From Hypomesus transpacificus (Eukaryota; Chordata; Actinopteri; Osmeriformes; Osmeridae), in contig NC_061061.1 of the NCBI RefSeq assembly GCF_021917145.1, positions 8,565,390-8,629,389 of the forward strand: a stretch of DNA of 64,000 nt, in the 5' to 3' direction. The notes beneath the pieces were generated by a model that searched no databases, was not told the origin of the DNA, and worked only from the letters and a program-made list of their open reading frames with translations. Each line of letters begins with the position of its first letter. Positions within the stretch are counted from its first letter, which is position 1. Positions 1-64,000 of this stretch are shown here, one piece after another. Made by a program: the position numbers and the translations under genes.

Positions 1-824
1 GGTTGGGGATATGGCTAATTTGAGCCAGTCATTTTAGTACCTGAATGTGTGTGTGTCTATGTGTGTGCGTGTGTGTACTGTACCTCAGGGTTGGGGGATA
101 TGGCTAATTTGAGTCATTTTAGTATAGTGTGTGTGAACGTGATCCAGTTTTCTGCTGTACGGTGGTTTTGCATGCAGTGCTGTCAGGTATCTAGGTGAGT
201 GAAGAGGGCATTTCCAACAGCTTCCACCCTCTGCTACAGAGACAGTCACCAGAGGCGTGACATCAGCGGCAATGCTAGCGTGCCTCTGCTGCCTCTGCTG
301 CCGGCTTCACGCTTGTACAACAACGACCCCCCATTCCGTGTCCGTAACCTTTGGCACAGAACTGCAAGGTGGTATGAAGCCGGAACATTTCCACCTTTTA
401 ACAGGCTGTGTAAAATGGGTTTGGGATTACCCCCAGACAGCAACCCATCTATTGGGTGACCCTGCCACCTGCAGCTCTGTGGGAACGTGTTTTTCACTGA
501 CCTGTCTTAGACAACTGTTAGTTTTTTTTTACTTGGGATATTACTGCCCATTTGCATGGATTATCAGTAAAGTTGTTCATTCATTAACATGAATATCATA
601 TTCCCTGTATCTCTACTGAAAAAAAGGTATTTACCTTATATTGCCTTGTTGCTAGTTAGCAAGCCAGCATTATACAATTGCGATCAGCCAATCACGTTGT
701 GAGGTGGGAGCTACTCTTTATATGTTGCACCTGGTATAATTGTGATCACACCTTGTCGTGGTTTGAACGCTTGAACATGTCTGATATATTGACTTGGACT
801 ATCCGTGTGTGTGTGTGTTCACAG
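1..824. other. ptk2 intron (partial), no gene seen
   Basis: This is non-coding sequence upstream of the first ptk2 exon in the window. Bases 1-40 and about 89-125 are an imperfect direct duplication (both carry GGATATGGCTAATTTGAG) separated by a (TG)n tract. The preceding FAK exon, which would end the kinase domain, is not here and should lie left of the window. A (GT)n tract at about 804-817 runs into the acceptor of the exon at 825. No open frame resembles a known protein. Confidence 0.6.
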
Positions 825-1896
825 TACAATCCTTGAGGAGGAGAAGGTCCAGCAGAAGGAGAGGGCCAGGATGGAGATGAGGAGGCAGGTGACCGTGTCC
901 TGGGACTCCGGGGGGTCTGACGAGGCTCCGCCCAAAGTAAGCCCCCCCTTCAGCACCCCTCCCCGGTCCAAAGCCCCTCCTTGCCTAGTCCCTGCACCCT
1001 CATCCCCTGTTCTAGTGCCCCACCCCCTGCCCTGTCTCCTAAGGGTGGGTGGCGGTCCTGTTCTGGCGAGAGCCCTGGTCTCAGCAGGGTGTTGGGGGGT
1101 GTTGGCAAGCTGTAAAGAGGGGCCACTTGTCAGCCTGGACACCTGTTTGTCCGGCTGTTTGTCTGACCACTCTGACCTCCCTATGAAAACAAGATTGCAT
1201 TGTTGTTTGTTAAAAATAAAATGTTTGTCAATACAATGTCCCCCACCATGATGTGAATAATGCATATCCATTTGAGCCGGGGATCCAGTCAGGGTGAGTG
1301 TGTATTACGGCCGCTTTACACAATCTCAGGTTGTTTTCTCTGTATCTACGTTTACCCTGCATCTAATGTCGGCACGTCAGATCTGGTTTGCGCTTGTCAA
1401 TCATTTATAACGTTGATATCCACGTGGGTCCCATGTATAGTCATATTCTGTTGTGTTCAGGATCAGTTTCTTATCTGGTAACTCGACACCCTTCTGTTCC
1501 CCACCTTCTGTAAATGTTGACGAGTGCGTAGGCTTCTTTCAGTTTCTTAAACATGACGTTGTTCCTGGTAGATTTTTTATGTTTAGCTTGTTGGCGCTGC
1601 CCCCTAATGTGCACACACACACCTGTTCAGACGCACACACACACACACACCTGTTCAGACGCACACACACTTCATCACCTGCCTGCTTCTGGCTTCTGCT
1701 GAACTCCATGCTTCTGTGTTGTTATTTGTTGATGTTGATCCACTGCTCAGCAAGCTAGCGTCTCTCTCCCTATTCTGCTCTGTTTGTCTGTTAATCTCAT
1801 CCCTGTCTCTCTTCACTCTGTCTCTCTTCTCTCTCTGTCTGTCTCTCTTTCTTTCTCTCTGTCTCTCTGTCTGTCTGTCTCTCTCCCTGTCTCTTT

Positions 1897-1931
<35 letters not shown>

Positions 1932-4900
1932 CGTCCTCCCTGTCAGCCCCCCCGCCAGCCCCCCCTGCAGCCCAGCTTCAGCCTGGAGTGCCTGTCGTCG
2001 GCCCCGCCCCCCCGCCTCTCCCAGCGCTTCACCTCCCAGCTCTCCCTCTGCTGCAGCGCCCCCCTGCACCGCTACCCCTGCCCCCTGCTGCCCCCCCCCG
2101 CCGCCCCGCACCCCCGCTGGGGGAGACCCCCACCGCGGGGCCCCCCCCGCCACCCCCACATCCCCCCCCACCCCCCACTGTCCGGTCAGCAGCAGCTGGG
2201 AAGACCCCCCAGCACAATCCTACAGGCAGGTGTGACAGGAGAGTCTCAACCCGTAACGGCTCTAAACTAAAGACCACCAAACGGTTTTAATATATAGACC
2301 AGCTCTAAACTACTAAGAGTTGAACCTCACTAACCTGTGTTTTAACCAGAGAGTTGGTCGCCTTTGTGTGTGTGTGTGCGGACCACGTTCCGAAACTAAA
2401 ACGCATACACTACCACGGACTGTCGGCTCAGTGTACATATGGCGCGTTGGTTTGCATGCTAAACCAGACCTCGCATTGTCACTATTTGCAGACTGGCCCG
2501 AATGCCTGTCTAATCCTCAACCCAGCTGAGCAATGCAGATCACCTTCACACCTCAACGCTGTTCACACTGCTCCGCTCAGCCACCTTGACCCTACTGGAA
2601 GTGGGGACACCTCTGACAGGCTTTACGGTGTCATCGTAGGCTTTTTGAGTGACAGTGTATATAGACTGGAGCAGACATTTTGGAACAACTGTTTTTTTGG
2701 CCTCGCAGGAGTAGCCTGGAGTAGTCTCCCCCCAATCTCCGTTTGGTTCAGTGTGTTGATATTAAAGTATGCGTGGCGTGAGTCTATGATAATATTACAC
2801 GCAACCATTTCAGATGGACTCTTGCTTATCCATTTACATTTACATTTAGTCATTTGGCAGACGCTCTTATCCAGAGCGACTTACAGTAAGGACAGGGACA
2901 TTCCCCCCGAGGCAAGTAGGGTGAAGTGCCTTGCCCAAGGACACAACATCATGTGGCACGGTGGGGAATCGATCCGGCAACCTTCTGATTACAAGCCCGA
3001 CTCCCTCACCGCTCAGCCATCTGAGTCCCGTGCATTGAAACCAATTGAATAGCAATGGCGAGTCAAAACAAACTGTCTTTACTTTCAAATACTCTGTGTC
3101 ATGGTACAGTCTCTGGTGAAATCTTCAAGACTTGTGAATGACCTGATGGGGGGGAAAAAACGTACAAAGCCAAGACAGTACTGTAAAACTCCTGGCCTTG
3201 GTTGGTAACCTGTCTGAGAAGGGTTTAGCCCCTCTAGACCCTCTATGTGACGGTGAATGTGGCTGTACAAGCCAGGGGAGTCCATTAGATGGAGATGTTG
3301 CTCTGTTGGAAAGTTCCAGTGTTTGGAGGGACCACCACACAATCATCTCCCCTCTCTCTCTCTTTCTTTTTTTTCTGTGTCTCTCTGTTCTCTTGGTTTC
3401 TCTCTCTCTCTCTACCCCCCCCCCCCCCCCCCCCCCCGTTAAAACACATGTTGAAATGCTCTGTCCAAACCCCGTACGTCACTCACACCAACATCCTCCC
3501 ACTGTCCCACATCAGACATGACACATCAGACACGTTCCTCGTGTTCCCCTCCTCCATGTCGCTGTGTTGTCTGTCTGTCTGTCTGTCAGCCTGTCTGTCT
3601 GTCTGTCTGTCAGCCTGTCTGTCTGTCTGTCAGCCTGTCTATGTCTGTCTGTCAGCCTTTCTGTCTGTCAGCCTGTCTGTCTACCTGTCTGTCAGCCTGT
3701 CTGTCTGTCTACCTGTCTGTATGTCTGTTCTCACCCCGCTGTTGTCTTTCTGTCTGTCTGCCCTCCTCTCTCCCTTGCTACTCTGGAGCACTGGCCCCGG
3801 GAGGCCTTCTATGAAAGGCTGTGTAAGGTACACTCCCCCCCCCCCCTCTCCTCCTCCTCCCCACCCCCCCACCCTCCCTCCATGGTCAAATTAACATACA
3901 GAGAAAACCACTGCTCTCAATGCAGAGTCAGTGAGAACATTGTGTTGCAAGTTCATTACCCCGTTCTAATGATATTTACCCATCACCACCCCCCCCCCCC
4001 CCCCATCCTGCACCAAACCCTAACCCCGGCCCCTTCAGGTTCCTCATAACCGGACTGTGGATGTCCAACTAACTGCCTGCTTGTTCTGCAGCCTTGACTG
4101 TGCCCCCTCCTTCCCCATCTCTCCTCAGACTGCAGCTCTAACCCTGTCCACACAAACAGCATCTGGGAGGGGGTCTGTGTGTCCGTTGGGAGTGATCACC
4201 TCCACCCCCCCACCCCCACCCCTCTCTAACCAGGAACAGCGGGAAATACAATGTGTCTAACGATAATCTTGTCTCTCTCTCTCTCTTTGTGTGTCTGTGT
4301 ACATTTCTGTCCTCCTCCTTTCTCCTCTGCCTGCCCTCCCCCCTACACCCCCATCACTCCTTCCTTCCTCCTCCACCTCCCTCCCTCCCCTCCCACCCTG
4401 CCTCCCCACAGCCAAGCAGACCGGGCTACCCCAGCCCCCGCTCCAGTGAGGGCTTCTACCCCAGCCCCCAGCACATGGGGCAGGGCCAACACAACCACTA
4501 CCAGGTACGCTTCTACACACACACACACATTGGGTTGCACTTGATTGAGCACACCAGCGTTTCAAGTGAAGAACATACAACAGCGTGAACGGCAGTCTTA
4601 AGATATCCTCCCTCCTCTCAGATGGCGGGGTACCCGGGCCCCCACGGCCTGCCCTCCATGTACCCCCCCCAGGCCTCCCACCTGGACCCCCACCACCCCC
4701 GCCACCAGGACATGACCCACTGGGGGCCCGGCATGGAGGTAGGAGGGCCAAGGCCTGGTGATGTTTGGATCCATCGCTCTGCTTTGTGTGGGGAAAAGGT
4801 GCCCTGACGTTGTGTGTGTGTGTGTGTGTGTGTGTGTCCATGTGTGTGTTCATGTGTGTGTGCATATTTGTCTATGTGTGTCAACGTGTGTGTATCCACG

Positions 4901-7900
4901 TGTGTGCGTATGTATCCATGTGTGTGTGTGTGTGTCAGGACATGCAGGGCCTGGGCCAGAGCCTGCCTCCTCTCCTGATGGAGGAGCAGCTGATGATGCA
5001 GCAGCAGCAGATGGAGGAGGACCAGAGGTGGCTGGAGCAGGAGGAACGCTTCCTGGTAGGAGCGCACACACACACACACACCCACACACACACAGACCTG
5101 CAGCAGGAAAATCACTTCCTGATATGGATACACACTCACTGGAGCATTGTCTTTGGGTGTCGATTGTTGAGGCTGTTGACACAAAACAGTGTCTTAACAC
5201 CATGAGAAGCGAGAGAGAGATTCCTGAAGGGGTGAAGTTAATTGTTTACAGATGTGGTGCACGACTGGGGTTTTTTCGGAGCCGGTTTCCACCCGTCAGT
5301 TATTTCAGTCGTACCGTGTCATTATCTCTGAGATGTTCCTCCGCGAGACCCAATCCACTTCCTGCGCCATGTTTATGTTTCTGCGAACGAAAAGATTCCC
5401 AGAGGAGAGAGAGTGAAACATTTATTTTCATTTGTAGGCTTTCGTATTTTTCTGCTTTTTACTCTGAGGGAGGAAAGCTTGGCTCGGTGTCTGAGTTTGA
5501 TTTGTGTGTGTTTGTGTTTGTGTGTGTGTGCGCGTGTGCGTGAACCGAGAGAAAGAAAAAATATTTTTCTAACCATTTCTCTTTCACAAAGTAGAGTAGA
5601 GAGTCCTCAGTTTTTTTTCATGTACAGTGTGTGTGTCTAACCCAGGTGTGGCTAGAGTTAATTCCTGGCTAATGATAGGTTTGTGTCTCTCTATGAGCCA
5701 TGAAGTATGGTAAACTCACTCTGACCCACAGTTGGTGAAAGCCAAACAATCTTTGCTGGAAAGCTGAGGAGGCTGAGTGCGTGTTTTTACCCCAGATTCC
5801 TATAATCACTTCTCCCCTAAGAGGAGGATGGACTGGGAAGGAGGGAGGGGAGAAAGAGAGGGAGGGGAAAGAAGAAGAATAGAGGGAGGAGAGAAAGAGA
5901 GGGAGGCAGTGAGGGATAGGCAGACCGAATGATAGACAGCTAGCTGGCAGCACTTTCTCTCTCTCTCTCTCTCGACTCTCTCACACACTCTCTCTCTCTT
6001 CCGACTGTCTCTCACACTCTCTCTCTCTCTCTCTCTGTAAGCTGGGAAGACCGATATAAGCTCTCCTCAGTCAGGAAGTGAGGCGTTAAAGCGCCCGGAG
6101 CCTGCCGTCTGGTTGATGGCCCTGCTAGCAGCTCACAGACAGACAGACACAGACCCAAGCAGCAGAGAGGAACAGCTCAGAGGATGCAGGTCTTCAAGTC
6201 CTGCCTCGGAAGACTGGTACAGGACTGGGGGGATGTGGGGGGTTACAGGTTTATTGCGGGGGGGGGGGGGGGGGGCAGAGGGGGAGAGCAGGGGAGGTAG
6301 ATGTGTGGGTGTTACTGTGTCTGTGTACGTGTGTGTGTGTGTGTGTGAGAGAAAAGAAAGGAAGAACAGAGGGGGGGGGGGGGTGCAGATGTTTTATGGC
6401 AAATAGTTTGGCAGAACGAACGGTGTGAAGATGGCAAGTTGAGATAAGTTAGCCGGAGAAGCGAGTGCTGGAATGAGACTGTGTGGACCAGAATGTACCA
6501 TTGTTGTCTTCAATGAGAAGCAGAGAAGCTGAATGCACCCTTCCTGGAGTTTGATAACATGGACTTCATTCCCAGTCTAGTGGATACACTGGATTCCTCC
6601 CTGTTGTGCCCATGGTGTAGATATATAGATGAACTGGATGGGTTTACATTTTTGTTGTTTATGGTGCTTTCCACTTCATTCGAGATGTAATGTTTTTTTT
6701 CCTGTGTGCTGCCAAGCTGTTACTTATTATACAGTTAGTCAGGGGAAATGATTTGCGAATGAGTGTTTTCATTCTGTAAAAGAATAACTTCCTTGATTTG
6801 TGCTACTTGTGTTATTGACTGGGTGGTGTTTATGTATGGGTGTACGAATTATCTTCCTCTCCCTCTTTTTTCTCTGACGTTTGACTGCTCTGCCCTCGTT
6901 CTGTCCCCTCTCTGTCCTTTTCACCTCTGTCCCTTCTGCATTAATTTGTCTCCCTGTTTTCTAACCGTCTCCCAGTGCTCTAATTCCCTCCCTCTTTCTT
7001 TCTCTCTCTGTCTCCAGAAGCCAGAGTCGAGGAACTCCCGAGGGAGTCTGGAGAGAGAAGACTGCGCCCTCCAGGGAACAGTGAGTCCCCTCATCTCCTT
7101 GTCTTCTAGTGTCGATATCACCTTGTCACCTCGTCTCCTAGTCTGTTCATCTCCTAGTCTCATCATCCCCTTGTTGCCTCATCTCCTAGTCCTGTAATCT
7201 CCTAGTCCCCTTATCTCCTAGTCCCTTTATCTCCTAGCCAGGCAAGGTTGTTCTCCCTACGTCTAAAGTAGCCGCATGTCACTGCGTGTTGCGGCGGCAC
7301 ACGGTAATGGTTGCCAGGGGAGGTGTTGGGTTAATCTGCGAGGCAAGTCTATGGTATGATGACATCACCAATTGATTAGCCTTTAGGTGCTCAAATGCCT
7401 AAGTTTCCACAGAGTTTGTCCTGGGTAGCCTTGCCAGTGCGGCAGACTAGCCAGAGTGACCACGGGGTTTGTTGCTGGAAAAACAGGATTGGGGGGGGGG
7501 GGGGGGGGGGGGGGGGGCTGTGTGTTTGACTAAGCTCTCAAGGGGGAAATGGGCCCAGCGCAGAATTTGACCTGGACCAGGGAGAGAAGGGGTTATGGGT
7601 CAGAGGTCACCAGATTCACACACATGATCTGGGGTCTGACGAATGGGAATAAACGAGGGAAAGAAAAGATGAATGTGGAAAGGGGAAATGGGGGCGGGGT
7701 CGAGTTTGGTGTGGTCCTTTCACACGGCTGGAACTCTTCAGCGTAGTAGAATCCACTCCCACACTGGGCCAGTCTCTCAGTACAGGGTGATACCTGCTCC
7801 CTTACATTAGACAGGTCAAGCTTCAGTTTCAAGCTCCATGATGTAAATTGTTTCTTTTTTTCCCTTAGACCAGGGGTGTCGAACTCCGGTCCTCGAGGGC

Positions 7901-10900
7901 CGCTGTCCTGCATGTTTTAGATGTTTCCCTGCTCCAACACACCTGATTCAATTAAAAGGGTTGTTATAACGACCATTCATTCGAATCAGGTGAGCTGGAT
8001 CAGGGAAACATCTAAAACATGCAGGACAGCGGCCCTCGAGGACCGGAGCTCGACACCCCTGCCTTAGACTGTCTTTGGCCCAGCCCAGCCCATGCTAGCA
8101 ACACCAGCCACATTAAAGCTACTGTCACACCAGCCTCTCCAATTTACCAGTCAATTTGCAAAACCCCAACTCCAACTTCACAGCTAGATATCTCTCTGTA
8201 GTCGTGTAGTAATTATGTCAGGGCAGAGTGTTGCTGGGAGGAACAGACAGTTTAGCTGGCATGTTTGGAGAGAGAGGTTGGAGGGTCCTTGGGAGAATTC
8301 AACGTGGGTGTTGGGAGTACATGGAAATGGGAGCTGATGCTAGTCATTGGCATTATTTGTTTGTTAGCTTTGAAAGCAGACCTAGAGATGTAGAACAGAC
8401 TGGAGATATTTTCGACCGTGTTATTGTACACTGCTTGTCGTCCCCTTGAATTTGCTGTGGTCTCGTCAAGTGTGTGTGTGTGTGGTTGTTTCTGTTACTC
8501 TTTCTGTCTGTGTGTGTCAGCGCGCGTGTGTGTGTGTCTGTCTCGAAGCATGCAAAGTATTTTGGGTGTTGGTTTGAACCAACCACAACAACTCAGAAGG
8601 CACTGGGGACGAAACCAAACAAGAACATTTCGGAAAACAGGGTTGGAACCTTTGGCTGCATTCATGCATCTTTTTAATCCCCCGTGTGTGTGTGTGTTTG
8701 TTTGTGCAGACAGGAAACCAGCACATCTACCAGCCTGTTGGCAAACCAGGTAATGCCCCCACCTACATGACCGCCCCATAGCACTTGGCATAATTACACG
8801 TCCTCAACCCTGGTATTGTGTTCCGTCTTCCCTGCGGTTCAGCTTTGGATTCGACTACAAGGCTCCGAGGAGGCCGGAACTTGGCTCAAATAGCAGCCAT
8901 TTCAAATTCTGTCATTTGCTTGAATTGCACTTCAATTAGCCTACCCAGCTCTATAAAGTATGCCATAATACCACCCATAAGCAGAAATCAAACGGACCCA
9001 GGTACGCTAAACCTGAGCAAACACAGAAAGCTCCAATGCTGCGGTCGCAGTTATTCTGGTAACTGTACGTCAGAAGAATCTGATCAGAATTGGTGTTTAT
9101 TCGCCGTGAAAGTTTGCACAGACAAGGAATTTACTTTGGCAGGAGAGCCTACCTAGGCAGCCATTTTCGGCGCCAACTCGGCCAACAAAATGCGTTTCGG
9201 CGTGTTAAATTGCTGTTAGTCTCTAGAATGAATTGGAAATCATATATTCATTCAGATTGGTATTATAACCAATAACCCTGTCAGAAATTCAGAAGAGAAA
9301 CTGTCCTACTGGACTCGACATGAGGAGGGTGCTGATACAACCCAGATGGTTTCTTTTTTTGTTGTTGCTTTGAAAGCTTCCTAAACTACTGTAGCATTTT
9401 CGAAATCCAACTCGTCTAATCGTATTGAAAATACGTACATAGAAACATACTTTTAATCCCTGCATCCCATCTGGGCAGCTGTTTGTGAACTGCCTTCGAA
9501 TGCATTCCTGCTGTCGGTTTAAGACAATTGGTCAATGTCGTTTGTGAGTATTCGGAACCAAACTGTATGTGCTCATCCCTGTCTGTCCCCGGGCCCACCA
9601 GAACATGCAGCCCCCCCTAAGAAGCCCCCCCGGCCAGGAGCCCCCAGCCACCTGGGCAGTCTGGCCTGCCTCAACCCTGTGGACAGCTACAACGAAGGGG
9701 TCAAGGTACACATACACACGCGCGACACATCTGCTGCTATACACAAGCGATATTGTATGACTCAAACTGTAAAGGGATTGTAACCTAAAACTGTCCACGT
9801 ATTCGAGGCTAAAGGGAACGTTTTTAGCAGCTATGTCGTCCAGTTGCGTTGCATGGGTGTTCTATTAGCTGTATGTTCAGTGGAACTCGTACACAAAATG
9901 CAACCAGCTAACATATATCTTTGCTAGTAGAATGTTATTGAATAGAAATAATTGTACTGTATTACTCTAGCTGTTTGACCTGATTCCATGGCATGTACCA
10001 CCAAATCTTACCTAGATTGCATGGCAGTAATATCAGCTTGATTTAGGTCACTCGGTAAAGTCAACAGGAGAGTCCCATGGTCCTGACTGCAATCTTCAAT
10101 CCAACTCAGACACATACTGCATTTCACCCTGGCTGGATACATGTCTTGCTCCCTCTACAGGGAACAGTAATCTGGCTTCATCACACACACACACGCACGC
10201 TAAAGCAGTCCCAGCTGTGATAGTTCCACCCTTCATTCAACACTCGTAAAAACCACCTCCAGTTAGGCCTGCGGTGGAAACTCTCCATTCTATGACACTG
10301 CCTTTTAAACAGCCCCTGTGGAATGTTAGCCTTGTTCCATAAAGGGGGGGATAACGAGCTACATTGTGGTTCCCCTCTCTGAGAACAGTCGAGTATACAC
10401 ATGTTCCTGCTACACCGTGACCAACTCCATAGAGGACTCTATAAGGGGTCACTGGATCTGAGCTTAGCGATTTCTCCTTGCACTAGCCGTCTTGTGCTAG
10501 CATCTCTTCTGTAGCCACATGCCTCCTTGCCCCTTGGTCAGAGCAGTACGATTCATGCTCAGATTGGCTTGGGTCAGACGGCTAATTTGTTCTTGATTTA
10601 GCATGTTGCTCCTACCACACACAGCCGCTGTCTGTCTCTGTGCGTTTGTGTGTGTCGGTTTTACATCCCAGGACCGGCCTAGCTGCCCTGGTGTTGGTGC
10701 ATGCGTGTTTGCGATTGCTTGTGGCATTAATCTTCTCTCCTCCTCTTTCCTCTGGCTGCCCTTTGTGCTCCTGCTCTTCCTCCTCCTCCTCCTCTCTGCC
10801 TTTCTGTTGTTGACCTTATAGCCCTGGAGGGTAAGCTCACTCTGTGTGTTAGTGTGTTACACACTCTTGTGTGTCTGCCTTGTGTTACACTCCTAGCTCG

Positions 10901-12980
10901 TGTGTGTTTTACCTCATGGTCTGTCCTCCCCCTCAGTAGCCCTATCAGTTATCGATCAGCTGTTCGCTCGAAAACATTGATCAGAACAGCGAGAGCGTGG
11001 CTCCTCCTCACAGGAGATTGTAGCCATCCATCCAATCATGTTCCTTGTCATCTTGTGTCGACCCTACTGTTTCCTGAATAGGGCTGTCACGATACCAAAA
11101 ATTCAGTAGTCGGTGCCAATACCATTAAAATAACACGATTCTCGATGCCAATTTCGATACCATGGTTAAAAAAAAGAGGATTGTCTAAGATTCCATGTAG
11201 GCTACTTGAACCATGAACTTCTTTAAAATATTTGAAAAATAGCAAAATGTCCTACAAAGACATACAAAACATGTGCAATAGAGCATAGCACAACATAATA
11301 AAGTGCAATTAAGCCATTCAGCTAACAAGATGAACATGACATGAGTTTACCTTCTAAGCTATGGGCTAACGTTAAAACTACAGCTAACCTAAACTATGTA
11401 CATAAGCCATTGTAACACACGTGCCCACCATCTCAAACATCATGTAACGTGTATTTTAGTATGACAGATTAAACAAACAGAAAAAGGGCATTCTTTGGAT
11501 GTATTCAGAATTTCGCTGCGACTTCAACGAACATTGATTTATTTTGTATGATGCCAGATGTTAGCATCGGTGCTGCGCCTCTTCTAGAACTGAATCAGAA
11601 CTTGCCTTGAATTCTTTAAACAAATCCAGATGACGATCTTTCAGGTGCTTAGCTAAATTGGAAGTATTCCCCCTTGGTCTGAAGACTGCGGTAGCATTTT
11701 TTGCATAATGGCTTCTGCGGATTAATTATAACGCCACGGTCATCTGCCTCAAACGCAAACTACTTTTTTTGCCTTTCTTGTCAACAAGTCGAAGCGGGGC
11801 GATCGCTAAAGCAGCAGTTGTTATCTTGTTTTTTCTTAATGTAAACGTCGACTGGAACACTCCTGAAGGCGCAGCACCGATGCTAACATCTGGCATCGGC
11901 GCTCACGGTACTTACGGTGCTTCAAAAAAATGGGCATCGTCGGTGTTTTGTTATTTTAGCATCGGAAGGTACCGTAAGTATCGGTTCTCGTGACATCCCT
12001 ATTCCTGAAGCTGTAGATACATAGGCTGTCATTGTGATTCATTTGTGTGTTTGCGTCTCCACAACGTTTGTCTCGGTTATGTAATCTCACGCAAACCACC
12101 AAATCCTTTAAACTAACTCGCCGACGTCCTAAAATACAATCCAACCTTGTGGCTGTTTGTTTTCAATCACCCCCGTCGAGATCCTGCCACCATCACTCAC
12201 TATCTGATCTGTACCTCCCCCTACTGGTGAGAGTAGAGAACTACCATGTGATTTTCATATTCTTTTTTTTTTTAACCCTAACCCATAACCCTCTTCTATG
12301 ACTCCTCCTCTTGTCTGATCGACCTCTCCGCTCATTGGTCTAGCTCCAGCCTCAGGAGATCAGCCCGCCCCCTACAGCCAACCTGGATCGCTCCAATGAC
12401 AAAGTCTACGAGAATGTGACGGGTTTGGTCAAGGCGGTTATCGAGATGTCCAGTAAGATTCAGCCGGCCCCTCCAGAGGAGTATGTTCCCATGGTGAAGG
12501 TGAGAGACTCCCAAGCCGCTCCAGTCAGCAGCGAGGCTGTGAAACCATGTGACACAGCAGGGACATTGCTATAGATTTCGAACAATGTGTACTGTTTGGA
12601 AAGGAACATTTCAACACACCGTTTGTCCAGCCCCTGGGTTATCATGTCTAATAGTGTGTGTGTGTGTTCCCAGGATGTAGGTCTGGCTCTCAGGACGTTA
12701 CTTGCTACCGTTGACGAGACAATCCCCCAGCTTCCCGCCAGCACTCACAGAGAGGTAAACACACACACACACACTCCAATGCTCACAACACCCTGCTCAC
12801 AATAGAGTTTGGCCGGTCTGACAAATATCCACAATCTGTCAGCTCTGCGAAGCACAAACTCTCTTGTCCCTGTCCAAAACAGACGTAGACACAAAATCCA
12901 TCACATGGCCGGTAAAGCCTGTAACTCCCCCTCCCTCCCTCCCTCCCTCCCTCCCTCCCTCCCTCCCTCCCTCCCTCCCT

Positions 12981-13027
<47 letters not shown>

Positions 13028-13032
13028 TCCCT

Positions 13033-13097
<65 letters not shown>

Positions 13098-13381
13098 TCC
13101 CTCTCTCTCTCTCTCTCTCCCTCCCTCCCTCCCTCCCTCCCTCCCTCCTCCAGATCGAGATGGCCCAGAAGCTGTTGAACTCGGACCTGGCGGAGCTGAT
13201 CAGTAAGATGAAGCTGGCCCAGCAGTACGTGATGACGTCGCTGCAGCAGGACTACAAGAAGCAGATGCTGACGGCCGCCCACGCGCTCGCCGTCGACGCC
13301 AAGAACCTGCTGGACGTCATCGACCAGGCGCGCCTCAAGATGATGGGCCAGGGCCGGGGCCCCGCCCCCTCCACGCACTAG
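825..13381 (+). CDS. ptk2: Focal adhesion kinase 1, 3' part (partial gene)
   Basis: Non-receptor tyrosine kinase that relays integrin and growth-factor signals at focal adhesions. Only the linker after the kinase domain and the C-terminal FAT domain are present. Exons: 825-936, 4412-4504, 4622-4738, 4939-5055, 7018-7080, 8710-8749, 9602-9705, optional microexon 10822-10830, 12344-12499, 12674-12754 and 13154-13381 (stop TAG). All junctions are GT-AG and phases agree. Recognisable FAK motifs include [14 protein letters not shown] followed by [19 protein letters not shown] (second proline-rich region and the Ser722/Ser732 area), RGSLERED (Ser843 area), [11 protein letters not shown] (Tyr861), [13 protein letters not shown] (third proline-rich region, SH3 ligand), [10 protein letters not shown] (Ser910), DKVYENV (Tyr925, Grb2 site) and the FAT helices ending [16 protein letters not shown]. 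The tail GRGPAPSTH is slightly longer than in human. The exon at 825 starts inside a split Ser codon, so the kinase domain lies upstream of the window. Which teleost ptk2 paralogue this is cannot be said. Confidence 0.96.
1947..2225 (+). other. Candidate 93-codon cassette exon in ptk2 intron
   Basis: A C-rich block follows a long CT tract and an acceptor-like TGTCAG at 1941-1946. From 1947 there are 93 codons with no stop, in phase 0, matching the phase-0 end of the preceding ptk2 exon at 936. Third codon positions are almost all G or C in the first two thirds. The predicted peptide is proline-rich with patches such as SFSLECLSS and [12 protein letters not shown]. The right edge would need a GC donor (CAG then GCAGGT). 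Human FAK has nothing here, so this may simply be C-rich intron sequence that is open by composition. Confidence 0.25.
2830..3035 (-). repeat. tRNA-headed SINE, teleost type
   Basis: Read on the minus strand, the right end begins like a tRNA: A-box-like TGGCTGAGCGGTGAGGGAG, then a B-box-like GGATCGATTCC. The other end carries the very common fish repeat core (CATTTGGCAGACGCTCTTAT on the plus strand, about 2851) and short CATTTA repeats at the left edge. It lies in the long ptk2 intron between the exons ending 936 and starting 4412. Edges are approximate. Confidence 0.75.
3415..3437. repeat. C23 homopolymer after a CT-rich tract
   Basis: A run of 23 C follows (TC)n sequence in a ptk2 intron. 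It is G-rich on the other strand, so it is a possible quadruplex and a likely site of assembly length error. Confidence 0.85.
3562..3765. repeat. (CTGT)n array interrupted by CAGC
   Basis: About 200 bases of CTGT tetranucleotides broken at intervals by CAGC or CTAC, with no stop in several frames. It provides a long pyrimidine-rich stretch just upstream of a possible 39-nt exon at 3789-3827. Simple repeat in a ptk2 intron. Confidence 0.85.
5056..7017 (+). other. ptk2 intron with simple repeats
   Basis: This intron separates the exon ending in EERFL from the exon starting in KPES. It holds GA/CT-rich blocks at about 5820-6040, a G-run near 6258-6276, a (GT)n tract near 6331-6346 and a second G-run near 6371-6382. 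No coding sequence or RNA gene was recognised. Confidence 0.6.
7491..7517. repeat. G27 homopolymer in ptk2 intron
   Basis: Twenty-seven consecutive G on the plus (coding) strand. Such a run can form G-quadruplexes in the pre-mRNA and is a known weak point for sequencing and assembly, so the exact length is uncertain. Confidence 0.9.
7871..8061. mobile_element. Palindromic hAT-type MITE (191 bp)
   Basis: The element starts CAGGGGTGTCGAACTCCGG and ends with its inverse (CCGGAGCTCGACACCCCTG), flanked by a perfect 8-bp duplication CCTTAGAC at 7863-7870 and 8062-8069. The two halves are nearly complementary, including CATGTTTTAGATGTTTCCCTG in the left arm, so a transcript would fold into one long hairpin. 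It has no coding capacity. It lies in the ptk2 intron before the exon at 8710. Confidence 0.9.
10822..10830 (+). CDS. ptk2: ptk2 'PWR' microexon (9 nt)
   Basis: The nine bases CCCTGGAGG encode Pro-Trp-Arg. They are flanked by an acceptor (TTGACCTTATAG) and a strong donor (GTAAGC), in phase 0 on both sides. The neighbouring exons end GVK (9705) and begin LQPQEIS (12344). This is where mammalian brain FAK ('FAK+') carries an optional Pro-Trp-Arg insertion. From established knowledge the insert is neuron-enriched and affects FAK autophosphorylation. Inclusion here would be alternative; skipping keeps the frame. Confidence 0.9.
11079..12001. mobile_element. Non-autonomous hAT-like element (923 bp)
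   Basis: The ends are TAGGGCTGTCACGA and the inverse of TAGGGATGTCACGA, flanked by a perfect 8-bp duplication TTCCTGAA at 11071-11078 and 12002-12009. Inside, about 11551-11580 and 11871-11907 form a second inverted repeat around GATGCTAACATCTGGCATC. No intact transposase frame is seen. The element sits in the intron between the PWR microexon and the first FAT-domain exon. Confidence 0.88.
12925..13151. repeat. 227-nt uninterrupted pyrimidine tract at acceptor
   Basis: This run of (CCCT)n and (CT)n contains no purine from 12925 until the AG at 13152-13153, which is the acceptor of the last ptk2 coding exon. It therefore acts as a greatly extended polypyrimidine tract. The pure purine/pyrimidine strand bias and partial mirror symmetry could form triplex (H-) DNA. 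Confidence 0.9.
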
Positions 13382-14130
13382 CTCCGGGGGGGGGGGGGGG
13401 GGGGGGGGCGGGGGGGGGAGGTAAAGGTGCCGTCGGGGGGGATAGGGGGGCCAGGGGGAAGGGGTTTGGTCGAAGATCCCAGAGCCGGTTCTGGATTGAC
13501 TGTGGATGGGGAGGGAGGGGGGGGGCTGCTTCAACTGGCCTGGTGCTGAGGGAGGAGGAGGAAGGGGGGGGGGGGGAGGAGGAGAATGATATGAGAAGGA
13601 GGGATGATGGGGCAGTTCAGCTAGATTGGACCGGGGCCACGGAGGTAGGGACTATGGAGCCAGCTGAAGAAGCTCTGCACAAGCAGCTACAGGACACACT
13701 TCTACCTCCCCCCTCCATCTCCCTCCCTCCCCGAACCAGACCTCATTTTTATAGACTGACTGTGAAGAGGTCTGCCTGGACAGACTATGGGATATTAGTT
13801 CAGTTCCTACTGGCTCCTCCTCGTTTCCTACAGCCGAGAGTTGGTGTCACACTGTAGAAGTGTCCCCAGGGGGACAATCCCAGAGACATGGGATCTGCAG
13901 AACGACAAAACTGGAATCTCCATTCTTTACAAGAGATAGGACTCTGAACCCTACACACTACAGATACCGTCATTCATTGATGACACTCACTGTTGCTTCC
14001 TGGAGACAGACACGGAGAATCCCGATGAACTGGTATATAGAAGATATACTGGTCTACACTGGTATATATTTTGTCTCGGCTCAGTCAGCCATCTTGTCAA
14101 ATAGATGAAATAAACAAATGAAATAAAAAT
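13382..14130 (+). other. ptk2: ptk2 3' untranslated region
   Basis: Sequence after the TAG stop. It begins with a G23 run at 13386-13408 and further G-tracts up to about 13580. AATAAA signals at 14109-14114 and 14122-14127 give a plausible end near 14140. No open frame of interest is seen. Confidence 0.6.
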
Positions 14131-14951
14131 GACAGAGTAAAAGCAGGCAACCTGTCACTGCCTCCTATTTTCATGTATTGCTGTGTCATAGTAAGGCAAT
14201 GTCGTGTTTTTGTGTTTTTAAAAACCCAACTATTGGCCATTTAGAAATGGACTTCAACATGTCAGTCATGATAGCAATAACAAGAGAATACCTTGTACAA
14301 TTGGGTTATAATAATGTCCACATGTTAGAAGAAGATTTAGTATGATAGAACAGGTCCTCCTTTGTAAACTAGGGATCTTCATAAGAATGACAATCAAACT
14401 GGGAAGGTGTTGAAAGTTAACTTATCTATTTAATTTAAATGAAGGATTTACAGTTTCAGAAATGATTGATCTTGGTCTTATATACTGTAAGACCACGAGA
14501 ATGGTCACGCACTGAGTGAACTGCATATCTGAACAGCTTAAAGAGTTCTACAAAAAAACTAAAGTTACTTAACCCTAGAGAAACCAGGTAGAGCACTGTG
14601 GAGTCAGCGCCTCTTAGTGGTCAAGACTAGGTGGTGCAGGCAGGTAAACAGCTTCATGCTTGAGACCTACTTATATTAGTGATCAATGAGGAACAGTCAT
14701 ATGATGCCATACAGAGAGGTTGGGTGCATCACATGCTATTAACAACTGCTGATTGCTGTCTAACATGGTGGATATTGATGTGTTTCTGCTTCTGTTTAAA
14801 AAAAAGAAAGAAACCTGCACTGAAGTACAATTCAGGCAGGCATTCATTCAGTCATCCTTCTAAACTCATTCATCATGGCCTCATCCATTCATAAATATTT
14901 AACTGTTTCATTCATCAATGTGTTGTCTTGTTCGTGGTGATTGTCACTGTC
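14131..14951. other. Gap between convergent ptk2 and clptm1l
   Basis: AT-rich sequence without recognised genes between the ptk2 end (plus) and the clptm1l stop (minus). It must hold the clptm1l 3' UTR. A minus-strand ATTAAA (TTTAAT on plus near 14430) is the only poly(A)-like signal noticed, so the clptm1l end is uncertain. Confidence 0.45.
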
Positions 14952-15189
14952 TCACTGGGCTTTGAGTTTCTTGCTGTGTGCAGCTCTGTATTCCTGCCCT
15001 GAAGTCTTGCTGACAGCGTAACGCCTGCAGAGGGAACAAAAGGAGGGCTCAGAAGGTTTGGTGTAGAAAGAGGAGAAGAGTGAGGAGGAAAGATGAGAAA
15101 AAAAGGAAAGATGGGGAAGTGTGTCTGACCTCTGGTAGATGGAGGGGAGAGAGAGAGAGAGAGGAGGTGTCTGACCTCTGGTAGAGGTA

Positions 15190-15225
<36 letters not shown>

Positions 15226-18200
15226 GTGTCTGACCTCCTCTGGTAGAGGTAGATGGAGGGGAGAGCGAGGAGGTGTCTGACCTCTGGTAGAGGTAGATGG
15301 AGGGGAGAGAGAGGAGGTGTCTGACCTCCTCTGGTAGAGGTAGATGGAGGGGAGAGAGAGGAGGTGTCTGATCTCTGGTAGAGGTAGATGGAGGGGAGAG
15401 AGAGGAGGTGTCTGACCTCTGGTAGAGGTAGATGGAGAGAGAGAGAGGAGGTGTGTCTGACCTCCTCTGGTAGAGGTAGATGTAGAGGAGGAGCTCGTCT
15501 CTGAAGCAGGACAGCTGGAGGGAGGAGTGGCCACTAAACAGACTGGAGAACACATCATTCACCAGCGTGCTGAGACCCTACAAACACACACACAAACATA
15601 CATACATATACACACATGCACATATGTACATATATGCACGCACAAGTCATCGATATTAGTCGATGAATAAATCCATTAGGATGTCAACTACATTATATCA
15701 TGAGCAGTGTTCAGTGTTAGTGTGTGTGTGTGTGTGGGGGGGGGGGTTGGAGAAATATTTAAATATTGAGGAGGGTCCCATCCATGTACTGTTCCCCACC
15801 ACCCCATCTATCCTCCACCTTAGAAACTCCTTACACCTCTGACACAATTCAAACACCGATAAACGTCTGGTCGATGCGAAGCACTCACCCTGTACACCAG
15901 CACATTCCCCTGCATGTGAGCCACTGACCTCGTCTGTTAGAATGGGCAAGGAGGGAAAAACGGCAGCATTGACTTCACCTCCAGTAGGTGTCCTTCAAAA
16001 CTGAAGAATGACCTTCACATGACCTTGACGGCACTGACCTTGTAGTTGATGAAGAGCTGAGGTGTCATGGACAGGAAACCAAAGGCATACACCCCTGCAG
16101 GAATGGAAACATCTTGATGTGACTAGCAGTTAGCTGGAATATGCTATAGGGATGAGGAGTAGGCTTAACCAATTAGCATCAGTAGGCCTGTTTACTGAAA
16201 TAACATCTTAGCTTTTGGTCATCTTTAAAGACTACTAAGGAATACTGCAGCTACATCTTGAAATATGAGTCATGTTCAACTTACCGGTTATAAGACTGTT
16301 GATAAACCACAAATAATAACTGTGAAGATAAATAAACGGTTTCAGATACGCTAGTCAGCCATCACAGCTACTAATACTGAATGAAACTAGTCAAAGACCA
16401 GATTCATTGCTCACCTCTTATACTTGAGGTAGACCAGAGAGAACATGACTCCACTGATGCAGAGAGGGTACACGAGGTAAGACAGGTATCTAATGGCCTG
16501 GAGAGAGAAACCATTGTCATTACAACCCCTTTTAGTTAGAACATTTTTGAAAGCTTGTGATCCCTACTGGTTTCTGACCTGTGAATCATGTTCCATGGTC
16601 TTCTTCTCAGGTTCGTCCAGCTTACCTAACTGCAAGAACATAGTTTCATTACAATGGACTCATAATAACTGTGTGTTTTTGGCAATTAATATTATTTTAC
16701 TATATAAAATGATCTATGTTGTTTGAATGGAACGTGAAGAATCTGGATCACAATGCACTTACTTCAAATATGGACCTAGACTTTTTCCACTGGAGCTGTA
16801 TCTTGAAGACTTTTTTGACCTTCCAAACCTAGAAAGGAAAAGAAAAGGCAACTTTGAATGGTAGCTTCCTGTCAAGCAGTCTTTCTATCTTTTCTGTCTC
16901 TCCTGCTCTCCCTCTCTCTCTCATTTTCTCTCTCTGTCTCTCCTGCTCTCATTTTCTCTCTGTCTCTCCGGCTCTCTCTCCTCCTCCTCCTCTCCTCCAT
17001 TCAGATGTACCTCTATGATGGAGCCGACAGCGAGCGGCAGCAGGACCAGCACACTGCTGCCCTCCTGCAGGAGGTGGAGCAAGATCACCACAGTGCTGAA
17101 ACACCTCCACAGCACTGACACACACCCACACACGCACACGGTCCGGTTACCAGACAACAAAGAAAGTCCAAATTGAAAACAGGTTCAAGTACTGAGTCAT
17201 TCTGAAAGAGCTGTTTGTATATGTTTCCCTTAAAGATAATAAAAATACTTTACTGTATAAAAATGTTTACTGTTTATATATTTGAGTTGCTCTTCCTTAA
17301 TCCTACATTTTTCTTTTCCCTTGCATGTGCAAAGTAATGGCATCCATTATTCTCACCTGACTTGCGAGACATTCCCACCATGGTTTTTTTCCTCCTCCAG
17401 AAGCTGATGTCATTCTTAAAGGCCAGGAAGTCACACAGAATCTGTCAAATAAACATCAGAGTGTGACATATCAGTCTCGAGTCAGCAGGTATAGGATGAT
17501 GAGTGTATTTTTTGTGGGTGTATTCCGATAAAGTATATATCTTACATGGAAGACTGTGACCAGGGCAGTCAATGCTAGGAGATACAGATTAGTATCCACT
17601 AAGATCTCTTTGATTTCATCAATACTGTCCTCGGTGAAGCCTAGACAAACACACCGACCAAAAGAAGGTTCATATTATTTTTACCGTGATTAACTTACTC
17701 GCTAAACTATATCTGACTAATCAGAATTTACAAAATCTCTAAACTACCTTCTGTGGCTAGGCTCACTAACTTAAACTACCTATCAACTAAAGTCCCAACC
17801 TACTAACTAGTAAGTGTTGACTAAATAGTCTGTACCGTGGCTAAACCCGGCTCTCTCACCAAACTGTCGGAGGGAGTACACCACATCCTGTAGGTGGACC
17901 CAGAAGCGGAAGGTTCTCAAGGAGATGCCCTCGTAGGAGACAGTCAGAGGAAGCTCAGTCAACGTGCCGTTGATTTCCTAAGATCGCAACAACAACACGA
18001 GGATCCTTTTACGTTCTTATCTCATAGGACAATATGATCTGTCATTGCAAGTGTCACCCAGGTCCTGTCGTGTTTGTGAGGACTACCCCACCCACCATAA
18101 GATCCTTCAGTCGGAAACTGAGCTCATCCATCAGAAGTAGGGGCAGATATGTCATCCTCCTCCCGTCCTTGAAACTAGACATACGGAAACAGACAAATGT

Positions 18201-20738
18201 TTCGAATCCAATCATTTTATCACAAATAAAATATTGTTTGTGTGTTTTTCACAATGTCTGTTCTAGTGACTGGGAGATGGCAGGAGACGTACACGGTCAT
18301 GTAGCGTCGTACGTCGCTGGGCAGGTTGCCCCTGGTGAAGGTGAACTCCTCCGCCATGACGGAGAGTCTGAGAGTGGGGCGCCAGAAGGAGACTGAGCCG
18401 TCAGCTCTGGGTACTGGGACGGGGTTAGGGTCCTGGGAGAGGTCAAAGGTGAAGAACAGATAACTAAGAGATTGAGTCATTGTTTATCTCTAGGGTAGCT
18501 ACACTGTATTTAGTTGATTAAATGCCGCCTTCCAATTAACTCCACCCTGGATTAAATTAAATGAATTAAAATCTGATACAGATAAATCAACACAACCTTC
18601 GAATAAACGCTGCAACATTTTACTTGTATTTACCGTAATTCATATGAAATTTGACTACACACAGATACAAGTACAAAGAAACTGTCACTAAATATACCTT
18701 TCTGCATCACTATCAGTGTCCTCGCCGACATTAGTTAGAAACATCTTAATAGCGATCTAACTCTACGCTCACAGTTTATGCTTTGCTGGCTGTTAACATA
18801 TATTGTTGACAGCACGCTTACTTGCTTAATTACACTGTTACGAGACACCAGAGATGTACTAATAAATAAACTTCTCTGTGCTATTCTTGTGCTGTTCTTA
18901 CTTAAATAATAAATAATAAATGCTGCCCTCGTATAAGCGCTGCACTACAAAAACATGTAGTTCCATAACTGCTGCGGCGAATAGAAATATGGTACTTCAA
19001 ACTGCAGATTTATATTAGTTTCAACCTCAGATTGTAGTGCATTGAATGAGCAGTTCCTGTAAAGGGTCATGCCGTTTAAAGAACATACCATTTAAAGCGT
19101 ACATGGATTAAGTTAATTCTGTGTTTTACTTTGAGTTTGCCTGGGCTCTTTTGACTTCTGGGCAGCATCTGGGTGGTCATCTTGGTAGCAAGGTGGACCT
19201 GTCTGCTATCCTCCAGTGGAGACCGTCCAGCCTGGTGTATAAACACCATCACATACAAGGTCCCATTGTTATGAGTCTCCTCTGGCTGGGACACATTCAC
19301 TGTCCTGGAACACAGGCACACAGTGCTGACTCATGAGAAAGGACCGCATGATTGACTTGACCTTGAAAGTAACACAGGCTATTGTTTGTGCTATGTTTGT
19401 AGACTGGTTTTTCTTGAGGATTTTAGTTTGCAATGGAATGAAATGATGCGCTTGGCCTACCTTTCATATTTAGAATGTATGTCAAACTCATCTATTTTGG
19501 TGATGAGGTTAAGCTCACTATGGTCTGGTCTCAAACAGGAGTATATGCTGAGCTGGAATAGAATGGAATAGTAAAATCACAGTACCTATACAGATTAAAA
19601 TTGTTAAGCGTCTCCGTAAGAGCAGAGTCCGTATGCAGTAGACAACTTCAATCACAGTACACAATTGTGAATTAAGACAGCATTACTGACCTGAAGTCGG
19701 GGCCGAGTCGCCAAATAGGAGGATATGCAATGTTCCCCACTCCCGCTTTCGCAAGGTTTGGTGTAGACCAGGGGTGTCAAACATACGGCCCGCGGGCCGG
19801 AACCGGCCCCCAAGGAGGTTCGATCAGGCCCGCAGGATAATTTGAAAGTGGAAAAAATGCATAAAAGACATGGAATTAATATTTTTAATTCGCTGCAATT
19901 CATGGATTATCCGCTAAGGGGCGCACTCTTTCCATCAGAGTAGAAGACAAGCCGCATCACTGAGACAGACTGAAAACAGCAGACGGTATCAATTAATACC
20001 TTGGTCTCTACTAGGGATGGGCGAACGATGCCTTGTGAAGCTTTGATGGTTTCTTCCGGATTGTGCCGGCCCAAAGAGCCGAACTATCGGCGCTTTGAAA
20101 ATGAACAGCGTCATCTAGCAGCCGTTTAAACTGGCTGAATGAGGCGTAGTGGTTGTCTCCGACGGTAGACTACCCTACGTTATTCAATATTTAATTAAGG
20201 CTACATGTGTTCATTTTGATCTGATATTAGTGCTCACACATTAAAATGTTGTGATACATCCGTAGGCCTTTAGAATTATGTCATTTTCTCACAGTAAAAG
20301 TTAAAGAATATCGTACGAGATTCACTGGACTGGGGCGCGAACTTGGGATCCCAGATTCGCATTAACAATATGTAATCGTACATCGCTTTAACCAACTACA
20401 CCACCTAAGAGATCATTACTTGTTAATGCGGTTGGACGGACTTTATACGATATGGTCTTTATATCAATTAAACTAGATAACACAGAAGAAAGACATGATA
20501 TTTTGGTTATTTATAGCAGAGTATGGTATAATTTTAATGGTCCGGCCCACTTGACATCTCCCTAGGCCGTATGTGGCCCACGATGCGAAATGAGTTTGAC
20601 ACCCCTGGTGTAGACAAAGCCATATATCACCCAGCAAGTGTGAAACATGTACACGATAAAAACTCCTAGCAATATTTTAGCCAGAGATGTCCTTTGAAAG
20701 ACACTGTCCGTAGGTTTAGAGTAGCAAGAAGGAAACAT
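14952..20738 (-). CDS. clptm1l: CLPTM1-like transmembrane protein (first exon interrupted)
   Basis: Multipass ER protein of the CLPTM1 family; human CLPTM1L is reported as a lipid scramblase for glucosaminyl-PI in GPI-anchor synthesis. Exons in transcript order: 20738-20608 plus 19760-19691 (one exon split by a transposon), 19552-19461, 19304-19130, 18432-18293, 18174-18096, 17977-17860, 17640-17546, 17441-17357, 17114-17011, 16828-16763, 16629-16579, 16497-16415, 16319-16285, 16094-16039, 15933-15889, 15577-15462 and 15024-14952. With the insertion and one target copy left out, these sum to 1614 nt (537 residues; human 538). Family motifs include HTCWVIYGFVYTKPC, NNGTLYVMVFIHQAG, DELSFRLKDLM, DTNLYLLALT, CDFLAFKNDISFW, LWRCFSTVVILL, AIRYLSYLVYPL, GVYAFGF and CFRDELLLYIYLYQR. 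As sequenced, reading enters the element and stops at TAG after 17 codons (counting the codon that spans the junction), so this allele should be null unless another first exon is used. Confidence 0.9.
15121..15460 (-). repeat. Minisatellite of duplicated exon/splice-donor junctions
   Basis: About seven copies of a unit of roughly 45 bp fill most of clptm1l intron 16 (15025-15461). On the minus strand each unit repeats the last bases of exon 16 (ATCTACCTCTACCAGAG) followed by the donor (GTCAGAC) and a CT-rich spacer. The real exon end at 15462 is the first member; further junctions fall near 15417, 15370, 15325, 15278, 15233 and 15173, of which the one near 15370 has lost its GT (AT). Using the next donor (exon end 15417) adds exactly 45 nt without a stop. 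Confidence 0.88.
19769..20607. mobile_element. hAT-like element inserted in clptm1l exon 1
   Basis: An 839-bp element with perfect 14-bp terminal inverted repeats CAGGGGTGTCAAAC. It is flanked by a perfect 8-bp duplication GTGTAGAC at 19761-19768 and 20608-20615, diagnostic of hAT transposition. The subterminal parts are GGCC-rich. Internally about 20330-20410 (minus strand) resembles a tRNA-derived head (GTAGTTGGTTAAAGC, then AAGTTCGCGCC), and about 20011 has another hAT-like end (AGGGATGGGCGAAC), suggesting a composite element. No intact transposase is seen. Removing element plus one duplication restores the clptm1l frame exactly (GFVY-TKPC). Confidence 0.92.
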
Positions 20739-21597
20739 GCCGAGTTAACTGGCTGTATTATTTACGTTCATAAACACTGCAACACATTAAACTGTCCGTC
20801 CGAAATTGCAACACACTGCCCGTCTGAAATTCCAACTGGTCAAAATAATCCCCTTTCCTCATCCTCCTCATCCTTCCGGGGTACCACGATCTGCATCCCG
20901 CAAAGATCACGCCTCCTGAGAAACGTCACAGGCAGCTAAACACGAGGATTGGAAGGGGGAAATCGGGGATAACATGCTAGGCTATTAGCTTATGTGTCAT
21001 GAATGGATAATATGACAAAAAACACTGAGAACATGCATTATTAAAGAGACAGCGCACTAACTGACAGTAATTATATCCTCTTCAATCACTCATCAAAACT
21101 GACATGCACGTGTACGTAGGATAGCAACAACACCCCATTGCATTGTGGTTATCGTCATTCGCCCCTCCAGTCGGTAATGCCTGGAAGTACTAGCTAGTTA
21201 GGCTAGCTAACGAACTCAAATGTATTGACTTCCACATTTGTAGCTTCGGTAGCTATTAAATTCGCCAATAAACCTTAAACGAGTCGATATTTTATTTGCT
21301 AGTAAGATGGCTTGCACGTGTTCGTCATAGCTAGCTAGCTACAGCAGCCTGAGTCTGAGGTTAAAAACTCAACAGTTCAACCCAACTCGAAAGTACAGTA
21401 GCTAGTTAGCTGGCAAGGTAGCATCTAAATAGATAACAAGCTAGACCTTTTATATTTGTCCTAGCAGATAAAATAAGGCTTACTGGATATATTTAGTGAA
21501 CGATCCTATTCCCCTGTATTCTCCTGTCAGCGTAAAGTGACTCCAAAATGCAGTGAGAAGAGTGCAGTAGTTTAAAGCTACAAGCTACTGTAAAATA
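20739..21597. promoter_or_regulatory. Head-to-head promoter of clptm1l and mrs2
   Basis: 859 bases separate the clptm1l start codon (20738, minus) from the mrs2 start codon (21598, plus). It must contain both 5' UTRs and a bidirectional promoter. No TATA box is obvious at either end; the segment has several TAGCTAGC-type repeats (21184-21420). Transcription starts cannot be placed from sequence alone. Confidence 0.65.
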
Positions 21598-24500
21598 ATG
21601 GAAGTCATTTTCAAGTCATTGACCAATGGAGGTTTTCGGAAAACTTTAGAGCTTAGGTTTAGCAGAGTCCTCTTCGCAAACCTTCTGATCTGCAGGAGTC
21701 TGAGTAGCTTATCAGCTGTTACTTGTGCGCCCTCCAAACATCAGCTGAGGAGGTCGACATGTGGGACAGCTGTAGCACTACACAGATCGTGCCCGCCTAG
21801 TGAGTACTGGTTTCATAATCTAATAACCCTTGATTGTTTTTACGTAGTGCAACACACTTTCTTATTCATGCAGCATGACGTTTGACTCATTTTAAATAAG
21901 AATAATAAATCAGTGTTTTCTTTAACAGGGTCATTTATTCGTCACAGAGTGACCGAGGCATCTCTTTCCAGTGTGGCACCTGTTTTTGTTGTCGTAAGCT
22001 TTGAGTCTGTTCAAATGTACTAATAGATTCATTATCATATGTTTAAATGTGTAACATTATTGTAATGTGCTAGACAAAACATTGTGTACTTTTTGTTCTC
22101 ACCCAGATGAAATTTGAACAAAATGGAAATGTTACCTCATTTGGTAAGTAAGCTAGTTACTTCTTCCATCTTCATAATTTTTGGGGTGAAATGTATGATG
22201 TTATTGCCTCTGATAAAGGTAAATATTTATAGTGTGAACCCCCTGTCCTACCTGGTCCATCAGAGAAGAAGAAGACTGAGCTGTACCAAGAGCTGAGTCT
22301 GCAGGCCAGAGAACTGCGATTCCAGCACCTCACCAGCATCACCACCAGGAACAACAACATCATCATACGGATGGAGGTAACTGTGTCACACACACACACA
22401 CTTAAGGTTGTAAATGTAATCATTTATTAACCATCACCCAGTACAGGACGAGAGGAGTCAAGATGCACCCATGTTCTTTGTAGTTATATTATATGAAGCT
22501 AGTGGGAAAGTTCACTTGTCATCAACAAATAGGGCAGTCCTCACAAGTAGGACCCCTGTACATGTTTGAGCACACACACCTTTCACACATGCAGTTTCCC
22601 TGGTTGTTACAAATCAGCTGGTTGGACGCCAGGCAGGAAGAGATGCCCATGGAGCATTCACAGCTACTTCCTGTCCAGGCGACGTCGCAGACGCACCTCC
22701 CGCACTCACAGCGACCGTGCCCCCCGCACAATAGGCCATTGGCGCGTTCGCAGGTGAAGTTGTCGCACTCGCAGTACCTGCCGATGTATTGCTCCACTGG
22801 ATCTATCCTACTGTTGCACTTGCACATCCCTTCCAAACATTCACCGTGTTTACTGCAGACTGGGGATTTGGCAGTCTGCCTGCATTGGTCATATAACGAG
22901 TCATCAGCGAGTTCAGTCTCACAGTGTATGCCGGCATGTGGCTTGTTGCACCTGCAGACGCCGCACTCAAGTGCTCCGTTGGTACCGCAAGCGAGGCTGT
23001 TCTCCACCCGTTCGGTTTGACAGTCACAACTGCAAACCGGCTTGATCTCAATGTCCAGCTGCTCAGTGAAACCCAGTGGCTTGATGCTAATGGTTGTCGG
23101 AAGGGGACCCTGCTTAGGACACTGGGTAAGCACAAGGCTAAGGTTAAACACCACCTGGTGACCGACGGAGATGTTCCGGCAGGCGGGGCAGTCCTTGCCC
23201 TCCCGGAGGAGGCCATCCAGGCAGCGGGTGCGGTAGGACAGGGTCACGCCCTCCGGGACTGGGCTGTTCTTGAGGGAGATCCCCCTGCTGCTCTGGGCGT
23301 TTACTATCAGGTCGACTAGGTTGTCGGAGTTACCCGACAGGGTGCCTTCCGTGTGGTGAGCAATGAGTTTTTGGGCCAGTGCGATAAAGTCCCCCTTGGA
23401 CGAAGTGCCGGATTGCTGGTTGTTCTTCAGCAGGTCATCGGTGACCGCCAGGACCACCGCGATGTCGTTGGCGTTGACCGTGTCAAAGGTCCTCCTGGCG
23501 TTGACGTGTTGAGGGGAGCCGGAAGGGGAGTACACGTTGTTCTGCAGCTGGCACGTCTTGGCCTTAGACCCTGCGACGAAGTCGCCTTGACGTTTACGGT
23601 CGGCCGAGTAGACCAGCAGGCGGCTTCCGTTCCTCCAGCCGATCTCCTCCTGACACACGGACACCTGCACTATGGCGTCCACTGCCCCCTGCTGCCCCCT
23701 GTCCTCCTCCTCCTCAGGTACCTGGCTCCGTACCTGGCCAATCGCCTCCGTAAACCTCTGGAAGTCTCCGGTGAGGCTCAGCACGTGTCTGAACCGGGGT
23801 ACCTTGGCGCCCGCGCTGGTCTCGATCAAGCCAAAACCCAGCCTTAGGTCTTTGGTGATGTGGGCCATCTTCTGGGCCAGTCTGGTCCCTAGCTGGAGGA
23901 TGTTCTCCAGGTGGTCCTTCATGGAGGGAGACAGGTCCAGCAGGTAGTAGACATCCATGGGCTGGTCACTGGTGGGAGATACCTGCAGACTGAAGGACCA
24001 GGCCTCCCCAGGCCGAAGGCTGAGGCTGAACCTCCGGGGCTGGACTTGGGCCCCAGCCTCCACCACGGTCCCATTTGCCACCTCCATGCTGCTCCCGGAG
24101 ACCTCAATGGTGGGGTTGGGGATGTGTGTGTGACTGAGGATCTCGAGGCTTCCATGGGGATCATGGAGCTGGGACAGCTTACAGCCAGCTCTCCTCAGGT
24201 CCTTTAGTTTGCCACAGCGAGCCCTCTGAAAGGATGGCTCGGAACACCAGGCACAGCTAGGATCTGCCTGGATACACTCTGCACAATTGGTCGCTGACAC
24301 ACACCTGGATTACAAGGACAAAGATGGTGTTCATTTAGGATACTCCCTGATAGCTGTGGCTACATTTCAAATGAACAATGAACGGTCTGTGGTACACTGT
24401 AACCTTTACGTAGTGTAAACAGATTGGGTAAAGGCAACATTACCTGTTCCTATCAGTTTCACTGTTGCCACAGGAAAACAGCCCCATCAGGAGGCTCAAG

Positions 24501-27345
24501 CAGATTAGCTTCCAGTCCATGACTTTATTTCCAGTCCTAATGTCTCATCAGTATTTAAGGCTATAGGGCTACTCTGTTGGGGTTGGACAGGCTGCTTTGA
24601 CCATCATCATCACATGACACACCTTGTGTCATAAGCATGGTGAACCATGCTCATGCATTCTCTTGTTTGCGCATCAGTTAGCAGACATATGAACTCTGGT
24701 TTGGAGATGGGACGCCCTCAAATATTTACCGGTCAAAGTAACAAATTGTTATCTGAGTGTTTTTGTGTGTCTTATCTTGTGTGTGTGTGTGCACGTTTGC
24801 TCCCCAGTCTCTGAAGGCAGTGGTGACTCCCCAATGCCTGCTGGTGCTGGATTTCCGAGGGCTGGGTCTGGAGCGCTGGCTGGTGCTGGAGCTGGCCCCC
24901 CAGCTAGCGGGGGACGGGGGCCTGGCCACACACTCCCTGCCCTTTGAGTTCAGAGCCCTGGAGGCCATCCTACAGCACAGGGTAACTCAGCCCTGGATCC
25001 AGGGTACTATCAGTCAAGTCAGAGCCCCGTGTTTGAGCTAACTGAGTTTGGGAATGCATCCATGTGGAAGCCAGTTTCAAATGCTTTAGCTGTGTTGGTT
25101 TAACCACATATCAGAGTGATTGGATGCCATGTAGTGAGATCTGGAAGGTTCCAGATTGGATACGTGTACAGGGCTGGCCCTAGGGTTTTGGGGGCCCTAA
25201 ACCTAATAGTCTTATCTTTCAAACTAAACAAATGTTTAGTTTGTTTATAGGGTCGAGCCGGCCCTGTATGTCTACTATAGAAACATCAATCATAAGAGGT
25301 GTATCCCAGCAAGAAAGCAGGATATGCTACTATTAAAACCATATACTATACCACTCGTCTCATCTGATACTGTACATCAGAAATACGATAGATACGAGTT
25401 ATCAAACCATGTCTGATCATGTCAATATCCTTTGTTTTGTCTTGTGTGTGTGTGTGTGTGTTTGTTGTTGTTTCCAGGTCAACACCATCCAGGCTCACCT
25501 GAACGAGATGCAGCCGGTGATCCTGGACACGCTGGAGTCTCTGGTGGACCCCAAACTGCTGTCTGCCGACCGCAGCAAGCTGCACGTGCTGCTGCAGAGC
25601 AGCAAGAGGTGAGGGGGACGGAAGAGACCGGCGCATGGACACACCTCGTTTTGACATGTTCACGTCCTCACAGGCCGACCGCAGCATAATTTTGTGTTAA
25701 CTACTTGTTCCGGATGAACCCAAAAAATTGTATCTGGGTAAACATGGGGAACTGTGTAAATTTAACCCCCCAGAGTCCTAGAATCCGGAATGACATTCAG
25801 TTCAGACCATATTAATCCGAAGGCAACAATACATTTGGAGTGCAGTCTCTTTGCGACTTTGTGTATCTTCTCTATGAAGCGCTTGAGGTAGCCTTTGAGG
25901 TATTGACCTAAAAAGGTTAATGAAATTGTCTCATGGTTTTGTGTGTGTGCGCGCTGCCTGTAGCCTGTCGGAGCTTGAGACAGACATTAAGATGTTCAAG
26001 GAGACCTTGCTGAAAATCCTCGACGAGGAGGAGATGATCGAGGAGCTGTGCCTCACCAAGTGGACCGACCCACGAGTGTTGTAGGTTCACATGACCTCAT
26101 CGCAACTCTCTGATTGGATGTCTCATCACATGCAGAAGCCATTTTCTAGCGGGTCTTTTGAGATGCTCTTGTGGTGTGTGCATGTGTGTGGGTGTCTGTA
26201 TGTGTAAATGTGTGTGTGTGTGTGTGTGAGAGACAGCGAGGAGAGCAGCCTGGGCATAGACCACGCTGAGGAGATGGAGCTGCTTCTGGAGAACTACTTC
26301 ATGCAGGCGGAGGAGCTGGGGAACACCACCAGGGAGCTGAAAGGCCTGATAGATGACTCCGAAAGCATCATCTTCATCAACCTGGACAGGTATCCTGCCT
26401 CACCGCTAGACTCACCTGGTAGACATTTACCAAACATTGACCAGACATACATCAGCGTTGATGGCCGAAATGTCATGTTCAAGCCCCTCACCCCTTTGTT
26501 CACATCTTTTCTTACTATTGGAAGCCTGGGGTCTTGACTCTTTTTTTCTCTCTCTGCCATCCCCACCCCCCAGCCACCGAAATGTGATGATGCGTCTAAA
26601 CCTGCAGCTCACCATGGGAACCTTCTCCCTCTCCTTATTTGGCTTGATGGGCGTGGCTTTCGGCATGAACTTGGAGTCGTCCTTTGAAGAGGTGTGTTGT
26701 GTTCCTTCCAGAATATCGTTTCTGTGTGTGTGTTGACACGCCTCTATACCTGCATAGACATGTAACGCAGTGTGTGTGTGTCTAGTTTCAAACTGCATAA
26801 CGTTCAGTTGCATAACATACAGGCTAGTTTACAATGTCATCATTTAAGGCTAGAATACTACTACAGAGGTATCGTGTGGATGTGTGTTCTCCCCAGGACC
26901 CCCGTGTGTTCTGGCTGGTGACGGGCTTCATGTTCCTGGGCAGTGGGCTGATTTGGAGACGCCTGCTCTCCTTCCTGGGCCGCCACCTGGAGCCTGCAAT
27001 CCCTCCTCCGGTACACTAGGGGAGCCCCTGCCCCTCCGGCTCCCTGTGTTTAGCTTAAAGCTTTGGCGGCTAATTTAAGTTTCAAATCTGTATGATGTGA
27101 ACTTCCCTTTGTCTTTCAGTGTCAATGACTTTGACCATGAAAGTAAATGATTATGTGTGGGTAACATACTAAGAATGTATACATCAGGGTGTAAATGGAA
27201 AACATATCTTTTGGGAGAATAGTCGAGAACCAGGCTGCCGAAGCGTGTGTTGATGTTCCATGTTCGTCCCCAGATTCCACCAGTTTTGAAGAGAAACCAC
27301 ATCACCCAGCTGAAAGGAAGTGAGGTGAAGAGTGGAGTCAGATGA
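21598..27345 (+). CDS. mrs2: Mitochondrial inner-membrane magnesium channel MRS2
   Basis: CorA-family pentameric Mg2+ channel of the mitochondrial inner membrane. Exons: 21598-21799, 21929-21993, 22107-22143, 22264-22376, 24808-24981, 25478-25608, 25964-26080, 26237-26389, 26574-26691, 26897-27010 and 27274-27345. They total 1296 nt, or 431 residues (human 443), with all phases matching. Diagnostic features are the basic N-terminus (mitochondrial targeting), FEQNGNVTSF, KKTELYQELSLQARELRFQH, LSELETDIKMFKETLLKILD, GIDHAEEMELLLENY, the first membrane helix leading into the GMN selectivity motif (FGMNLESS, about residues 361-363) and the second helix FWLVTGFMFLGSGLIWRR. The last exon (PPVLKRNHITQLKGSEVKSG) is inferred from a good donor at 27011 and acceptor at 27271-27273; reading through that donor instead gives Val-His-stop at 27019. 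Intron 4 (22377-24807) hosts an antisense gene. Confidence 0.95.
22522..24520 (-). CDS. Integrin beta-like ectodomain protein, nested antisense
   Basis: Two exons: 24520-24444 (MDWKLICLSLLMGLFSCGN, signal peptide) and 24304-22522, joined in phase through an Arg codon; 619 residues. Order of domains: PSI (Cys-rich, residues 27-70, CAECIQADPSCAWC), hybrid, beta-I domain (YYLLDLSPSMKD, 145-156), then four integrin EGF repeats (450-619, including YCECDNFTCERANGLLCGG) ending DCPIC-stop. Closest by eye to integrin beta-1. There is no beta-tail, transmembrane helix or cytoplasmic NPxY tail, so the product should be secreted or a decoy. Normal integrin beta genes split this region over many exons, so the single 1.78-kb exon suggests a retrocopy or intron loss. 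The frame is intact throughout. A minus-strand AATAAA at 22428-22423 could end the transcript before mrs2 exon 4. Symbol withheld because orthology is unclear. Confidence 0.85.
25169..25266. mobile_element. Short MITE in mrs2 intron 5
   Basis: Ends CAGGGCTGGCCCTAG and the inverse of CAGGGCCGGCTCGAC, flanked by imperfect 8-bp repeats TACGTGTA / TATGTCTA. An internal inverted repeat of AAACTAAACAAA lies at 25219-25247. Non-coding; hAT-like by end sequence and duplication length. Confidence 0.6.
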
Positions 27346-29000
27346 TGATGGAACCTTGCAGAACCACAACTGGCTTTCAGACAAACCCACACTGGTCAAA
27401 CTGACGGTCTGACTGCAATCTGGCCTGCACTTGACCAACATTCTGATCTCAAGGTAAAGCATATGGATTGGAAAGGGATGTTTTTTTTAGGTTTGTTTTG
27501 TAAGTACTGTGTTTATTGATTGTATTATCATGGGTTTAATTATAACATTTCAACACAAATTATACCTCAAGCTGTATAATATACAGGGGTATAGATATTA
27601 TAAGGATGACCTTGGCAAAAATCAACAAGAACAAATTATTGAAATAATACATTCATCCTTACAGTGAACTTCCTAGTAACCAAACTTTTTACAAAAGTTG
27701 TATGTGAATCATGCATATGATGCAATATGTGTACACAGAAAGAGATCCACATCCGTAACTGGCTGCACTTTAGACTACATGTTTGTCTGCTAACATGTGA
27801 AAGCTAGGTAGTGTGGTTGTGTGTGTGGTGGTCTTGCCGAAGATTGTTGACCTTGGATAGGTATAAACAATGTGCCAGAAATTCACAGATGGCCAATCAG
27901 TGGGCAGGATCTTCTTATCTCATATCTGAAGGCAGATAAAGATCTGGAATGGAATAAATCACCTTGTTAGAACATCCCATTTCACTTAGTTGATGGACTA
28001 CATACTTCCAACTCTGTTGGTAATGAAGGATTAAGGATCCCAACTGCATGAGAGACTGTTTAAATCATCATCTTTACAACTAAAATGTAACCGCGATTTT
28101 CTGGCCTGCACATAATAGGTTACTGGATTTCCCTCTGTTCTACTGCTTGAGGATTACGTGCCATCCATGAACAATAACTTTAACTTTATTTTCATGTAAA
28201 TTGCTTTTATTTAATAAATGTACAAAACACAGGGAATTGTGCAGTTTTCATTTCTTCATGGAACCAATGTTAATGAACCACTATTTTCCAATAGGGGGTA
28301 GCAAAATGCAATCTACCTTTCATGGTGGAAAGTAATTTCAGTATTCAGTTGCTTTTGATATTAAAACAAAATATATATATATATATATCCATTGGACCTC
28401 ATTGTGGCGTATTTTATTTGCTTTGGCTACCTTATATTGGTTGATTATAACCTCAGTTAGAAGTAAGTTAATTTTGGCTACCTTGTATTGGTTCATTAGA
28501 ACTTCAGTTATAAGTTAATTCAATCATCTCTTGTATTGTTTACAATAAAGAACCTGAACATTTAAACATGTTTGCGGCGTCCAAATAAATCTGAAAAGGC
28601 TGATAATAGACCAAAGTTTCAGCACTCGCGCCATTTGGAAAGTTTAAAATGATCAGAGATTTGTAATCCAGGACATACAAGAAAGGTCCTTTTCGCGTTT
28701 CTTTTTTTTTCTTTTGAGTTTCTCGAATCCTGCTTTGCAAGCTGAGCGCATCAGTTTGCGTAATACCCTCTACGCTAAAGAGCTCTTCGTTTCACTTCCA
28801 TAGAAAAGTAGGAAAGCAGGTTTAGGAGCATACGTGGAGGAACTGCCTATATATTTATCATCGCGGTGTACGTTTAGGGGACATTCGAATGATAAATGAT
28901 TTGTTCTTAGTCTTTTATGAGTGAAAGAGTGACATATTTTTAGTTTATTGTTTGCGCGTTTTAGTTTTTTTTCTACGTAACATCACAGCACCAGAGAATT
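27346..29000 (+). other. mrs2 3' UTR and sdc2 upstream region
   Basis: After the mrs2 stop, AATAAA at 28213-28218 is a plausible poly(A) signal; another lies at 28546-28551. The remainder up to 29000 should hold the sdc2 promoter and 5' UTR. A short (AT)n run is at about 28370-28388. No other gene is recognised. Confidence 0.5.
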
Positions 29001-32000
29001 ATGAGGAATGTTTGGATGCTGCTGTTTGTCGCGGTAGCGACGAGTTTTATGAGTGAAAAGGTAAGTTATTTCCCATAACTGAGTTCTGAATTAGTTTTAC
29101 AACCTATTCTAGCTGTATGTTGTGTCGAGGATTGGTTGCGTATTTCGAACCAGTCGTGATGAATTCATATAAACATAAAAAATGTGGGCACAACCGCTGA
29201 TAGTCCATTGGTTGTTTTGTTCGTCTTTAAAGTATGCTCATTAACATAATTAGGGGATTTTCTCTTGTAAGGGAGACCAATTAAACCCACATGTAGCCTA
29301 TCCTCTACTCAAGATCAAGTTATTTTGAGAAAAGTGACGTTAAGGCTAAGAAAGTTTACTCTAATGTCAACATCGATACATGCCACTTGATATAATTTCG
29401 TTTCGAGTTTACTTCTGTCCTAGACCTGCATCATCTGTGTAAATGTCAGTTTTTACAGCATTGGCTGGCATTATGGTATCATTACTTCAAAAGAACAGTT
29501 TCATATCGTGTCATCATAGCGGAGGTGGTATACCACCATTCGTGGTTAGCCTATCAATTTACTTATACAAGCTCGGCTGGCGGGTTTTGACTACACCACA
29601 CAGTTTTCTTCGTCAAAATGTAAATCTTTGATCTTAATGTTGTGAAGTGGTACTATGACTCGAACCCAGGCATTATGTCTTTGTGTTGACCAGGCCATGC
29701 ATCTTTCCAGTTTTAACCTGGCAGGTTATATAACCATAAACAACAAGATCATAAAATCTACAGCGCCCTTCACAGTTTGAAAGCAGATGTGAACCTATTT
29801 GTAAGCACCTGACAAATTCTATCATGAGCCACTCGGTAGACTTGGCACAGAGGTGTGAAGGACTGCATGCCTCTACTGGAATAACCAGTATTACTTGATT
29901 ACTATTTACATATTTTGCATTGGGTCTAACTTGGAATTTGATTGGATGAATTAAGTACTATACTTAGAATTAGACGTGTCATCAAAAGCATGAAGAGGTA
30001 GTGAGGATTGTTGTTCCCTTTGTTCATGAACCTACACTGTAGAGCAGTGGTCTTCAACCCTGGTCCTCAGGGCCCACTGACTTGTATGTTTTTGATGTCT
30101 CCCTGCTCCAACAGACCTGATTCAAATGAAGGGTTGTTATCTGGCTTCTGCAGAGCCTGATAACCACCCAGTACTGCTGTAGAGCACACCCTCTTCATAA
30201 CCGCCATCAGATTTTCAGCCAAGTGAGCCTTACTATGTTGAATCTATACCTGAGATTGACTTGTTACAACTATTCCGTCGATTCCCTGAGTGGCACAGTT
30301 ACCTCAGAGTAGGCCACCCATCCATCCGTCTGTCTGTGCCTGCCTCTCCAGGCCCTCTGTCACTCATCTGGGCTACACTTCCTAATAAACACTAGCTGGA
30401 AGCCTCCTGCAGCAGCCTTGGAGGAGGTGATGAGATGACTGGAAACTCCCCACCATCTTAGTCTGCGCTTGGGTGTTTGTGTGTGTGTGTGTGTGTGTGT
30501 ATATAAGGGAACAGATTCTATTTGGATAACACTGAGGCTTTAGGAAATGACATGAAGTCATAACATTCCCTGAGGGTTTGTTTTTTTAAGGTGCTCAATG
30601 GGGAAGTTCCACATGAAGCTCGTCAATGCGCTGAAACTCTGACTACGGGGAAACACCTGGGGTTAGTGGCAGTGGCTGTCTGTGATCACACACCCACCCG
30701 CTCCAGACATTTGTCAAAAGCTCTCAGAGTGGTGAAAATAGGGTATGAAATAGAAAACTGTCGTAAAGAATTCTCCCCGGGCTGGAAAATGGCAGAGTGG
30801 AACAACGCGTTGAAGCAGCTCTGCTTGCATTCCTCCTCCGGGTTAATTAGCTTAGCTAACGGAAAGTAGTGGTGAAGACCTGGATTTAGTGAGTGGAGGA
30901 GGTAGAGAGAATTGACATGGAGACAGATGGGCAATTCAGTTACAATAAAGCGAAAGACGGACAGCGTGGACGCATACAAAAAAAGCGTAATTCCGTAGGA
31001 GAGCATCCTTGAACACATCTTGTTGTGAGCCTAAATGCTAAAGCTCTGGACCTAGATCAGCTTGACCTGGCGTTGGTTTGAAGAGGATGTTGGAGACAAC
31101 ATAATGGAAACTGAAAAGAACATTGTGTGTCCTTTATGACTCATGGGGAGAAGTCTTTTTTTTTTTTTTTTATTGCGCTTGTGATTTTTGACCTTCCCAG
31201 ACTTGGACATGGACGGTTCAATACAGAGCAGGAATCACCTTGGTCTATATGGCATGTATGTCTGGCTAGGGTTAGCCAAATTTAATTTGTACCGTACCCT
31301 ATATTCACCTTTCTAAGAAGTCGTTCCCTGTGTCCTCTGAGCCGTTGAGGGTCTGTCCTGGCGTTGTCAACCCCGATGTTGCTCACCTCCCTTTGACCTA
31401 ATGTCTCCACAGCAACGGGGACCAGATGTTCCGTGATGGCAGCTGACTGTACTAAACTCTGTTTATACACCGCCCCCCCCACACACACACAAACCGTTGT
31501 GTGTGTTACGCAAGCTGACATGTTGTTTACCTGAGCCGACGGACGTCCTACGGTCAGAATCACCCTCTTGTCGACTGTGCTGATAGATATGACTGCCTAT
31601 CATGCCCGGAATGCTCCCCCCTTCCCTCCCTCCTCACCATGTATGTCTCCAGCGCTGTCTGGATAACAAAGCTGCCCTCTCCAGATGTTTTTTGTATGTA
31701 TCTGCTGCAGATGTGTGTTTCTTCCTGGTAAAACTGGAACCAAACAAGTGAGTCAGAGTTGGAAGGTCAACTGGATGTATGGCGAGAGAGGGGGGGGGGG
31801 GAGGAGGCGGAGTAGGGGGAGAGGGGGAGACGTAGGTTGCCAAAATGAGCACAGAGGCTCATTTGGCAATTGTAACAATCACATTTGTTCTGGAAATCAG
31901 CAACCAAAGCTGTGCACTGTATATATTTAGTTTCACCAAACAACATGGTAGTCAAAGCAGTCTGAAGTGGACCTCTGATCCCACACAGCCTAGCACCTTG

Positions 32001-35000
32001 AGAGAGTAGTTTACTTGATTTCATCTTAAGCTAGAGGAAAACACACCCAGCCTAACATGTCCTTCTAAATACAGCTGTGTGGCTTCACAAGAGCCTCTCA
32101 GTCTCTTAAGTGCCAGAATGTCTGTCTGTCTCTGGTATTACAGTGGCAGCCTGTAGCACTGTAGCTCAGTCCTACTGGCCTACACATGGACAGTAGAGAA
32201 GTATAAAAGTATATCTGCGCTTGTAGACGAGGAAACTGAGTTTACTCATTGTCAAGGGGCTGTTAGTGACCCCATAGTGAGGGGGTTAACTGCATGAACT
32301 GTTATCAGCAGTTACTTTCTATGGTTTGAGCCTGTAGGTGCAGTCAGATTGGATGTCTGCACGGTGAGGTTGGATGACTCGGGAGAGCTCCCCTGTAGCT
32401 CATTTTCCAGTCGTGTAGTTCTTCCCCCTTGTTAGCTTTCCCCTGCTAATGATGCCAGTTGTTCACTCAGACTGCTAATTGTTTTAACCCACTTCAGCGT
32501 GGCAGGCAGGTGTGCAGCAGAGACCACGGAGCTGTCTCGGGCTACCCTCGGGTGTTTGTGTGTGTGTGTGTGTATGTGTGTGTGTGCATCTGCATCCACG
32601 GACATGTTGTCTATGCGTGTGTGTGTGTGTGCGCGCCCCAGTGGTGTCACTTTAGCTCCGTGCTCAGTTGGGAGTGATCGGTGGCTCGGCGCTCTCAGTT
32701 CAGAGCGTGGGATCCAGTTAGAGAACTTGTGAAAGTCTGTAATTACCCCGAGTCTGACTGAGACAGTAATTGTCCGGTAATCCCATGTTATGAAGGGATC
32801 TGTGATGGGCACACTCCACCACTGTCAGCAGATAGAAACGCTGAGAGAGAGAGAGAGAGGAACTAAAAGAGAGTCAAGTCTTAAGAGGCTAAGGGTGGTT
32901 TGTTCTATTAATTTGATCAGGGCTGATGTCCAGACAGCTGAAGTAGTAGTCTTGTGACCTCAATCGCCTCTCTAAGTGAGGCGATCCCAGGTGACATCTG
33001 CAAAATGGTCCACCATTGTTCAAACAAAAAGAGCTACTCAAATGCAGTCACATTTTGATTTGTAAATATTTCAGAGGGATTTGCAACATTCCAGCTGTCA
33101 ACTCCCCATCAGCTAGTCTCCTCGGATCATCTTCCCTGGAGCACAAGATCATTATTGTGCTAGCTACTTAATGATGACACAGTGTTGTCAAAAAGCAAAG
33201 ATAAGCCATTCATTAACACTTGTCAGTCGATTGCAATGTGTTGCATCAGACTGAGCCAGGGAATGTGTCACACGCCGACTACATGATGGAATGTAGAAGT
33301 GGCCTTTGGGGCTCCAAACTGATTGATGGTGATTGACGTAAGACATCGACCATAGGTTATACAGCACATCCTTTCCGTAAAGGCTTGGGTCAGTAATATT
33401 GGAGAAAACACAGTGTTCCCTCCTCCCCTCCCCTCCGTCCCCCCCTCCTTTGCTTGCGTCCTGGCTAACACCTGTGTTAGTGGAAGCACATCAGGCATAC
33501 CAGACATGCCTGTGGTCTGAAAGGGCTGTATTCATCCCTGAGCCGAACGTAGCTCTCTCTCTGCCACCGTGCTCTGCCTGCTTCACGATGGTGTGTCGGT
33601 GCTCCTCCTGTGGTCTCCTCAGTGTGTGTGTGTGTGTGTGTTTTTGTTGATGTCCTTCCTGTGTTTTCTGTGTGTGTGTGGTACTGTACCATCAGGCTTA
33701 CCACAAGACTTCCTATTCTTGTAAGTGGATGCTTGTGCACCACACGTCTACCAACAGTCCTAAAAACAAGATACTGTTTAGCTATAAGCAGATTTAGAAA
33801 ATGTATCCTCTGACTGACCGGTTCATTGAAGGAATGTATTATTTACTTAATCTAGTGGTGTAGGTGGCTGACTGAATGGGGAGCTCACTGAAATGTTTTG
33901 GGAGAGAGACCAAAAGAGAGAGAGATGCGCTAACAGGAATTGAACCTGGGTCGCTGCATCAGGGCCTCATATGGCCCTCTACCCAGTGAGCCATGGGGGC
34001 ACCCCCGAGCTGACTTTACTTACCGCCTGGACATCTGTCTGGGTGGACGTGTGGCCGATTGCTTTACTCACAGGTCAGCCAGCTTGCCGGCTGGCTGACT
34101 GGCTTGTCGTCTGGCTGGCTGTCTGGCTCATCGGTGAGCTGTCTGGGTGGGTGTCTGGCCGGCCTGCCGGCAGGGTTGTGTGTAGGGATCAAGCAGGAGG
34201 TTGGCGCCCGGTGAGCAGAGGGTGTGTTTCCTTCTCAGCTGCGGTCCTGGCGCTGACTGAAAGACCTGTCTGAAGCCTAAGTTAGACCGGCGTACAATGT
34301 CGCCCCTTGTTCTGCCTTCATGCTCCTACCTAGCAACACCAAGCTTACCTTTGTATGACACGCACACACACAATTCTGGATATACAAACACACATATTCA
34401 GGCATACGCAAGCAGACATAGGTATTTACACACAAACACAAGCAGGCACACGTAAATGTACACATACGAACAACACACACACACAGCCATCCAGTCTAAA
34501 TTGGGGGTTGTCAGCAGGTCAGGTAACGGTAACTCTGTCCTGCTCCATCACCACCTCTTTCTCATTAAACAGTGAGGAGAAGGAGGGTCAATCTGTCTTT
34601 CCATGACGTTGTACACGTTTAGCCTGAGGTGCTCAACTGTGCTAACATTCCTGTCTAATGACATATCGCAGCCAGTTAGAACTTAGGCTGGCTTATTTGA
34701 ACTTCCACAGCCTTGTGTTGGCTCTTTTCTTTGGTCACATAGAAGAGGTTAGGCTGACGGTTTTCAAAGACATCCTGAAGATGGATGAAAACTGTCCAAG
34801 GCGGTTGAACGATGTTGTAGGTAGCAGGCAACAATGTTAGCTTTTGTGTGTGTCTGTGCGCGCGTGTGGTCCACTATTTATGGCATTTCTATGAACGCCA
34901 TCTGGGATTCACCTCCATTCATTTGTGTTTTTAAACACTCATTCAGTTTGAGGAATACAAATGGCCTCTTTGCAATTCTCCCTCTGATCTTTTAGTCACA

Positions 35001-37597
35001 CACACACATACACACACACCAAAGACTGTTGTTGTCTTGTGCGGAGAACAACAGAACACAGGGGCACCAGTCAACAGCTAGCCTGTGTCTCCACCGATTC
35101 CCTGACTGATCCCAAACAGAAGACCAGAAGTGAATGTCTGTTTATCTTGCAAGGCTGTTTAGACTCCCACAGGCGCCTTCACGTGTAGTCTTTTGAACCC
35201 ATGTTCTCCTTGAGTGGGCCTGAAACAGCCCGGAACCACCATGGCCAGTTCTGCTCTGCTGATGGCTTTGAAGCCGCAGTCCTGGCCATTAGCCTTGTCT
35301 GTCACTTTGTCTTTGTCATCCTCACAACCAGCACTGTGTAATTGAACCAGGGCCTCGCTATTGTCGGCACATCAGCTGAGCCAAATGGCTCACACACGCG
35401 TAGAGACGCACACATCCACAAACACACACAATGCAGTTTGTTGTATGAGTTCAATGAACCCCTCCCCTCTTCCCTCCAGACCTTCGTCTCGGCCCGGTCC
35501 CCCCCCTCCTCGGCAGATGACCTGTATCTGGAGGACCAGCAGTCAGGTGACTTCCCCTTGGACGATGACGACTTCAACTCTGGTTCAGGCTCCGGAGACA
35601 TCAGTATGTACCGCTCACGTCCGCACACACCCACACACACACACACACTTACACACACACACCAAAGAGCTTAACCTTGTTTTGGCACGATTTTAAAAAC
35701 TAAACGACTGAATGGCATGTTTGTAGTGTGCTATACTGTTTTTGTTGTTTGCATGTTTCTTTGTAGTTACAAAATAGTCCATTATGGAAATATTGATTTT
35801 AAATGGATCCAGTAGGTTTCCCTTAAGGTTTGTTGGGTTAGACAGAGCAGAACTGAATATCCTGACATCAATGGTATTATCAGGAACTGAAGCTGACACA
35901 ACTTGTGTTAGCCAGACGGTGGCTGTTTATCAATCCATGTTTTTTTCCGTTCGTGTGCTCTTGCGAACTCATTTTATGTAATCTTTAATTGCACAAGTAC
36001 GGTTCACATTCAAAGAACACAAGTCACCAAGAACGTCAAAAATACCCAAAAATGTTCTTGATCCGCCCCTATTATCGAAGATGCATCGGATGGTGACCTG
36101 GTCAGCGAGAACGCATCTGATTTCTCAGACATCATTGCAAGAACACACGCATCTCAAATCGTTTTCCGTCCTCGCAGTCTTGCTAGATCGTTCTACCAAG
36201 ACGCTTGGCAAGAACGTTCTTCTCAAGAACGCAAGTTGCGTGTGTTATTGCAATGACTTCTGGGAAATCAGATGGAAAAAAAAACAAAACATGGATTGAT
36301 AAAAGTCCATACTCAACCACCCAGTATTCTTGTATGAATTGCTACTAGAGACACAATAGGGTGTTTACTTTTACCATTTTAAGCATTTATTTCTGAAGAA
36401 GTCTTTTAAATGAGGACAGTACAGAATTGGAGGCTCTTAGACTGAAGCTGGAGAACTGGAGTACATGATTCTATAGTCCTGCAGGTTACTTTCCAGTGTG
36501 AAAGCTGTCTGTTCCAACACAGATGTGTGACCTTGCGGTGGTGTGCGTTCACCCAGCGCTGGTGTAATCACACAGCAGATGTCTGATAGAGGCCATCTTA
36601 ATAATGAATGACTTGTTCTGCGAATGACTTGTTCCCGCCACACAAAAAGGATGGTGTGGACACGCTAGACCAACTAGATCTGTGGCCGGACAGCGGCGTT
36701 TTGTACAATGCATCTCTTCCCCATTGACATGTTTCCTTGCCTTGCCTTGTTGTGATTGGTTGTTTTGTTCACTAGGTGTTGATGAGGTCGTGGATGCTGT
36801 CATCTCGAGTAGGAACTTTGCCCCCAAGGAGGAGCCTACGCAGAACACGCCCACAAAGACCACACCCCTTCTACCCACCTACCCAGTGGAGACGTTGAGT
36901 CGCGAGGAAGATGTCAAGCTCGCCGTTACAGAGGTAGGTCACCTGACCCGTCCGTCTCTTCTGCCAGCACACCTACCAGTTTTCCCACCTACCTGACTGG
37001 TCCGTCTGGCTGTCTGCCTCTCCACCTCCTTTTTATTTGTGGATGTTAAACCTAAAAATCTGTCTCTTCCAGGTACCAGTAGATGAACCAGAAGATTGGA
37101 TCAGCACCAGTACCAGTACCAGTACCACTTTCAGCAGCAGTGAGGCTCCCAGCACCATTTCTAATAGCAGAGAGGTGCTTGACAAGGACTCTTTGAGCAA
37201 AGAGGTCCACTCTGAGAACCTGTTCCAGAGGACAGAGGTGCTAGCAGGTTGGTTCTCAGCTGTATCCTCCTGGGCAGAAATATTCAGTTCCTGTCGATTC
37301 AATGATTCACCCTTTTTCCCAAGTATTACAGATTGAGCTGCCTCGTCTGATTTCCTTAAGTATTTCTACTTTATTCTATTGTCTTCTACTTTTTGATATA
37401 ATGACACAAGCGTTGTTTGCTGTTCTGGTGCAGCGGTGATCGCAGGCGGGGTGATCGGCTTCCTGTTCGCCATCTTCCTCATCCTCCTCCTGGTCTACCG
37501 CATGAGGAAGAAGGATGAGGGCAGCTATGACCTCGGCGACCGCAAGCCTCCCCCCTCCGCCTACCAGAAGGCCCCCACCAAGGAGTTCTATGCCTGA
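29001..37597 (+). CDS. sdc2: Syndecan-2, heparan sulfate proteoglycan core protein
   Basis: Single-pass cell-surface proteoglycan that presents growth factors and cooperates with integrins. Exons: 29001-29060, 35480-35603, 36776-36933, 37073-37247 and 37434-37597; 681 nt, 226 residues (human 201). Exon 1 is a signal peptide ([20 protein letters not shown]). Glycosaminoglycan attachment motifs are SGD at residue 42 and SGSGSGD at 54-60, each next to acidic stretches. LFQRTEVLA precedes the membrane helix [19 protein letters not shown] (about 176-194), which keeps the GxxxG-type dimerisation pattern. The cytoplasmic part has [13 protein letters not shown], a variable region typical of syndecan-2 and the C-terminal PDZ ligand EFYA. 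The 6.4-kb first intron is typical of syndecans. Confidence 0.96.
30045..30176. mobile_element. hAT-type MITE (132 bp) in sdc2 intron 1
   Basis: Starts CAGTGGTCTTCAACCCTGG and ends near CCCAGTACTG, with a perfect 8-bp duplication CTGTAGAG at 30037-30044 and 30177-30184. The body (ATGTCTCCCTGCTCCAACA, CCTGATTCAAATGAAG) is related to the 7871-8061 element in ptk2. Confidence 0.8.
33936..34003 (-). repeat. tRNA-like SINE head
   Basis: On the minus strand this reads CATGGCTCACTGGGTAGAGG (A-box-like) followed by AGGTTCAATTCC (B-box-like). The arms do not fold convincingly as a functional tRNA, so it is taken as a tRNA-derived SINE fragment. Confidence 0.5.
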
Positions 37598-38825
37598 ACT
37601 ACGAGTCCCTGAACCGCCCTCAGAGGCAGCGTCTCAATAGTGTAGAGTGGCTTCCTTACCTTGCCTCCTTCCCCATAGCTGTACTTGTGTGTTGGAATAA
37701 GGGGCTTTTTTATATGAGTGTAGGTGATGGATGGGAATCAAAGAGAGGGAGCCGCTTTAAAGTATTGGGATGCATCCATAGACTTTTCTAAAACAGCAGA
37801 GAATTTCGGGCTCTTACAGTGCTGTTGGTTGATACCACATGGTACTGAAGGAGGAATTTTTTGAACAACAAATATATACCTTTTATGAGGCCAAGTTGGT
37901 TCTAATTTTATTGCAATTTGAGTTGTGTTACATTTCATGTTTATTTTGGAGATGTTTTGTTGAGAACTTCACATAGGAAAGTGAAACTGATTTTCTATGT
38001 TGTTGGTGTCTTGGTCTTTGACTTTTTCGTTACTTTATAGATACATGTGTAGCCCGTCTCTTTTTGACAAACAATGAAATTAAAGAAATAGGCTAGAAAA
38101 ATGTCTGATTATAATTAAATAATGATTGTCAGAGCACGTTAGCTTGCATTTCCATATTATGATGTTTATAGTTCCATAAAGCCAGTAGCCGTCTTATTTT
38201 TACTTGATTAATATAGTTTTTGTCATGTAGCATAACCATGATCTCATGTTCCTAGAACAGACAAAAAAAGTGATGTTCCTTTTTAGGAAAGGTCTTTTGA
38301 TGAAGGTCCAGCGCATGAACTAACTTGACTCTCGGTTCCCATTTTTAGCACAGATATGCTCCAGTGTGTCATATCTGCTAGGATTTTGTAGATGTCAACA
38401 ACATTGCAACCAGCTGAAGCAGTGCCCGCCCTTGGTGCCCAGGCATGTCCAGTCCTCCAATCTGTGAAGGGTACGATCAAGGGTACAAAGGAGGGAGGAT
38501 TTTTGTTAATGATATCCATGATGTCTCCTTCTGTCTAGTGTAGTCTGGTATGTTAAGCACCGTCTCTCTGTCTTATGTACTATAATTTATGTGCATTAAT
38601 TTATACATATTAGGAGTATTTCATTTGAAAATCTTACCATGTATGGTCACAAAATATATTTTAAGCCTTTGAAGTGCCTACCATTCTTTCATTTCTTTTT
38701 TTTGTTATGGACCAAGGAAGTGTTTTTAAGTGAACATAAGCACAGTTTAATATGGCAATGTTGTGTTACAGAATCAATCAGTATTGTGATGGCAAATATT
38801 GAATAAACAAAGTGGCTTGATATAT
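37598..38825 (+). other. sdc2: sdc2 3' UTR
   Basis: AT-rich sequence after the TGA stop; AATAAA at 38802-38807 fits a poly(A) site near 38820. An ATTAAA near 38080 may give a shorter form. Confidence 0.6.
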
Positions 38826-39771
38826 CCCTTTCTCCGTTTTTTTTGTACTTATATTGATGCAAGCTCCATTTAAATTCGGTTTGAAAATGTTGTCGCGACT
38901 TTGCTCCTACACTAGGCTTACATAATCGAATGTTGGATGACAGTTCCAAAAATACATAGTTAACGATGAGTGGGTCTAATAGAAAAGTAAAAAATTAAAA
39001 AGATGATATCAACTGCTGGTAATTTGATTACTGACAGTCACAATAATGACATGAAGATGGTAGAAAACAAGCCTGTGCGAAACGTTGGAGCTGTAATTGA
39101 CAAAGGCACTGGCAGCAACGCTCCTACATTTCTTGTTAGGCCCTGTCCAATCCAATTAAATATAACAGGGTACAGCTGGCAGCGGCGATGTAGGAAACCC
39201 ATGAACTTCCTTTGTACTATATGTCCTCACTGTTACTCCGTATTCATTTGTTATGCTACCACGGAAGTTAGGCTACTGACTAAAATCAGAGAACCGCAGT
39301 GTTGTTACTTACAGGAAAATACTGTATTCGTTATCAGTTGTAGTATGTGAATAGACGTTTCTCATAACATCTTGCAAAACGCAAAGTCAAAGGTTTGTCA
39401 GACTCTTTTTTAGTCTTTTTCTTGTTGCTAGAATGTCATAACACTGCTGCACAGAACAGCATGCGTGACAACATACATTTTTTGTTAGATTGTATTTATT
39501 ATAAAAACGATGCCTTGCTTTCAAGACAATTATATGACATTTTCTCAAGAGCAATTCCTGAGGGGGACACAAATTACTGCTGTAAAACATAGCCTAAATT
39601 GTAATATGTTAAATGTATATTAATATTAATATTACTTAAATTTCTTGGTGTTTACAGTGATTTATTGGGGTGGACAAATCAAATTTTCCCCAGGATGGGG
39701 GGATCGTGTCCCCCCCGGGATTTCCACCTATGTATCTGTATCTAAATGTGTGGTCTTTTCCCCCTCACCAG
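38826..39771 (+). other. Intergenic sdc2-cpq region and cpq acceptor
   Basis: No gene recognised. Bases 39665-39735 (GGGTGGACAAATCAAATTTT, then GGGGGGATCG) look like a dispersed fish repeat. CCCCTCACCAG at 39761-39771 is a good acceptor for the first cpq coding exon, implying an upstream non-coding exon that was not located. Confidence 0.45.
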
Positions 39772-42700
39772 ATGATTGAACAGTTGAGAAAGCTTATTTT
39801 CTTAGCTGTCCTCCCCTACCTACTTGTTAAACAATGTGACTGCAACCTACATTGTGTGAGACCCTTCTCACATGTAGCCGAGGAGATAGCCCGCTACGCA
39901 GACGTGGCCAAAAGCATCATAGACTTGGCGGTCAATGGCAAAGCTCAGAACCGCTCTTACAACCGGCTGGCAGACTTCACAGATACCGTGGGGAACCGTG
40001 TTAGTGGATCACAGAACCTGAACCTGGCCATTAAGTATGTGTATAACGGTCTGCGTAAAGATGGGCTGGACAATGTTCACTTGGAACCGGCAAAGATCCC
40101 TCACTGGGTGAGGGGGAAGGAGAGGGCTGTGATGCTACTGCCAAGGAATCACACCCTTGCCATCCTAGGGCTGGGCAGCAGTGTGGGCACACCAGTAGGA
40201 GGTAAAGCCACACTACATACACAGGTGCTATGTGTCTCCCTCTTCCAACACCCTGCTAAGCACCACCCCAGATCAACATTGTTGAACAATTGATGGTTTC
40301 ATAGTCAGCTCTCAAGTGTGATGGTGTCATAGTCAGCTCTCAAGTGTGATGGTGTCATAGTCAGCTCTCAAGTGTGAAGACAAGATACATAGGTTATGCT
40401 CCTCTCATTGAGTGTTGTCTGACGGGTCACAGGGGTGATAGCTGAAATAATAGCGCTTGTTGACTCCTTGAGGCCTTGAACTAACCCGACGTCACCAGAT
40501 GGTTCATAACACAACCATCTGGGAAGTTGTCCTTGGAAACTGTTTGGAGAAAGGCAGGTACTTGCAACACCTTTGCAGTTGATTGGATGAAACACCTGTC
40601 TATCACGGACTAACTTTAACCATGCCTGCAGCTGCCTTCCTCATAGGGAGCTGATTTGTGCCTGAACCAAAGTGGTTTGGACCAAACTAATAACTTTTGA
40701 GCTTGGTTGGATTGGATGGGTGGATGGATTCTCGCATGGTCATGATCTCGCAAATCCAGCTGTCACGCAAGATGAGACTTGAACTGTGTCTATAGATATG
40801 CCAACTATGTTGGCTATAGATGGAACACAAGCCTACGGTAACACCATAGCAGGTACTAGAAATGTGTTTCTTAAACATTCTGGCTGCTGCTGGACTGGGG
40901 TCCCTCATCTTTTCTCTGGTCAGGCATACAGGCGGAGGTGCTGGTGGTGGAGTCGTTCGAGGAGCTGGAGAGGAGGGCAGGAGAGGCGGAAGGGAAGATT
41001 GTGGTGTTCAACCAGCCGTTCGTCAGCTATGGGGAGTCTGTTGAGTACCGCGAGCTGGGGGCCAGCAAGGCTGCCAAGGTGGGAGCAGTGGCCTCCCTCA
41101 TCAGGTCCATCACCCCCCTCTCCATCAACAGGTGGGCAACGCCATGTAATCCCATCCACCTCAGGATCGGTCTGTGCGATATACTGATTGGTATTTGTCA
41201 AACCCAGGGCTTGTGGCTAGCAAGAAGCTTACATCTCTGGGATCAGCATTCACTTTTTGAAGGAGCTTGAATTGACTGGTTCCAGATCAGATTGATGCTT
41301 GTATATACTCATGAGCCCCTGTGATGTTGTAGTCAGTGTTTGAATTTAGGGGGGAAGTTGGTGGAGCTCGTAGCTTTGGGAGTTCCGTGCTAGTAGTGTA
41401 ACCTTTTCTGCCTGTCAGCCCTCATACAGGCTGGCAGGACTACGAGGTGGGGGTGAGAAGGATCCCCACAGCCTGCATCACGGTGGAGGACGCCCAGATG
41501 ATGGGCAGGATGGCCCGCAGAGGCCAGAAGATCTTGGTCCACCTCAGCATGGATGCTCACACCCTGCCTGATGCTGACTCCTTCAACACCGTGGCTGAGA
41601 TTAAGGGCAAGGAGCACTCTGAACAGGTACATGCATGAGGTGGGGGTTTACGGAAGGGCTTGGGAATGGGGAGGGTGGGGGTGCATTCGTTTTCAAGTAC
41701 CCCTCATTGCAATGTGCAATTTGGGGCGTGGCTCAATATGGGTGATGCGCAACGTTGATTAACCAACGACAGGCTCAACGTAGCCTCAATGTGGGCCAGG
41801 CTCATTTTGATTGACTAATAACAGTTGACTTGAGCCGGAAGTAACATTCTCCAACGTCAATACTGCCTGACGTTACCTGTCTCTATCTCAGTAACTTTGT
41901 TTCATGACTTTTTTTTACGATCCTGGTTTTTACGATTCTTCAGTTTTCGTTTAAGGAGCGATAAGTAAGCTATCATGAGCTTTTAGCTATTTCCGAGTTT
42001 TGATGCTAAAGGTGACGAGTTGCCTTATGTTATAGTCATGTTGAATAAAGCAATAACTAGCCTATGAATAGGCTACTGTGTGGTTAGGAAACCAAATATG
42101 TCCAGAAAGGAAAGACTCAGAAAGGATGTTAAAATAGCCAGCAAGACAAGTTTTGCCAATAGACAATGTCATTGCCTTGCAACTATGCCTATATTGTATA
42201 TAGTTCAGTATTCCATAACTGAGCCAGAGCAAAGTAGGCTAGTTTTTAACTCAGTTGGAGCGGAATGTCTTTTTCTTTTGAGTTAATAGCAGATTGCAAT
42301 AGAGCGCACTGTCTCGTTTGAGAATGTTACCTCCGCCTCAAGTCAATTGTCAATTAAAACGTTGAGCCTTGCCCACATTGAGGCCTCGCCCCGAATTGCA
42401 CATTGCAATGAGGGACTTCTCTTCGTTTTCCGAGTAGTTGGTGTTGAAGAACCCAATGCAGAACCATACAAATGTCGCCTATGGGTGCACTCCTTCTGTT
42501 GGCAAATCCTTCCAGGTAGCTACCACATATAGCTGGCTGGCATTTACCGTTATTATTCACTGTGCAAAATAGGACTAAATAAAATAAACTGGAATGAGTA
42601 GGTGTCCAAATCTTTGACTGGTGCTCGATATTGATTGGTTGGGAACACTCCTCTTCACGTGTGTGACCTTGTATGTAGTCAGGGCAGCATGGGCACCATT

Positions 42701-45700
42701 GCCCCCACCCTCCTCCAATGATCCTATTAGAGAGCCAGCCTGGTATTGGAATGTCAATAAAATAAAAAAAAACTCTCTCTCTGGAGGACAGACAGCAACA
42801 AATGAGCCCAGCCAGCCCACTCCAAACCCGGGTCATTATAAATGTGCTCAGACCTCCAGCTGTGCGTGCCCACGCAGGTTCTCATTAGCCACCTAGCGCC
42901 AGGTCTCTGTGCAAGATCTGACACCACTGTCACTGCGCTGGTGTGTGCTCGAGTCCAACATTGGACCGTTGCTGTCACTCCCAGCGCTAGTTTGTACGCT
43001 GCTGCAGCTGTTCGTCTGTTGGAAGGAGAATCGGTTGATGTTGTTGTGGTGCTATGCACCGTGGGGTTTATACTGCCAAAATGAAATTATTCATGTGGAT
43101 GTATGTTGTGTTGGCAATGGAAAGATCTACCAAAGGCTATCAAATGAGGCTCAATCCAGCTTGGATCTAGCCCTCCAGATGCTTCCATACTGCTGTTGGT
43201 GGGCTCCTAGACCCTTGAAATATAGCACATATTTAAAGGAAGACTTGTGTTGTGATTTGGAATAGTATTGTAAACTCCATGGCACTTTGTTCATTCTGGC
43301 GCTATATACATTTACTTAATTATAGTAAATTATAGTTATTGTTCAATCACTATTAGGAACTGAATACAGGAAGGGCAAGGGACAGAGGCTGATCTGTAGG
43401 GTAGGCCTACCTAGCATGAAGTTGCTTAAAGCAGATCGTAGCTAACTTGGGTTTGCATTGGTTTTCGAAAAGTAAAAATATGCCGAAGTGGGGGGAGTTC
43501 AGTGACTGTAGGGACAATCATTTGGAGTGGGGCTTTGGAATCCATGGATACTGCGATATCAACAATACTGTAAATTCTAGCAATTCATTTTTGTGTTTGT
43601 GTATAAGGGATAGAGAGGAACAATCGCGAAGGGGAGAGAACAATCGGAACAAATACAGGAGGCCTAGTAGTGTTTCTGTGCTTGTTGAAAAAAAAAAAGA
43701 CAGCTATATACATTTTAAATAGGTTGGATTTTGGAGTTTAATTGTGGCTTAATCTAGCGTTACACGTCATGGCAGAATGTCATTACTTTATTGTGTTGAG
43801 CTAAAAACTTCAGGTGTAATGTTTTTTCTCATTCTGCTCTTAGTGATCTGTAAATTTAATCTCCATTTTTGCAGATTAAAGCTTTGAATGTTTGTGGCGT
43901 ATTTTCTATTGAACATGTCATGGTTTTACACGGCTTTCTGGAAAAGTAAGGATTTTGGCGTTTTTTTATAGAAGTGGGCGGGTTTTAAATTGTTATTGGG
44001 CGGAAAACTGTCAATCTAATCTGGCAACACTGCCGCTGGGCACTTGTTCACAACAGACTGGAATTGTTCATTCCTTTAATCAAATTGCAATTGTATTAGC
44101 ACATCCTTGTAAATGACAAGTGCAATTGCCTACAGTTTGCACACATTTCAAATGATTTTGCACATCTCTGAAATGGTTAGGTATAATTGCCTTCAATTAG
44201 GCCAACTATCAATTGAAAATATCTTGCTGGTCTAAACTGACTGTTATTTCTCAGTCAAGTGGTTGTTCTCTGCTAAACATATTGGCATAATTTCCTTGTG
44301 TACATCATCACCAGCACAATAGTTCACTCCACTGTCAAAATATTTCAGGCACATAATACCATGAAAAACATAATGGTAAATACTGTAATATGGATCTCTT
44401 GGATCATCTGCTTACAGTCATTGTCAGGTGCAACTAGAACTTTACTAAACAAGGGGACACATCCGATCACACAGTAAGTTTAGTTAGCTGACAGGAGCTA
44501 TCCAGGAGTATAAATCCTTCCATCAAATATTTAGAGCTTGTCCCAGGCCAGCTCGGGGGAAACATCACTGTTTGTGCTGCCATTTCAGAGAATGGTGTAG
44601 TCACCCACATTCCCAGTCTTAGCCCATACAATACCCAGACACTCCTGGTGTCCTTGGACTGCCTGCACTCCGATCTTATCCCTCTACATGAGACCACTTT
44701 CTTACATTTGTCATTGTGTGGGACAATGTAAGCTTCCACCGTCACCCACTCATCAGGATTCACTGCCCATCAAAGAATGCTGATGGTGCTCATATCACCT
44801 GACTCCCCATTCCTTAAACCTATCCAGGAGGTTTTTTCTGCATGGAGGTGGAGGGTTTATGAGCATCGGGCTCAAAACCAGAGGTCCCTGCTCCAGGCAA
44901 TGGATGCTGCTTGTGATGATGTCACAGCAGATCAGTGTAGGGGATTGTTGCGGCATGAACAACAATTCTTCCCCTGTTGCATCGTAAGGGAGAACATCAG
45001 ATGTGATGTCAATGAAATCTGTGGCCAGACAGACAGTGAGGACGACAACTAGTGAAACTCCAGCTTTGCTTTACTTTCTTACTGTATGTGTTTCCTTCTT
45101 GCCATGAAATGCACCCTCTGCAACTCTGACTAGGAGGGGGTCACTTGCCTGAAACTTACTGTGGTTACTCATACTACTAGTGTAGGTTATACATAATGTT
45201 AGTTTTGATGTGCTTATTGTATGAAAGTATATTGTGCTGTACACATTTCCTGTAACAGTAACCATGATGTATGGCAATTACAGTAACAATTTCCATGGCA
45301 GTGTAAGTGCAATATGTGATGTGAAACCTTGTAGGTTACTCTTGAATTACTGTAATCTTTTTTCTGTTTGATACGCATTTACATTTTACATGTATTCATT
45401 TAGCAGACGCTTTTATCCAAAGCGACTTCCAAGAGACAGCTTTACAAAAGTGCATAGGTCAATGATCCTAAACAACGAGATAGCCCCAACAACATTGTGG
45501 TAAGCCGAAACATGAAGCATACATTACAGTATTGTTGCTTGCTTTTCTACAGGTACACTCTTGCACTTTTGAGGTTCATGTTGTTTAGTTGTAACTTCTT
45601 TGGCTACATGCTCTTATGGTTCTTCTCTTTGGCACTTACTGTATTTGGGTTTTTCACAATGTATGCTTCATGTTTTGGCTACCCGAAATGTTTGGGGCTA

Positions 45701-47948
45701 TCGCTTTGTGACTGTATGGTCAGTGACCTATGCACTCTTGTAAAGCTCTCTTGGAAGTCGCTTTGGATGAAAGCATCTGCTAAATGAATAAATGTAAATG
45801 TAGATTGAGACACATTGTATTCTGGAAAGAAAACATCTACTACAGTAACTGTAGCACAGTGCACATGAGGGATATTTCTAAGGTCCACTGCCATACTGAC
45901 AAAACATCTAAACATTTTGACCTGCAGTGTTTACACAATGCCAAAGGGACTTTTCATTTTGGGGGCACTGACTTTGTATGAGAGAAGGATTTAGTTTTGA
46001 CTGATAAGTTGTCTGTTTTAGGAAAGAGATGACCCTTTGCAGGTGTTCCATGGTGTTTTGCTGAACCATCTGGGTTATTTTGGCAAATGTATTTAAAGGT
46101 TTGAGAATGTTCTATTTTTTCTCAAGAGATGAGCCAAACTGTAAGGACCAGAAGTGCACAGTTCTAACAGAATTTCAGTGGTTTGTGCCAAGGAACGGTT
46201 TGTGTTTAATATTTCAAGCGGTATGTATACAGACTGTACATGCACATCTGCAACCCTAGATTGTCAGGTTCAACTTGGTATCAACACTTCTTAAGTCACA
46301 AATCAGTGGTTCCAGCGTGTTCAGTTGGGATCATGCTGTATATGTCTGTGGAGACACCCCCCCCCCCCTTCACCAGTCAGCCTTGTGGGTGATGTCATGT
46401 GGAAAGATTGCTCCATCCCTCTGCTGACTGCTGCTTCCCACAGCTGTTTGCTCTGTGCCCTGCTCTGATGTCATCAGGAAGTGTGAATCCGAGAGCCTGG
46501 GATATTGTTTCGACACTTGAAAGTGACTAAATACCGGGTCATCAACCTCCTCTTCCTTTATTGCCCTGACCTGTGACCTCTACGGGCCATCAAGGGAAAA
46601 TAGATCAGTTTTGTCTTGCGGATGACTACAGCCCAATAAAGTTTGTATGAATGGAAGTTATTTACTTAAATTATTATTGTAACAAATTCGAATTAAATAT
46701 ACTCTCAAATTAGATGGTTAGTCCAAGGCACACTCAAAACCATTCTAAAGCCAACTTTCCTTATGGCATTCAATAAGGAAAAAGTGTGAAGTACCAGCAT
46801 TAGGATTACCCTGGTGGAGGCTGTATTTGACTACAAATGTTTTATAAATTGAATCTATGAAATGCGTGCCTTGGACTATTTCTCAAGGACGAATATGCTT
46901 ACTTCCAAATGCTCTTGTCAATTTTTTTGTAGCATTCCAGTGTCTCATCTCATCTATTGAAAATCTGAAGCAAGTCCCTCAGCTGTAATATGAAACTGCC
47001 ATCCCTCTGTGTCCTGATCAGTAAAGCAAGCTTATTTAGTGCTTTTAATTGTCTTCACAGGGTTGATGTCACCTCGACAAGCAATTTAATCTTTCTTTTT
47101 CTTTCCATACAAATGGACAATGTTGGAGACAGCCATGACAGTATGGATGAAGCGGCCCTTTTGTTACATCAGAGTTTTAGCGCTTCTTGAGCCTCACTGT
47201 AAGCTGATTGGAACATCGTGACAGTTAATCAATCCGTGAGTGAGTCACATCAGCGCTGAACTGGGCCTCACTCTGCGCTACCGCGCCGTGGGCCGCTGTT
47301 GCTAGGGCAGGCGTGTGTTGACTTGCTGTTGACTTGAGTGGCAGCTTCCTGTCTTGGCTGACTCATTCAGTGACTGGTTCGGGGAGTGTGCCTGTCATGT
47401 GGCCTGCCCGTGGCAGTAATTGGTGTCACGAGCAAAAGATTTTTAAAGAAGAAATGAATGAAGGCTGATGTTTCCTCAGATCAGTGCAGTCCTGGGTTGC
47501 CTAGCAAGAAACAAGCTTATGGGTCGAGGCCACTGTAAAATCTTCAGGATGAAATCTTCACAATGACAGGCAATTACGCCCTTTTTCTCTAGAAGAATAT
47601 GAGCTGTTGTGAGGGTAGGGTTGGTTTCCCCTCTGTCTGGGCTTTCGTGAATCGGTGGTCAGGTTTAGCTGTACCACTGTTGTGCAGTGGCATGAGGACT
47701 GAGTTGGCCTGGGTCTGTTGACTCTCCTTCACGCCCAGTTTCCCTGCTGGCTTTCAAACGACAAGTTCTTCTGGGTCAAAGTGGTGGCATTTGGGGGCAG
47801 GGCTGGGGAGGAATCAATCAATCAAACGATGCGTGATAGATGGCATCACCCACCTGTACTCCAAACCTCCTTCGCTCTCCCATCCTGCTGCGCACACACA
47901 CACACACACACAAGCTCTCTCCAGCCACAGTCCCATTCACCCCCCCCC

Positions 47949-47983
<35 letters not shown>

Positions 47984-50900
47984 CACTGTTGTCATTAAGA
48001 GCTGGTGGAAAACAAAGACAGAGGGATCAGCTTCACTTCTTCTACAGTCCATTCATCATCCATGTGCAGTGTGCCACCCCCCCCTCCCCGTCTTTGTTTC
48101 CATGTCCTCCCTCTGTTCGTCCTACGTCTCCTACTGCATAACCGACCTCACTCAGTTTGACAGGCTACCTTCAGTGTGTCAGATCCCCCTGCGGCAACTT
48201 CCCCCTGCCAGTCAGGAAGCTTTTGTCTTTTGTTTCTGGAAAGAAAATCACTCTGCAGTTTGAAGGGAGGCAGCCATTCTTGCGGCGATGCCATATTCTA
48301 GGAGAGGGGACAATTATCAGAGCGATGTCAAAGGCGTTCATCTTCTGAGTGACTGCTTAATTGATGCCTTTTTTATCTCTAGAAATGTGAGGTGGTGTGT
48401 GGATGGGGGACGAGGAGGGAAGGATGAGGGTGTGGGGGGGTGTAGGCTAGGCTAGGCTGGCCTGTTTCTACGATCCTACTGGTAGAAAGGTAGGATAGTT
48501 ATTACAGAATGGACGCTCCGGGGCATATTTTGGTGGAGTAGCAGTCAAAGGTTGTTTCGGTTGGGTTTCTGTGATTTGTGCCTCCTAAGTGTTTTATGCA
48601 GTAAAACTCTCTGAACAAGATGATTTTGTGGTAGCGGTTGTCTGTGTGTGTGTGCGACCCAAATGGAAGTCAGTGATTCTAGACAAGAGATGATCTGCAT
48701 GGAGATCAACATGAGATCCACCATGTCTGTTTGTCCAGCCAACCGTGTTTGTGTGTGTGTGTGTGTGCCGGTTTATGAACAAACAGAACCTTGAGACTGA
48801 AAGGTATTTTCTCACTCTTCAGTCAGCCAGCCAATTGGCTGTCTTGTCTCTGTAGCAGGACAATGTCACTGCAGTCACATCAAATAAATCCCCTTCTGTA
48901 AAACCGATGGGCAGCAAGTGTTATATACACATTACTTTTAGGCATTTGAAGCGTGGAACAGTCAGATGTGCTGGACCTTGCCAGACTTGCCTGACAGCAT
49001 CTCCTCATTCCACAAATCTGTAATTCAGGACTTTCTCGCCTCGGCTGAGGGTGGAAATAGTGCTGTTCACACCAGTATGCAGAGTGTCAAGGTATCTGTG
49101 TTTCAGTATTCTGTGTTCAAGGTGGATTTAACTGGTGTTGGAGACAAATATTCCTCAATCTACTCCATTACCGCTGTAGAAATGCCACGTTCTATTACAA
49201 ACAAGCACAAAGGGGATGTACGTCTTAATGTGATTGTGCGATCATGAGATGGTGTCTGCAGCTGCAAGGAGCGGGTCTTGTGCTTCTAATTCCTCTGGCC
49301 CAGACCTCTCGTTTATCATCTGCCACAGGAAATGGAATATGCACGACCAGTGGCCTCATATCCTGTCGGAACATAATCCAGTGTTGTCATGTTCTGGAGC
49401 TTTTGATTTAGCTAGATCCAGACAATTTCAGTTATTCTAACCTCAAAACCTTGCATGGAAGCAGCTTTGGTATGTGAAATGGGTTATCACTGTAACAGTT
49501 GGCTCCATTATTAATAATTATATACGTAGTTTTCTAGCCTAAAGAATAAAAAAGAACACCTTTTCACTCAAATGCAAAAATAAAATGCATATTTTGACAT
49601 TTTAAGTGGTCTGGTGGTGTATATTTTGGTCCACGGTACTTATTAAACCAGCTAATGTAATTAAGCCTTAAATATTCAAAATCCTTCAATTCACATCCTT
49701 ACCACATTTGAGATTTTTGTTGAAGGGTTAATGTTTTGTCATGGAATCTGATTTGGTATCATGGTCCTAAAATGTGAATCTGGTAGTAGTAGTGTCATAA
49801 AACATGTTTTTGTTAAATTAAATAATAACATTTAGCAAGTACATGTTGATTAGGAATTTTAATTTACACTTGTTCTTTTTATTGTAGCTTTTTTTTTTTT
49901 TTTTAAGACACTTGCCTTGTTTGCAGGGCCTTTCAGAAGTAAAGCCGCAATTAGGAAATGATTCATGCAAATGGCCTCACGCGTCAGATGTTTACAAGGA
50001 GTAATTCTCCAAATGCAAGTTTCAACAGCCATGCTTTGGCGTCCACCCTGCTCAGCAAATGTGTCAAAGATTTGCTGGATGGCCATGAACCTAGAGATGC
50101 GTACTAAGGGATAAAGGAGAGGTGAGGTTATAAAGCTCCATTAACTTGTTTCTCAAGGCTTTAATAGAAACACCTCAAGATCTTGGCAGCCTCTATCTGA
50201 AAACTATCATCATCAATTTCCCTCAAAGTGCAGCATGAAAAGGGATGAGTCTAATGTCCGTTTAATGTTGAACTCCACTTTCAGCCAGCTCTGGATTTCA
50301 GGACCACAACCCTCCCTCGAAGGATCTTGTGTTTTTCATTAAGTCCTCCTCTGTTTCCCTGGCTCCTGGGACCCATTTTCTTCATCTCTATCAACAAATC
50401 TAACTCTTAAGGGGCTTCGATGAGTCTTATTTATGTCTACCTGCAATGCAGTGCGGTTGAATGGGCGGCCATGTTGTGGTTCAGTGGGAGAGTGTTTATT
50501 GATGTGATATGGTGTTGGGCACTGCGGCCAGTGTGTTGTGCAGATGTGTGACTTGTGAAGAGACACGGGTAGGACTAAGAGACAAGAGTTGGGTATAGGT
50601 ATGGGAACTGGTGAAGAAATATCTGGGCTGGAGATGATTTGGTGAAAGCTTAATATTCCAAATAGTTCCATGGCTGTTTGGGAATGGTGAATATTGGATA
50701 TTATCAGCTTTCCCCTTTGTGTAAGTAGGCATGAATAAGAATCAGAAGATGGTTGAAGTGTGAAAGACTGGCTGGAATTTGTTTCTTTTTGGTGACATCG
50801 GCTTTGACGGCGCCTTTCAAGTAAAGTGTTATTTTTCTGCATGCTGTGTGTTGTTGGCATGGTAACTAAGCCAACTTTGAGGAACTGTGAAAAACATCAA

Positions 50901-53900
50901 ATGAAATGCAAGTCATGGATGTGATATTTGGTGTTTGATTTCACGCTCCAGTCCCAGAGGTCACTTTCGGGAGGATGATGGCAAACACATCGAATGGTTT
51001 TCGGTCTCTTTTCACAGATCCAAATAACAGCCTTGATGGTTTAAAAAGGCCATTCAGAAGACCTTAAAACGTCAGAATTCATTAATTTCAATATGCTCTT
51101 AATGTAAATCTATTTTACAGTATTCGGAGGCGAACTGCTTAGTCGAAGGCTCTATTTTTACCACATGTCACACAGAGCAGTAGGAGGTCTGCTGGGGTAT
51201 TTTCAGTCCGTTCAAAGCCGCCTCACCCCAGTAGACCTCTTTCTCTCTCCCTCTCGCTGTGTACATTCTTATACACTGGCCCAACAGCGAGCATCTCAAC
51301 GTCTGTTTTCTAAAGTGTTCTTTAACAACCAACGTTTTCTATTAAACTTTTTTTAATCCAACATTTCGCTCTTTGCTTCCGTTATACAGACCATGTGTAT
51401 ATGAAATATGGGAAGTCCTTGCGGCCTGCAGTAGTGGTTGCACACTGAGAAGCGGACATGCAGTTTCTCTGTTAACTGACCAACGCTCCTCCCTGCCTGT
51501 AGGTGGTGCTGCTGAGTGGCCACCTGGACAGCTGGGACGTAGGGCAGGGGGCCATGGACGACGGGGGTGGCGCTATGATCACCTGGGAGGCCCTGTCTCT
51601 GATCAAGGACCTGGGTGAGAGCAGACAGAAGACCTGCATTGACTAAGTTTTCAGTGTCGGTTGCAGTGGTTGCTGACCCTCTTGCGTGTGTGTGTGTGTA
51701 GGACTGCGTCCCAGGAGGACCCTGAGGGCTGTGTTGTGGACAGGAGAGGAGCAGGGAGGGGTGGGCGCTGCCCAGTACTTCCAGCAACACAAGGTAACCG
51801 TAGCAGTCAGGATAGCCCCTTTAGCCCAGACGCTACTGTAATGCTATCCTGTCATTATACATGCTACTTAATGTTTTTTTTATTTTATTTTAACACACAC
51901 ACATTATTCAACTCATTGCCAGTCATTATATTGAAGAAGCCCTGGAGTTAGACGTGTCTCATCCCCTATGAAAGGGATGTTATCAATACACTGGAAAAAT
52001 ACATCTTCTAAAACTGGTTGTTCCCATCCGTGATTGTGATTGTGATTCCATGCCGTTGTAAAATCCAGCATAACCTCACAGGTTGTCCTCGTAACATTCT
52101 TTAACATTCCATATTACTGCGTCTTCAATAGGCCAGGCATTGTGCCTAAGAACAGTAGTTTTTTCATGGGTTCTTGGCTGCTCATAAGCTAGAATACCTC
52201 CCTTCACAATGCAGGGTAGGGGTTCAGCTTCTGTCAGGGCCATGAAGAGATACAGGGCATACTGTTCAAGAAAGAATCATCTTTAGACCACAGTAACTAC
52301 ATGCCTTTATTCTGACTTTCTGTGTGGTTTTATGTAAAATATTGAAAAATCTTTGTTGGATGTGGTTCAAGGACAAAAAGGGTTCAATTATTTCAGTCTT
52401 GGAAGCCCCTTCCATCCTTGTGACATAACCAACTGTGTGCAACACTTACTGCAGCATATACTTTTTGGGGGCTGGCGAGCTGTCTTCATTTGGAAAGCTA
52501 TTTTACTGAAATGTGAAATGATTATGTAGAGATTAAACAGCACTAAAAGAGAATACCAGTTGGGGCTTGCTTGTTTAGTAGAATTTTTGTGTTTTCTAGC
52601 CGTTTCCGTCATTTCAGTATTACTATCAATGAAGAATGTTTGATTGTGGCAGAAGTTATTTCCTCTCTAAGTCTCCACAAAACTGTGAAAAAATTTTTTT
52701 TTAATCCCCCGGTGACCAAGACTTCCATGTAAATGAACAGCAAACCTGGCAGCATGACACAAGTATCTGGGTTGTTAGTGTTGTAAGCCGGCCTAATTAG
52801 CTGAAATAGTCTTTCTCCCTCTTTTTGTTTGCATTTCCAGGCAAACATGTCCAACTTTGACCTTGTGATGGAGTCGGACATGGGCACGTTTGCCCCACTG
52901 GGGCTGCAGTTCTCTGGCAACGCCCGCGCCAGGGTGGTGATGAGAGAGGTGATGAACCTGCTGCAGCCCATCAACACCACCGCCTTGGAGGATCACGGAG
53001 AGGGCACCGACATCTCCATGTGGATGGACGCCGGCGTGCCTGGTGGGTCTTCTTCTGCGTGTGTGTGTGTGACCCTGCAAGCCGCCCACACACACGTACA
53101 CACAGTGTCTGAGTCTCAAGCTGGATAACCAGCCAAACAGCCAGGTCTCTTCCAGACAGTGTCACACTTCCTCAATTAGCAGTTTAGTTTCTCGTGGTAA
53201 CTGCGTATAATTTCTGTGGAAGTTGCTTAAACATGGGTTCTTGGATAATAGAAGTGAAAATCGCTTTATTCATAGTAACGAGACAGGCCTGTAATGTTTG
53301 GTAAATATGAAGAGGAAAAAAGGAAGTATAAAAGAGAACTCAACATCATGTATATTGCGTTGACTTTTTCGGACATTTGTTATGGCAGCAGAATTTGGTA
53401 TCTGGACTACTCTGCAATATAAATAATTATAGGAGCTTTAACACAAACCAACTAGAATGCTACTCTGCTCTGACTCATTAAAATGGTTTCAATCCAAGAA
53501 CGAAGGTGAAGATAATCAAGACCAAGGCTAATTAGGAACCAGTAGGGAGAAGGAGGGTATTTTTAACAATCCTTCTGTATAATAATAGATTCCAGCGCTG
53601 GTAAATTTGATTCAAACTTCAAGTTTCGAAACAAGTCCTGGCTTTTTGTTAGAAAAAAACTGGTTGATAAAGAACTGGGTGGAGTGGGTTTGAAAGTGAA
53701 TGACCTAACTTGGAGAAACACTCAAGAAGAGTAGTGTGAGCTGGACCCTGACCCTTAACCACACCATTCAAATCCTGTAACCACATGAATGCCCCCACCC
53801 AGCTAAGGAAACCCCCTTCCTTTCTCCCCCATGTTCCTGCAGCCACACACCCTAACACTCACCGGCTCTGTGCTCTAGAAAGTGTAGCGTGGAGTTTGAC

Positions 53901-55809
53901 CATCATCGTTAAGGCTAATGGTTACGATTAAAACTACTGACCCGAGGCCCGTTTGGTGGTGGTGGCTCCAAGGTGGCCTGCCGTATGTATATGTTCTGAC
54001 AACATTTTCTGTTCAAGCTGGTTGATTTCAGTTGTTGTTTAGTTCTATTTACTAAACAAGACATTTGTCCGAGTTGTTTCTTTGCTGTTGGCCCTCCCAA
54101 TGGCAAGTGAATAATTTCCTGATTGCTGCTCGTCAAAAAAATTGATACAGTCAAGTCTGTAATGCATAGGAGAGCAGAACCTCAGGAGCGGAGAGAGCAG
54201 AACCTCAGGAGGGGAGAGAGCAGAACCTCAGGAGGAGAGAGCAGAACCCCAGGAGGAGAGGGAGAGAGCAGAACCTCAGGAGGGGAGAGAGCAGAACCTC
54301 AGGAGGAGAGGGAGAGAGCAGAACCTCAGGAGGAGAGGGAGAGAGCAGAACCTCAGGAGGAGAGAGCAGAACCTCAGGAGGAGAGAGCAGAACCTCAGGA
54401 GGGGAGAGAGCAGAACCTCAGGAGGGGAGAGAGCAGAACCTCAGGAGGAGAGAGCAGAACCCCAGGAGGAGAGGGAGAGAGCAGAACCTCAGGAGGAGAG
54501 GGAGAGAGCAGAACCCGAGGAGGAGAGAGCAGAACCCCAGGAGGAGAGGGAGAGAGCAGAACCCGAGGAGGAGAGAGCAGAACCCCAGGAGGAGAGGGAG
54601 AGAGCAGAACCCCAGGAGGAGAGGGAGAGAGCAGAACCTCAGGAGGAGAGGGAGAGAGCAGAACCTCAGGAGGAGAGAGCAGAACCCCAGGAGGAGAGGG
54701 AGAGAGCAGAACCCCAGGAGGAGAGGGAGAGAGCAGAACCTCAGGAGGAGAGGGAGAGAGCAGAACCCGAGGAGGAGAGAGCAGAACCCCAGGAGGAGAG
54801 GGAGAGAGCAGAACCCCAGGAGGAGAGGGAGAGAGCAGAACCTCAGGAGGAGAGGGAGAGAGCAGAACCTCAGGAGGAGAGGGAGAGAGCAGAACCTCAG
54901 GAGGAGAGGGAGAGAGCAGAACCTCAGGAGGAGAGGGAGAGAGCAGAACCTCAGGAGGAGAGGGAGAGAGCAGAACCTCAGGAGGAGAGGGAGAGAGCAG
55001 AACCCCAGGAGGAGAGGGAGAGAGCAGAACCCCAGGAGGAGAGGGAGAGAGCAGAACCCCAGGATGAGAGGGAGAGAGCAGAACCTCAGGAGGAGAGGGA
55101 GAGCAGAACCCCAGGAGGAGAGAGCAGAACCCCAGGAGGAGAGGGAGAGAGCAGAACCTGAGGAGGAGAGGGAGAGAGCAGAACCCCAGGAGGAGAGGGA
55201 GAGAGCAGAACCCGAGGAGGAGAGGGAGAGAGCAGAGCCCCAGGAGGAGAGAGGGAGGGCAGAGCCCCAGGAGGAGACGGAGAGAGCAGAACCACAAGAG
55301 AGAGCAGAAACGCAGGCGGCTGCTGCTGAAGTGGATGCAGGAGCTGTGCGCTCAGCAGACCGCTAAACCCCGGTCCTAACGGCTACCAGATGCAGTCCCT
55401 CCGCCCCGGATCCCATGGCCTCTCTTTGTGTTTGCGTTTGTCTCACAGTTTCCATCACAAGTTGAAACACAAACGTAATGGATCCGTAATGAGCCCAAGG
55501 ATTTACTTTGTCAACAGTATGAGAAGCGAGGATAGGGAACGTGATTACAGTGCAGAAAGGCTAGGGGGGAAGTGCACACACACACACACACACACTCTTG
55601 CCTCCTTTCCATGCCTTTTCAATTTCATCCCTCTTCTTCTCTGCCCAGGCGCCAGCCTACACACCGCAAACAGGAAGTACTTCTGGTTCCACCACAGCGA
55701 GGGCGACACCATGAGTGTCCAAGACCCCCTGGAGATGAACCTGTGTTCGGCGCTGTGGGCCGTGGTGGCGTTTGTGGTGGCAGACTTGGAGGACATGCTG
55801 CCCAGGTAG
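39772..55809 (+). CDS. cpq: Carboxypeptidase Q (plasma glutamate carboxypeptidase)
   Basis: Secreted or lysosomal M28 dizinc metallopeptidase that hydrolyses circulating dipeptides and releases thyroxine from thyroglobulin. Coding exons: 39772-40201, 40924-41131, 41419-41626, 51503-51614, 51702-51793, 52841-53042 and 55649-55809. They total 1413 nt, 470 residues (human 472), with consistent phases. The start is the ATG right after the acceptor; it opens a hydrophobic signal peptide (LIFLAVLPYLLV). Zinc-site residues are kept: His289 in SGHLDSWD, Asp301 in MDDGGG, Glu335/336 in TGEEQGG, Asp363 in ESDMGTF and His432/433 in WFHHSEGDT. The one notable change is TGEE where human has TAEE. Intron 3 is 9.9 kb and repeat-rich; intron 6 carries a large minisatellite. 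Confidence 0.96.
40293..40376. repeat. Three tandem 28-bp copies in cpq intron 1
   Basis: Three head-to-tail copies at 40293-40320, 40321-40348 and 40349-40376; the first differs from the others by one base (TTTC/TGTC). The near identity suggests recent duplication and a possible length polymorphism. Confidence 0.9.
41694..42421. mobile_element. hAT-like element (728 bp) in cpq intron 3
   Basis: Ends CAAGTACCCCTCATTGCAAT and the inverse of GAGAAGTCCCTCATTGCAAT with longer imperfect inverted arms (about 150 bp), flanked by the perfect 8-bp duplication TTCGTTTT at 41686-41693 and 42422-42429. No transposase frame is seen. Family assignment rests on duplication length only. Confidence 0.75.
44536..45052 (+). 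pseudogene. Decayed IS630/Tc1-like DDE transposase
   Basis: Translation in pieces recovers typical fish transposase segments: PGQLGGNITVCAAISENGVV, then FVIVWDNVSFHR after a frame change near 44695, then SPFLKPIQEVFSAWRWRVYE and DDVTADQCRGLLRHEQQFFP. The WDN and PIQE motifs carry the second and third catalytic acids of the DDE core. At least one frame change, missing sequence between the blocks and no N-terminal domain show that it is dead. It lies in cpq intron 3 in sense orientation. Confidence 0.75.
45376..45800. mobile_element. Long-inverted-repeat element (MITE-like)
   Basis: Two arms of about 160 bp (45376-45540 and 45640-45800) are near-perfect inverted copies. They begin CATTTACATTTTACATG and contain the fish repeat core CATTTAGCAGACGC and AAAGCGACTTCCAAGAGA. 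A central unique spacer of about 100 bp separates them. No clear target duplication was found. Confidence 0.75.
45801..51502 (+). other. cpq: Remainder of cpq intron 3
   Basis: No gene recognised. It holds (CA)n tracts at 47893-47912 and 47952-47980, a short (GT)n near 48751-48767, a C-run at 46360-46369 and a T-run at 49890-49904. Confidence 0.5.
54169..55317. repeat. Purine-rich minisatellite in cpq intron 6
   Basis: About 1.15 kb of tandem units built on GAGAGCAGAACCTCAGGAGG. The commonest unit is 27 bp, with shorter 18- to 22-bp variants and C/T or G/A substitutions (CCTCAG, CCCCAG, CCCGAG). Long stretches are free of stops on both strands (for example repeats of AEPQEERER), which produces long but artefactual open frames. 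The plus strand is about 85% purine. Confidence 0.93.
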
Positions 55810-56335
55810 CAGAGTGACCGACGGGCGTCCAACCTCCAGGAACAGCTTGATCCAAAATGACATCTCCCTCTCAGGGATGATAAACAATGACCTGTATGTG
55901 TAACCTACATATTGCACTTTTTCTCAGATGTTGAATTTACACTATTAGTTTTGTGCACAAGTAAATCCAGATTTACATTAATCGCTGTAAAATTACAACA
56001 ACAAAAAACGAACGGTTGTCCTTCAGATTGTTGATACTGTACTCATACTGTAAGGCCGAACAGAATGAATGGTATTGGATATGGTGTGTTCTTAATGTTA
56101 GTCTATTTTCTTTTATAATACATCCTTTCAGTAACTTATAATTTAATGCATTCTCAATTTAAGTGTCAGTTGTACATAATTATACACCTGGTGTGAAATG
56201 TGAATGTGATTGTAGCCATTAAGATTCAAATGTAGAGCCTAACTGTTGCTGCAGCATAACACTTAGTTATTGCATCAACCCATAAGGTAACAGAATGACT
56301 GCTTTTGAGGTCTGAATAAACATATTGTACCTTGT
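55810..56335 (+). other. cpq: cpq 3' UTR
   Basis: AT-rich sequence after the TAG stop; AATAAA at 56315-56320 fits polyadenylation near 56340. Confidence 0.6.
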
Positions 56336-59300
56336 GTCAAAGTACCCTGGATATGTTTTGCTTAAAATGTGCTAGTCTGTACTGTAGATGCTGTACTTTC
56401 TCCAGCAACTTTAAAGATGGAAGACATTAAATCTATTCTCTTATACCCCCCCTCCTTCCCCTGCGCGCACACACGCACAGACAAGACGTCATTACTGGAA
56501 GCAGGTGTGTTTTGCTTGTGTGTTTCTTCCGTGGAAGATAACATGCGTATCAGCAGTCCGACATCAGTTCCGACATGGAGGTAAACATCCACTCCTCTCC
56601 TCTATCTCCCAGCTCCTCCACTCTTGTCGACCCTTAGATGTCCTGCCAGCCGCTGACCTGCGGGTCACTGAAGAAGATGAGGACTTGTCTTTGGATCCTC
56701 CTGTGAAGATAAACATGCCTGGCCACAGTCCAGCCTTGTATAGCATTGGCAATTGGTTGTGTGTGATTGAACCCACGCTATGAACTATTGTTCTGTACTG
56801 TTTATTACCTCAGAGAAGAGGGAACGTTAACCCGCTTCAGGCTTGACCGTTTAGATCCGACACTGTCTACTCTGGTAGGTTTCCCAAAGATGGGGAATGT
56901 AGCCCACTTCAACCCTGTCGTGCAACAACGAGTCCATAAAAACATGTCCAACACATTTCGTCAAATAAAATGTCAAGTATTGAAAGTAAAATATTCTATC
57001 TACAATATCTGAAGTCGTTTTTTTTCTTTTTTTTTTTACTAATATAAGAATACAAAGGTCATTGTTACTGTGTCAGCAGTTGAGATGTGGAGATAAATTA
57101 AGCTAGTTTTACTACCTGTGATGACTGGCAAGCCACTCCTAAAACAGTTATCAAACCTCAGAGCTTTCCTTAAATCAACCCCAGGGCTTTCACCAGTTCC
57201 TAACCCGGTGTTCCTTCTGGAGCAAGTCACCATGTTCTCCCTGAGCCTGGGGGAGGGACATTCACTGCAACAGGAAGTACAAGGATGTGTGCGACCGCAG
57301 TCTGTACATGTCAGCACAAGTCAGTAGATGACGTCAGTGTTTGTCAGCGTTGGTGAGCGTTGGTGTATGTGGAAACCCAGACATTGGTACAACCTCAGAC
57401 AGGTCGCTGTGACTCAGACACTGGCTTTATCACCGGGTGATGCGTACTGTTGATGAATGCTCTGTGGAAGTGAGGTTAGGAGGACCCTAATCCTGCCTCC
57501 CCCTAGCTCTCAATATAGTCACTGATCTGTCAAGCCTGGATTGATGACAGCTGTGGACGGAAGCACATGTTTTTCATTTATTCAAACATGTTAGATCTGA
57601 GATTACTTCAGGGAGTGAAGGATGGAATTCGGGGCCCTTTGCCTTCTGGGTTACTTTACTTTCCATAACCAAAACATTATGAGGGATGTTATTTTACTAC
57701 CCCTTCAATCACTTAAAAGTTGGCCTCTAACCTGTCTTTAAGGCGAGTCTTTCTTCCTGATTTGACTTTTTTTCTTTTGCACACTAGATGTGCCTGAAAG
57801 CGAGAAAGAATAGACAGAAAATGCCTGAAAGGAAACAACACAGGCCAGGACGCACCTGAAGTGAATCAGGGAGCAGGGAAAGATCTGGAATGTCTTTGAA
57901 GAAAGGCAGGCTCCAGGCTCCTGGCCATACGACGTATTATGAGGAAATCTTACCCCCCATTCAGAGATGAAACCGGATCGGCCCAGGCCTGACTTCAACA
58001 AAACCTCCATGGAGCTGATGGGTGGAGGTGAGAGGAGGCTGCTGTTCTCCCATCGGACGAGGGGTGGTCCCCTGCTGGCTGGAATGGAGAACGGCTTTTG
58101 GGAATGGCCTCAGAGAGATCAGGGGAAGGGGTAAGGGGGAGTATTGGGATTCGGCCTTAGTGTAAGGATAAGATGTCTGTCAAGGCAGGCCAAGGATGCA
58201 CGACAATATAAAGTGTTGACTCGGTTTTATTAGCAACGGATCATACCACCAATCCACAACAGAGTGGCTAACATGAGTGAGAAACATGTCTCAGATAGCA
58301 ATTATATACATGAGCTGGACAGCAAAGATATAGTAACCACCAAAACATGCCCTTAAACAGTACACATTCCATGCATGATGCACATGGGACACGGCCCACA
58401 TGTGAAGCAGTTTGAAGACTATTGTCTCCTTCCTCGCACTCCAGAGTTCTCCAGAGGTTACACAAAGTGCATTCCTAGATCTATACGTGTCCTTCTAGGG
58501 GAACACAGAGCAACCTCTTAATCTCACTGAGACACAAGCTTCGTGTATACAGAAAATCTGCATATCAATTAGAAAAGACAGTTTTCACATGTACATCAGC
58601 CACCGTCATTATTAGACAGTGAAGTTTGCTGACAACCCCACCTATGAATTGAGACTTAAGAAATGTAATCTATACCCCTCAACCAAATAGACCAGCGACA
58701 CATTCCTTAGGTGCGTTTGCTTCATGTCTGTCTGAAGAGTAAATTCTGACCAATGACCATGTGACATACATGATGAGTCATGATAAGTGATGGTACCACA
58801 GAGAGAAAGAGGAGATGCTAGCAACAGTGATGTAACCGGTCTGCAAGACCGAAATGAGTAGATCACTGTTAATTCGGGCACATGGTCAAGAGAGTATTAC
58901 GGATAAATCCGGCAATACCGTGACAAGGTTTGACATCATTCTGGTTAGAAAGCATAGCTGCACAAGCATCTGGAACTAGGATACACTAGGTATCTCAATG
59001 GAGGTATTGCGGTCCACTCAGAAATCTAGTAAGATCCATTTATGTCCATGAGCTTGAGGTGAAACGGAGAAGGAGGAGGGCTGTGCGGAATGCTCATGAC
59101 AGAAATGGTCAGAGACTTGCCATGGGATTGAGGTTTGCAGAACGTTTCAACGGTTGTCGACCAGCGTGCCGCAGGACTCATTACGGCACCACCGCTAACT
59201 GTTAGTGGCTCACGTTCACAGGGCACAACAGAGAACGCTCTGTGAGAACGCTCGAGAATAGGAGAAATGAAAGGAGAAGGTTGCTTGAGAGGTGGTGTGG

Positions 59301-59498
59301 GCCTGTGGAGAGAACTTTTCTCCATCCCTTCCATGTGCAGGTCAGAGCATCTGTGGCAGTTTGATTGTGTGTGTGTGTCTCCTGAACAGGGCTGCCAGAT
59401 TGCTCTCTCATCAATGGAGGGTCATTACCCAAGAGCTGGGCCACAACCAGCAGCCTCAGCTGTTTCTAGACCTGCAGCACTTTCACAGGAGGGGGAAA

Positions 59499-59535
<37 letters not shown>

Positions 59536-61739
59536 GAGAGAGAGAGAGAGAGAGAAAGATGAGGGATAAGGAAAAGATCAAACAATGTCTACAGCCAACC
59601 TTGAATACTGATGATTGACCGTGCTCCCCAGTCAAGTCATTTCTGCTGCCATAACAACTCCATGATGTGTTTTTGAGCCTGTGGTCTTGCTGTGTTGGGC
59701 TGCTAACAAGTGAGAAAGTGTAGCATTAGTTCCTTCCTGTCTCCTAGCTTGCCAAACACACTGAAATGTTTCCTCGAAACAGAGACTCAAGTTTCGTTTT
59801 TTTTGTATCTTTGTTATCTTGTAAGATGTTTTTTGAAATAAGAAAAGCTATTAAAAGAGGGATGGAGAGAGAAAGGGGATGAAAAAAGGTATTCGAGGAG
59901 GATTCAAATGACAATGATTCTGCAGTGTTGCAACAGGGATGCAGAAGGACATTTCGATGGTCAGTTCTACCAACATCTAGCCCAGCATTCAAAACTAAGG
60001 CAATATCAAGTCTGAATCTCTCTTTCTCTTTCAAGTAATCACGGAAACGTCGGAAATAAAACTGACAATAAGATAGTAGTGCACTTATTATTATTCAGAT
60101 TAGTCAGGCACATATCAGATCTGTCAGACAACCTGTCTGATTTTCCGTCTAGTCAGCAGAACTAAGTGTGACGCATCTAAAACAATTGACATTCAAGGCT
60201 GTCATGTTCAGGGGCTGTTTAATGCGTTACACCGAAATAGGGATATAATGTTGTTTTCTTGTTGTTTTTTGTGTATATTTATAAATAAATAAATATTGTC
60301 TCGTTAACCTGTTTTCACTCTGTATCTGGTCTTTGGCAATTTGGCTGGAAATAGCTTGTTTCCAGAAGTCACTGCACAAATCTCCCACACAAAAACAACA
60401 CTGCATCTCAAAATGTTTAATCCAGCCAGGGAGAGATGTGAATCTTTATTGGCCTTTAATCTCTAATCTTCTTTATGGTAATAACCGTGAAATCTTTAGA
60501 TCGTCCTGAGCTAAAGCATTTTATATGATAATGATCTCTGAGTCATCGCTTTCTCTCCCTTTTCCCCTTCTTTCTCCCCTTGTGCGGTATTTTCATTAAC
60601 ATTCACCCGTCTTCTCTTGTATGTACTGTCTGCTTTCTTTACAATGTGTGTTTTTAATCATCCAACAGAATCTCGTTTCGCCAGGTTCCACCTCCTGTAA
60701 TTGGACTTTGCCTCTGTACAGAACTGGAGGTATCAGCAGCTTAGTGTTTGATCTTTGTTCTCATCACTTTTGCGCCTTCTCTTTGCTCAACACAGGTTGT
60801 ATACCGCCATCTAGAGGAGTCCACTACCATTAAATTGTTAATGCATATATAGGCATGTGTTTTACCCTGTGTACAACCCTGTACATTTTGGGTGTTTGGA
60901 TATTTGTTTTTCATGTATTTGTATTCTGTATTTTGTATTCCAATTTCCTCTTCTTTCCTGCTGCAGTGTTATTTCCCCTTTGGGATCAACAAAGTACTCA
61001 CCACTATTGTGACTACAGCTAAATGATTGAAGTCAGTATATTGAATATTAATTCAACAAGGATTAGATTAATATGGAACGCCCCCCCCCCCAAAAAAAAT
61101 AAATGAACATGAAAAATAAGAACTACTGAAATAAGAAACAGTTGTTCAGTGAAAAGGTTACAGAGGGAATCTGCATTCAGCCCCAGGGACCATGTCTGTC
61201 TGTAAGCAGAGTACAGGGACCGACCAAGCCGCCAAATAGGTGAAAGAGCAGTGGTTTTGTCAACAGTCCCAGCATGGCAGTTAGGCTACACAAACCCACA
61301 CAAGCACACACACACACACAGTATACATATACACAGTAGGCCTATGCATATACTGTACCAATAGTGAAGCGGCTCTTGCCCGAACATAACTAGTTATTTG
61401 TGTGTGTGTAGTGTGTGGGGGAGGGGGGCACTTGTGCCTGTGTGTGTCAGATGTTATATTCATTTCATATAACCCAGCAACTGATGGAAAAACATTATTA
61501 ATCAAAGTTTGTATGTTTGTTTTTTCATAAGTGAGCTCTGTACAGTCAACACAAGCTGTTACGACTCGTCTCAAGTAGCCAGTCTCACTGGTTACTGGAG
61601 CAGTGCTTTGTAAATGACCTCAGCAGCTATGGGTAAACATGTAGCTGTAAAACTCTGTTAGCCTAGATAGTTGTCTAGTTTTTCACTGTCTGTGCCCTCA
61701 GTGTTGTCACTGAGATGTTCAGGGATACAGAAATGCCAT

Positions 61740-61776
<37 letters not shown>

Positions 61777-62300
61777 CTCTCTCTTTATCTCTCTTTCTCT
61801 GTCTCTCTCTCTCCCTCTCGCCACAGAAACAACCATGTTTGTTTTCTAAATGGGAGATGTTTACATTCCTCCATGTGAGTGCGGGATGAGATTGCATCAT
61901 TCAATTAAGACCTAAAAAGAGCGAAAATACAGCCTCTTCTCCGCTCACCGTGGATATCTTCCCCGCGCACACATACACAAACACTCTCTCGCTCGCTCTC
62001 TCTCTCTACATTCCATTCCAGGCCCTCAGTATGGAAGGCATGGAGCTCGCCCAGAGTCTGACGTTCCAGTTTACTGCAACACCCCCCCAAACCCCCCCCC
62101 TCCCCCTTACAGCTCTGAGAGCTCACAAGAGGAACGTCCCTTTAAAAAAAGAGGCAGCCATCCAGATGAGAAACTCTTAGTCGGCAACAAGCCATTATCC
62201 CAGAACACTGGACTACGACGTAGTAGATACAGCGCACTCTCGCTAAGACAGCTTGACCAGTTCTTTTTCACAGCAGCTACAATGACCGTGAACTTCTCCA
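56336..62300. other. Intergenic cpq-angpt1
   Basis: About 6 kb without a recognised gene. It contains T-rich runs near 57018-57038, a (GT)n(GA)n tract at 59503-59555, a C-run at 61081-61090, (CA)n near 61309-61320 and (CT)n at 61745-61772. The angpt1 promoter and any non-coding first exon should be at the right end. Confidence 0.5.
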
Positions 62301-62520
62301 CTGTAATTTAAGGGGACAGCTTAAGAGAATGTCCTCCAGACTGACGATGCTGGTGATTCTTCATCCGTGTCCACTGGTGGGAACCAGTCTTCATGCCCTG
62401 TTTCCCTCCAGACCCTCTGACTAGGGGACTGACAGACCTGCGATGCTCTGAGAGACAGTTGGTCAGGCTATCTGATTCAGGAGGACTATTTGAGGACTGT
62501 GTAGTGTCCAGGTAGCTGCC
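62301..62520 (+). promoter_or_regulatory. angpt1: Probable angpt1 5' leader with short upstream ORFs
   Basis: If transcribed, this leader has a 31-codon upstream ORF (62329-62424) and a two-codon one, ATG CTC TGA, at 62443-62451, both ending before the main ATG at 62521. No TATA box is evident. Human ANGPT1 has a long leader, which makes this plausible, but the transcription start is unknown. Confidence 0.4.
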
Positions 62521-62886
62521 ATGCTGTGGCCTCCTTCCCCCCTGCCCTGGTCGCTGCTCCTGCAGGCCCTGCTGGTGTGTGTGAGTCTGGGGGAGCCAAC
62601 CGAGGAGCCATCTGGAAGTAGCAGCACCGCTAACACAACCAGCCCTTCTCCTGCTGCCTCTCTCCAGAACCTCTCCATCCAGCACGGACCCTGCAGCTAC
62701 ACCTTCCTTCTGCCTGAACACAGGGCTGGGGCTGGGGGTCCTGTGTGCTGGCACGGGGCGTCAGGGGGGCAGGACGGGGAGAACACACTGCAGGGGGATC
62801 CTCCCCACCAGCCTCCCAACCCCCCGAGCTCGAGGATCCAACATCTGGAAGACCTCATGGAGAACTACACTCAGTGGCTCCGCAAG
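62521..62886 (+). CDS. angpt1: Angiopoietin, first coding exon (partial gene)
   Basis: Secreted ligand of the Tie2 receptor that stabilises vessels. The exon encodes 122 residues and ends in phase 0 at AAG before the donor GTAAGA. It holds a signal peptide (PWSLLLQALLVCVSLG), a low-complexity Ser/Thr/Pro linker (about 25-53), then the superclustering region IQHGPCSYTFLLPEHR and the start of the coiled coil IQHLEDLMENYTQWLRK. HLE-MENYTQWL-K matches angiopoietin-1 better than angiopoietin-2 (MENNTQWLMK), and neighbours sdc2 and cpq share human 8q with ANGPT1. It lacks the DNCR-type Cys spacing after LLPE and has VCWHGA instead. Coiled coil and fibrinogen-like domains lie beyond the window. Confidence 0.8.
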
Positions 62887-64000
62887 GTAAGACTTGCTGC
62901 TAACTGCCCTTCATGCGTGAGGAAAGGAAAAGTGCAGCTTTTTTTTTGTTTCTGACTTTCCTCACCATCATCAGGTAGGTTGATCCATTATCTTTCTGAA
63001 AGCAACTCAATCAATGAGCATGCATAGGAAGTAAGGAATGCAGAATAGAAATGTGAACTGTCACTCTGAGGTAACTTGACTATCCTGCTAATACGTTTGT
63101 GTCTCTGGTAGGTAGAGAATTGTCATGCTGTCGCTGTGTCCTTGCTGGCTGGGCTCAGAGCCAACAGCACAGGAACACCACCGAGTGGGCTGCTGGAACT
63201 AATTGGCTGAAAGTTTCCTACTGCCCTGTAGTGGCCTCTAAGAATGAGGAGCACACTGCAAAGGAGACTATAAAGTTACATAAAAATTTGCTTTTAACAC
63301 CTTCAATAGATGGTGCAGTGTCGAACGGTGGCTGTCAGTTCTCTCAGTTCAGTGACATGATGGAGTCAAAAGCACATTATTAGTTTTGCTCATGTTGAGG
63401 GCTTAGGACCTCTCCCTGGTGGCTCAATAACTAATTACAGTATTGGTACTTAAACAAAAAATATTTTAATATATTGAATTCTGCTATAAATTAACTGCAT
63501 ATGGGATCCTGCTAAGTGCTTGTAAGCTCAATTTATGTGCACAGTGAAAGCATCTTCCTGGTCTTGACCTTGCGCTTGACCTTGACGTTCCCTATTTGAA
63601 ACCCACCAGGGAATACGTTTGACAGGATGAAGAGACATGCGTGTCTGAATTCCTACATCCTCCATTTTGTCTCAATGATTTAGAAACCGGACATAACAAG
63701 TCACCGTAACCAGCGTCTAAATGTGAGTGAGGTCCAAACAAAGACGTACATCATGGCTCTGGAACATTTGAGATATTTGGAGCGGGTCCGAAGCTTGGGT
63801 ACCTCAAATGAACTAAAGACCCTGCATAACGAACCTCCTCAAACTTTCTCCCCCCATAAAGTCCACCAATGGCACGCATGTACCAACCTAATGAAGGTGT
63901 GGCTTGAGAGGGACAAAACTCTGACTGTAATGGCTCGTTGTGGTGCACAGACCAGCACTTCTTTTCTGTTTCTGAACTGACTGTGGAACACACAATAGTG
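62887..64000 (+). other. angpt1: angpt1 intron 1 (partial)
   Basis: Non-coding to the window end. No second exon (expected to begin with a Leu-Glu-Asn-Tyr-like stretch) was found and no repeat was recognised. Confidence 0.55.

What the first reader, a model, noticed from the sequence alone, without database searches (positions are those of the whole stretch)
19761..20615. hAT-like transposon inside the first coding exon of clptm1l
Seen directly: an 839-bp element with perfect 14-bp inverted ends and a perfect 8-bp target duplication splits codon 44 of clptm1l. Leaving out the element and one duplication joins GFVY to TKPC in frame, and the 17 exons then total 538 codons, as in human. With the element present, translation stops after 17 codons (the codon spanning the junction included). 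No convincing GT-AG pair at its edges would remove it as an intron. Either this is a recent null or polymorphic allele, or the fish uses another first exon.
Basis: partly seen in the sequence, partly recalled or inferred. Interest (0 to 1): 0.75.

Follow-up and report, generated by a model that had tools for sequence, protein, structure and literature searches.

The report
Young transposon splits duplicate smelt gene
A recently jumped, non-coding hAT transposon sits inside the first exon of a second copy of the clptm1l gene in the delta smelt reference genome; another database sequence shows the same exon without it, so it is most likely an ordinary disabling insertion that only some fish carry.

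Summary
In detail: an 839-bp element (19769-20607) with 14/14 matching ends and a perfect 8-bp duplication splits codon 44 of exon 1. The genome is delta smelt, Hypomesus transpacificus. The gene is not canonical clptm1l but the fish paralogue "CLPTM1L-like", 57% identical to an intact canonical copy on another contig. The element belongs to a family with 154 matching left ends and TA-centred 8-bp duplications; this copy has no private mutation, so the jump is probably under about 1 My old. The uninterrupted exon is seen in the Osmerus orthologue and in a 79-aa ORF, identical to exon 1 plus intron read-through, held in three unnamed ENA contigs. The reference insertion is best read as a segregating, probably null allele of a duplicated gene. 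NCBI's protein reads straight through the site although no consensus splice pair removes the element. One odd detail: the element opens an in-frame start with a signal-like N-terminus into the gene; its use is untested and unlikely. Ordinary in kind; useful as a reference genome carrying a hidden null allele.

The parts
19769..20607 (.). non-autonomous hAT element, 839 bp; part of its interior also occurs elsewhere without these ends, so it looks composite
   Evidence: interior 244-715 at 94% in L037 291-760 without the ends
19769..19782 (+). left terminal inverted repeat, 14 bp
20594..20607 (-). right terminal inverted repeat, 14 bp
19761..19768 (.). target site duplication GTGTAGAC, left copy
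20608..20615 (.). target site duplication GTGTAGAC, right copy
20608..20738 (-). exon 1 of clptm1l-like, 5' part, native ATG at 20738-20736 (codons 1-43 and two bases of codon 44)
   Evidence: P0001 N-terminus
19691..19768 (-). exon 1 of clptm1l-like, 3' part (with the other copy of the duplication), ending at donor cag|GTCAGT
20562..20564 (-). premature TAG met by the native frame inside the element (58-residue peptide)
19769..19903 (-). in-frame ORF of the element (ATG at 19903-19901, 45 codons) that runs into exon 1 at VYTKPC; N-terminus MNCSELKILIPCLLCIFSTFKLSC
14952..19552 (-). exons 2-17 of clptm1l-like, no frameshift or internal stop: 19552-19461, 19304-19130, 18432-18293, 18174-18096, 17977-17860, 17640-17546, 17441-17357, 17114-17011, 16828-16763, 16629-16579, 16497-16415, 16319-16285, 16094-16039, 15933-15889, 15577-15462, 15024-14952
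   Evidence: translation of these exons with exon 1 equals NCBI's P0001 letter for letter

Best explanation
A non-autonomous element of the hAT superfamily (Buster-type target sites), mobilised in trans by a transposase made elsewhere, jumped within roughly the last million years into exon 1 of clptm1l-like in the delta smelt lineage, duplicating 8 bp. The allele that happened to be assembled in the reference carries it; alleles without it exist. Transcripts of the occupied allele from the native promoter meet a stop after 58 codons in exon 1 of 17, so they should be degraded or give a useless N-terminal peptide: the occupied allele is a (near) null allele. It is tolerated because an intact canonical clptm1l is present, or because carriers are heterozygous. 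Shown: structure, family, youth, paralogy, existence of an empty-site sequence. Inferred: that the empty sequence comes from the same species, that the occupied allele is null, that redundancy explains tolerance, that a transposase acts in trans.
For: Perfect ends and duplication. 154 left ends with up to 3 mismatches in 41 bases, 0 for the reversed control. 40 full-length places scored (39 independent loci), 39 (38) with perfect 8-bp duplication, every one of those with TA at positions 4-5. The window copy differs from the consensus of these 40 at 4 sites, each shared by at least six other copies, so no private mutation; at 3.51e-9 per site per year (rate from PMC12083275, passages seen) zero changes in 839 bp gives an upper 95% age of 1.0 My. 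The other 16 exons are intact. Osmerus mordax orthologue P0002, 510 of 537 aa identical, has the undivided N-terminus. P0121, a 79-aa ORF listed for 3 ENA contigs, equals exon 1 without the element plus 12 residues of intron read-through, 79 of 79. Each flank matches the assembly at its own place only, so no second haplotype of this site was found there. Intact canonical clptm1l on C4: 538 aa, identical to NCBI's P0105.
Against: No reads or transcripts of delta smelt were available. NCBI's own protein for this contig (P0001) ignores the element, which could be taken as evidence of its removal from RNA. No autonomous partner was found. The consensus rests on the copies most like the window copy.
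Confidence: 0.82

Rival explanations
1. Fixed pseudogenisation: the insertion is at high frequency or fixed in delta smelt and clptm1l-like is being lost in this species.
For: An intact canonical paralogue could take over; the paralogue is more diverged (52% to the recalled human sequence, against 75% for the canonical copy).
Against: P0121 shows the exon without the insertion, listed for 3 contigs; no further decay in exons 2-17; 27 amino-acid differences to Osmerus against about 185 expected without constraint at Ks 0.15 (rough).
Confidence: 0.1
2. The element behaves as an intron and is removed cleanly from RNA, as NCBI's protein model implies.
For: P0001, listed on a contig of the same length as C2 (17206656), reads GFVYTKPC without interruption.
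Against: All 9 gap placements that restore the exon lack GT-AG, GC-AG or AT-AC ends; the nearest is GT...TG. A gene model can join the parts from protein homology or from reads of empty alleles; which was used could not be seen.
Confidence: 0.04
3. Replacement N-terminus: the element supplies start codon and hydrophobic signal (MNCSELKILIPCLLCIFSTFKLSC...) in frame with TKPC, so the occupied allele makes a chimeric CLPTM1L-like protein.
For: The element's 45-codon ORF from ATG 19903 is open to its end in all 40 scored places, and here it continues in frame into the gene; 12-residue hydrophobic peak 2.58 against 2.36 for the native N-terminus (over 19 residues 1.78 against 1.87); of 4000 Markov-random elements 3.6% give such an open run and 0.1% also such a peak.
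Against: Post hoc; 15 ATGs lie between the native ATG and this one and its context (TCC before ATG) is not a strong one; no promoter evidence was sought beyond sequence reading; the 5 frame-restoring splice pairs all use very weak donors; no chimeric ORF among the 3 hits (sequences seen) and, judged by identity and coverage, none among the 10 hits (sequences of P0122, P0124 and P0128 seen).
Confidence: 0.04
4. Assembly artefact.
For: Reads were not available.
Against: Exact biological signature: full-length element with its own 8-bp duplication, found at none of the 39 other places, TA-centred like theirs; empty orthologue.
Confidence: 0.01

Closest known systems
Tol2-tyr of medaka (hAT insertion in tyrosinase; PMC8151067, passages seen)
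   Same: hAT element in a coding gene of a fish, disabling allele
   Different: Tol2 is about 4.7 kb and codes for its transposase, with a visible albino phenotype; here an 839-bp non-coding element in a paralogue with unknown phenotype
Mar, Buster-group hAT MITE of Drosophila (PMC3517528, abstract start and passages seen)
   Same: short non-coding hAT element, 8-bp nnnTAnnn duplication, recently moved copies
   Different: other host and sequence; ends CAG(G/A)GGTAGGC, 11 bp, against CAGGGGTGTCAAAC, 14 bp, here; a relic full-length copy is known there, none was found here
CLPTM1L, lipid scramblase of GPI biosynthesis (PMC9997660, passages seen)
   Same: PF05602 family; the window gene has the same 16 intron phases as the canonical smelt gene and nearly the same length
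   Different: the disrupted gene belongs to a separate clade (CLPTM1L-like); its function is untested

Membership tests
hAT superfamily, non-autonomous | 8-bp target site duplication | tested here: met
   39 of 40 scored places perfect (38 of 39 loci); L033 not
hAT superfamily, non-autonomous | short terminal inverted repeats (5-27 bp) and total length under 4 kb | tested here: met
   14 bp, 839 bp; criteria from PMC3517528
hAT superfamily, non-autonomous | mobilised by a hAT transposase with matching ends | tested here: inconclusive
   766 Dimer_Tnp_hAT candidates in the genome, 150 scored and listed; 5 loci of 3.4-4.2 kb read; no matching end with up to 2 mismatches, one 3-mismatch word inside the ORF of L060; ends beyond the stretches read are not excluded
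Buster group of hAT | TSD consensus nnnTAnnn | tested here: met
   TA at positions 4-5 in 39 of 39 perfect duplications
Buster group of hAT | transposase falls in the Buster clade | not testable with these tools
   six-frame reading of the element shows no transposase-length frame, and no partner is known
CLPTM1 family (PF05602) | profile match over the curated cut-off | tested here: met
   395.9 bits for the window gene (element left out), 468.6 for the C4 gene, cut-off 22
canonical CLPTM1L | groups with canonical CLPTM1L | tested here: not met
   window gene falls in a 15-row CLPTM1L-like clade, apart from the 14-row canonical clade that holds C4 and the recalled human row (branches 100/100; root at midpoint)
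decayed pseudogene | further disabling changes beyond the insertion | tested here: not met
   exons 2-17 open, all 16 introns GT-AG, translation equal to P0001

The most novel reading that the evidence does not exclude
The occupied allele is not null: the transposon carries a ready-made start and signal-like peptide that replaces the first membrane segment of CLPTM1L-like, so every copy of this family is a latent N-terminal exon that can re-target a gene it lands in.
Probability: 0.04. Interest if true: 0.75.

Novelty: new member of a known kind. Interest (0 to 1): 0.36.

Why it matters
The reference genome of an endangered fish appears to carry a segregating loss-of-function allele that the public protein hides, because that protein is the one of the empty allele. 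Expression or selection studies that rely on this reference could misread the gene. It also offers a simple genotyping marker and a natural test of whether the fish CLPTM1L-like paralogue is dispensable.

Tried and rejected
Intron reading: all 9 placements of the 847-bp gap that restore the exon were checked, none with consensus ends. Frame-restoring GT/GC-AG splices: 5 pairs from 104 donors and 44 acceptors, all to one acceptor inside the element and with very weak donors. Second haplotype or copy of the exon flanks in the assembly: one match each, the window itself; the assembly does hold at least one other locus twice (L005 and L010, 99.5% over 3.8 kb), so retained duplicates are possible in principle. 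Autonomous partner: five hAT transposase loci read (L060-L064) of 150 listed, no matching ends; not exhaustive. tRNA or known RNA inside the element: none with ARAGORN (bacterial settings), and Rfam gave only one match, far below its cut-off (Six3os1_3, E 0.23), across the element's left end. Insertions of other copies in coding exons: spanning ORFs were computed for 40 places (window included); median 64.5 aa against 75 in control positions, so no excess; the 8 longest were printed, five given to Pfam with one hit (Med30); L034, L019 and L022 were left out after a look, as repeats or low complexity. Transcript pieces of delta smelt: none recognised among the 10 hits; P0128 is salmonid-like. 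Literature (open-licence library only): searches listed no paper whose title or abstract start concerns this insertion; one search allowed two of three terms, 15,961 papers, 10 listed, only two of these with 'delta smelt'; in PMC9339312 and PMC13093269 the word clptm1l does not occur. Absence in print is not shown beyond that.

Full report
What is there. Between 19769 and 20607 lies an 839-bp unit whose 14 end bases are perfectly complementary and which is flanked by two copies of GTGTAGAC. On the minus strand it splits codon 44 of an exon that starts with ATG at 20738 and ends at a GT donor after 19691.

Whose genome. A search with the protein of exons 2-17 gave at 100% identity a protein of Hypomesus transpacificus on a contig of 17,206,656 bases, the length of the window's contig C2; the contig of the canonical gene matches in length too (11,481,881, C4). 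The window thus comes from the delta smelt assembly; papers name its reference as GCF_021917145.1 / GCA_021917145.1 (PMC13093269 and PMC9339312, passages seen).

Which gene. The genome search with PF05602 gave 13 matches in three places: C15 (taken to be CLPTM1, not modelled), C4 and the window. A spliced alignment gave the C4 gene as 538 aa, 74.6% identical to human CLPTM1L (sequence recalled), and letter for letter NCBI's P0105. The window gene has the same 16 introns in the same phases, is 57% identical to the C4 protein and 52% to the recalled human one (the aligner added a false last intron there, corrected from the sequence). Its 17 exons, read without the element and one duplication, give P0001 letter for letter. 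In a tree of 29 proteins (28 picked by hand from the 120 listed, and the recalled human one) it groups with Osmerus, salmonid, pike and spiny-rayed fish proteins, apart from the clade that holds C4. The root was set at the midpoint, so the date of the duplication is open. The disrupted gene is an old duplicate whose canonical partner is intact.

The element's family. The first search found 350 candidates and scored 40, all full-length and 99-100% identical. A pattern of the left 41 bases with up to 3 mismatches occurs 154 times (69 + 85), the reversed control 0 times. Of the 40 places (window included) 39 have identical 8-bp duplications, and all 39 have TA in the middle, the consensus given for the Buster group of hAT elements in PMC3517528 (passages seen). 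L005 and L010 are one locus present twice, so the independent count is 38 of 39. The scored copies were the ones most like the window copy, so the low divergence (mean 0.47% to their consensus) describes this subfamily, not the whole family. The window copy has four differences from that consensus, each shared with at least six other copies; six others carry all four (the count of 7 includes the window copy). With no private change in 839 bp, and 3.51e-9 changes per site per year (PMC12083275, passages seen), the upper 95% bound on age is 1.0 My, median 0.24 My. Part of the interior (244-715) occurs at 94% in another place without these ends, so the element looks composite.

The allele without it. 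The Osmerus mordax orthologue has the undivided N-terminus and is 95% identical over 537 residues. More directly, a search with the 79-residue ORF that an uninterrupted exon 1 would form with the start of intron 1 found P0121: 79 of 79 residues, listed for three ENA contigs of at most 2,658 bases. At the protein level it has one copy of the target site and no footprint, as expected for a never-occupied allele. The same search could have found ORFs of the occupied allele and did not, among 3 candidates in all; this says little, since small ORFs are predicted unevenly.

The public protein. NCBI's P0001 for this contig reads GFVYTKPC straight through. Nine placements of an 847-bp gap restore the exon and none has consensus splice ends. 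Whether the model was guided by RNA of empty alleles or by homologous proteins could not be seen. Either way the protein is that of the empty allele.

How it works. Shown: an insertion with its target duplication, young by its lack of private changes, in a gene otherwise intact. Inferred: transposase supplied in trans; loss of function of the occupied allele through an early stop in exon 1 of 17; tolerance through the intact paralogue or heterozygosity. Constraint until recently is suggested by 27 amino-acid differences to Osmerus against about 185 expected without constraint, a rough figure that borrows Ks 0.15 from other osmerid species and assumes 2.3 non-synonymous sites per codon.

The odd detail. 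Read outward on the minus strand, the element opens a frame at ATG 19903 that joins exon 1 at LVYTKPC, because the duplicated bases restore VYT. The peptide starts MNCSELKILIPCLLCIFSTFKLSC and has a hydrophobic peak like that of the native first membrane segment. Variants of this ORF are open to the element's end in all 40 scored places. Fifteen ATGs precede it after the native one, so it would probably need a start of transcription inside the element. I give 4% to its use.

Verdict. A real, young insertion, ordinary in kind, with strong hints that it segregates.

Noticed in passing
L026 (G000:C4:9046862-9047700): Another copy of the element lies within some tens of bases upstream of the likely start codon of med30 (Med30 profile match, E 1.7e-13, in the ORF that spans the joined site).
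   Followed up: partly
L037 291-760: A 472-bp block that makes up most of the element's interior (244-715) occurs at 94% identity without the hAT ends; the 839-bp element looks composite.
   Followed up: partly
window 20394-20475, minus strand: Three perfect A-box-like words in the element's interior (starting at 20475, 20403 and 20394) in a stretch that looks tRNA-like by eye; no B box with up to 3 mismatches beside them and no tRNA call.
   Followed up: partly
L033 (G000:C9:10087561-10088399): Only full-length copy of the 40 scored places without a matching 8-bp duplication; perhaps a recombinant between two copies.
   Followed up: no
L005 and L010 (G000:C158 and G000:C373): The same insertion with the same flanks occurs on two contigs, 99.5% identical over 3.8 kb: a retained haplotype or a recent duplication in the assembly.
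   Followed up: partly
L065 (G000:C31:693000-696300): Two copies about 1.4 kb apart on the same strand, one of them lacking the first 154 bases.
   Followed up: no
L060 (G000:C99:147400-151600): hAT-type transposase with an open frame of 916 aa, with several other places of nearly equal profile score but shorter frames; no matching ends in the 4.2 kb read.
   Followed up: partly
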